The translations under genes were made by a program, and so were the position numbers. 36,583 nucleotides of DNA from a virus, in IMG/VR virus record IMGVR_UViG_3300029258_000483, positions 1 to 36,583 of that record; one strand, 5' to 3'. How positions within the stretch are numbered: position 1 is the first letter of the stretch; each line of letters opens with the position of its first letter. Shown one piece after another: positions 1 to 36,583 of the stretch. The notes under the pieces were generated by a model, which ran no database searches, was not told where the DNA came from, and saw only the letters and a program-made list of their open reading frames with translations.

Positions 1-144
1 TTATATCTTAGAATTTCACCACGTAATACCCACCTCAGCCGGAGGTGATGATAGTTGGGAGAATGCACAGCTTTTGTGTTTATTCTGCCATGCAGACGCG
101 CACATCCTATTAGAAGAGCAAAACATTGGACATAAGTCCGCAAA
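1..144. repeat. Terminal direct repeat, left copy (144 bp)
   Basis: Bases 1-144 are identical to 36440-36583. This is the overlap expected when a circular or terminally redundant phage genome is assembled as a linear contig. The HNH reading frame continues smoothly across the join, which supports circular closure with a unit length of 36,439 bp. Whether the particle DNA has real 144 bp terminal repeats, cohesive ends or circular permutation cannot be told from this. Confidence 0.95.
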
Positions 145-190
145 CATTGTACTTGCAAGATTAGCAAGAACAAGAGGGAGAAGACGATAA
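2..190 (+). CDS. HNH endonuclease, 3' part (gene split by contig ends)
   Basis: This is the C-terminal 62 codons of a 91-residue HNH nuclease whose start lies at 36354 near the right end; joining the ends gives one open frame. The joined protein has a CxxC pair (CESC), then the HNH core EFHH with a following Asn (WENAQ) and a second CxxC-type cluster (CLFCHADAH), the usual zinc-stapled beta-beta-alpha-metal fold. Small HNH proteins beside terminase genes are common in phages and are often needed for packaging-related DNA cleavage. It lies between the terminase small-subunit region and the methyltransferase and large terminase genes, which fits that role (inferred). Its base composition looks richer in G and C than the following genes. 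Confidence 0.88.
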   Translation, partial: YILEFHHVIPTSAGGDDSWENAQLLCLFCHADAHILLEEQNIGHKSANIVLARLARTRGRRR

Positions 191-195
191 CACAA

Positions 196-226
196 CAGCC
201 TTGTTGGTATAATACTGGCAAGGCTG
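196..226 (+). promoter_or_regulatory. Intergenic RNA hairpin before the methyltransferase gene
   Basis: CAGCCTTG (196-203) pairs with CAAGGCTG (219-226). The intervening bases continue the stem through three G-U pairs and GTAT/ATAC, so in RNA nearly the whole 31 bases can fold into one rod. No run of U follows, so it is not a classic terminator. TATAAT (208-213) sits at the tip but no good -35 is seen. It may be a processing or stability element between the HNH and methyltransferase genes. Confidence 0.6.
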
Positions 227-270
227 CCATCTTATGCAAATAGAACTTTAAATAAAATTTAGAAAATATT

Positions 271-1428
271 ATGATAATAAATAACGACAATATACAAGCA
301 TTAAAAGAACTAGAAGATAATAGCATTGATAGTGTTATTACAGACCCACCCTACGGATTATCATTTATGGGTAAGAAGTGGGATTATGATGTACCCAGCA
401 AAGAGTTATGGCTAGAAGTATTCCGAGTACTAAAACCAGGTGGACACTTATTATCATTTGGTGGCAGTAGAACTTATCACAGACTAGCAGTAGGAATTGA
501 AGATACAGGATTTGAAATCCGTGACCAAATAATGTGGGTATATGGTTCTGGGTTTCCTAAATCACACAATATAGGTAAAGCAGTAGATAAGTTACAGGGC
601 AACTCAAAATGGGAAGGCTGGGGAACAGCACTTAAACCAGCACACGAACCTATTGTACTAGCAAGAAAACCATTAGGAGAAAAGACTGTTGCTAAGAATG
701 TATTGAAATGGGGAACAGGTGGAATAAATATTGATGAGTGTAGAGTTGAAGCAAATGGAAAAGATTTAGATGAAATAAACAGAGGAAATAAAAGACCTAT
801 TGGTAATAATTATTCAGAAATTACAGCTTTCAAAATCCAGTGTAAAGATAGAGAAAAAAAAATATCAAATGGAAGATTCCCAGCAAACTTTATACACGAT
901 GGAAGTGATGAGGTTGTTAGTATGTTTCCTAATACAGGTGGTGGTAAATACCAAAAACAAGCAAGAAAAAGAAAAGGTTTTATGTTAAGTGGTAGTGAGA
1001 AAAATATACAAACAGCAAATGCACCAGATAACTATGGCGACTCAGGTTCAGCATCAAGATTTTTTTATTGTGCAAAAGCAAGTAAGTCTGAAAGGAATAA
1101 GGGGTTAGATGGGTTTGAAGCAAAACAAACAACAGGTGGTGGTGGTGGGATTGGTAATTATTTAGATGATGTTAATTCTGCAAGTGGTAAATATGGAAGT
1201 GAAAAAGCACCAAACAAAAATTATCATCCAACAGTTAAACCAATAGCACTTATGAGATACCTTGCAATACTAATAACACCTAAACAAGGAACAGTATTAG
1301 ACCCTTTTATGGGTTCAGGAACAACAGGTATTGCCTGTAAGTTAGAAGGTTTTGAGTTTGTAGGCATAGAGATAGATCCAGAATACTTTAAGATAGCAGA
1401 GGCAAGAATTGAAAACTATAAAGAGTAG
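271..1428 (+). CDS. Beta-class DNA methyltransferase (N6-adenine or N4-cytosine)
   Basis: A 385-residue AdoMet-dependent DNA amino-methyltransferase. Catalytic motif IV is DPPY at residues 25-28, followed by a long central target-recognition region (about 90-320, rich in Gly, Lys and Asn), and the AdoMet-binding motif FMGSGTTG at 346-353. This order (IV before I) defines the beta group. DPPY is more typical of N6-adenine than N4-cytosine enzymes. No restriction nuclease is beside it, so it is probably an orphan enzyme that protects or marks phage DNA, or acts with packaging. A ParB-like protein, a frequent partner of phage methyltransferases, lies at 32026. No clear ribosome site precedes the ATG; TAAAAT at 253-258 leaves at most a very short leader. 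Confidence 0.93.
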   Translation: MIINNDNIQALKELEDNSIDSVITDPPYGLSFMGKKWDYDVPSKELWLEVFRVLKPGGHLLSFGGSRTYHRLAVGIEDTGFEIRDQIMWVYGSGFPKSHNIGKAVDKLQGNSKWEGWGTALKPAHEPIVLARKPLGEKTVAKNVLKWGTGGINIDECRVEANGKDLDEINRGNKRPIGNNYSEITAFKIQCKDREKKISNGRFPANFIHDGSDEVVSMFPNTGGGKYQKQARKRKGFMLSGSEKNIQTANAPDNYGDSGSASRFFYCAKASKSERNKGLDGFEAKQTTGGGGGIGNYLDDVNSASGKYGSEKAPNKNYHPTVKPIALMRYLAILITPKQGTVLDPFMGSGTTGIACKLEGFEFVGIEIDPEYFKIAEARIENYKE

Positions 1429-1442
1429 ATAATTTTACTATT

Positions 1443-2732
1443 ATGCAAATAGTTTTAAATATAAAAAATTTTGATAAACAAAAAGAAATATTCCAGGATC
1501 CTCACCGCTATAAAATAATATCTAAAGGAAGAAGATTTGGACTTACAAGAGGTATGGCCAACGAGTACATAATGAGAGCGCTGCAAGGTAGATTTAAAAA
1601 GGGTTTATGGGTAGATACCATTAACGCAAACATTGACAGATACGTTGAGAGATTTATGGTTCCGGAACTTAGAAAATTACCTAAACAAATATTTTGGCAG
1701 TGGAAAAAACAAGCAAGAACTCTAATTATTAAAGACTCATACATAGACTTTAGATCATCAGATAATCCACAAAACATTGAAGGGTTTGGGTATGAAATAG
1801 CATTCTTAAACGAAGCAGGAATCATTTTAAGAGACGAATACTTATGGCATAACGCAATACAACCAATGCTTATGGAATATCAAGCAGAGACGATTATAGG
1901 AGGTAATCCTAAAGGTAGGGGATTATTCTACGATTTATATCTTAAAGGCTTAAATCCTGACAATAAAGATTACAAATCATTTCATGTTACAACTTATGAT
2001 AATCCTTACATGCCGGTAGCTGAAGTAGATAGAATGGTAGCAGATATGCCTGAAAGAGTAGCAAGGCAAGAGATATTTGGAGAGTTTTTAGAAGATGAAG
2101 GTTCAGTTTTCAAACACGTTAAAGATATTATGGTAGCACTACCGGAGAAACCTATGCCAAACAAAAGGTATGTAATGGGAGTAGACCTTGCTAAAGTTCA
2201 AGACTACACAGTAGTTGTTATATACGATGCAGAATCACATCATCAAGTTTATCAGGCAAGATTTAAAGATTTAGACTGGGTAGCACAAAAGAAAAGAATA
2301 TTTGCAATCAACAAATACTACAACAGTTGTCCGGTAGTTCTAGATGCTACGGGAGTAGGAGATCCAATTGCTGATGACTTTTTACAAGAAGGTATTGCAG
2401 TTATACCTGTAAAGCTTACAAACGAATCTAAGAGAGAAATCATAGAAAAGTTAGTATTATGGATAGAGCAAGAAAGAATAGCAATGCTAAATCTAAAAGA
2501 AACACTAATAGAATTTACTGCTTTTACGTATGATATCTCAAGTAGTGGTAAAATAAGATATAATGCTCCACCAGGATTGCATGACGATATAGTTATCGCT
2601 CATGCTTTAGCTGTAAAAGAGTTGTTTGGAACTAGAAAATTTACGACCAAAGAACCTACACGTATTCAACAAGCAATACGTCAAAAACTCAGAGGTCAGA
2701 AAGATGACGAATATGACATCATCGCAATCTAA
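1443..2732 (+). CDS. terL: Terminase large subunit (packaging ATPase/nuclease)
   Basis: A 429-residue motor protein that docks on the portal and pumps DNA into the prohead. The ATPase half has a deviant Walker A, SKGRRFGLT (about 27-35), and a Walker B region ending LNEA (122-125) with the catalytic Glu. The RNase H-like nuclease half has acidic ligands in GVDLAK (Asp248), VLDATG (Asp301) and LHDDIV (Asp381/382). Length is normal. The ATG has no obvious Shine-Dalgarno sequence and follows the methyltransferase by 14 bases. The matching small subunit lies at 34830, so the pair is separated by six genes across the contig join. Confidence 0.95.
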   Translation: MQIVLNIKNFDKQKEIFQDPHRYKIISKGRRFGLTRGMANEYIMRALQGRFKKGLWVDTINANIDRYVERFMVPELRKLPKQIFWQWKKQARTLIIKDSYIDFRSSDNPQNIEGFGYEIAFLNEAGIILRDEYLWHNAIQPMLMEYQAETIIGGNPKGRGLFYDLYLKGLNPDNKDYKSFHVTTYDNPYMPVAEVDRMVADMPERVARQEIFGEFLEDEGSVFKHVKDIMVALPEKPMPNKRYVMGVDLAKVQDYTVVVIYDAESHHQVYQARFKDLDWVAQKKRIFAINKYYNSCPVVLDATGVGDPIADDFLQEGIAVIPVKLTNESKREIIEKLVLWIEQERIAMLNLKETLIEFTAFTYDISSSGKIRYNAPPGLHDDIVIAHALAVKELFGTRKFTTKEPTRIQQAIRQKLRGQKDDEYDIIAI

Positions 2733-3258
2733 CAGAGAAGAAATAGCTCAAATATTTAATTTTGAAGAAGAAGTTATAGAAGAGAAAAAAGAAGAAAAGA
2801 AAGAAGTTGAAAAAGAACCTGTTAAACAGGCTAAAAAAGAAATAGTTAAAGAAGAAAAAGTATATCCAGACCACTACGAGCTAACAGATGCATTGTTTTG
2901 GATAGAAGATATATTAGGAAGAGGACTTATTGATTGGGTACTTGTAGGAGATATTGCAGACCAAATAAGAAAATACAACGATCCTACACTACTTGCAGAT
3001 AAGATAGAATTAGAGATACTAAGAGGTAAATTTACAGTATCAGGTAGGAAGATGATTTCATCTTGGATACCGCAATCGTTAGATGACACACTTACTGAAA
3101 TAAAAGTACAATACAAAAACGTTCCAATTCATATTAAAATAATAGATAAGGATCCAGGTTATCTTAAAAATCCTAATACAGTATTCTTTTATGTAGTAGA
3201 TTTTAAGTTACCAAATCCTTATGAGGTTTATTTAGATGTTAGAAATAATAACAATTAG
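2704..3258 (+). CDS. Unknown protein, possibly nucleotidyltransferase-like
   Basis: 184 residues, starting at ATG 2704, eight bases after AGAGG (2691-2695); the frame stays open farther upstream but only as overlap with terL. Residues 8-60 are charged and Glu/Lys-rich. The C-terminal part has WVLVGDIADQIR followed by ADKIELEIL and later a segment ending VPIHIKIID. This resembles the G[GD]xA ... DxE/DxD ... layout of small nucleotidyltransferase-fold proteins, but the match is by eye and weak. The gene overlaps terL by 29 bases and the next gene by 23, so it is translated within the packaging operon. Function unknown. Confidence 0.75.
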   Translation: MTNMTSSQSNREEIAQIFNFEEEVIEEKKEEKKEVEKEPVKQAKKEIVKEEKVYPDHYELTDALFWIEDILGRGLIDWVLVGDIADQIRKYNDPTLLADKIELEILRGKFTVSGRKMISSWIPQSLDDTLTEIKVQYKNVPIHIKIIDKDPGYLKNPNTVFFYVVDFKLPNPYEVYLDVRNNNN

Positions 3259-3502
3259 TACATTAGCAATATTATTAATAGGAATGTTTGTATACCATGT
3301 TTTCATGGTTAAAGAACTAAACAAGCAAATAAGAGAATTGGTTAAAATGCAAAAAGCAAAGAACTTAACCGAATATTCTGCTAGTGAAAAAATACAAGAA
3401 AACACAACAGAGCAAGAACCTCCTGAATTTATACCATCAGAAAACATTGACGAGGATATATTTAATAAAATGATAGAAAGGCAATTAGATGGCTCTAGAT
3501 AA
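3236..3502 (+). CDS. Small single-span membrane protein with coiled tail
   Basis: 88 residues. Residues 3-26 form one hydrophobic segment (isoleucine/leucine-rich with VYHVFM), followed by a Lys/Glu-rich, probably helical tail (about 28-55) and an acidic C-terminus. It starts inside the end of the preceding gene, with GAGG about nine bases upstream, and overlaps the portal start by 14 bases. No family is recognised; the position between terL and portal and the membrane anchor give no firm function. Confidence 0.75.
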   Translation: MLEIITISTLAILLIGMFVYHVFMVKELNKQIRELVKMQKAKNLTEYSASEKIQENTTEQEPPEFIPSENIDEDIFNKMIERQLDGSR

Positions 3503-5333
3503 GAGATTATCACCAAAAGATAGATTAGGAATGCAGATAGATGAAATGCTATCTACTTTAAAAACAAGAAGAAAAAAGTTTGAACAAAGATGGTACGATA
3601 ACAATTTCTTTGATGATGGTTATCATTTTAGATACGTATCAAGAACAACCGGTAAAGTATTAGATGTTCATAAATCACAAACTAATGATCCGGTAAGAGC
3701 AATTCCTAAAGCATCAAGACAAATAAGAGGTATAGCAAACCTTATTATGGGAACAGATCCAGTTCCTGTTGTATATCCTGATATAGCTAAAGGTATGACA
3801 CCTGAGCTTATAGAGAAAAGGAAGAACTGGGCTAAAGCATCAGGTCTTTGGATAGAAAAAGAATGGAAAGATAAAGACATGAAGGGAAAACTTACACAAA
3901 TGCTAATACTTGCTATGAAGCATGGCGTTAGTTTTTTACAAGTTTACCCTGATTTTGTAGAAGAAAAGATAAACATGAAGGTTTATGACGCATTTGATAT
4001 ATACGTAGATGGCTCACAAACAGACATTGAAGACAGTCCATACGTAATAAAAGCAATACCAATGCTAGTTTCTAAAATAAAAGCAAATGAAATGTTTGAT
4101 GAAGAGCAAAAAACAAAGATATCTCCTGACTGGAAGTACGCTAACTCAGAGATAAAAGATGCTTATATGCAAACAAGATATGGTAAAGGCAGTAATGATG
4201 ACAACAATGCAACAGTAATCTTAAAAGAAGCTTTTCAAAAAGTTTATCTAAATAAAAACAATTATCCGTACATCGCCAGTAAATATCCTGAGGCAGTGAG
4301 GGATAAAGATATTGGCGATGTAGTCATGAGACATACATTTGTTGCAGGTAATGTATGGTTATTTGATGAATACTTACCTAACAGTAACTACCCATTTATA
4401 GCGCTCACAATGGAACCTGGCGCACTTTATCAAACACCACAGATTGAAAGATTCATTCCAGCAAATAAGAGCTTAGATTTGATTATGAACAGAATTGAGA
4501 AATACACCAACACAATGACCACAGGTATATGGCTAAAAAGAAAAGGTGAAGATTTCAGACCAACTAACGTTCCAGGCGGACAAGTTATAGAATACACTGC
4601 AACACCACCTCAACAAGCACAAATGGCATCACTTCCAGGACATGTTTTCAATTTTGTTAAGTTATTAGAGCAATTTATAGAAGAGCAAGGCGCAAGTACA
4701 TCAGCACTAGCACAACTACCACCTGGAGTTAAATCAGGAGTTGCTATTGAATCATTAAAGGCAACAGAGTTTGCTAACCTTAAGATAAATACAGACCAAT
4801 TTAAACAAGTTGTAGAAATAATAGCTCAAAGAATGCTAGATATTGCAGCAGATCACTTTATAACACCACAAACAATAAGAAGATTAGAAAATGGTGAACC
4901 AAGATATTTCGAGGTTGTAGGACAAATTGGAATGGAAGCAAGACAAAGAATTGGTGAAAATCTACCTGAAGATGTTGCAATAATATCTAGAGACGCAAAA
5001 GTAGATGTAGAAGTATCAACAGATGCAGCATTTACTATGGAAGGTAAAAGAGAAATAGCACAACAAGTAACAGCATTCTTCTTAGAACTTGCTAAGATTG
5101 GATACGTTACACCTGATCAGATAGATGTTGTAATTAAATCTTTGATAGATACATTTAAATTTGGTAATACTCAAGAATTCTTAGAGGCATTAGATAGACC
5201 AATGCCCGAACAACCACAGCAAACAAACACAGATGATATAAAAGTTGCTATATTAGAAGTATTGAGAGATGTAGGATTAGTACCAGGAGGTCAACAAGTT
5301 CAAGATAGTGGTATGCCACAAGGAGGTATGTAA
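3489..5333 (+). CDS. Portal protein (head-tail connector)
   Basis: 614 residues, a normal size for podovirus portals. It is assigned from size, from position directly between terL and the scaffold/capsid genes, and from sequence character: a basic N-terminus, the segment [23 protein letters not shown], a long alpha/beta core, and a C-terminal acidic/Gln-rich tail (EQPQQTN, then a Gly/Gln/Pro-rich end). Twelve copies would form the ring through which DNA enters and leaves. The start ATG overlaps the previous gene; AGG lies just upstream. I see no fused protease or head-morphogenesis domain. Confidence 0.85.
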
Positions 5334-5467
5334 TGCCGATGAAAAAAGGATACTCAAATAAAACAGTATCAAAAAATATATCTATGCTTAGAAAAGAGGG
5401 TAAACCTCAAAAACAAGCTATAGCTATTGCTTTAGAAATGAGAAGAAAAGCAAAGAAAGGTAAATAA
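5333..5467 (+). CDS. Small basic phage protein (44 aa)
   Basis: This gene is too short for most ORF finders. The frame from ATG 5333 (overlapping the portal stop as TAATG, with AGGAGG ten bases upstream) gives 44 residues. It begins [11 protein letters not shown] and contains [20 protein letters not shown], a Lys/Arg-rich amphipathic helix. Very similar short segments (KGYS..T...NI......GKPQKQAVAIAL) recur in many phage head regions as short proteins or domains of unknown function. It ends TAATG on the next start, so it is translationally coupled on both sides. Confidence 0.82.
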
Positions 5468-5736
5468 TGTCTAAAAACATGATGTATAAAGAATACGCTT
5501 TTATATTTGATCCAGCTGAATCTTTTCAGTATATGTATGAATTTGAGGCAAAGCTAGATGAATTCTTTTCAATGTCCGGTTATGAGGTAGAAAAGATAAC
5601 AAATAGTGATTTTGGTAAGTGTATTGTTTATATAAGAAAAAAAGACATTATGGAAGAGATGGCAGAGTCAGAAAATGACATGGAATATAATCCAGGACAA
5701 CAAAAGGTTAAAGTAAAAATTAAAATACCTAAATAA
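5467..5736 (+). CDS. Unknown small protein of the head operon
   Basis: 89 residues, preceded by AAAGG five bases from the ATG and sharing its first base with the previous stop. The protein mixes acidic and aromatic residues (FDPAESFQYMYEFEAKLDEFF) and ends in a Lys/Ile/Val-rich strand-like tail (VKVKIKIPK). No family is recognised. The stop overlaps the next ATG (TAATGG), so it is coupled with the structural gene that follows. Confidence 0.75.
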   Translation: MSKNMMYKEYAFIFDPAESFQYMYEFEAKLDEFFSMSGYEVEKITNSDFGKCIVYIRKKDIMEEMAESENDMEYNPGQQKVKVKIKIPK

Positions 5737-7031
5737 TGGCAGATCAATACGCAATACAAGACCAAAACAGATTTCCAGCAATGACTGGACATTCCGGAAC
5801 ATCAAACGATGCTGAAGTTAGAAGAGTTCTAGTTAATAACAATGGACAATTTAGTACAAATGTATCAGATGTATCTGGACAAGCTAGCGTTACTGTAGGT
5901 CCATTTGGAGAAATGCTTACAGGAACTAAACAAGACCATGTAACACTTAACTTTAAGTATCCTTACTACAACACAACTTTTGATATGAAACCTAAAGATG
6001 TATCCGGAGATGGAACAATATCTGTTAGCAATTCTTTATTATCAGTTAACTCCCCTACTCTTGGTACTGCTATTGCAGAATCTAGAAACAACTTAATGTA
6101 CAAATCAGGACATACTGCTTATGCTGACTTTACTTCATCATTTGATGGCACAGGTACAGGATATGCAGGAGCATTTGATGACAATGATGGATTTTTTGTA
6201 AAGGTAAGCAACGGTACAGCTAGTGTTGGTAGGATGTACGGCGGAGTACAGACAGGACTTGTATCACAAGATAGTTGGAATGGAGATACAAACCTTACAG
6301 AGATAGATTGGTCAAATCTTAATTTATTTAGAATAATATTTGGCTATCTTGGAGTTGCTAATATAGCTTTTCAAATAAGAAAAAATGGTTGGAAAACATT
6401 ACATGTAATAGAAACCGAAGGACAAATAAACACAACAACAGTTAAAAATCCCACATTTCCTATAAGATTTGAAGCACAAAACGGAATGACTGTTAAAACG
6501 GGTAGTGCTAATGCAGGATTAATTGGTGGAGATATAAATAACAAAAGATATTTTGCATTTTCTGGATCAACTACTTTATCAAGTACAAACGTAGCTACTG
6601 CAATACATTTTAATAACAAAGGAACTTATAAAACATTACCAAATAAAAACAAAGCACAACTGATTAAACTTAAACTATTTATAGACGCTCCAGCATCAGG
6701 AACAGGCACTGTTGAAATAAAGTTTATAAAGAATGCAACAATTACAGGTACTCCAAGTTATACAGACGTAGACGCAAATAATTCAACAATACAATATGCA
6801 ACTAATGTTAGTTATTCTAGTAGTGGTAAACTAGTATTTGTAGATTATGTAGGTTATAGCTCATCTGTTGCAGCATCTGCAGCAGATATAGGAGGTTCTG
6901 ATACAGTTACATTATCAGATATAGGTTTATACCTTTTAGAAAACGAAACAATTACAATAACAGCACAAAACGTTGCAGGTAACACTAATGTAACTGTCAG
7001 ATTTGCATTTAATTGGTTAGAAGAGTTTTAA
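5736..7031 (+). CDS. Beta-rich virion protein, probably head- or fibre-associated
   Basis: 431 residues, rich in Gly, Ser, Thr and Asn with alternating hydrophobic residues, the pattern of a secreted or surface beta-sandwich protein. There is no signal peptide. The N-terminus (about 1-80) is polar; the middle (about 100-290) contains FxVKVSNGTASVG- and FQIRKNGWKTLHVI-like strands; the C-terminal 130 residues look like a separate beta-sandwich ending in RFAFNWLEEF. It lies between portal and scaffold, with its own promoter-bearing gap after it. A virion surface protein (head fibre or capsid-associated adhesin) is most likely, but the family is not recognised. Confidence 0.7.
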   Translation: MADQYAIQDQNRFPAMTGHSGTSNDAEVRRVLVNNNGQFSTNVSDVSGQASVTVGPFGEMLTGTKQDHVTLNFKYPYYNTTFDMKPKDVSGDGTISVSNSLLSVNSPTLGTAIAESRNNLMYKSGHTAYADFTSSFDGTGTGYAGAFDDNDGFFVKVSNGTASVGRMYGGVQTGLVSQDSWNGDTNLTEIDWSNLNLFRIIFGYLGVANIAFQIRKNGWKTLHVIETEGQINTTTVKNPTFPIRFEAQNGMTVKTGSANAGLIGGDINNKRYFAFSGSTTLSSTNVATAIHFNNKGTYKTLPNKNKAQLIKLKLFIDAPASGTGTVEIKFIKNATITGTPSYTDVDANNSTIQYATNVSYSSSGKLVFVDYVGYSSSVAASAADIGGSDTVTLSDIGLYLLENETITITAQNVAGNTNVTVRFAFNWLEEF

Positions 7032-7035
7032 TAAT

Positions 7036-7065
7036 TTGACTAGCAACTCTATTACCCTTTAATAT
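7036..7065 (+). promoter_or_regulatory. Promoter for scaffold and capsid genes
   Basis: TTGACT (7036-7041) is followed after 18 bases by TAATAT (7060-7065), close to a sigma70 consensus, in a 109-base gap before the scaffold gene. Transcription would start near 7072, giving a leader of about 70 bases that contains a short GAGG/CCTC hairpin. This would allow extra expression of the scaffold and major capsid genes, which are needed in high copy. Confidence 0.55.
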
Positions 7066-7140
7066 ATTAGCAGTATAAGTTTCGAGGTGTTAATCCTCAT
7101 TGAACATTCCTAATTATGGGAGATGTCAGGAAAGGTATAT

Positions 7141-7863
7141 ATGGCACTATTTGAAAAAAATAATGACCAGGAACAAGAAGAAGTAGTACAAAATTATAAA
7201 TTTGGAGAGGAAGAATATACACAAGAACAATTAGAGGAACTTGTTAACTTCGGTAAACTTGCAAAAGAAGCTGAAGAAAAATACGATACTAAAATTGACA
7301 GAGTATATCCTGAATTTACTAAAAAATCTCAAAAACTCAAAGAATACGAGCAAAGGATTCAAGAATATGAGAATAAATTTAAAGAATTTGAAACAAAACC
7401 TCAGCAACCAGCTTACCAAGATGATGAGCAAGTTAGACTTGCTAAAGAAGCTGCTAAAAAAATAGGTTTATTAACTAAAGAAGACATTGAGGAATTAGGT
7501 TTAATCACTAAAGATAGATTTAATCAAGAATACAATCAAGTAAGACAAGCCGAAAAACTATTAGATGGCATGAACAAATATTCTAAAGAATATGATGGTT
7601 CTGATGGCAGACCTAAATTTGATATAGATGAAATCTTAGAATACATGAACGAAACCGGTATTCAAGATTATAAAATTGCTTATAAAATCAAATATGATGA
7701 TGAGTTAACAGCTTGGAAATCAAAAGAATTAGGTAAAGCAAAGAAACCTGGACTATACACTGAAGAAAATTCAACATTATCAGACAAAGCTCCAAGAGAA
7801 ACAAGAACAACAAGAGATAACTTGTCAGATTCTATAAGACAAGCATTGCAAGGTAGATTATAA
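7141..7863 (+). CDS. Head scaffolding protein
   Basis: 240 residues from ATG 7141, chosen because AAAGG lies five bases upstream; ATG 7123 in the same frame has no usable ribosome site. The protein is strongly charged and helical: an acidic N-terminus, a heptad-like Lys/Glu coiled coil (about 45-90), a middle repeat of GLLTKEDIEELGLITKDRF, and a basic C-terminal tail (RDNLSDSIRQALQGRL) that could bind the capsid shell. Charge pattern, length and position immediately before the major capsid gene are those of phage scaffolds. Confidence 0.82.
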   Translation: MALFEKNNDQEQEEVVQNYKFGEEEYTQEQLEELVNFGKLAKEAEEKYDTKIDRVYPEFTKKSQKLKEYEQRIQEYENKFKEFETKPQQPAYQDDEQVRLAKEAAKKIGLLTKEDIEELGLITKDRFNQEYNQVRQAEKLLDGMNKYSKEYDGSDGRPKFDIDEILEYMNETGIQDYKIAYKIKYDDELTAWKSKELGKAKKPGLYTEENSTLSDKAPRETRTTRDNLSDSIRQALQGRL

Positions 7864-7910
7864 TTGATACATAGTAGTAAGTTTAGACAATGGAAAGTAG
7901 GTGAAAATTA

Positions 7911-9167
7911 ATGTCAATAACAATCTCTGATGTTAGTAATGCCTTAACAAAGGTAATAAGACCTTTCATTCAAGACAACTTCGATAAAAACACTATCTTA
8001 TTAGATAAGGTTAAAAGAAATGCTAGTGTTACTTTCATGAACGACAATTTTTATGCTCCTGTAAGATCTTCTAGACATGGTGGTATAACAAACTTAGCTA
8101 ATGATGGTAATACTTTGATAACTGGAAGTGCAGGTATATCACAAGCATCTATTGGAGTTAAAATCTTAACTGGTACTTTCGACATTAGTAAACTAGTAAT
8201 CGATGCAACCAAAACCTCCAAAGGTGCAGTGGAAAACCAACTGACCTTTCAGGCTCAAACTTTAGCAAACGATTTTGCAAAAGATGTCAACCAGCAACTT
8301 ATGGGTGATGGTATAGGAGCTGTTGGACAAGTCTCCGGATCTGTTTCAACAGGAACATTTACTGTAATCAATCCTGATTCTAATTTAGATGATGGTAGAT
8401 CCACCGATAACTACGGTGTAGTAAATGGAGATATTAGAGCAACCAAGTTTATAAGACCTGGACAAGTAATCGGAATCGGTACTGCAGGTGCTGACCTTGG
8501 TACTGTAACTTCTGTAACTACTGACGCAAGTGGAACAATCGGTACTGTTGTTGTAACTGGCGCACCAGCTATAGCAGCAAACGATACAATCTACAGAGTA
8601 GACGGTAGTGGACAAGGAGCAGGAACATCTTTTATCACTGGTATAAAAGCTGCTTTAGGAACTCAATCCTCTTACGCCGGCATAACTAGATCAAGTCAAG
8701 AAGACTGGACAGCACAAAGAAACGTAACTTCTGAAGCATTAACATTAAGTGCTATGGAAGACGTATACTTAGCTGCAAGAGAATACTCTCAAATGGGTGA
8801 TACTTATGTAATCTTAGCTAATAAGACTTTATATAAGAAATATGGAGACATATTAACCTCATTAAGAAGAACTGTTAACGAAACTGAGTTAATCAGTGGA
8901 TGGACAGGTCTAGAGTTCGCTGCAGGTGCAGGAAGAGTTGGTGTATTTTTAGATTATGATGTACCAGATGGTGCAGTATTAGTTCTAAACTTAGATACAT
9001 GGACAATCGCCCAAGTCTCAGACATGGACTGGTTAGATGATCCTCAAAGTGGTGCTTTAGTTAGAAGAAGAGACGCAATAACATACCAAGCTACTATGGC
9101 ATGGTTTATGAATCTTCTCTGCGTAGCTCCAGCTGCAAACGGAGTCCTATATCAAAAAACAGATTAA
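7911..9167 (+). CDS. Major capsid protein
   Basis: 418 residues, with GGTGAAAATTA just before the ATG. The N-terminus (ISDVSNALTKVIRPFIQDNFDKNTILLDKV), the segment ATKTSKGAVENQLTFQAQTLANDFAKDVNQQL, and the C-terminal DAITYQATMAWFMNLLCVAPAANGVLY match the layout of HK97-fold capsid proteins with an N-arm, spine helix and P/A-domains. The Gly/Thr-rich segment about 145-230 looks like an inserted surface domain. Codons here are more regular (for example more GTA and ATC, fewer rare codons) than in neighbours, as often seen in highly expressed genes. It follows the scaffold and is followed by an RNA hairpin. Confidence 0.85.
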   Translation: MSITISDVSNALTKVIRPFIQDNFDKNTILLDKVKRNASVTFMNDNFYAPVRSSRHGGITNLANDGNTLITGSAGISQASIGVKILTGTFDISKLVIDATKTSKGAVENQLTFQAQTLANDFAKDVNQQLMGDGIGAVGQVSGSVSTGTFTVINPDSNLDDGRSTDNYGVVNGDIRATKFIRPGQVIGIGTAGADLGTVTSVTTDASGTIGTVVVTGAPAIAANDTIYRVDGSGQGAGTSFITGIKAALGTQSSYAGITRSSQEDWTAQRNVTSEALTLSAMEDVYLAAREYSQMGDTYVILANKTLYKKYGDILTSLRRTVNETELISGWTGLEFAAGAGRVGVFLDYDVPDGAVLVLNLDTWTIAQVSDMDWLDDPQSGALVRRRDAITYQATMAWFMNLLCVAPAANGVLYQKTD

Positions 9168-9177
9168 TCGGGTTTTT

Positions 9178-9226
9178 GGTTGGTTTGGCGATTACTGTTT
9201 TTAAGGACAAAAAAAACAAACCAACC
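9178..9226 (+). promoter_or_regulatory. Stem-loop after the capsid gene
   Basis: GGTTGGTTTG (9178-9187) and CAAACCAACC (9217-9226) form a perfect 10-bp stem around a 29-base loop; the loop can itself pair GTTTTT with AAAAAC. There is no U run after the stem (GCTTTAAAAAAAG follows), so it is unlikely to stop transcription efficiently. It may protect the capsid message from 3' decay or reduce read-through to the downstream genes. Confidence 0.7.
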
Positions 9227-9243
9227 GCTTTAAAAAAAGAGTT

Positions 9244-9561
9244 ATGAATGAAAATACAAAAAGAGATTATCAAAAATATTATGTGGATAGTCCTAAGGAC
9301 TTTAGTCCTGCTAGGAACGCTTACATTATTAACAAAACTATAAAAGAGTACGAAGCTAAAAGAGCTGCAAAGTACAGAATGTTTAACGAAGCATTAAAAG
9401 AGAGAGCATCTGCTGTTGCAGATTATTTTAATCATCTAAATAGTGGTAAATCTACATCTATAGAGAAGTATTTTGGAAAAAAAGAACTTGCAAGATTAAG
9501 AGGAAGAGAAGTAATTAAAGAATTACAAAATGATTCAATGCTTAGTAAAATTATTAAATAA
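9244..9561 (+). CDS. Small helical protein of the head module
   Basis: 105 residues, mostly helical and basic (RAAKYRMFNEALKERASAVADYF, then KKELARLRGREVIKEL). AAAGAG lies just before the ATG. There is no membrane segment or recognisable motif. Sitting directly after the major capsid gene, it could be a head completion or connector component, but this is only from position. Confidence 0.7.
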   Translation: MNENTKRDYQKYYVDSPKDFSPARNAYIINKTIKEYEAKRAAKYRMFNEALKERASAVADYFNHLNSGKSTSIEKYFGKKELARLRGREVIKELQNDSMLSKIIK

Positions 9562-9577
9562 AGGAGGTGAGCAATAA

Positions 9578-10243
9578 ATGTCAGGACTAAAAGATAGATT
9601 TCCAGAATTTGCATTTGGAGGATACAGAGTATCACCAAATGAAATGGACAGATACGAAGTTTACAGCGTATCTAATCCATCAACATCATCTTCTTGGTTT
9701 GGAACAGCAGCAGCAGGAACAGCAGATCAAGCTGTAGCACTTGTTGTTACAAACAAACTAGCAGATTATCCTAGAAACTTAGCAGGAGCTGTGGCAGGAT
9801 CTTCTGATATGGGTGGTGTATGGGTTGTTAATGGTTACTCACAATTCGGTGAAGAAATCACAGATACCATAACAATCGGTACTGCAGCTAATGGCGGTAC
9901 AGTAGGAGGATCAAAGGTATTTGCTGAAGTTACTTCAGGTACATTTACATTTGATTCCGGTGCTATTGGTAACGGTACACCTACACTAGGTGTTGATACT
10001 ACAGGTACTTCAGTAGTATTTGGATTACCAGCTAAAATAGGTGCAGCAAGTGATGTTAAATCAATTACTTGGATTAATGGAACTGTTGCAACTGCTATAA
10101 ATGGAGGTACTATTGCAGCTTATGTAGATACAACAGAACATGGGTTTGCTGGTACTGAAAATGTTACAGCTTCTGACCGTTATCAAGTTTGGTTTAGACC
10201 AACTTATGACAATTCAGGACAAGATAACATGGCAAAGTGGTAA
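9578..10243 (+). CDS. Virion structural protein, possibly capsid decoration
   Basis: 221 residues, preceded by a very strong ribosome site (AAAGGAGGTGAG, 9560-9571). The protein is Gly/Thr/Ala-rich, with repeated short beta strands (VWVVNGYSQFGEEITDTITIG, then VFAEVTSGTFTFDSGAIGNG) and no charged coiled coil. Position after the capsid gene and predicted high expression suggest a head decoration or head-tail protein. It is the last gene before the attenuator-like element at 10281. Family not recognised. Confidence 0.72.
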   Translation: MSGLKDRFPEFAFGGYRVSPNEMDRYEVYSVSNPSTSSSWFGTAAAGTADQAVALVVTNKLADYPRNLAGAVAGSSDMGGVWVVNGYSQFGEEITDTITIGTAANGGTVGGSKVFAEVTSGTFTFDSGAIGNGTPTLGVDTTGTSVVFGLPAKIGAASDVKSITWINGTVATAINGGTIAAYVDTTEHGFAGTENVTASDRYQVWFRPTYDNSGQDNMAKW

Positions 10244-10280
10244 GATTTGTGATAAATTAAACACATTAATTTAGAACTAA

Positions 10281-10353
10281 TTCTGTCTAGCCAGGAAGAC
10301 AGAAAGCTCCTTTTCTATTTTCCTGGTAGATAGATAGGGAGCTTTTTGTTTTT
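10281..10353 (+). terminator. Terminator with interlocking upstream hairpin (attenuator-like)
   Basis: Three pairings are visible. Hairpin 1: TTCTGTCT (10281-10288) with AGACAGAA (10297-10304), loop AGCCAGGA. Hairpin 2: AAAGCTCC (10303-10310) with GGAGCTTT (10338-10345), followed by TTTTGTTTTT, a classic intrinsic terminator. The loop of hairpin 1 (CCAGGA, 10291-10296) is complementary to TCCTGG (10321-10326) in the loop of hairpin 2, so the two can form a kissing or alternative pairing. Hairpins 1 and 2 also share two bases. The FkbM start codon follows directly at 10354, and the only Shine-Dalgarno-like GGGAG (10337-10341) is inside the terminator stem. Confidence 0.78.
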
Positions 10354-10998
10354 ATGCAAGGAATATTTTTTAAAGAATTTAATAACTCATTTATACCTCA
10401 CATATTCCAAGAACTGTATATTGAAAGAATTTACGAACCATTCTTAAAAGGTAAAAAAGATTTAACTATATTTGATATCGGCGGAAACATCGGACTATTT
10501 AGTCATTACGCATACCCTCATGCAAAAAAGATTATCTGTATGGAACCATCAAAAGAGCATGTAGAAGTTATAAAGCACATGCTCGAATACAATAAGATGG
10601 ATGACAAGGTAGGAATAGTTAATGCCGCTTTATCATCTAGAAGTGAAAAAAAGACTTTTTATCATAATCAAAATAAGACCATGTACTCGTTACAAAAAGC
10701 AGTCAGTGATGGTTCTAAACCTGAAGAGGTAACAACAATGACCATGACTGACTTAATGCTTTTAACTAAAACTAACTATGTTGATTTTATGAAATTAGAT
10801 ATTGAAGGATCTGAATTTGATGTAATAAATAGTAAAGGTTTTGAAGCAGTTGCAGATAAAATAGGTTCTATGGTTGTAGAACTTCATGCATGGGCAGGTA
10901 GAAATCCATCACAAATAACTACAACATTAAGAGATTATGGTTTTGACGTCTGGCATATACCAGCACAAGCAACTTTATACGGAGCTAAGAGAAAGTGA
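10354..10998 (+). CDS. FkbM-family methyltransferase
   Basis: 214 residues with an AdoMet-binding fold: FDIGGNIGLFSHYAYPHAKK (motif I, about 40-59), CMEPSKEH (acidic residue of motif II, about 62-69), and FMKLDIEGSEFDVI (motif IV-like, about 142-155), the signature of FkbM O-methyltransferases. These often cap or modify sugars on glycans. It heads a run with a small membrane protein and two glycosyltransferases, so a role in modifying a virion-bound or host glycan is likely (inferred). The ATG comes immediately after the U tract of a terminator, so expression probably depends on read-through and unfolding of that structure. Confidence 0.9.
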   Translation: MQGIFFKEFNNSFIPHIFQELYIERIYEPFLKGKKDLTIFDIGGNIGLFSHYAYPHAKKIICMEPSKEHVEVIKHMLEYNKMDDKVGIVNAALSSRSEKKTFYHNQNKTMYSLQKAVSDGSKPEEVTTMTMTDLMLLTKTNYVDFMKLDIEGSEFDVINSKGFEAVADKIGSMVVELHAWAGRNPSQITTTLRDYGFDVWHIPAQATLYGAKRK

Positions 10999-11186
10999 AA
11001 GAATTTAGGTTATTCCTAAGACACTATGGCCCGCAATTAGTTTCTGTTGCAGCTACTTTTTTCTACATTCTGATTGGCATATTAATATCACTTATTATTA
11101 TTGCCATAATTGTAGGAGGTATTTATACAATGATTAAAATATTAGATATATTATTTTTTAAAATTTACGGGGAGGTTTATTCATGA
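10995..11186 (+). CDS. Small membrane protein in the glycosylation cluster
   Basis: 63 residues starting at GTG 10995, overlapping the FkbM stop by four bases. A basic N-terminus (KEFRLFLRHYG) is followed by a very hydrophobic stretch (about 16-58) with one long or two short membrane spans (FYILIGILISLIIIAIIVGGIY; MIKILDILFF). It overlaps the next gene by four bases. No family is recognised; it might anchor the neighbouring glycosyltransferases at the membrane. Confidence 0.7.
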   Translation: MKEFRLFLRHYGPQLVSVAATFFYILIGILISLIIIAIIVGGIYTMIKILDILFFKIYGEVYS

Positions 11187-11953
11187 ACGCATTATTTATT
11201 ATAGATGATAATAGAAACCGGGAACTTGCTAAAATGTTTCTAAACTCTATTAGAAAATTTCACACTGAAGAGGAATTAGTTGTTAAGATTATAGATCCTA
11301 ATGACTATGAAGAATTTAAAGCAGATACTTATTTCTACTATAAAGCTAAAGCATTAATTGCTAATAAGTTTTTAGATGAATACGAAACAGTAATTGTAGC
11401 TGACGCAGACCACATAATGACCGGAGATATTACGCATATTCTATCTTTAAAAGATTATGACGCTGGATGCGTTTTAAATTTTAATACTAAAGACGCTAAA
11501 GAATACGGCGCTGTAAGCGTTTGGGACATTGCTCCACAAGAATATCTAAACGCAGGATTTATTGCCTTTAGAAGTAAAGAATTTGCCTCTCACCTACTCC
11601 AATTATGTAACAGCAAACACTTTGATAACTACAGATACAAAGAACAGGACCTTCTAAACATAATGGCACACTATGGTAACTATAAAGTCAGAGTATTTGA
11701 TTTATATGATCCTGAATATAACTATTCTGCATTTCATGGACTTGTAAGTAAAGCATGGTGGAATATGATTATCATGCAAGAAGATAAGTTAGTTATAACT
11801 CCTAAAAATGTTCCAGCAGTTAGAAACAATGTAGAGGTTAAGCTTATACATTGGGCTGGCGGTAATACTAATAAAATGAACTACAAAATATATTTTACAG
11901 ATGAAGTTAGTAAAAGATTAGATTATCTAGTAAGTGAGGTAAAAAATGACTAA
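11183..11953 (+). CDS. Glycosyltransferase, GT8-like (GT-A fold)
   Basis: 256 residues, preceded by GGGGAGG. Motifs of retaining GT8-type enzymes are visible: VIVADADHIMTGDI (DxD metal-binding motif at about 73-75), YLNAGFIAFRS (about 112-122), EQDLLNI (about 151-157), and LIHWAGG near the C-terminus (about 227-233). It would use a nucleotide sugar to transfer a hexose onto a protein or glycan. Placed with FkbM and GT4-like genes inside the structural region, it probably decorates a virion protein; modification of host wall polymer is an alternative. Confidence 0.88.
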   Translation: MNALFIIDDNRNRELAKMFLNSIRKFHTEEELVVKIIDPNDYEEFKADTYFYYKAKALIANKFLDEYETVIVADADHIMTGDITHILSLKDYDAGCVLNFNTKDAKEYGAVSVWDIAPQEYLNAGFIAFRSKEFASHLLQLCNSKHFDNYRYKEQDLLNIMAHYGNYKVRVFDLYDPEYNYSAFHGLVSKAWWNMIIMQEDKLVITPKNVPAVRNNVEVKLIHWAGGNTNKMNYKIYFTDEVSKRLDYLVSEVKND

Positions 11954-13118
11954 AAAACTAAGAATAATGAATTCATCAAATGCTATATGGGCGCAGTCCG
12001 GTTATAGTATGCAAGCAGTACAATACGTTCCAGCAATGGCTAAAGCAGGTTATCCAACAGCTATGGTTAACTTTTATGGGCAAGAGGGCGGAGATTTCAT
12101 GTATAAAGGGGTTAAAATGTACTCAAAAATGAACTCAACATGGGGTGAAGATGCTGCATTACATCATGGATTAGACTTTAAAGCAGATGTAATACTAACA
12201 CTACAAGATATTTGGACACTTAATCCACAAATCTTATCAGATATGAGTAGAAAAGGTCTTAGATGGATACCAATCATACCTATTGACCATGAACCAGTGC
12301 CTCTACCTACTTATGACAGACTAAAACTTGCTTATAGAATAGTTACAATATCAGAATTTGGTTATGAAGAGCTAAAAAAAGTAGGAATGCATTCAACTTA
12401 TATACCTCACACTATAGAAACTGAACTTTTTAAGCCAATTTCTAGTCAGGAAAAGAAAGTTATTAGAAAAAAAGCAAACTTACCTGAAGATGCATTTTTA
12501 TTTGGAATGGTTGCAGCAAACAAAGACAATCCTCCAAGAAAATCATTCCAGGAAGTATTAGATGCTTTTAAAATGTTTCTACAAAAACATGAAAATGCTT
12601 ATATTTACTTCCACACTATACACAATCAACAAAATGGTTTTCAGATATTACAATACGCTAAGTTTATAGGCGTAGATTCTCACATAATTACATGTGATCC
12701 ACACGATTACTTATATAGAATAAAGCATGAAGACATGCCAAACATTTACAACTCTTTTGACTGCTTACTAGCTCCTTCTAGAAACGAAGGTTTTGGAGTA
12801 CCAATTATAGAAGCTCAAAGTTGCGGAGTACCTGTCATAACAACTAACTTTACTGCACAAAAAACACTCGTTAAAGATGGAGAAACAGGATATCTAGTAG
12901 ATATTGCTTACAAGCATTACTCAAATCTAGGCGCTTATGTAGGAATACCAAGCGTTCAAGACTTATATGAGAAAATGGAAGCTATCTATAAAGCAGATAG
13001 AAAAAAGATGGGTAAGGCAGCAAGAAAACACGTACAAGATAACTATGACTTTAATCTTGTATGGAGAACTAAGTGGTTACCATTCTTAGACAAACTAGAA
13101 AAAGAGATATACATTTGA
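11946..13118 (+). CDS. Glycosyltransferase, GT4-like (GT-B fold)
   Basis: 390 residues overlapping the previous gene by eight bases, with GAGGT upstream. The C-terminal half contains the nucleotide-sugar motif SRNEGFGVPIIEAQSCGVPVITTN (about 280-303), whose two Glu residues are typical of GT4 enzymes, and VKDGETGYLV. The N-terminal domain begins with the SGYSMQAVQYVPAMAKAGY acceptor-side segment. It is cytoplasmic, with no signal. It would extend or initiate a glycan together with the GT8-like enzyme. A strong promoter starts within its last codons. Confidence 0.92.
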   Translation: MTKKLRIMNSSNAIWAQSGYSMQAVQYVPAMAKAGYPTAMVNFYGQEGGDFMYKGVKMYSKMNSTWGEDAALHHGLDFKADVILTLQDIWTLNPQILSDMSRKGLRWIPIIPIDHEPVPLPTYDRLKLAYRIVTISEFGYEELKKVGMHSTYIPHTIETELFKPISSQEKKVIRKKANLPEDAFLFGMVAANKDNPPRKSFQEVLDAFKMFLQKHENAYIYFHTIHNQQNGFQILQYAKFIGVDSHIITCDPHDYLYRIKHEDMPNIYNSFDCLLAPSRNEGFGVPIIEAQSCGVPVITTNFTAQKTLVKDGETGYLVDIAYKHYSNLGAYVGIPSVQDLYEKMEAIYKADRKKMGKAARKHVQDNYDFNLVWRTKWLPFLDKLEKEIYI

Positions 13119-13143
13119 CAAGATATTTTATTGGTAACATAAT
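13115..13143 (+). promoter_or_regulatory. Near-consensus promoter with leaderless start
   Basis: TTGACA (13115-13120), 17-base spacer, CATAAT (13138-13143), then exactly six bases to ATG 13150. The expected +1 is the A of the start codon. No Shine-Dalgarno sequence is present, so the downstream gene is probably read from a leaderless transcript. Confidence 0.75.
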
Positions 13144-13149
13144 TAAAGT

Positions 13150-13665
13150 ATGAAAACCATTAATGGAATTAAAGGTATTATTAGATACTCATTATATGAT
13201 TCAAATGGCAATTTAAAACAAAAAGGTGAAGCTAAAAACATAGTTACCACACAAGGAAATAGATACTATGTTGATAGATTAGCTGGTGTTGGTGGTGGAA
13301 CTGCTAAAATATTTGTTCTCGGTACCGGTAATGCTGCTGTAGGTAGTACAGATACTTGGGTATCAGGATATTATGCAAATAATGGTACTGCTGCAGGTAC
13401 AGGTGGCGCAGTTACTGTAGGGCAAAACTCCGGTACACTAAATTCCTTACAATATATTGGAACATTTGGTGCTGGATACGGTACAGTTGCAGATCCTATT
13501 ACAAGAATTGGACTTACAAACATGGATGCAAGTGCAGATGGTAACGGTACACCAACAGGAACATCTACATATTTTATTGCACATGGAACTGTAACACCAT
13601 CAGTAACAAAAGGCGCAACTGACACATTAGTTGTAACCTGGGATCATTTATTTGAAGGTAGCTAA
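13150..13665 (+). CDS. Virion structural protein, probably tail or fibre component
   Basis: 171 residues. The N-terminal part (NGIKGIIRYSLYDSNGNLKQ, then GEAKNIVTTQGNRYYVDRLAG) is a motif found at the start of many phage fibre and minor structural proteins. The rest is Gly/Thr/Ala-rich beta structure with a loop-rich centre. It has a promoter of its own (13115-13143), appears leaderless, and is followed by a strong terminator, so it is a single-gene transcription unit between the glycan genes and the fibre operon. The exact virion role is unknown. Confidence 0.75.
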   Translation: MKTINGIKGIIRYSLYDSNGNLKQKGEAKNIVTTQGNRYYVDRLAGVGGGTAKIFVLGTGNAAVGSTDTWVSGYYANNGTAAGTGGAVTVGQNSGTLNSLQYIGTFGAGYGTVADPITRIGLTNMDASADGNGTPTGTSTYFIAHGTVTPSVTKGATDTLVVTWDHLFEGS

Positions 13666-13683
13666 AAAACATATAACTATATG

Positions 13684-13720
13684 AAAAAGACTTCTAGTTT
13701 TTAGAAGTCTTTTTTGTTTT
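13684..13720 (+). terminator. Intrinsic terminator
   Basis: AAAAAGACTTCTA (13684-13696) pairs perfectly with TAGAAGTCTTTTT (13702-13714) around a 5-base loop, followed by T-rich TGTTTT. It ends the single-gene unit 13150-13665. The next -10 box starts at the last T of the U tract. Confidence 0.92.
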
Positions 13721-13731
13721 ATAATATAGAT
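13720..13731 (+). promoter_or_regulatory. -10 box for a leaderless start of the fibre operon
   Basis: A perfect TATAAT (13720-13725) lies six bases before ATG 13732 and overlaps the end of the preceding terminator. There is no ribosome-binding site and no good -35; the 17-base position reads GTTTTT. The spacing is identical to that at 13150, 23083, 30934 and 25518. Confidence 0.6.
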
Positions 13732-15921
13732 ATGAGTTTTCCTACAGGATGGACATCATCACAACTTAAAATAGACAATAGCAAAGTATCAGGAACATCT
13801 GATTTAACTGACTTTCCGGTACTTATAAATGACGTAGCACTTGGAACAACAGGTGTTGGTACTGCTATTTGGTCAAACTCTCAAGGGCAAGAAATAAACA
13901 CTAACAGGTTTTTAAACGATGCTAATTTACAAGGTTACTGGAGATTAAACGGTAATGCCAATGATACAAGTAGTAATGGTTATAATTTAACAAATAATAA
14001 TTCTGTTACCTACACAACTGGAAAATTTTCAGATGCTGGAAGTTTTAACGGTACTGATCAATATTTGTCTATATTAGATGCTTCAGCTCCTAATTTAGAA
14101 ATAACTCAAGATCAAACATGGTCTTGCTGGATTTACCCAGATGTAATGCCACAAAACGGTAAAAGAATAATGGGTAAAAGATTAAATGGTAAAAAATCTA
14201 TTTTATTTAGTTCTGCTGCGCCTAGATATGAATTAGCGGGGTTGTCTACTAACGAAAATGTAACTTCTACAATATCATTAACAGCAGGTAATTGGTATCA
14301 CATAGTAGGTGTTTATGATTCTACTAATACTAAATTAAAAATATTTGTTAATGGTATTAAAACAGAAGTAACTGCAAGTGGTAGCGCTACGGATACTAAC
14401 GATATTTTTTCTATAGGAGCAGAAGGATCTAATGGTCAATATTTTGATGGATTAATTGATGATGTTGCTATATTTAATAGAGCTTTAACTGACGCAGAAA
14501 TACAAGAAATATATCAAGGTGGTGCTGACATTAGAATTACAACAGACAGTGCAGGAACTAATTTAGTTGATCACGAAATAGTTACGTGGGATTCAACTAA
14601 CGAAAAAGGTGAAATATGGGCAAAACTAGGTACAGTACAAGCAACAGCAGATACAAGCTTTTATATATGGTATGACAATGGTACTGCTATAACTACAACT
14701 AATGGCACAGGTGTTTGGTCTAATGGGTTTCAAGCAGTTTATCATCTAAATAATGGAGGTGCTGCTGCACTAGATTCAACTTCTAATAACTATACTTTAA
14801 CATCTGGAACTAGCGTACCTACACAAGCAGATGGGCAAGTAGGAAGTGCTGTTGATTTTAATGGTTCTACACAATATATGTCCATTGCAGACGGTTCTGC
14901 TCCTAATTTAGAAATATCATCAGATCAAGCATGGAGTGCTTGGGTTTATCTAGATACTCTTCCAAGCACCTACGGATATAGAGTAATGCATAAAGCTAAA
15001 CTCTCTAATGCAGCTAACAGGCATGAGATGTATATAGATCACACTAATTCCGGAAAAGTTATATATTGGTTAGGAGGTTTGTCAACTAACGTAAATGTAA
15101 TAAGTACAGGTTCAGTTTCTGCATCCACTTGGACACATATTGCAGGTGTTTACGATTCTGCTAATAGTAAATTAAAAGTATTTATTAACGGTGTAAAAAC
15201 AGAAGTTACTGCAAGTGGTACGGTTGGAGATAGTAACGCAGACTTAATCATGGCTGCTTCAAGATTTGGAAGTGGTGATAGTATAGCTCAGTGGTTTGAC
15301 GGTAAAATAGATCAGGCATTTATAACTAATGATGCAAAAACAGATGAATGGATTGCTACTTATTACAACAATACACATGACCCTGCTACATTTATTTTAA
15401 CTGCAATAGACTACACAAGGGCAATATCCGATAACTTATCTATAACAGATGTAATATACAGAGAAGCAGATTTTAACAGAGAAAACACAGATAACTTAGC
15501 TATAGCAGATACAGTTATTAGAACATTTGATCAATCAATTACAATACAAGATAACATTGTAATAATAACAGACCAAGTTGTAACAACTGCAGTAAATATT
15601 ATAACAATTGCACAAGATATAGTAGGAATAGATGACACTATTTTTAGACAAGTAGATTACTCAAGAAATCCACAAGACACGATTACATTAGATGATATTA
15701 CAGATAGAAGCATTACATATAACAGAATATTAGATAATAGTGTTGGAATAACTGATACAATATTTTTTAGTAAATTTATTTATGCATCAGTTTTAGATAA
15801 CATAAGCATTGCTGATAGTGTTAATATTAAGTCAGTAACAAGTGATGTAGAGAATCCAATTATTAAGTTTATGCAGATTGATGAGATTAAACCAACAATC
15901 TATAATATAACAAATGGCTAG
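13732..15921 (+). CDS. Large fibre/adhesin with DUF2341 and two LamG domains
   Basis: 729 residues from ATG 13732; an upstream in-frame TTG is inside the terminator and ignored. Order: DUF2341-type start (LKIDNSKVSGTSDLTDFPVL), first LamG/concanavalin-like domain (about 55-255: GYWRLNG, WSCWIYP, WYHIVGVYD, FVNGIKTEVTASG), the remaining DUF2341 half (ADIRITTDSAGTNLVDHEI, then FYIWYDNG), a second LamG (about 330-545: WSAWVYL, HIAGVYD, FINGVKTEVTASG), then about 150 residues of short repeats DN-x-x-I-x-D. LamG domains bind sugars or proteins, so this is a candidate receptor-binding tail protein. The two LamG copies are similar even at DNA level, indicating duplication. Confidence 0.85.
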   Translation: MSFPTGWTSSQLKIDNSKVSGTSDLTDFPVLINDVALGTTGVGTAIWSNSQGQEINTNRFLNDANLQGYWRLNGNANDTSSNGYNLTNNNSVTYTTGKFSDAGSFNGTDQYLSILDASAPNLEITQDQTWSCWIYPDVMPQNGKRIMGKRLNGKKSILFSSAAPRYELAGLSTNENVTSTISLTAGNWYHIVGVYDSTNTKLKIFVNGIKTEVTASGSATDTNDIFSIGAEGSNGQYFDGLIDDVAIFNRALTDAEIQEIYQGGADIRITTDSAGTNLVDHEIVTWDSTNEKGEIWAKLGTVQATADTSFYIWYDNGTAITTTNGTGVWSNGFQAVYHLNNGGAAALDSTSNNYTLTSGTSVPTQADGQVGSAVDFNGSTQYMSIADGSAPNLEISSDQAWSAWVYLDTLPSTYGYRVMHKAKLSNAANRHEMYIDHTNSGKVIYWLGGLSTNVNVISTGSVSASTWTHIAGVYDSANSKLKVFINGVKTEVTASGTVGDSNADLIMAASRFGSGDSIAQWFDGKIDQAFITNDAKTDEWIATYYNNTHDPATFILTAIDYTRAISDNLSITDVIYREADFNRENTDNLAIADTVIRTFDQSITIQDNIVIITDQVVTTAVNIITIAQDIVGIDDTIFRQVDYSRNPQDTITLDDITDRSITYNRILDNSVGITDTIFFSKFIYASVLDNISIADSVNIKSVTSDVENPIIKFMQIDEIKPTIYNITNG

Positions 15922-17059
15922 AATAATAAGAATTAAAAACAATCTAGATAGTCAAGCTCAAAGCTCTTATCTAGCAACTTCACAATCATCAGGTGGTACA
16001 TCTTTATATGTAAAAAATATAAATGATTTCACAGATAATTATGCAGTACAAATAGGAGCAACAGGAGAAGAAACAGCAGAAATACAAATAATTAGCGGTA
16101 ATCCATCAGGAACTACTGTTAATTTACTTGGAACTTTAAAATTTGACCACAGCGTAGATACTCCAGTATATGCAATAAAACATAATCAAATAAAAATATA
16201 CAGAAACACATCAGGAACTACTACTCCAGCAACAGAAATTGATACAGTAAACATTACTCCGGATAGTGAATTTACTCAATATACAGATGTTAATGGTAAC
16301 TCAGACTATTGGTATAGAGTATCTTATTATAATCAATATTTATCACAAGAATCAGAGCTATCTGCATGGATACAAGGCTCAGGATTTACATTTACATCAA
16401 GAGCAAAACTAAGACAAAGAATACAATCAAAACTTTATGATGCAGGATATATAAAAGACGATGAAACAATTAATGACTGGATAAATGAATGGCTTGAGAC
16501 TATGAACAACGCAGCAGTTTCATTAAGAGAAGATTTTAGTTTAGGTTCTACAACAATAAGTCATGGAACAGATGGACTTGGTACTATAACTAATAGCGAT
16601 TTTATTGATGTAAGAAGAGTTTGGTTTACAACAGATGGAGAGTCTTATTACGAAGGTAATAGAATAGAATCAAATGAGTATATGCCTAGCGATGTATTTG
16701 TTAATACTGATCCTAAGTTTTATTATCACAGAGATAATGTAATTGCTAAATTACCAACAGGTAATGCAGGTTCAGCAAGTGTCTTATACTATGCTATGCC
16801 TTATATTTTAGATAATGATGATGACGAGTTACCACTTGTTATGAAACCTTACAGCAATTCATTTGTTAATTATGGTTTAGGACAAGCATACATGTTAGAT
16901 CAAAAAACAGAACTTGCAGTTAATTTCTTAACTCTTGCTAATAATGACTTAGAAAGATTTAAATTGAACATAACTCCAAGAGGTAAGACTGGGCCTAAGT
17001 TTATTCAATTTACGGATAGCACTTCTGCAGAAGATTATGACTATCCATTCTTTTTCTAA
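15914..17059 (+). CDS. Head-tail adaptor-like protein with N-terminal beta domain
   Basis: 381 residues. Residues 1-160 are beta-rich, including a fibronectin type III-like stretch (SDYWYRVSYYNQYLSQESELSAW). Residues 165-381 look like a podovirus adaptor: FTSRAKLRQRIQSKLYDAGYIKDDETINDWINEWLETMNNAA, then beta strands with VRRVWFTTDGESYYEGNRI and a helical end (LAVNFLTLANNDLERFKL). This fits the ring that joins portal and nozzle in P22/T7-type tails. The ATG overlaps the previous stop; TATAAT (15901-15906) lies seven bases upstream and no ribosome site is seen. Confidence 0.65.
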   Translation: MARIIRIKNNLDSQAQSSYLATSQSSGGTSLYVKNINDFTDNYAVQIGATGEETAEIQIISGNPSGTTVNLLGTLKFDHSVDTPVYAIKHNQIKIYRNTSGTTTPATEIDTVNITPDSEFTQYTDVNGNSDYWYRVSYYNQYLSQESELSAWIQGSGFTFTSRAKLRQRIQSKLYDAGYIKDDETINDWINEWLETMNNAAVSLREDFSLGSTTISHGTDGLGTITNSDFIDVRRVWFTTDGESYYEGNRIESNEYMPSDVFVNTDPKFYYHRDNVIAKLPTGNAGSASVLYYAMPYILDNDDDELPLVMKPYSNSFVNYGLGQAYMLDQKTELAVNFLTLANNDLERFKLNITPRGKTGPKFIQFTDSTSAEDYDYPFFF

Positions 17060-18474
17060 TGCCAACAATTAGATATTTAAGTACAAGAGGAATAAATACA
17101 TACATAAATCCATTAGCACAAAATGATGGAATGCTTTTACATGCTAAAAATGTTATTTCAACTCCATATGGCGCTAAAACTAAAAGATATGGATATGAGG
17201 CTTATCTAGGAACTCCTGATACTTCAGAAGTTACCGGATTATTTTCATTTACAAAAGACAATGGTGATTCTTATTTATATAGAACATCTGATAATAAAAT
17301 TTACTATTCCATAGACGGCACAAGCGATTGGGCAGTTGCTGGAAATGGAACAATATCAGGAGACGTAGGTCATGCAATACTTAACAACACAATCATTTTG
17401 GGTGATGGCGTTGGATCAACAAGACATTCAACAAGTGGTACAGCTTTTAGCGACACCACATTGGCACCTGTTGCCAAACACTTTGAGCAGTATCAAAGAA
17501 GAATATTTGCTGCTGGTACAAGTTCCACACTCTTCTACTCAACAAGCAATGATGCAACTAATTGGCAACTTGCTGGAACGTCAGACTCTAGTTCGTTTGA
17601 AATTCCCGGAGAAGGAACTATCAACACTATCTTCGCAGTTGCAGACAGACTCGTTGCAAGTAAATCTAACGGAAACCTCTTTAAATGGGATGGATATTCT
17701 CTTGTAGATGTTACAACACAAAAAGCTCCAACAAGCTACAAGTCAGTAAAATCAAACGAAGGGTATTATGTATATCTTAATAGAGATGGAATTACAGGAT
17801 TTGGCGGTGGTAGACCTGAACTATTATCAAATCCAATAGAATCACAAATTAGAAATAATTTAGGTTCAGGAGTTGCTGGAACAACTTTTACATCAGCACC
17901 AGCAGGAATACATAGATACGATTACTATTTATCAGTTGGTACAGTTACAGATGGACTTACTAAGCAAAAATTAAATGACAACATAATAAAATACGATTTT
18001 CAAAAAAATGAATATACTAATTTTAAGTTTGCACACTTCCCTACTTCATATACATCTTATATAGACGTAAATGGCGATGAGAACCTTTTATTTGGTGATG
18101 CTAATGGACAAGTCTATAAGATGTCAGAAACAGCTACAAGCGATGCAGGAGAGCCAATAGAGGCAGAAATGATATTTCTATTACATGGCGGAGTTCCTGA
18201 CTTATCTAAAAAATGGAACGAAATTAACTTATTTTTCAATCCAGGTTGTCAGGCAAGAGTGCAGATTGCTACAAGTAACTTTTTTGATTTAACTAGGGTC
18301 AAATGGGAAGATATCGGAGATGTAAAAGAAGGCGCAGTACATTATAGAATACCTCAGAACACTAGAAGTAGATTTATGTATGTAAAAATTACTGACAATT
18401 CTACTGCTTATCCATTTACTTTTTATGGTATGACAGTAAATGCAGAACAAGCAGGAGTTGCAAATGGACTATAG
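17059..18474 (+). CDS. Tail nozzle-like beta-propeller protein
   Basis: 471 residues. Repeated blade-like units of about 40-50 residues with short strands and turn motifs can be followed: GDSYLYRTSDNKIYYSIDG, QRRIFAAGTSSTLFYSTS, DRLVASKSNGNLFKWDGYSLVD, ENLLFGDANGQVYKMS. This matches the beta-propeller nozzle proteins that extend short tails (P22 gp10 / T7 gp12 type), placed after the adaptor. The start overlaps the preceding stop (TAATG) without a ribosome site, implying coupled translation. Confidence 0.75.
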   Translation: MPTIRYLSTRGINTYINPLAQNDGMLLHAKNVISTPYGAKTKRYGYEAYLGTPDTSEVTGLFSFTKDNGDSYLYRTSDNKIYYSIDGTSDWAVAGNGTISGDVGHAILNNTIILGDGVGSTRHSTSGTAFSDTTLAPVAKHFEQYQRRIFAAGTSSTLFYSTSNDATNWQLAGTSDSSSFEIPGEGTINTIFAVADRLVASKSNGNLFKWDGYSLVDVTTQKAPTSYKSVKSNEGYYVYLNRDGITGFGGGRPELLSNPIESQIRNNLGSGVAGTTFTSAPAGIHRYDYYLSVGTVTDGLTKQKLNDNIIKYDFQKNEYTNFKFAHFPTSYTSYIDVNGDENLLFGDANGQVYKMSETATSDAGEPIEAEMIFLLHGGVPDLSKKWNEINLFFNPGCQARVQIATSNFFDLTRVKWEDIGDVKEGAVHYRIPQNTRSRFMYVKITDNSTAYPFTFYGMTVNAEQAGVANGL

Positions 18475-19507
18475 TAACCTAAATCTAGATCAATTTTTAA
18501 GACCATTAGATTCTCCTTTATCAAGAATTACATCTAATGCTTATAACTTTGATACAGCTACAGAAAGAGCTAGTATTACAAATTCAATATTACAAGATCA
18601 ATCAGTTACAAATGCTAAAATAGTAAACTTAACAGCAGATAAAATAACAGCTGGAACTATATCCTCCGGCGTTGTTTATGGTGGTACTATATCCGGAACT
18701 CAAATAACAGCTGGAACAATACAAGCAAACGTTGGTTATCTTGGAACATTATCAGCAAGCCAGCTAACAGCTGGATCAATAGACGCTGCAACTATTACAG
18801 TATTTAACATTGACGCAGACCAAATAAACACAGGTGAATTAGATGCAAGTATTGTAAGAATAGATAATTTAGACGGAGTAACAAATAGCGTTGGTTCTAC
18901 AGTTATAGATGGTGGTTTTATTACAACAGGAACAATTAACGCAAACCTTATACAAGCCGGAACATTATCCGGTAGAAGCGTTAACTCATCATCTGGTAGC
19001 AATAGAATAGTATTAAATAATGGTGATAGTTTAGACTTTTACAATGCCGGAAGCTTACGAGGTAGAATTAGACCAGCAACAGCAGGTCTTGGAATGGTAG
19101 CAGATACCGGTTCATTTGTTACTGAAAACGATGAAGGTTTTTACGCAAGTGTTAATCAAGACTTTGATGACTTTTTTAAATTCTTTGCAGGTACTGTATC
19201 AGGACAAGGTGAAGCTGGTGTTATAGAACTTCCAAATAACAATAAGATGTTTATAACAGATGCTAGTGGTAATACTCTAGTTTCTTTTTCTACAACTCAA
19301 ATGTTTTCAGATAAAAAAATAGTAGCAGATGCTGGTATAGAGATGAATGACAATACAATATACGAAATAAGCATGGCTAACTTTAATGAACAGTCATCAA
19401 GACCTAATGATAATGATGGAATTTGGTACTTTAAAAGTGGCGCTAGTTATGGCTTTAGATCAAGAATGGAAGGAGGTAATTGGTCATTTGACCAAACTTC
19501 AATATGA
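18464..19507 (+). CDS. Tail fibre with tandem LTAGTI-type repeats
   Basis: 347 residues from ATG 18464, chosen for AGGAG about six bases upstream. Residues about 50-170 contain at least six short repeats of the form [IL]-x-[AT]-G-[TS]-[IL] (KITAGTISSG, QITAGTIQAN, QLTAGSIDAA, FITTGTINAN, LIQAGTLSGR), spaced about 15-20 residues, characteristic of triple-stranded beta-helical fibre shafts. The C-terminal half (about 180-347) is a globular tip candidate, with GIWYFKSGASYGFRSRMEGGNW near the end. It overlaps the next gene by four bases. Confidence 0.8.
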   Translation: MDYSNLNLDQFLRPLDSPLSRITSNAYNFDTATERASITNSILQDQSVTNAKIVNLTADKITAGTISSGVVYGGTISGTQITAGTIQANVGYLGTLSASQLTAGSIDAATITVFNIDADQINTGELDASIVRIDNLDGVTNSVGSTVIDGGFITTGTINANLIQAGTLSGRSVNSSSGSNRIVLNNGDSLDFYNAGSLRGRIRPATAGLGMVADTGSFVTENDEGFYASVNQDFDDFFKFFAGTVSGQGEAGVIELPNNNKMFITDASGNTLVSFSTTQMFSDKKIVADAGIEMNDNTIYEISMANFNEQSSRPNDNDGIWYFKSGASYGFRSRMEGGNWSFDQTSI

Positions 19508-19986
19508 AAACCTTAGAAGATTTATTAAAAGATACAAATCCAAATATTATAGATGCAGAGAAGGTATTTGACGAAAATGGCGAGGTAGATAGAGACTACG
19601 CCAAAATATTATCTGAAGAAAAACCTCTAATACCTAATACTAGAACAGACGGTAGGCTAAAATATTTTAGTATAAAAGAAAACAGAGATAGATATACAAG
19701 TATGCCTTCAAGATTACCTACTAAAAAACTTATGCCATTTCCAGTAGATGCACACGAACACATAGGACAATACGAATCTAAACATAACTTATATCTAACA
19801 ACAGCAAATGTTTACAACAATATACAAGATAAATTAGATGATTATATTTTAATATTACAAGAAGTAGCAACTAGACTGATTAATCTAGAAAAAAGAGTTA
19901 CAAATTTAGAAAAAGAAAGGACAGAAAGTCATACGTCAAATACTGCAGATAATGTAACTATTACAGATAGTGTATCTGTTGAATAG
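19504..19986 (+). CDS. Fibre-associated protein with coiled coil and DN-x-x-I-x-D tail
   Basis: 160 residues overlapping the fibre gene by four bases. The N-terminal half is polar. Residues about 78-84 read PFPVDAH. Residues 105-140 form a heptad-patterned coiled coil (LDDYILILQEVATRLINLEKRVTNLEKE). The last 15 residues (TADNVTITDSVSVE) match the repeat unit at the end of the large LamG protein at 13732. It may be a trimeric connector or chaperone for the fibre (inferred). Confidence 0.72.
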   Translation: MKTLEDLLKDTNPNIIDAEKVFDENGEVDRDYAKILSEEKPLIPNTRTDGRLKYFSIKENRDRYTSMPSRLPTKKLMPFPVDAHEHIGQYESKHNLYLTTANVYNNIQDKLDDYILILQEVATRLINLEKRVTNLEKERTESHTSNTADNVTITDSVSVE

Positions 19987-20004
19987 ATGTATATTTTGAC
20001 TTAT

Positions 20005-20014
20005 TATAATAGTA
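20005..20014 (+). promoter_or_regulatory. -10 box before the internal-protein genes
   Basis: TATAAT (20005-20010) is followed by AGTA and ATG 20015, a four-base gap. No ribosome-binding sequence is present in the 28-base intergenic space. An overlapping TATTAT (20002-20007) would give a seven-base gap. This is probably another leaderless or near-leaderless start; no clear -35 is seen. Confidence 0.5.
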
Positions 20015-20884
20015 ATGGCAACTGTAGCAGATTTAAAAACACAACTTAATCAATTAAGAGCAGCAGGTAAAACCGAATCCACATCAAAACAAGCAGGTAA
20101 AATAGCTAAACAAATAAGAGAGTTAGAAGGAAGACAGCAATCACAAGGAATACCAGAAGTTGGTGGAGATTTAGGAGCAGGAATACAAGCTGGTATTTCA
20201 GCAGTAACTCCAGCAGCACAAAGACTAGAATCAACAATTGGACAGACATCAGAATCTTATCAAAATTTAATTAATGCTATAAGAGGACAACAACAAGTTG
20301 CAGAACAACAACAAACACAAGCAACAGCTCGTGAACTGGCAAGAAGAGGTTTAACTCCTACATCAGGAGTTGGCGCACAACAAATAACATCAGCACTTGC
20401 TCCGGTACAAGCACAGTTTGCACAACAAGCAGCACAAACAGGAGTACAAGGTATTCAAGCACAAAATCAACTAGCAAGTCAGATAGCTGGAATACTTGCC
20501 TCAGGTGGTCAAGCAGGACTATCTACAGGTGTTAATTTATCTAACTTAGCATTACAGCAAAGACAATTAGAACAACAAGCAGCACAACAAGCAGCAGCTC
20601 AAGCACTTGCACAGAGACAATTTGAACAAGCAACCTTACCAATGACACAAGCACAAATTGCTAACTTACAACAACAACAAACAGCACCATCTGCAGCTAG
20701 TGATATATTAAGTATTTTATTCCCACAACAAATGACAACGCCTAAATTACAATTTACTCCAGAAGAAACATCAACATTAGAGAATTTATGGGAATCAGAT
20801 AGCAGTCCTACTGCTGTTACAAATGGTATGACTAGAGTTCCACAAGCACCAAGAAATCCATTAATAGGAAGGAGTTTTACATGA
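20015..20884 (+). CDS. Gln/Ala-rich internal virion protein
   Basis: 289 residues, very rich in Gln and Ala, with long helical stretches (about 85-120 and 175-235, such as LALQQRQLEQQAAQQAAAQA). Residues 1-40 resemble a short coiled coil (DLKTQLNQLRAAGKT, then KIAKQIRELEGRQ). Ejection proteins of podoviruses have this composition and this position after the tail genes. A leaderless -10 lies directly upstream. It overlaps the next gene by four bases, and the two are probably ejected together. Confidence 0.7.
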   Translation: MATVADLKTQLNQLRAAGKTESTSKQAGKIAKQIRELEGRQQSQGIPEVGGDLGAGIQAGISAVTPAAQRLESTIGQTSESYQNLINAIRGQQQVAEQQQTQATARELARRGLTPTSGVGAQQITSALAPVQAQFAQQAAQTGVQGIQAQNQLASQIAGILASGGQAGLSTGVNLSNLALQQRQLEQQAAQQAAAQALAQRQFEQATLPMTQAQIANLQQQQTAPSAASDILSILFPQQMTTPKLQFTPEETSTLENLWESDSSPTAVTNGMTRVPQAPRNPLIGRSFT

Positions 20885-22938
20885 ATACAGACTTAGCAGC
20901 AAAAATAGAAACTTTTAGAACTAAAGCGCAAGAGCAAGGTATTGCACCTGAAAAGATTGAAGCATTTATAGCACAAAAGACAGGACAAACATCTCCAGCT
21001 GCATTACCTCAGGCACCTCAACAAGCAACACAAGTAGGAATACCACAAGCAACTGGTTTTCAACTATCTCCGCAACAAGTAATGGCAGCACAATTATTTT
21101 TACCTCAACAACAAGCACAAGCTTTAAGTTCAGCATACGATATACAACTAAAGGCACAAGAACAACAAACAAAAGAAGCAGAATTAGAAAAAGAAAAACA
21201 AAAAGCACAAGCATTAAAAAATAGAACATTACAAGCAGCTAAAGATTTAGCTGGTACAAAATATGGAGGAATTACCGGAGTTAGATCAATTGGTTCATTC
21301 TTACCTGGTACAAAAGAACAAGAAGCAAGGGCAGCATTTGATCAGCTAAAAGGACTACTAACATTAGAAAATGTAACTTTTTTAAAAGGTACAGGAGCAT
21401 TATCTGATAGAGAAATGGGAATACTTGAAAGTGCTAGTACCAAACTTAACACAAATTTATCAGATAAAGCATTTGAAAAAGAATTAAATGCACTTATAAC
21501 AGAACTAGGCGGTACTCCTGCAATGCAGGAAGAAGGTAAAAAAAAAGTAGAAACAGGTAGTCAGCCACAGTTATTAAATCAAGCATTAGGAATGGGAGCA
21601 ATGCAACCAACTGCAACGCAACCAACCGGAATGCAACCAACCGGTACTCAACTAGATCAAGTTATACAACCTACAGAAGATTTTGAAAGACAACCTGACT
21701 TATTAGATAAGACTATATCAGCATTACCAACAATAGGAGCTATAATGGGCGGTATTGTTGGAGCTGGCGCAGGTATAGGACTTGGCGGAGGAATTGGAGG
21801 AATACCTGGTGGAGCAATAGGAAGCGCTGGAGGTAGTGCAATAGGTAGAGGATTTGCAGAATTCTTACAAGATTTAACTGGAAGACAAGACGAAACTACA
21901 GAAGAAGCACTAAAATCTCAAGTAGTTGAGGCAGGACAAGCTGGAGTTGCAGACCTTGTAACTGGTGGATTATTTAAAGTTGGCGCACCAATAGTTAAAA
22001 ACGTTGGCAGTAAGCTAGTAAATCTAGGAGATGATTTTGCACTTAGAAGTTTAAGACCAACAAAAACACAACAAAGAAACTTTTTAGCAAAGACAGGGCA
22101 AGAACTTAAAGATTTTGTTATAGAAAAAGGGTTATTTAAAGAAGGTACAGAACAAGTTAATTCTTATATAACACCTCTACAAAAATCATTTGATGAAATA
22201 GCTGACAAATCCGGTGTAAAAATACCAACACAAGATGTAGCTACATCATTTCAAAATACAATTAAAGAATTAAACGATACAGGAATTGCAGGATACCAAT
22301 CAATAGCAAACTCATTACAAAATCAATACGATGCATTTTTAGGTAAGTTTGGTAAAACATTAGAATTAGATATATCTGATGTTAATAACTTAAGAAAATC
22401 ACTAGATAAACTTATATCAGAATCTGCATTTACAAAAGATAGTATTGAGGCTGGATCTGATAAAATAGCACGAGATATATATACAAATATAGTAAGAGGC
22501 GCAGCAAATAACGCAAACCTTGCAGATGATGCCGGTAGATCACTTAAAGACATAGGTCAAGAACTTGGTAAACTCTACTCTTTTAGAGATATAGTAAATA
22601 CTCAAAAATACTTAGGAACAGGAACATTACCAGTAGGACTACTTAGAACAATAGGACTTAACTCAAGCGGAGGTATTATTGGAGCAGGTATTTCAACAGC
22701 AAATCCAGTAACAGTAGCAACAGGTATTCTTACATCTATAGGTATTCCTGAACTACTTAATAATAAAAAAGCAGTAGCAATAATAGCAAACCAAGTACCA
22801 AAGATGGGAAGAGCATTACAAGCAATACCTGAAAACCAAAGAGTACAAGTTGCAACAGATATGATGAGAAGATTACTTACACAACTTGGAGCAGAAAACA
22901 TATCAAACTTAGGAGCAGAATTAGCAGGCATTGAGTAA
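20881..22938 (+). CDS. Large internal (ejection) protein with glycine-zipper segment
   Basis: 685 residues preceded by GGAAGGAG. Order: helical Gln-rich N-terminus (1-120), alpha-helical domain (120-220), short repeats of ATQPTGMQPTG (about 235-255), then a glycine-zipper hydrophobic segment (about 275-325: GAIMGGIVGAGAGIGLGGGI, then GGIPGGAIGSAGGSAIG) that could insert in a membrane, and a long helical C-terminus with two more hydrophobic patches (about 590-625). This suits a protein that forms the DNA-ejection channel across the host envelope. No lytic transglycosylase motif is visible. Confidence 0.72.
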   Translation: MNTDLAAKIETFRTKAQEQGIAPEKIEAFIAQKTGQTSPAALPQAPQQATQVGIPQATGFQLSPQQVMAAQLFLPQQQAQALSSAYDIQLKAQEQQTKEAELEKEKQKAQALKNRTLQAAKDLAGTKYGGITGVRSIGSFLPGTKEQEARAAFDQLKGLLTLENVTFLKGTGALSDREMGILESASTKLNTNLSDKAFEKELNALITELGGTPAMQEEGKKKVETGSQPQLLNQALGMGAMQPTATQPTGMQPTGTQLDQVIQPTEDFERQPDLLDKTISALPTIGAIMGGIVGAGAGIGLGGGIGGIPGGAIGSAGGSAIGRGFAEFLQDLTGRQDETTEEALKSQVVEAGQAGVADLVTGGLFKVGAPIVKNVGSKLVNLGDDFALRSLRPTKTQQRNFLAKTGQELKDFVIEKGLFKEGTEQVNSYITPLQKSFDEIADKSGVKIPTQDVATSFQNTIKELNDTGIAGYQSIANSLQNQYDAFLGKFGKTLELDISDVNNLRKSLDKLISESAFTKDSIEAGSDKIARDIYTNIVRGAANNANLADDAGRSLKDIGQELGKLYSFRDIVNTQKYLGTGTLPVGLLRTIGLNSSGGIIGAGISTANPVTVATGILTSIGIPELLNNKKAVAIIANQVPKMGRALQAIPENQRVQVATDMMRRLLTQLGAENISNLGAELAGIE

Positions 22939-22940
22939 GT

Positions 22941-22961
22941 TTGACAAAAACATACTATAAT
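22941..22961 (+). promoter_or_regulatory. Candidate promoter for the lysis region
   Basis: A perfect TATAAT (22956-22961) lies just after the ejection-protein gene; TTGACA (22941-22946) is only nine bases before it, too close for a normal -35. Transcription starting near 22968 would cover the Lys-rich peptide and lysis genes. Confidence 0.45.
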
Positions 22962-23003
22962 GAGTAAATATTAATAGGTACAAAATTTGTTCATATTAAT
23001 ATT

Positions 23004-23075
23004 ATGGCTAAAAACAAAGCGAAAAAAAACAAAAAGAAAAAGGTGAAATACAAACAACTAGAAATGTTTGTATAA
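23004..23075 (+). CDS. 23-residue Lys-rich peptide with clamp-binding-like QLEMF
   Basis: ATG 23004 to TAA 23073-23075 encodes 23 residues: an almost pure Lys/Asn block (residues 3-17) and then Q-L-E-M-F-V at 18-23. QL[SD][LM]F is the known pentapeptide used by bacterial proteins to bind the beta sliding clamp, and QLEMF is a close match. The basic part could bind nucleic acid. The stop codon lies inside the -10 box of the next gene. I see no ribosome site, so translation is uncertain; the gene is proposed from its non-random composition and intergenic position. Confidence 0.4.
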   Translation: MAKNKAKKNKKKKVKYKQLEMFV

Positions 23076-23082
23076 TGTAACT
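23071..23082 (+). promoter_or_regulatory. -10 box with leaderless spacing before the holin-like gene
   Basis: TATAAT (23071-23076) plus GTAACT, then ATG 23083: exactly six bases. It belongs to the same set as 13150, 13732, 30934 and 25518, and shares GTATAAT with the 30934 site. No -35 consensus is seen. Confidence 0.6.
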
Positions 23083-23337
23083 ATGTTAAGTATGAACAAC
23101 ATAATCCAGGAAGCCATAGCAGTAGTCTTAGTACCTGTTCTTGGCTACGTTCTTAAATTCTTCTTTAAACCATCAAAAGCAGACGTAAGGATTATAGCTA
23201 ATATAGTAGCTTTCTTTATTGGAATGTATATAAGATGGGCAGCTAAGAATAAGGATAATCATCCACATCTAAGCGCAGTTCACAACGAAGTGGTAAAATT
23301 AAAGAAGAAATTAAATTCAAGAACAGAACTAGGATGA
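23083..23337 (+). CDS. Holin-like two-span membrane protein
   Basis: 84 residues from ATG 23083; an upstream in-frame TTG lies before the -10 box and is rejected. Two hydrophobic helices (about 7-28, EAIAVVLVPVLGYVLKFFF; about 37-55, IIANIVAFFIGMYIRWAA) are followed by a Lys-rich C-terminal tail (KLKKKLNSR). Size, topology and position immediately before the endolysin fit a holin that opens the inner membrane. It overlaps the endolysin by four bases. A second holin-like gene follows the endolysin. Confidence 0.7.
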   Translation: MLSMNNIIQEAIAVVLVPVLGYVLKFFFKPSKADVRIIANIVAFFIGMYIRWAAKNKDNHPHLSAVHNEVVKLKKKLNSRTELG

Positions 23338-24467
23338 CACTAAATATTAAAAAAAATATTACAACTATAAACCAGTGGCACGATAGATCAGGATACAGGA
23401 TTAAGGGTATAGTAATGCACTCTATGGCCGGTACTCAAAGAGGCACAATTTCATGGTTCAGAAATCCTCAAAGTAAAGTTTCAGCTCACTACTGCATATC
23501 AGATACAGGAGATGTTGTACTTACTGTAGAAGAAAAGTCAGCAGCATGGCACGCAGGACAAGTTACTGTTAATAAAGATAGAGCTCCTACCCTACTTCAA
23601 GATAACTGGGGTATAAATCCTAATCTTATTACTCTAGGTATAGAAATGGAAGATAAGGGCAACAGAAATCACAAATACACTCCGGAACAATACAGCGCAG
23701 CAGTTATTTTAGTTGCTGATATTTGTCAAAGATACGATATACCAATGGATAGAGGTCATGTATTTATGCATAGGGAATCAGACCCTATTAATAAGTCAGA
23801 CCCTTTAGGACAATGGGATCATGAGCAATTTATAAAAGATGTTGTAACTTATGGTAAGAAGGGAGGTGTCAAAGAGACCGAAGAGAAATTATATCCATAC
23901 AGAACTAAAGTTAAGGTATTAGATTGGGTAGATATTTTATATGTAAGATCAGGAGCCTCTAAGATATATCCTTTAGCAGGATCTAAGAAGCTTAAACGAA
24001 ACAATGAAGTTGAAGTTGTTGGCTTTGTAAAAGGTGAGCGATTAGAATATAATGAAATTAATACACAATTTTGGTGGAAATCAGCTAAAGGTAATTACTT
24101 TTGGGCCGGTGGTACAAATGCTTTACCTAATTTAGATGATTTTCTAGAAGAAAAGGATAATAATTTAAAGGATAATAATATGAAAGAACAATTACAAGAA
24201 AACTTTAACGCTCTTGCTACAAGACAAGATGAACTTGTTAAAGAATTAGAAAATGTTAGAAAAGAAATGGCTTCTATACAAGCAGAAATTAACACTGTTG
24301 TTGAAGAGCCAGTAGTAGAAGAACCTGCAGTAGAAGAACCAGTAGTAGAAGAAGTTGCTGAAATAGTAGAACCTACTACAGAAACACCTAATGCAGAATT
24401 AGTTGAACAAGTAAAAACTATTTCTTCAGTATTAGAAGAATTAAAAGGTAAATTAGGACTAAAATAA
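23334..24467 (+). CDS. Endolysin: N-acetylmuramoyl-L-alanine amidase (Amidase_2)
   Basis: 377 residues without a signal peptide. The amidase domain (about 1-165) has zinc ligands His29 (GIVMHSMAG) and His146 (GHVFMHRESD) and a probable third, Asp156 (KSDPLGQWDH), plus the AHYCISDTGDV substrate-site strand. Residues about 185-265 look like an SH3-type wall-binding domain (KVLDWVDILYVRSGAS, then FWWKSAKGNYFW). The last 95 residues are a coiled coil with a VVEEP-type repeat. An in-frame ATG at 24180 has AAAGG about eight bases upstream, so the C-terminal part may also be made separately. It cuts the amide bond between muramic acid and the peptide stem. Confidence 0.92.
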   Translation: MTLNIKKNITTINQWHDRSGYRIKGIVMHSMAGTQRGTISWFRNPQSKVSAHYCISDTGDVVLTVEEKSAAWHAGQVTVNKDRAPTLLQDNWGINPNLITLGIEMEDKGNRNHKYTPEQYSAAVILVADICQRYDIPMDRGHVFMHRESDPINKSDPLGQWDHEQFIKDVVTYGKKGGVKETEEKLYPYRTKVKVLDWVDILYVRSGASKIYPLAGSKKLKRNNEVEVVGFVKGERLEYNEINTQFWWKSAKGNYFWAGGTNALPNLDDFLEEKDNNLKDNNMKEQLQENFNALATRQDELVKELENVRKEMASIQAEINTVVEEPVVEEPAVEEPVVEEVAEIVEPTTETPNAELVEQVKTISSVLEELKGKLGLK

Positions 24468-24470
24468 ACA

Positions 24471-24746
24471 ATGAAACCTGGAGTAAAAACAAGCGAGTTC
24501 TACGTAACAATGCTGCCTGTTGTTATAGCAGGACTCGTTTACTCAGGAATTATTCCTGAATCAGATACAGATATGATAGTTTCACTAGCTAAAGATGTTA
24601 TTGCCGGTGTTGTAGCTCTATTTTCTATAGTTAGCTATATACTTAGTAGATCTCACTTAAAGAGGGAAATCCTAAAATCTTCGGAAACAACCAATAACTT
24701 AGAAACATCACAAGAAGACTCAAAACAATTATCAGAATTAGGTTAG
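24471..24746 (+). CDS. Second holin-like membrane protein
   Basis: 91 residues. It starts MKPGVKTSEFYVT, a beginning seen in many phage holin-like proteins, followed by two hydrophobic segments (about 13-29, MLPVVIAGLVYSGII; about 42-60, VIAGVVALFSIVSYIL) and a polar Ser/Glu-rich tail. It lies three bases after the endolysin. Its final 104 bases overlap a minus-strand gene tail to tail. Confidence 0.72.
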   Translation: MKPGVKTSEFYVTMLPVVIAGLVYSGIIPESDTDMIVSLAKDVIAGVVALFSIVSYILSRSHLKREILKSSETTNNLETSQEDSKQLSELG

Positions 24747-25014
24747 TAACCCATTTTTTATTAGCAAGAAACTTTTTAACGGGCTGTACAAACAGTTCAT
24801 CTGCTAATTCTTCTGCTTTATCTGTAGCATCCAATCCTAACTCATCTCTCATATCCAAATACCCATGTTTTCTTAATAAATACATTAATGGAAATATTTG
24901 AAACAATGCAAAACCAAGAAGTGCTGCATAAACTTTATCAACATGTATGCTCCAAGCTAGTGCAGATATATACACTCCTAAACATAAATAATCTATCTTT
25001 TTAAAGTATTTCAT
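24643..25014 (-). CDS. Small membrane protein, end of the early minus operon
   Basis: 123 residues with three to four hydrophobic segments (about 8-24, 28-45, 91-113), separated by a soluble acidic helix (ELGLDATDKAEELADELF). AAAGGA lies about eight bases before the ATG. The last 34 codons, which encode the final membrane span, are antisense to the end of the holin-like gene at 24471. No family recognised. It may be a membrane-active early protein, for example for exclusion or host interference, but nothing proves this. Confidence 0.65.
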   Translation of the reverse strand: MKYFKKIDYLCLGVYISALAWSIHVDKVYAALLGFALFQIFPLMYLLRKHGYLDMRDELGLDATDKAEELADELFVQPVKKFLANKKWVTNLILIIVLSLLVMFLSYWLFPKILGFPSLSEIY

Positions 25015-25094
25015 TTGAATAATCCTTTAAAACTTAATACTGATATTATGATTATTAACCAAACCGGTACGTCTACAGTTCTAGTCTGAGACAT
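25011..25094 (-). CDS. 27-residue single-span membrane peptide
   Basis: ATG at 25094 begins inside the last codons of ninG (14-base overlap) and the TGA overlaps the next ATG as ATGA. The product reads MSQTRTVDVPVW followed by a hydrophobic LIIIISVL core and a short basic end. Coupled overlaps on both sides and the amphipathic pattern argue for a real gene. Many phages have a similar tiny protein with a VP[VL]WL start near lysis or recombination genes. Function unknown. Confidence 0.5.
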   Translation of the reverse strand: MSQTRTVDVPVWLIIIISVLSFKGLFK

Positions 25095-25518
25095 GATTTC
25101 TAGCAAGTTGCTCATATTCCTGGATTTTATCTTGGTAGATTTCTATAACTTTATACAACTCTTCCCTTCTCCACGTCTTATCTTTATTATGTCTTAATTC
25201 TAAAAACTCTAACACCTTATCTTGACCATACTCTTTAATCATTTTTGGCGTGTAGAAGTCTTTATTACCTTTTTTAAAGACGTTACAACCCATGCATTGC
25301 GCTTTAACGATGTCAGGATTAAATAGTACAGGTTTTGTCCTAGAATCTACAAAATGACCTGCTTGTAATTTTTTAAATGGATATTTCTTTTCGCACGTGT
25401 AACAGATTCCAAACTCATAAGTGCCTGTTGTTTGGTAGCAATCTCTGTATCTTATATACCTAGAAAACAAGTTCCAGGCCTTAGCTTTAAGTTTTGTAAT
25501 GGGCAGTTTCTTTTTCAT
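25081..25518 (-). CDS. ninG: NinG/Rap-like recombination nuclease
   Basis: 145 residues. It begins KLKAKAWNLFSRYIRYRDC, followed by CYTCEKKYPFKKLQAGHFVDSR (zinc CxxC and the AGHF motif) and IVKAQCMGCNVFKKGN (second CxxC and Asn), ending in a helical tail. This is the NinG family (lambda Rap), which processes recombination intermediates such as Holliday junctions and D-loops. It accompanies an ERF annealing protein in the same operon. The ATG has no ribosome site but has TACAAT exactly six bases upstream on the minus strand, so it may also be read from its own leaderless transcript. Confidence 0.92.
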   Translation of the reverse strand: MKKKLPITKLKAKAWNLFSRYIRYRDCYQTTGTYEFGICYTCEKKYPFKKLQAGHFVDSRTKPVLFNPDIVKAQCMGCNVFKKGNKDFYTPKMIKEYGQDKVLEFLELRHNKDKTWRREELYKVIEIYQDKIQEYEQLARNHVSD

Positions 25519-25530
25519 GTCGTTATTGTA
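25519..25530 (-). promoter_or_regulatory. -10 box with leaderless spacing before ninG
   Basis: Read on the minus strand, GTACAAT then AACGAC then ATG (25518). It differs by only one base from GTATAATAACGACATG at 30921-30936 on the plus strand, which precedes another gene by the same distance. The TAG of the upstream gene abuts this box. Confidence 0.55.
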
Positions 25531-25821
25531 CTACAACGTGCCTTTGAAAAATTTATATATAGTAATTAATGACCACCTTACTGCTAGATATATAGGTAAA
25601 AACAATGTTCCCCATAATGCAGTAAGTATTACAGCACCAAGTATAGTATTTATAGTTGATATTATATTAAACTCTATAAAGTAATATATACCTCTAAAAA
25701 ACGTAGCTGAATAAACTCTATTTACCATAAATGAAAAGTTTAAGGCGTAATTATATATAAAAGATACTATTAAAGCTATTATTGCAAATATACCGTAGTA
25801 ATTTTTAATTATTTGTTTCAT
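25531..25821 (-). CDS. Small multi-span membrane protein
   Basis: 96 residues with two or three hydrophobic segments (about 8-26, FAIIALIVSFIYNYAL; about 55-90, TINTILGAVILTALWGTLFLPIYLAV) and a basic C-terminus. AAAGG is nine bases before the ATG, which overlaps the preceding zinc-ribbon gene's TGA. No family recognised. Confidence 0.7.
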   Translation of the reverse strand: MKQIIKNYYGIFAIIALIVSFIYNYALNFSFMVNRVYSATFFRGIYYFIEFNIISTINTILGAVILTALWGTLFLPIYLAVRWSLITIYKFFKGTL

Positions 25822-25964
25822 TTTTTATTTACCTTTCTCTGAGCTGAATATTTAACTTTACGCTCAGAAATTATTACATCTTTACAAGTGATGCAGTATT
25901 TAGAACTTGCAGTACCTGTGTATTTTTCATTGCATCTTTCGCATGTTTTTGTTTTATACTTCAT
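25818..25964 (-). CDS. 48-residue zinc-ribbon-like protein
   Basis: ATG 25964 to TGA 25818 gives 48 residues with CERC near the N-terminus and CITC twelve residues later, a four-Cys zinc knuckle, followed by a basic helix (ERKVKYSAQRKVNKK). It overlaps the RadC-like gene by 11 bases and the next ATG by four, so it is embedded in the operon. A DNA- or RNA-binding adaptor is likely from the fold; its target is unknown. Confidence 0.75.
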   Translation of the reverse strand: MKYKTKTCERCNEKYTGTASSKYCITCKDVIISERKVKYSAQRKVNKK

Positions 25965-26382
25965 TTGCTTTTCTTTCTTTAATTATACTAACTATACTTG
26001 TATATCCATCATCTTTTACAACTATATGCTCGTTAAGTTTAATGCCAACTCCCATCATAGCTCTTCCCCACTTTCTAGTTATTTCTATATCAGGTTCGCT
26101 TGGTTCAGAATTAAATGGATGATTATGTATCATAACAACATATTTAGCATTGTAAGTTGCGGCATATCTAATAAGATCTTTAACGTTTGCACTTACTCCA
26201 CTCTCATGCCCTATAGAAGCTAAATTACAATACAATACATAATGATTTCTATCCAATCCAATACAAAAAAGATGTTCTTTATACAAATCTATGTAAGTTA
26301 AATAATTTTTAATTTCATACAGATAATAATTATATAAGTCATCTGCGTTTAAAATTTGTTTTTTGTTTGTTTGTAATAACAT
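25954..26382 (-). CDS. RadC-like JAB/MPN domain protein
   Basis: 142 residues. The C-terminal domain has the JAMM zinc motif: H-N-H-P at about 101-104 followed by SEPSEPDI (Ser and Asp ligand region), and upstream GHESGVSANVKDLIRYAATYNAKYVVMI. This is the RadC/DUF2466 domain, found near anti-restriction and recombination genes; true RadC function is disputed. The usual N-terminal helix-hairpin-helix part is missing, so only the JAB part remains. The leader contains a 9-bp stem. No Shine-Dalgarno sequence is seen at the ATG. Confidence 0.88.
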   Translation of the reverse strand: MLLQTNKKQILNADDLYNYYLYEIKNYLTYIDLYKEHLFCIGLDRNHYVLYCNLASIGHESGVSANVKDLIRYAATYNAKYVVMIHNHPFNSEPSEPDIEITRKWGRAMMGVGIKLNEHIVVKDDGYTSIVSIIKERKANEV

Positions 26383-26393
26383 AATTATGAATT

Positions 26394-26426
26394 AGAGGTA
26401 GTCAATCGTAGTTATTAACTACCTCT
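26394..26426 (-). promoter_or_regulatory. Alternative hairpins in the RadC-like leader
   Basis: AGAGGTAGT (26394-26402) and ACTACCTCT (26418-26426) form a 9-bp stem. Within it GTAGTT (26408-26413) can instead pair with AACTAC (26417-26422), so the two structures exclude each other. On the minus strand this lies 12 bases before the RadC-like ATG. No U run follows on the minus strand; CTCTTTG on the plus strand is a weak terminator tail. Confidence 0.55.
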
Positions 26427-26447
26427 TTGTATGTTTAGCCAGAATGG

Positions 26448-26582
26448 CTAACCGTACAGATCATCTGTAACGTCTTCAGCGTTACTTGTGTCAACAGGAT
26501 TGTTTTCGATTTCCTGCAACTCTTCTGTTGTTGGTTCCTGTTCTTCTTCTTCTTCAGGATCCAGGTAGAAAAAGTTAGACAT
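26448..26582 (-). CDS. Small highly acidic protein
   Basis: 44 residues from ATG 26582, chosen for the strong AGGAG seven bases upstream. About one residue in three is Asp or Glu (a DPEEEEEQE block near the start) and there is no Lys or Arg. This charge profile is seen in DNA-mimic anti-restriction proteins, but also in unstructured tails. The frame is open upstream, and an ATG at 26687 with its own AGGAG (inside a hairpin) would add 35 residues rich in Ser, Tyr and Ile. Confidence 0.65.
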   Translation of the reverse strand: MSNFFYLDPEEEEEQEPTTEELQEIENNPVDTSNAEDVTDDLYG

Positions 26583-26668
26583 GATGTTTCTCCTAACATC
26601 TATTTTTTTGTAACACGATATTGTGCTACTAGCTAAGCACTTTATGCTCAGATAGTAACTTATATCGT

Positions 26669-26697
26669 AGGAGATACCCTCTGTCATAGTATCTCCT
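26669..26697 (-). promoter_or_regulatory. Hairpin in the leader of the acidic-protein gene
   Basis: AGGAGATAC (26669-26677) and GTATCTCCT (26689-26697) form a perfect 9-bp stem with an 11-base loop. On the minus strand the 5' arm holds AGGAG, and an ATG (26687) follows five bases later in the loop, in frame with the acidic protein. The stem therefore hides a possible upstream start. The surrounding 26583-26764 region has no separate convincing gene and contains further imperfect palindromes (around 26614-26640). Confidence 0.6.
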
Positions 26698-26764
26698 GTG
26701 CTGTCCCTCATGGGATATTTCACGTCCTGGTACAAGAATGAACCTAAAATATCCTATGAAGGAC

Positions 26765-26959
26765 TCACTTAATAAAGCTTTTGTCCCTAATTGCCTTAAG
26801 TGGTGTTGGTTTCCATGTATAAGGCGTTCCATCTTCTTTTAGCATTACTTTACCTTTTTGGCAGTTAAAGCAATACACTTCGCCATATATTCTTTTACTG
26901 TAATCCAATGTTTTGTTATATACGTATCTTCCACATTTTCGGCAGTAGTCTCTATTCAT
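26765..26959 (-). CDS. Small zinc-ribbon protein
   Basis: 64 residues from ATG 26959 (GGAG upstream); an in-frame ATG at 26977 would add six residues but has no ribosome site. It has CRKC near the N-terminus and CFNC about 22 residues later, a four-Cys zinc ribbon, followed by a polar tail with TPYTWKPTPLK. It overlaps no known family that I recognise. One of several tiny zinc proteins in this early operon. Confidence 0.72.
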   Translation of the reverse strand: MNRDYCRKCGRYVYNKTLDYSKRIYGEVYCFNCQKGKVMLKEDGTPYTWKPTPLKAIRDKSFIK

Positions 26960-26960
26960 T

Positions 26961-27245
26961 TTATTCTTTTTCTCCATAGTAATACCATTGATTATCTTTT
27001 TGAATGTAGATCATTTCTATTGTATCTGCATAATCTACAATGTCAGATGCTAATACTCTTGCTACCATTATTTTATCGTGTGCGCCAAAGTGTTGTTCAA
27101 TAAATTCGTTATGCTCGTATGTTTTAATTTCGTGTACTAGACTTTCTGCGTAATCAACAATTTGTGTAAACATTTCGTTAATACTAATTTTTTCTGCAGG
27201 TAATCCTAGCTGTGTTATAAATTGCTGTGCTTGTGTGTTTGTCAT
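26961..27245 (-). CDS. Unknown early protein
   Basis: 94 residues, acidic and mostly helical (EKISINEMFTQIVDYAESLVHEIKTYEHNEFIEQHFG), ending in QKDNQWYYYGEKE. There is no membrane span and no Cys cluster. It is the first gene after an internal promoter (27280-27307), with only a weak GAAAG before the ATG. Family not recognised. Confidence 0.7.
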   Translation of the reverse strand: MTNTQAQQFITQLGLPAEKISINEMFTQIVDYAESLVHEIKTYEHNEFIEQHFGAHDKIMVARVLASDIVDYADTIEMIYIQKDNQWYYYGEKE

Positions 27246-27279
27246 TGGGCTTTCTTTCTTAAATTATTAACTATAGATA

Positions 27280-27307
27280 TTATTACATAGATTACACTAC
27301 GTGTCAA
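27280..27307 (-). promoter_or_regulatory. Internal minus-strand promoter with shared operator-like word
   Basis: On the minus strand TTGACA (27307-27302), 16-base spacer, TAATAA (27285-27280). It overlaps the end of the ERF gene. The 12-base word TTGACACGTAGT is identical to that in the promoter at 28405-28432, and here it contains an ACAC-GTA-GTGT inverted repeat. Confidence 0.6.
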
Positions 27308-27987
27308 GAATGTTTTACTTTCATCTCCAATGCTCTGACAAATGTTGACAATTTGGTCTCAGAGATATCGTTAAAAGACGCTACGTTTAACTTTTCTTTA
27401 ATATATTCTTTAGGATTCTTCATACCTAACTTATATGCAATTGCAAAATACTTCTTTCTTAGTTTTTCTAAATCTTGTTCAGATGTATCTTTTAAAGGCG
27501 TATTATTGCCACGTGCGACACTTTCTACTGTGAAGTCATACATTGGTATTCCTGAAGGTGTTTTAGCGTTAGATTTTAATTTTGGCGCTTGTCTTACTAC
27601 TTTAGTATGTTCATTAGTATCTGCATCTTTGGTATCGTCTATTGCAAATAGTCCATTAAGTGCATATTTTCTTGCATAAGATGATGTAGCACCTGTTATT
27701 TGTGGTTCGTCCATACCTTTTTTAGTTAATGGTTCACGAGCAAATGCAGTTGCGCTTGCAGTTTTACCATCTTTATCACTTAGAACTGCTGTTGCTTTAA
27801 CGTAATACCTATCTCCTATTTGTACTATTTCATCATTAACTATAAGTGATATTTCGTCTTTACCATCTAAATATGGTTTTACAGCTTCTAAGATGTCTTC
27901 GCATGATCTGTAATTATAGTTTGCGAAATTGTTACGTTGGTTTTTAGGAGCTTTAAGTTCCTTTTGTATTTTTGCTAGTGCTTTCAT
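27304..27987 (-). CDS. erf: ERF-family single-strand annealing protein
   Basis: 227 residues. The N-terminal half carries the ERF domain: LAKIQKELKAPKNQRNNFANYNYRSCEDILEAVKPYL, then DRYYVKATAVLSDKDG and ITGATSSYARKYALNGLFAIDDTKDADT, which is the conserved SYARRYAL-like core and acidic end. ERF proteins form rings on single-stranded DNA and anneal complementary strands during phage recombination and genome circularisation. The C-terminal part (about 150-227) is helical and variable. The start overlaps the upstream zinc gene's stop. It acts with NinG and the PD-(D/E)XK nuclease. Confidence 0.94.
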   Translation of the reverse strand: MKALAKIQKELKAPKNQRNNFANYNYRSCEDILEAVKPYLDGKDEISLIVNDEIVQIGDRYYVKATAVLSDKDGKTASATAFAREPLTKKGMDEPQITGATSSYARKYALNGLFAIDDTKDADTNEHTKVVRQAPKLKSNAKTPSGIPMYDFTVESVARGNNTPLKDTSEQDLEKLRKKYFAIAYKLGMKNPKEYIKEKLNVASFNDISETKLSTFVRALEMKVKHS

Positions 27988-28205
27988 TATTTAGATACCT
28001 TTCCAAGTCCATAACGAGCAAGTTTGTATGCAGCTCTGTTAGGATCTATTGCATTTAATTCTATTAATTTATATATACCTGGTAGTGTAATTCTATATGT
28101 AGCCGTACCTGATTCGTTGCGTGTTGTTTGAGTGTAGCATTCGTAGACGTGGTCTACTGCATAATCTTTACTATAATATGATCCACATTTAGGACAAAAT
28201 TGCAT
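27987..28205 (-). CDS. Small zinc-finger protein
   Basis: 72 residues beginning MQFCPKCGSYYSKDYAVDHVYEC: a CxxC pair followed by His and Cys, a C2HC-type zinc finger. The C-terminal 45 residues (TATYRITLPGIYKLIELNAIDPNRAAYKLARYGLG) look like a small helical domain. GAAAGG is well placed before the ATG. It overlaps the upstream gene by 17 bases. A DNA-binding accessory of the recombination operon is plausible. Confidence 0.78.
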   Translation of the reverse strand: MQFCPKCGSYYSKDYAVDHVYECYTQTTRNESGTATYRITLPGIYKLIELNAIDPNRAAYKLARYGLGKVSK

Positions 28206-28374
28206 TTTGGATTTCCTTTCTTGTTTGTTCTACATTGCTGTAGTTTTTAATGTACCAATCATTCATGTTCTTGAGTATTTTTTGCTCAGCAAGTTCGTAC
28301 TCACAGTCCTGAATGTATTGTTTAACATTCTTAATTTTTTTAAACTTAAGATTTTGGGGCAGAGAATATTTCAT
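28189..28374 (-). CDS. First gene of the leftward early operon
   Basis: 61 residues, helical and charged (KFKKIKNVKQYIQDCEYELAEQKILKNMNDWYIKNY). A strong AGGAGG lies just upstream, about 24 bases downstream of the predicted start of the 28405-28432 promoter. No family is recognised; being promoter-proximal it should be among the earliest and most abundant products. Confidence 0.75.
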   Translation of the reverse strand: MKYSLPQNLKFKKIKNVKQYIQDCEYELAEQKILKNMNDWYIKNYSNVEQTRKEIQNAILS

Positions 28375-28404
28375 TAGGCCTCCTGGTAATTTGATAATAA
28401 CTTA

Positions 28405-28432
28405 AGTATACCTAGTTACTACTACGTGTCAA
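28405..28432 (-). promoter_or_regulatory. Main leftward early promoter
   Basis: On the minus strand TTGACA (28432-28427), 16-base spacer, TATACT (28410-28405), with transcription starting near 28398. The word TTGACACGTAGT recurs at 27307-27296, suggesting a shared regulator site over the -35 region. Confidence 0.78.
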
Positions 28433-28463
28433 TTATGCAAATATATGACAAAATTAATTGCTG

Positions 28464-28478
28464 TATAATACGCATAAT
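28464..28478 (+). promoter_or_regulatory. Rightward early promoter, divergent from the leftward one
   Basis: TATAAT (28464-28469), and a second CATAAT (28473-28478), lie 27-41 bases before the next ATG. ATGACA (28445-28450) is a -35 candidate but at short spacing (13 bases) to the first -10. Together with the leftward promoter this makes a compact divergent control region (28381-28504) that also holds ATGCAAAT. Confidence 0.5.
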
Positions 28479-28504
28479 ATATAAATTTACCAGGAGAAAA
28501 TGCA

Positions 28505-28732
28505 ATGAACTTTCTTAATTATATAGTTACAAATTATTATCCATTATTTTCACTACTTGCTAGTGTAATGATTGGATACGGTGTTTATGGAATTGTAAGC
28601 AAAGACGTCTGTGAGCATGAAAATTTTAAAACTGATAAAATAAAGATAGAGAACAAAACTCATTACAAATATACATGCACAAGATGCAATCATGTTTGGA
28701 CTAAGAAAACAGGAAGACCAACAAAGAAATAA
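28505..28732 (+). CDS. Membrane protein with C-terminal zinc ribbon
   Basis: 75 residues. One hydrophobic span (about 3-33, NYIVTNYYPLFSLLASVMIGYGVYGIV) is followed by KDVCEH and CTRCNHVW, a Cys-rich ribbon with four possible zinc ligands, and a basic end (KKTGRPTKK). AGGAG precedes the ATG. This is a membrane-tethered zinc finger of unknown role, first in the rightward early operon. It overlaps the nuclease gene by 41 bases. Confidence 0.75.
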   Translation: MNFLNYIVTNYYPLFSLLASVMIGYGVYGIVSKDVCEHENFKTDKIKIENKTHYKYTCTRCNHVWTKKTGRPTKK

Positions 28733-29105
28733 AAAGTACAGAATAAGATACCCGGCGAAAGCAGGTTATAGAAATGACACAAAAATATATTTTAAATCTA
28801 AAATGGAAGCCAACGTCTACCGGTACCTCAAAACCAAAAATTTTGACTCGGTTGAATACGAACCAGACCTACTATATTTCAAACCAAACAGATTTCAAAT
28901 TAAAGGTTACGTACCTGATTTCAAAGTTAGTTTTGGTAAGAGATTTTATTATATCGAAGTTAAAGGTTTTATGGAGAAATCCGATTACCAAAAAATTGCG
29001 CTTGTACAACGAGACTACCCTTGGATAAAACTCTATTACATTAACTCAGAAAAATATAACTTAATTAAAAAATTTTACTCTAAAAAAATCAGACATTGGG
29101 AATAA
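28692..29105 (+). CDS. PD-(D/E)XK-fold nuclease
   Basis: 137 residues. The motif order fits small phage endonucleases (DUF1064-like): an early Glu in SKMEANVYRYLK (about 36-47), then YVPDFKVSF (Asp about 77) and YIEVKGF (Glu and Lys about 89-91). These form the PD-(D/E)XK metal site. The basic N-terminus (KYRIRYPAKAG) may bind DNA. It is probably a recombination or junction nuclease working with the ERF/NinG system. No ribosome site is evident; translation may be coupled to the overlapping upstream gene. Confidence 0.85.
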   Translation: MFGLRKQEDQQRNKKYRIRYPAKAGYRNDTKIYFKSKMEANVYRYLKTKNFDSVEYEPDLLYFKPNRFQIKGYVPDFKVSFGKRFYYIEVKGFMEKSDYQKIALVQRDYPWIKLYYINSEKYNLIKKFYSKKIRHWE

Positions 29106-29119
29106 TATATAATAATTTA

Positions 29120-29174
29120 GGGATAGGAATTTCGGTAAAAATTTATATTGCAAAATAACTTCTGATCCTATCCC
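29120..29174. repeat. Inverted repeat GGGATAGGA / TCCTATCCC
   Basis: Perfect 9-bp arms at 29120-29128 and 29166-29174, separated by 37 AT-rich bases, 14 bases after the nuclease stop. No U run follows, so a terminator role is weak. It could be a protein-binding site pair or the base of an RNA stem. Confidence 0.6.
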
Positions 29175-29205
29175 GTCTAATACATGAGTAAATAATGTAA
29201 CCACA

Positions 29206-29291
29206 CTCCCCTACCCTACCGAGTACCCTCTTCTCCACCTAAAAAGGTTGATATATGCACTTTTATAGACATATATAGCAGAGTAGGGGAG
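29206..29291. repeat. Long stem enclosing two hairpins (three-way-junction shape)
   Basis: CTCCCCTAC (29206-29214) pairs with GTAGGGGAG (29283-29291). Inside, ACCT/AGGT (29237-29248) and ATATATG/CATATAT (29251-29276) form two further hairpins. The 86-base element is much richer in C and G in its outer stem than its surroundings. It may be a structured RNA or a cruciform-forming origin element. Confidence 0.5.
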
Positions 29292-29329
29292 AGGCCGATA
29301 AGTAATAATCATATAGTAATAGATATAGT

Positions 29330-29355
29330 AAATCCCTAACCGAAATTAGGGATTT
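29330..29355. repeat. Perfect 10-bp hairpin
   Basis: AAATCCCTAA (29330-29339), loop CCGAAA, TTAGGGATTT (29346-29355). No U run on either strand, so it is not a standard terminator. A further hairpin, TGTAACT/AGTTACA, lies at 29412-29436. Confidence 0.6.
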
Positions 29356-29542
29356 GGTGTGAGCTGGTTGTTTACAAACTACACTTGATATTCATTTGCA
29401 CGCCATACCTCTGTAACTGTGTGCGCCAAAGTTACATTATCAATTCCGCTCAAGTAACATTATTGCATTTATGGAAGAGTCAGCCGTTAGATCACTTCCC
29501 ACTCACAACTTTATTTTATTAAAAAATGGATATAAGTCTAGA

Positions 29543-29558
29543 CACGTTTGTCATATAA
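29543..29558 (+). repeat. Direct repeat copy 1 (CACGTTTGTCATATAA)
   Basis: Matches 29668-29683 at 15 of 16 positions, 125 bases apart. This copy is not part of a promoter, whereas the second forms the -35 of one. A regulator-binding site or origin iteron is possible. Confidence 0.55.
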
Positions 29559-29592
29559 AAAATCTCCCTGAGGTGTAACAAAGGGAGATTTT
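29559..29592 (-). terminator. Bidirectional terminator-like hairpin
   Basis: AAAATCTCCCT (29559-29569) and AGGGAGATTTT (29582-29592) make a perfect 11-bp stem with a 12-base loop. On the minus strand six Us follow (TTTTTTATAT); on the plus strand only four. It would separate the nuclease transcript from the initiator unit. Confidence 0.7.
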
Positions 29593-29667
29593 AGTTAACA
29601 TATTCCTGCCCAATGAATATAGGATTATGCAACTCATATTCTACACAATTTTTTATATGTTGCAATG

Positions 29668-29683
29668 CACGTTTGACATATAA
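29668..29683 (+). repeat. Direct repeat copy 2 (CACGTTTGACATATAA)
   Basis: Second copy of the repeat at 29543-29558 with one change (A for T). It includes the TTGACA -35 of the initiator promoter, so a protein binding this word would control that promoter. Confidence 0.55.
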
Positions 29684-29701
29684 GAGCATATTGAAAATAA
29701 T
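29673..29701 (+). promoter_or_regulatory. Promoter for the replication initiator gene
   Basis: TTGACA (29673-29678), 17-base spacer, AATAAT (29696-29701). Transcription near 29708 would give a leader of about 130 bases containing the interlocked stems at 29728-29814. Confidence 0.65.
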
Positions 29702-29727
29702 CCGTTATATGTTTATAGTTTTTATAA

Positions 29728-29814
29728 ATCAAACATAACTTATCAAATTCTAATTTGATGTTAGTAGCCTCCTAGTACGAGATGTTATGTTTGATGCTTC
29801 TGCTCTGCTAGGAG
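29728..29814 (+). promoter_or_regulatory. Structured leader with interlocked stems (pseudoknot or switch)
   Basis: Stem A: ATCAAACATAAC (29728-29739) with GTTATGTTTGAT (29784-29795), 12 bp perfect. Inside it is a hairpin, ATCAAATT/AATTTGAT (29742-29759). Stem B: CTCCTAG (29769-29775, inside the A loop) with CTAGGAG (29808-29814, outside A), 7 bp perfect. A and B cross, so they form a pseudoknot or exclude each other. The ribosome site AAAGGA (29830-29835) follows 15 bases later. This suggests control of initiator synthesis by RNA folding. Confidence 0.62.
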
Positions 29815-29839
29815 ACTATTGATATTAAGAAAGGATGCT

Positions 29840-30589
29840 ATGGCTAATCGCAGAATGTTTAGCAAAGACATAATTAGCTCTGATTCATTTCTGAGCATGT
29901 CAGCAACCGCGCAAAATTTATATTTTCACTTAGGAATGGAAGCAGATGATGATGGTTTTGTTCCATTTACAAAAGTATCAAAAATGTTAGGAACCTCACA
30001 TGATGATATGGCTCAACTTCTAGGTAGAGGTTTTTTACTACAATTCCCTTATGGCGTGTTTGTAATAAGAGACTGGCTTATTAATAATCAAATTAGAAAA
30101 GACAGATACACACCAACTATTTATCAAAAAGAATTATCAAAATTAAGAACAAATACATCAAACCAATATTACATAGAAAATAATAATAGTTTATTTGATA
30201 ATGACAACAACAATGACGATTGGCAACCACATGGCAACCACTTGGCAACCCAGGATAGTATAGGTAAGGTTAGGTTAGGTAAGGTTAGAGAGAGAGAGGA
30301 AGATCAAAATGATTTTGATCTACACACACCACAGAAAAGAAAATATTCTAGAAGAACAGAAATTACAGAAGATGTCTTAAAAGAAATAGCTACAAATTAC
30401 CAGGTACCTTACAGATTTGTAGAGAATTGTTGGGACTCAGCTATTAACTGGTTAGATGCAAAAGGTAAAAGACAAAAAAACTATAAAGCATTTTTATCTA
30501 ACTGGGTAAAAAGAGAAAAAGCAGATTATATTCTAAAAAGTAAAAAATTAACAAATAGTAGAGGAGGAGTATATGTTATCGAAGAATAA
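29840..30589 (+). CDS. DnaD-like replication initiator (replisome organiser)
   Basis: 249 residues from ATG 29840, with AAAGGA four bases upstream; an in-frame upstream codon would add seven residues and is ignored. The N-terminal domain begins MANRRMFSKDIISSDSFLSM, then TAQNLYFHLGMEADDDGFV, the hallmark start of phage DnaD-type initiators, a winged-helix DNA-binding domain (to about residue 100). A polar linker (about 115-165, Asn/Asp/His-rich with a VRLGKVRERE stretch) leads to a C-terminal helical segment (about 170-245) that usually loads the host helicase. No phage polymerase or helicase gene is present, so the host replisome is used. Confidence 0.9.
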   Translation: MANRRMFSKDIISSDSFLSMSATAQNLYFHLGMEADDDGFVPFTKVSKMLGTSHDDMAQLLGRGFLLQFPYGVFVIRDWLINNQIRKDRYTPTIYQKELSKLRTNTSNQYYIENNNSLFDNDNNNDDWQPHGNHLATQDSIGKVRLGKVREREEDQNDFDLHTPQKRKYSRRTEITEDVLKEIATNYQVPYRFVENCWDSAINWLDAKGKRQKNYKAFLSNWVKREKADYILKSKKLTNSRGGVYVIEE

Positions 30590-30896
30590 AGTTATCATTG
30601 AATATTGGGAGGTAGACTGCGGAGATTTAGGAATACACAGATTCACAACAGACCAGCTAAACAAAATCATGCAGGCAGAGTTAAGGAATACTAGATTTAT
30701 TAAGTTTAACGACCTTGTAATAAATACTGCATTTATCAGAGGCGCTAAAAAGATTGTTAAAAGATTTTCAGAACAAGATCTTGTTTATAAAACAATTGAT
30801 AAAAGAGACGCTAAATTTATAACTTATGATGAAAGGCAGAATAAGTTACCAGCAAAAAGATTTTATCTAGAAAATGAAGAAAAAGTTTACATTTAG
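30573..30896 (+). CDS. Unknown early protein
   Basis: 107 residues, overlapping the initiator gene by 17 bases, with GGAGGAG before the ATG. Mixed alpha/beta and basic (KVIIEYWEVDCGDLGIHRFTTDQLNKIMQAEL, then FIRGAKKIVKRFSEQDLVYKTIDKRDAKF). There is no membrane span or metal motif. Coupled with the initiator, so a replication accessory is possible. Confidence 0.72.
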   Translation: MLSKNKVIIEYWEVDCGDLGIHRFTTDQLNKIMQAELRNTRFIKFNDLVINTAFIRGAKKIVKRFSEQDLVYKTIDKRDAKFITYDERQNKLPAKRFYLENEEKVYI

Positions 30897-30899
30897 TTA

Positions 30900-30927
30900 T
30901 TGATTTAAAGGTTACATCTAGTATAAT
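30900..30927 (+). promoter_or_regulatory. Promoter with leaderless start
   Basis: TTGATT (30900-30905), 16-base spacer, TATAAT (30922-30927), then AACGAC and ATG 30934, exactly six bases. GTATAATAACGACATG recurs, with one base changed, before ninG on the other strand. Confidence 0.7.
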
Positions 30928-30933
30928 AACGAC

Positions 30934-31209
30934 ATGCCCACATACGGAACAAAGCAGTTTAGAACACAAATGAAAAAGATTGTTAACGAAATGGTTAACA
31001 GAAATCAAGAAACATTAGTCTACAATGACCAATACCCGCAAAACTCTTTTTACGCAGTTCCAGTTGAGGAATATCACAATCTGTTAAAAATCGCACACAA
31101 AGCCGACAAAGCAAATTCTCTAGAAAAAGTTATAGAAGAAAAAGATAAAGCTAGATCAAATAGATTTAGGAAAATGGTAGAGAAAAGATATGGCAAGAAA
31201 AGTATTTAA
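30934..31209 (+). CDS. Phd/YefM antitoxin-like small protein
   Basis: 91 residues. The N-terminal part (TKQFRTQMKKIVNEMVNRNQ) and the following strand-turn (NSFYAVPVEEYHNLLKIA) resemble the Phd/YefM fold (recognition segment, then AVxxSxEEYxxL). The C-terminal half is a basic helix. No RelE/Doc-type toxin is evident next to it; it may be a DNA-binding regulator only. It has its own leaderless promoter. Confidence 0.62.
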   Translation: MPTYGTKQFRTQMKKIVNEMVNRNQETLVYNDQYPQNSFYAVPVEEYHNLLKIAHKADKANSLEKVIEEKDKARSNRFRKMVEKRYGKKSI

Positions 31210-31435
31210 CAAAAAGAAAGATGTTCATATACTCATTGGCGACACAATTGTCTGCTTTAGAAAAAACTCCAAACAATACGAAGTAACAGCAACAAGATCT
31301 ATATCATGGTTATACGAAATGTTTCTAGCATCAGTTTACGCAATTAAAAAAGCAAAACCAATGTTTGAGACAGAGCAGGAGTATAACAAGTTCAAACAAA
31401 ATTTAATTGATAAAATTAAACATGATGATATATAA
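31190..31435 (+). CDS. Unknown small basic protein
   Basis: 81 residues overlapping the previous gene by 20 bases. Basic N-terminus (ARKVFNKKKDVHILIGDTIVCFRKNSKQYEV), then ATRSISWLYEMFLASVYAIKKAKPMF and a charged helical end. It could be the partner of the Phd-like protein by position, but I recognise no toxin motif. Confidence 0.65.
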   Translation: MARKVFNKKKDVHILIGDTIVCFRKNSKQYEVTATRSISWLYEMFLASVYAIKKAKPMFETEQEYNKFKQNLIDKIKHDDI

Positions 31436-31685
31436 AATAATACTTACAGCAATTTTGTTATCAGGATTTTTATTCCTAGCAAATTACGCATACGATTATG
31501 GATACGAAACAGGGTACGAGCAACATAAGTACGAAGCAAGTAATTATACAGATATAGTCAAATATACAGACTTAAGATACGTTGCTGGAACATACAAAAG
31601 ACTATACGAACAATGCGCAGGTGATAATATACAACCTGAAGCAATTAAAAACTTATTATTAAATTTAGAGTTTGGAGAATTATGA
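31422..31685 (+). CDS. Small single-span membrane protein
   Basis: 87 residues from ATG 31422; an upstream in-frame TTG at 31407 is not used. There is a hydrophobic span (about 3-22, IYKIILTAILLSGFLFLANYA), then a Tyr/Glu-rich soluble part with YDYGYETGYEQHKYE. No ribosome site is seen. It could enter the membrane as a type II protein with the C-terminus outside. Function unknown. Confidence 0.65.
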   Translation: MMIYKIILTAILLSGFLFLANYAYDYGYETGYEQHKYEASNYTDIVKYTDLRYVAGTYKRLYEQCAGDNIQPEAIKNLLLNLEFGEL

Positions 31686-31936
31686 TTAATTTAACTCAAA
31701 GACATATCATTACAATTATTGATTTACTAAAAAAAGAAGAGGAAGCTCTATCAACAAGAGGAATATCTTTAGAACCAGGAAGTCTAACAATAGAAAACTG
31801 GAAAGAAAAAGATAACGTTAAAGTAAATCCTAAAGTAGACCACTTAAAAGAAATAAGAGAAATGCTTGAGTCAGAAATGGCCAAAGCAACATTTACATTT
31901 GGATTAAATGAAAGGATACAAAGTCTAAGTGATTAA
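31682..31936 (+). CDS. Unknown small helical protein
   Basis: 84 residues, GGAG before the ATG and a four-base overlap with the previous gene. Helical and charged (RHIITIIDLLKKEEEALSTRG, then VDHLKEIREMLESEMAKATFTFGL). There is no motif or membrane span. Part of the tightly packed early operon. Confidence 0.65.
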   Translation: MINLTQRHIITIIDLLKKEEEALSTRGISLEPGSLTIENWKEKDNVKVNPKVDHLKEIREMLESEMAKATFTFGLNERIQSLSD

Positions 31937-32033
31937 GGAAATATTACAAACAACCGGTTTATTTATTGTATTAATTAGCACATGCGTTGTTGTATTACCT
32001 ATACTTGCTTTTGACAGACTAATAAATGATTAA
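31929..32033 (+). CDS. 34-residue membrane peptide
   Basis: GTG 31929 overlaps the previous stop and the TAA overlaps the next ATG, giving 34 residues with one hydrophobic span (TTGLFIVLISTCVVVLPILAF) between short polar ends. Coupled overlaps on both sides and a clean span support a real gene, but there is no ribosome site for the GTG. It is too short for usual ORF calls. Confidence 0.5.
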   Translation: MIKEILQTTGLFIVLISTCVVVLPILAFDRLIND

Positions 32034-32583
32034 ACTATTTAAAGAAGACAATAAGATTAAGGCAAATGTATCAGATCTAAGAAATTGGGAACACAATCCA
32101 AGATACATAAAAGAAGAAGATTTTGAGCAACTTGTACTAGATCTAGAAAACGAAGAAATAAAACCAATGATAGTTCTAGATGATGGAACAGTGCTTGGCG
32201 GAAACATGAGACTTAGAGCATACAGAAAACTAGGAAAAGAAAAAGCATGGGTAACAGTTATATCACTTAGAAATGATGGAGAACTTGTTACAGCTTTTGT
32301 TAATGGAATAGAAAATAAGACAAAGTTTCAGTCAGAAGAAGATGCAATGCTACATTACTCAACAGTTGATAACTCAGCATACGGAGCAAATGATCCTGAT
32401 AAATTAGCAGAACTTTTCTACAAGTCAGCACTTCCTATTGAAAACTATTTAGTAACAATGGGAGAACCTCAACCAATATCTGATTTAGTTAAAGATGTTT
32501 CTGAAGAATTAGAAGAAGAAACAAAAGAGAAAAAAATTAAAAAATTATCATGTCCTAGTTGTGGCCATGAGTGGGAGGAATAG
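32026..32583 (+). CDS. ParB-like domain protein with C-terminal zinc ribbon
   Basis: 185 residues. The N-terminal domain has the ParB/Srx signature: WEHNPRYIKEEDFEQLVLDL (about 21-40), IKPMIVLDDGTVLGGNMRLRAYRKLGKE (about 45-72), then AWVTVI. A central helical part follows. The C-terminus ends CPSCGHEWEE, half of a zinc ribbon. Such ParB-like phage proteins often occur with DNA methyltransferases; here the methyltransferase is across the contig join. It may bind CTP as ParB does, or be a nuclease; neither can be judged from the sequence alone. Confidence 0.85.
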   Translation: MIKLFKEDNKIKANVSDLRNWEHNPRYIKEEDFEQLVLDLENEEIKPMIVLDDGTVLGGNMRLRAYRKLGKEKAWVTVISLRNDGELVTAFVNGIENKTKFQSEEDAMLHYSTVDNSAYGANDPDKLAELFYKSALPIENYLVTMGEPQPISDLVKDVSEELEEETKEKKIKKLSCPSCGHEWEE

Positions 32584-33552
32584 ATGAAACCTAAAGTAGC
32601 ATTAATTACAGGGATTAATGGGTTTATGGGTAAAAATTTAGTTAATCACCTAAAGAAAAAGAATGTAATGTCAGTAGGAGTTCCAAGAGAATTATTACAA
32701 GATGTTACAAGTTTAGAAAAATATATTAAAGAAATTAACCCTAACTACATTTATCACTTAGCTGCTTATGGAAATCATCACAATCAGGAAGAGTTTGACC
32801 AAATCATAATTACAAATCTTATTGGAACTTATGCAATGCTTAGAGCAAGTCTAGAGGTAGACTACGAGGCATTTATAAACGTATCAACATCTAGCGTATA
32901 CGGTAAGAAAAACGCAGTTATGAGAGAAAAAGATACACTAGAAGCAGATAATTTCTACTCATGCACAAAGGTAGGTGCAGAATACTTATCAAGAGCATTT
33001 GCAAAAAAACTTAACAAAAACATAGTAAATGTAAGACCATTTTCAGTATATGGTGAGCATGAAAGAGATGACAGATTAATACCAACAATTGTTAGAAATC
33101 TAGTTAATAACAAACCAGTAGATCTAATAGAACCACCAAAGCATGACTGGATATATATTGAAGACTTCTTAACTGCAATAGATACTTTAATTGCAAACAT
33201 ATCAAAAGTTAGGGGAGATTCAATAAACATAGGAACAGGAAGACAAAGAACAAATAGGGAAGTGTATGACTTAATCTCAGATATTACAAGATACAAAACA
33301 AAAGTAAGAATCACTAAGACCGGAAGGGATTACGAATCACCAAGATGGCAAGCAGATATAACGACAATGAAACTATTTGGATGGAAACCTAAGTATAGTT
33401 TAGAGCGAGGGCTTGTTAAGACAGTACAGCATTTTCAATCAAAGTATGAACAAAATGCAATTAAACCTGAAACATTATCAACTATAATGGAAACAACACT
33501 AGGACAATTTGGAGTAAAATTTGAGGACATTGATGAAAAACCATTTGGCTAA
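32584..33552 (+). CDS. NAD-dependent sugar epimerase/dehydratase (extended SDR)
   Basis: 322 residues with GGGAGG before the ATG. The Rossmann motif TGINGFMG lies at 9-16, the Ser region STSSVYG at 101-107 and the catalytic YxxxK at Tyr125/Lys129 (YSCTK). FSVYGEHERDDRLIPTIV, then HDWIYIEDF, are typical substrate-site motifs of nucleotide-sugar epimerases. It probably converts an NDP-sugar (for example by 4-epimerisation) for the phage glycosyltransferases. It overlaps the transketolase start by 20 bases, which links the two activities. The precise substrate is not predictable. Confidence 0.93.
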   Translation: MKPKVALITGINGFMGKNLVNHLKKKNVMSVGVPRELLQDVTSLEKYIKEINPNYIYHLAAYGNHHNQEEFDQIIITNLIGTYAMLRASLEVDYEAFINVSTSSVYGKKNAVMREKDTLEADNFYSCTKVGAEYLSRAFAKKLNKNIVNVRPFSVYGEHERDDRLIPTIVRNLVNNKPVDLIEPPKHDWIYIEDFLTAIDTLIANISKVRGDSINIGTGRQRTNREVYDLISDITRYKTKVRITKTGRDYESPRWQADITTMKLFGWKPKYSLERGLVKTVQHFQSKYEQNAIKPETLSTIMETTLGQFGVKFEDIDEKPFG

Positions 33553-34228
33553 AAGAAAAGTAATTGAAATAAGCTACAAACATAAACTATCACATTTAGG
33601 TAGTGTGCTTGGAGCATTAGATGTAATTTACGAAATCTATATTAAAAAAAATGAAGATGACAAAGTTATACTATCTGCAGGACACTGCGGCCTTGCTTTA
33701 TATGTAGCATTAGAAGATTTTGAAAACTATGACGCAGAGAAAATATTAAAGTCCGGAGGAATACATCCCGATGCTTTAACTATGCCTGTAGATTGCAGCT
33801 CAGGATCACTTGGTCATGGACTTGGTATAGCAGTAGGTATGGCAATAGCAGAACCGGAGAAAACTATACATGTAATATCAAGTGATGGAGAACTTGCAGA
33901 AGGTTCTATGTGGGAAGCATTAGAAGTCATAAGAAATCAAGGGATAACAAACATACAGCTTCATGTTTTATGTAACGGTACATCTGGATATAAGTTTGTA
34001 TCTATGGAACATCTTAAAAATAGATTAAAAATATATAACGAAGTAGCAGACTTAAACAAAGACATTACAGGTTTTATTACAAAAAAACATGAGTTTATAA
34101 CAATACATGAACTTGATGTAAGTAAAGATTTCCCATTTTTAACAGGTATTGACGCTCATTACCACACTATGAGCGAAAAAGATTATGATTTAGCAATGGA
34201 GATAACCAATTTATATGAAAATCAGTAA
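33533..34228 (+). CDS. Transketolase N-terminal (TPP-binding) subunit
   Basis: 231 residues from ATG 33533, chosen for GAGG six bases upstream; the in-frame TTG at 33521 is less likely. It contains SAGHCGLALYVAL, then GSLGHGLGIAVGMAIAE, the TPP/Mg motif SSDGELAEGSMWEALE (usual GDG changed to SDG) and CNGTSG in place of the usual NN. These are the diphosphate-side features of transketolase/DXS enzymes. It is separate from the second half at 34327, as in split transketolases. It would transfer two-carbon units between sugars. The altered TPP residues mean activity should be tested. Confidence 0.88.
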   Translation: MKNHLAKRKVIEISYKHKLSHLGSVLGALDVIYEIYIKKNEDDKVILSAGHCGLALYVALEDFENYDAEKILKSGGIHPDALTMPVDCSSGSLGHGLGIAVGMAIAEPEKTIHVISSDGELAEGSMWEALEVIRNQGITNIQLHVLCNGTSGYKFVSMEHLKNRLKIYNEVADLNKDITGFITKKHEFITIHELDVSKDFPFLTGIDAHYHTMSEKDYDLAMEITNLYENQ

Positions 34229-34406
34229 CGAAAAACTAAAACAAATAAAAGAGAGAAAAATAGAATTAATGAAATTTGGAATGCCAGGAGATTTAATTCC
34301 GGTAGTAATTTTTATGGAGGTACTTAATGAAACCAATAAGCCCGCACAACAGCATGAGAGGATATCTAGCTTATCATCTGTACGAGGAGATGGAAATCAA
34401 TCCTAA
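34215..34406 (+). CDS. Possible small overlapping gene between transketolase halves
   Basis: A 63-codon frame starting in the end of the N-terminal half and running 80 bases into the C-terminal half. Its first 37 residues (ISNEKLKQIKERKIELMKFG, then DLIPVVIFMEVLNE) look like a natural helical protein, while the last part is the shadow of the other frame. The 98-base gap is otherwise empty. GGAG is 13 bases upstream, too far for a strong start. It may be a real short linker-like protein or a decayed junction. Confidence 0.4.
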   Translation: MKISNEKLKQIKERKIELMKFGMPGDLIPVVIFMEVLNETNKPAQQHERISSLSSVRGDGNQS

Positions 34407-34827
34407 CATTTATGTAGTTACTGCTGATCTAGGATATGGAATGTTTGATACTATAAGCGCAGATTTTAGTGATAGGTTTATAAATGTAGGTGCTGCAGAG
34501 CAAACAGCATTGGATGTATGCGTAGGATTATCTATGGCTGGAAAAATACCTATTATGTATACAATCACACCTTTTTATCATAGAGGTATGGAAACAATAA
34601 GAACATACATTGATCACGAAAACATACCTGTTATTATGCTTGGAAGTGGTAGAGATGATGACTATGCGCATGATGGATTTTCACACGATGCGACAGACAT
34701 AAATAACTTTATGAATCTTTTTGATAACGTAAAGCAGTATTACCCGGAAGAAAAAGAAGAGATTAAAGATTTACTAATCAAAGTATTAAAAAATAGACAA
34801 CCAACTTTTATTTCATTAAGGAGGTAA
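34327..34827 (+). CDS. Transketolase C-terminal (pyrimidine-binding) subunit
   Basis: 166 residues with GGAGG upstream. It starts with the RGYLAYHLYEEM helix, then VVTADLGYGMF, and INVGAAEQTALDVCVGLSMAGKIPIMYT, where the Glu in AAEQ is the residue that activates TPP. GSGRDDDYAHDGFSHDATD matches the substrate-loop His region. Only the pyrimidine domain is present; the usual third domain is absent, as in many two-subunit forms. It should pair with the 33533 product to form a complete active site. Confidence 0.88.
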   Translation: MKPISPHNSMRGYLAYHLYEEMEINPNIYVVTADLGYGMFDTISADFSDRFINVGAAEQTALDVCVGLSMAGKIPIMYTITPFYHRGMETIRTYIDHENIPVIMLGSGRDDDYAHDGFSHDATDINNFMNLFDNVKQYYPEEKEEIKDLLIKVLKNRQPTFISLRR

Positions 34828-34829
34828 AA

Positions 34830-35276
34830 ATGAGTGAAAAGAAAATGACTCCTAAACAAAAAGCTTTTATTAAAGAATATATAACAACCTTAAATGCTAC
34901 AGAAGCAGCAATGAGAGTTTACGATGCAAAAGATAGAAAAAGTGCAAGAAACATAGGTAGTGAAAACTTGGCGAAACTTGGCGAACCTATTGCAAGAGTG
35001 CTAGAACAACAAGGACTAACTAACGACTACATAGCAAAGAAAATCAAAGAGAAAATGGAAGCTAAAAAGCCGGTTATCGCTAATGGTAAGATGTGGCAGA
35101 CAGAAGACCATCAGATACAACTTAAAGCAACAGAACTAGCTGCAAAACTTAAGGGACTTCTTAAAGACAGCGTAGAGATTTCAGGAAAAGGTGGGGGAGA
35201 AATAGTAATTAAAGTTAAAGAAGATACAAGTTTATTAGATGCAAGAGAAGGCGAGGTCATAAATGAGGATGACTAG
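34830..35276 (+). CDS. terS: Terminase small subunit
   Basis: 148 residues, preceded by a strong AAGGAGG. An N-terminal helix-turn-helix (LTPKQKAF-like: MTPKQKAFIKEYITTLNATEAAMRVYDAK, about 6-34) is followed by an ALTERNATE helix with SENLAKLGEPIARVLEQQGLTNDYIAKKI and WQTEDHQIQLKATELAAKLKGLL, the usual layout of phage small terminases, and an acidic tail with GKGGGEIVIKVKED. It recognises the packaging site and loads TerL. The pac/cos site cannot be located by eye. It overlaps the next gene by 14 bases. Confidence 0.9.
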   Translation: MSEKKMTPKQKAFIKEYITTLNATEAAMRVYDAKDRKSARNIGSENLAKLGEPIARVLEQQGLTNDYIAKKIKEKMEAKKPVIANGKMWQTEDHQIQLKATELAAKLKGLLKDSVEISGKGGGEIVIKVKEDTSLLDAREGEVINEDD

Positions 35277-35733
35277 AACTAAAATATATATCGAATATCT
35301 AATATATCTAATTAAGCATAAATACTGGGTATTTCAGATGCTATTTGAAAAAGGTTTATATGTACTAGCTATAATGCATGATATATCTAAGTTTTACCCG
35401 TCTGAGTTTAGTTTGTACGCAAGATACTATGCAGTAAATAAGAGAATGAATATAACAAAAGCATGGCATAGACATTTACATAGAAACAAACACCACTGGC
35501 AATATTGGATATTTATGGACAATGAGGGTAATATGCAAGCTTTAGAAATGCCAGAAAAATATGCAGTAGAAATGATAGCTGACTGGTATGCAGTAGCTAT
35601 AGTAGAAGGCGGAATGGATAAAGTACCTGAAAGAGTAGCAAGATGGTATTACGAAAGAGCAGGTAAGATTTTATTACATCAAAACACTAAAAGATTTGTA
35701 GAAGATAACATCAGAGTAACACCAGATGTTTAG
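35263..35733 (+). CDS. DUF5662-like His-rich protein
   Basis: 156 residues. It carries MHDISKFYPSEFSLYARYYAV (about 38-58), KAWHRHLHRNKHHWQYW (about 67-83) and LEMPEKYAVEMIADWYAV (about 96-113), the conserved His/Asp pattern of DUF5662, which may bind metal in an HD-like helical fold. The function of the family is unknown. It is carried by many phages near packaging or early genes. GAGG precedes the ATG. Confidence 0.82.
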   Translation: MRMTRTKIYIEYLIYLIKHKYWVFQMLFEKGLYVLAIMHDISKFYPSEFSLYARYYAVNKRMNITKAWHRHLHRNKHHWQYWIFMDNEGNMQALEMPEKYAVEMIADWYAVAIVEGGMDKVPERVARWYYERAGKILLHQNTKRFVEDNIRVTPDV

Positions 35734-35765
35734 ATTACAGTAACTTAAATCTAAGTTATTGTAAT
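35734..35765 (+). promoter_or_regulatory. Long AU-rich hairpin after the DUF5662-like gene
   Basis: ATTACAGTAACTTA (35734-35747) and TAAGTTATTGTAAT (35752-35765) pair over 14 positions with one G-U and a four-base loop. It starts immediately after the stop codon. TTGCAC follows, so there is no U tract. It may slow transcription or protect the 3' end of the upstream message. Confidence 0.68.
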
Positions 35766-35796
35766 TTGCACATTCACAACTAAATAGGAGGGCGCA

Positions 35797-35985
35797 ATGA
35801 TAGCTGTAACTGTATCCGTATATTATCAAGGAGACACAAAACCTGAATACGTAACATTTATCGGTAAAGATTACGCAGCAGCAAATGCAAAGATGCATGA
35901 CTATATGCGGTTTAACAAAATTACCCGCTATAAAGTTACGCATATCGAATCAACTTTTAACGATGGATATATGAAATATGACTAG
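35797..35985 (+). CDS. Small tandem paralogue A
   Basis: 62 residues with GGAGGG before the ATG. It contains YVTFIGKDYAAANAKMHDYM, then ITRYKVTHIES. The same framework (F-x-GK-[YW] ... K[LM]xD[YF] ... +[VI]T-x-I) occurs in the next gene, and a looser version in the third, indicating a small family made by duplication. The fold is probably beta-alpha-beta; function unknown. Some codons (CGC, GGC, CGG) differ from the phage's typical AGA/GGA use. Confidence 0.72.
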   Translation: MIAVTVSVYYQGDTKPEYVTFIGKDYAAANAKMHDYMRFNKITRYKVTHIESTFNDGYMKYD

Positions 35986-35994
35986 GAGACTAAG

Positions 35995-36189
35995 ATGTTC
36001 AAACTCCAAATCCAGTTTAAGTATAAAGACGAGTATGATCCACCACGAACTAAAGTTTTCACCGGCAAAAGTTGGGAAGACACTTCAGTCAAGCTTAATG
36101 ATTTTGTCTTCAATGGCAAGGTTGCTTGGTTTCGTATTACCGGCATTTACGATGGTACTAAAAAAGGAGAAGATGATGTATCTAGTTAA
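35995..36189 (+). CDS. Small tandem paralogue B
   Basis: 64 residues, AGGAG before the ATG. It contains TKVFTGKSWEDTSVKLNDFV, then VAWFRITGIYDG, aligning with paralogue A. It overlaps the next gene by 14 bases. Function unknown. Confidence 0.72.
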   Translation: MFKLQIQFKYKDEYDPPRTKVFTGKSWEDTSVKLNDFVFNGKVAWFRITGIYDGTKKGEDDVSS

Positions 36190-36370
36190 CTATCAGTGGC
36201 GTATGCGAGGGTTTTTCAATTTTAATGAAGACCTAGAATATGTTGTAACTTCACGACAAGAGCTTATTCATAAGATTGAAAAGCACATCCGAGATCGTGA
36301 ATACAACGAATACCATTTGGTATCACTGCACATTACGTATTTGGAGAGAGAGGATGTCATTCCCTTATAA
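36176..36370 (+). CDS. Small tandem paralogue C
   Basis: 64 residues from ATG 36176 (GGAG six bases upstream); ATG 36173 is possible. The middle, YVVTSRQELIHKIEKHI, then YHLVSLHITYLE, follows the same strand-helix-strand plan as A and B but with less identity. It overlaps the HNH gene by 17 bases, so the small family is coupled to the nuclease. Confidence 0.68.
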   Translation: MYLVNYQWRMRGFFNFNEDLEYVVTSRQELIHKIEKHIRDREYNEYHLVSLHITYLEREDVIPL

Positions 36371-36583
36371 GAGACGTAAAGAGTGGGGCAAACGACTTGG
36401 TTGGAGATGTGAATCTTGTGGGCGTTCTTATGCCGAAGGTTATATCTTAGAATTTCACCACGTAATACCCACCTCAGCCGGAGGTGATGATAGTTGGGAG
36501 AATGCACAGCTTTTGTGTTTATTCTGCCATGCAGACGCGCACATCCTATTAGAAGAGCAAAACATTGGACATAAGTCCGCAAA
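36354..36583 (+). CDS. HNH endonuclease, 5' part (runs off the window)
   Basis: The start of the 91-residue HNH gene completed at 2-190. GAGAGAGG precedes ATG 36354. The N-terminus is basic (YKRRKEWGKRLGWRCESCGR), carrying the first CxxC. The frame continues past the window end into the repeat, as described for the left part. It overlaps the preceding small gene by 17 bases. Confidence 0.88.
   Translation, partial: MSFPYKRRKEWGKRLGWRCESCGRSYAEGYILEFHHVIPTSAGGDDSWENAQLLCLFCHADAHILLEEQNIGHKSA
36440..36583. repeat. Terminal direct repeat, right copy (144 bp)
   Basis: Identical to bases 1-144; see the left copy. It lies within the HNH gene, so the contig was cut inside a coding sequence, which argues for an assembly break in a circular map more than a natural genome end. 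Confidence 0.95.

Follow-up and report, generated by a model that had tools for sequence, protein, structure and literature searches.

What is the role of the structured stretch that separates the capsid genes of this phage from its glycosylation genes, and does it act on the expression of the genes that follow it? The window (that is, the whole stretch of DNA analyzed, 36,583 nt, IMG/VR record IMGVR_UViG_3300029258_000483) harbors this leader upstream of FkbM, at 10281-10353. The genes preceding it code for a DNA methylase, TerL, a P22-like portal and the major capsid protein (MCP, 7911-9167), and two small genes, starting at 9244 and 9578 (the stop of the latter being at 10243), lie between MCP and FkbM. 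The FkbM-family methyltransferase gene (10354-10998, plus strand; Pfam PF05050, E=2e-13; conserved N-terminus MQGIFF) is the first of an operon and is followed, on the same strand, by genes for a GT8-like (11183-11953, with a match under the Pfam cut-off) and a GT4-like glycosyltransferase (11946-13118), a gene order that is conserved in the relatives. The search for MCP relatives across 84,980 genomes, aimed at the host, gave none, and in annotated phages only distant relatives of MCP were found (about 23-25% identity), as was the case for FkbM.

The leader begins with hairpin 1, whose arms TTCTGTCT and AGACAGAA (10281-10288 and 10297-10304, plus strand) form the 8 bp reported in the first-pass annotation and enclose the loop AGCCAGGA. 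The complementarity between loops described there is exact: CCAGGA (10291-10296) is the perfect complement of TCCTGG (10321-10326), which is embedded in the loop TCCTGGT of a terminator-like hairpin (10306-10342) made up of GCTCCTT...AGGGAGC and an upper stem. An 11-nt U tract, TTTTTGTTTTT (10343-10353), abuts the FkbM start codon, and the ATG at 10354 does lie directly 3' of it, as had been noticed. The region 10306-10353, with its G+C-rich hairpin followed by a U run, has the sequence of a predicted intrinsic terminator. The two bases said to be shared by the hairpins turned out to be too small an estimate, in that hairpin 1 can give up most of its 3' arm to pairing with the U tract; this switch strand (10295-10304) provides the alternative fold. 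Indeed, the minimum-energy fold of the window leader is a single extended stem (10295-10312 paired with 10336-10353) that joins the U tract to the 3' arm of hairpin 1, and 11-13 contiguous pairs of this kind can form in six leaders. The folding energy of the region corresponds to z = -4.9 relative to shuffles, and the crossing-helix score is -41.6 versus a null mean of -20.8, with no shuffle reaching it (p = 0.005, the floor given 200 shuffles).

Relatives were gathered through three proteins (FkbM, MCP and GT4) and through alignments, and a scanner for neighboring hairpins with complementary loops was run over both strands of 1.54 Mb. It returned 15 distinct strong places, 11 of which occupy one and the same position (plus strand, immediately ahead of the operon's first gene), while dinucleotide shuffles amounting to twice as much sequence gave two; the window itself scored 49, slightly below the strong-place cut-off. 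Hairpin 1 is also present in L009, L003, L010, L016, L018, L023, L007, L040, L132, L169, L170 and L176. The loop cores were different in all of the 16 leaders compared (for instance CCAGGA in the window, CCAAGG in L003, CCTGAGG in L010, CCTGGCG in L016, CTGCGA in L018, CCAAGAG in L007, CCGAGGA in L176 and CTCGTGA in L132). Pairing was counted leader by leader because MAFFT, applied to seven leaders, placed the 5' arm wrongly. In the 16 leaders each core pairs with its own partner over a mean of 7.6 bp, a figure that leans upward because the limits of the loops were set by eye, with the match in view, versus 3.3 bp with swapped partners, and none of 20,000 permutations matched the observed sum. 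The scanner and the crossing-helix test, both automated, are free of this bias. The latter takes the 85 nt upstream of a start, picks the two crossing helices that score best together and compares them with dinucleotide shuffles; it revealed a crossing (pseudoknot or kissing) helix at p<=0.01 in 25 of the 41 leaders at the operon position (23 of 41 on a repeat with controls). By the same method, control starts were positive in 1/36 cases for MCP, 0/41 for the 9578 family and 1/32 for GT4, and other genes preceded by a 60-nt gap in 10/167; a total of <= -30 with two strong helices was reached by 20 of the 41 leaders versus none of these genes with a 60-nt gap.

The covariance across related phages that had been suggested as a check is thus borne out, the loop complementarity being kept by compensatory change in 16 leaders with 16 cores. 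On the basis of these comparisons, a conserved and compensatorily changing loop-loop complementarity ahead of the FkbM/glycosyltransferase operon is supported. Since the relatives keep the pairing with wholly different letters, it is highly likely, as far as function can be predicted from sequence, that the leader is a genuine on/off element of the sugar-modification genes. The plus strand was the better folder in 13 out of 13 leaders of the window's type, which argues that the element acts as RNA; a function at the DNA level or on the minus strand was rejected on this ground. An exact pattern search of IMG/VR for the element gave no match.

A sigma70-like promoter sequence was detected upstream at p<=0.05 in 24 of the 41 leaders, L010 being the clear case (TTGTCA-17-TATAAT, then hairpin 1). 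Because a promoter lies just upstream in many relatives, we assign the element to the transcript of the FkbM/glycosyltransferase operon, as its 5' leader. In the window itself, the best promoter candidate is a weak extended -10 (TGA-TAAATT, 10253-10258, plus strand; p=0.17, not significant), with a predicted transcription start at about 10265. As for the mobility of the element, the window and L009 are unrelated over 9525-10268 and about 95% identical from 10268 onward, and this resumption of identity implies that the element travels with FkbM. The boundary of the exchange is 13 nt upstream of hairpin 1, and the gene at 9578 is replaced, in the otherwise near-identical phage L009, by an unrelated short stretch.

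The reading that we favor, with a confidence slightly short of even, is that of a co-transcriptional attenuator in the 5' leader of the FkbM/glycosyltransferase operon, with predicted termination, read-through and kinetics. In the six closest leaders the upstream partner is 0-1 nt away from a stem of 15-22 bp, and RNA helix geometry should therefore prevent the loop-loop helix and the full stem from coexisting. The energies of the two states are comparable (-30 to -38 kcal/mol for the extended one versus -20 to -27 for the hairpins plus -12 to -17 for the kissing stack), pseudoknot energies leaving out loop penalties. The same logic has been published for the guanidine-IV riboswitch, whose kissing loop is sterically hindered when the terminator stem is lengthened (PMC11611296). 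During transcription of the phage leader, hairpin 1 would fold first, and its loop would catch the terminator loop before the 3' strand of the terminator emerges; the kissing complex would then hold the lower terminator open, and the polymerase would pass. Should the polymerase be slow on reaching the U tract, the extended stem, being more stable, would win, terminate transcription and cover the bases up to the ATG. The outcome would be set by folding kinetics, possibly tuned by some factor, and the same terminator-like hairpin might also end the read-through transcripts coming from the capsid operon. Paired A-tracts and U-tracts are common in ordinary bidirectional terminators, and this counts against an attenuator.

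Of the first interpretation, which held up in part, the weak point is the idea that the terminator stem hides the ribosome site of FkbM. The GGGAG does belong to the stem (10338-10342), at a distance of 11 nt from the ATG, but the hiding role is unsupported, since a Shine-Dalgarno sequence is mostly absent in the relatives, where the median anti-SD energy is -2.4 kcal/mol for the first gene of the operon versus -7.5 for the MCP gene. The window, with -7.9 for its GGGAG, is an exception among them, and the G-runs of the stem are not conserved as Shine-Dalgarno sequences. A buried Shine-Dalgarno as the main point of the structure was, for this lack of conservation, rejected.

The organization of the leader is heterogeneous among the relatives. 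Two topologies prevail, one (that of the window) combining the loop with an upstream partner and a U tract, and the other with the partner at the ATG and without a U tract; leaders were assigned to types in part manually. In the former (type T: the window, L003, L007, L010, L016, L018, L023, L024, L028, L035, L040, L132, L169, L170 and L176), the loop of the ATG-proximal hairpin pairs upstream, mostly with a hairpin loop (kissing), and a U-rich tail precedes the ATG, although the U tract is weak in some members (e.g., TTCTGTT in L010). In the latter, with a 3' partner (type S: L004, L021, L022, L029, L039, L042 and L154), the hairpin loop pairs with bases directly before the ATG or overlapping it. 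T makes up a fraction of 0.66 of the last 10 nt upstream of the start in type T versus 0.23 in type S, and the distance from the -10 box to the ATG is mostly 60-92 nt versus 41-49 nt. For most type S leaders, transcription is predicted to begin at the 5' arm of the hairpin or within it. In L017, L020, L135 and L167 (type E) an extended stem reaches the ATG, and its 5' arm overlaps the -10 box (weak in L135) or the predicted start, so that only read-through RNA could form the stem, as with T4 gene e. Lastly, in type 0 a plain terminator is mostly followed by a promoter, and the ATG comes a few nt past the -10 box, the first genes of this type being apparently leaderless. In L011, L012, L015, L032, L037, L048, L049 and L149, about 5-10 nt separate a -10-like box from the start of the first gene past the capsid module. 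These leaderless-looking mRNAs occur in phages whose other genes often carry a strong Shine-Dalgarno. The next operon of the window (13681-13735) has the layout terminator, TATAAT, ATG (at about 13732), with 6 nt from the -10 box to the start codon; this gene also appears to be leaderless, the TTG start at 13714 is probably wrong, and L009 repeats the layout. A similar structure enclosing the start codon (UACCUAAG...CUUAGGUAUG) precedes a gene downstream of MCP in L035 (7290-7378).

On the FkbM tree the topology labels are mixed, and the 14 changes that are needed imply that the topologies interchange in evolution. Since pseudoknots of type S, without a U tract, and plain terminators occur at the same place, termination control cannot be the sole function. 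More tentatively than for the window, we suggest as a possible scenario a phage family of ligand-free, sequence-flexible pseudoknots (kissing, with a 5' or a 3' partner) lying between capsid and glycosylation operons, whose co-transcriptional folding might separate read-through from local RNA, and whose attenuator form would be new in phages.

Other explanations, to which different weights can be given, have to be compared with attenuation. The structure at the ATG might control translation, hiding the start codon in RNA read through from the capsid operon and leaving it exposed in local transcripts that start in or after the 5' arm. Such control of translation, or of transcript identity, is a serious rival because types S and 0 lack a U tract after the promoter, and it has a precedent in T4 (gene e, soc and I-TevI; PMC2988022); for the element as a whole we regard it as unlikely. 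The -10 box or the predicted start is within the 5' arm of the hiding stem in L017, L020, L167 and several 3'-partner leaders, and the predicted accessibility of the AUG is higher in the local than in the read-through transcript in type S (0.65 versus 0.43) and in type E (0.54 versus 0.21), even though longer RNAs pair more anyway and the L040 row of this comparison has no meaning, its start having been misplaced to a copy of the -10 string farther downstream. In types S and E the T4 precedent, by analogy, seems to fit better than attenuation. In the window's type, on the contrary, accessibility is the same in both transcripts (0.33 versus 0.30), so a T4-style discrimination was rejected there, and hairpin 1 of the window is wholly within the predicted local transcript.

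An equally improbable explanation is that the element is simply the terminator of the capsid operon, the kissing loop doing no more than strengthening the hairpin or shielding the RNA 3'/5' end, and FkbM merely starting behind it. The strong hairpin with its U tract would suit this, as would the plain terminators found at the same junction in about one third of the relatives (L011, L012, L015, L019, L032 and others); yet the promoter is upstream of the hairpin in many relatives, the loop pairing is kept far past the need of any terminator, and a kissing helix cannot stack on the complete stem with a linker of 0-1 nt. That a small ligand stabilizes the kissing complex, as guanidine does in guanidine-IV, appears very unlikely: the architecture and the steric logic are those of that riboswitch (PMC11611296) and metabolic genes are located downstream, but across the leaders examined there are no invariant non-paired bases, no Rfam family matches, and several topologies occupy the same place. 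The least credible idea, to the point of being negligible, is a coincidence in an ordinary terminator region; a lone 6-bp loop match in one sequence is weak by itself, but the scanner, the crossing-helix test with its controls and the core-swap permutation all contradict it, and chance complementarity is refuted by the compensatory changes in the relatives.

Concerning known systems, no Rfam family matched the window or its relatives at the gathering score, manA and wcaG included, in keeping with the earlier remark that no known riboswitch class is recognizable, and when six loci were searched by E-value, the sole outcome was a miRNA match due to chance. A limited literature search did not reveal such a phage element. 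The wcaG and manA motifs are likewise structured phage 5' UTRs ahead of sugar/exopolysaccharide genes, but in the parts of their description consulted a kissing-loop/terminator layout is not described for them (PMC2864571). The T4 I-TevI/e/soc hairpins share with our leaders a start-site structure within a longer transcript and, in some relatives, a local promoter overlapping the 5' arm (PMC2988022). A Shine-Dalgarno hidden in long transcripts only was not found in the window's type, where, in contrast to the T4 hairpins, the predicted local transcript includes the entire structure, a U tract is present and a Shine-Dalgarno is usually missing; types S and E agree in part with the T4 pattern. 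The HMP-PP (thiS) riboswitch resembles the leader in that its compact terminator can adopt another, pseudoknotted fold, by which the stem is disrupted close to the U run (PMC6478431). In thiS, however, there is a ligand and the loop letters are highly conserved, whereas the phage leader conserves complementarity only, its loop cores all differ, and FkbM and glycosyltransferases, not thiamin-synthesis genes, lie downstream. As in guanidine-IV (mepA), whose two hairpins kiss through the terminator loop and thereby sterically keep the terminator stem from completing (PMC11611296, PMC10907184), an upstream hairpin of the leader has a loop that kisses the loop of the terminator. Unlike guanidine-IV, the leader has no recognizable aptamer, family-model match (the Rfam copy used may be without a guanidine-IV model) or invariant bases, its loop letters are free to change, and it heads a phage glycosylation operon with the ATG a few nt past the hairpin. 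The freedom with which the partners change letters while keeping the pairing points to selection on a tertiary contact, not on a ligand pocket; a leader of about 75 nt may offer a compact natural system in which to test kinetic control of termination without a ligand, and a way into the timing with which a phage expresses genes modifying surface sugars. By analogy, then, the leader seems to resemble guanidine-IV in its logic, without being assigned to that family.
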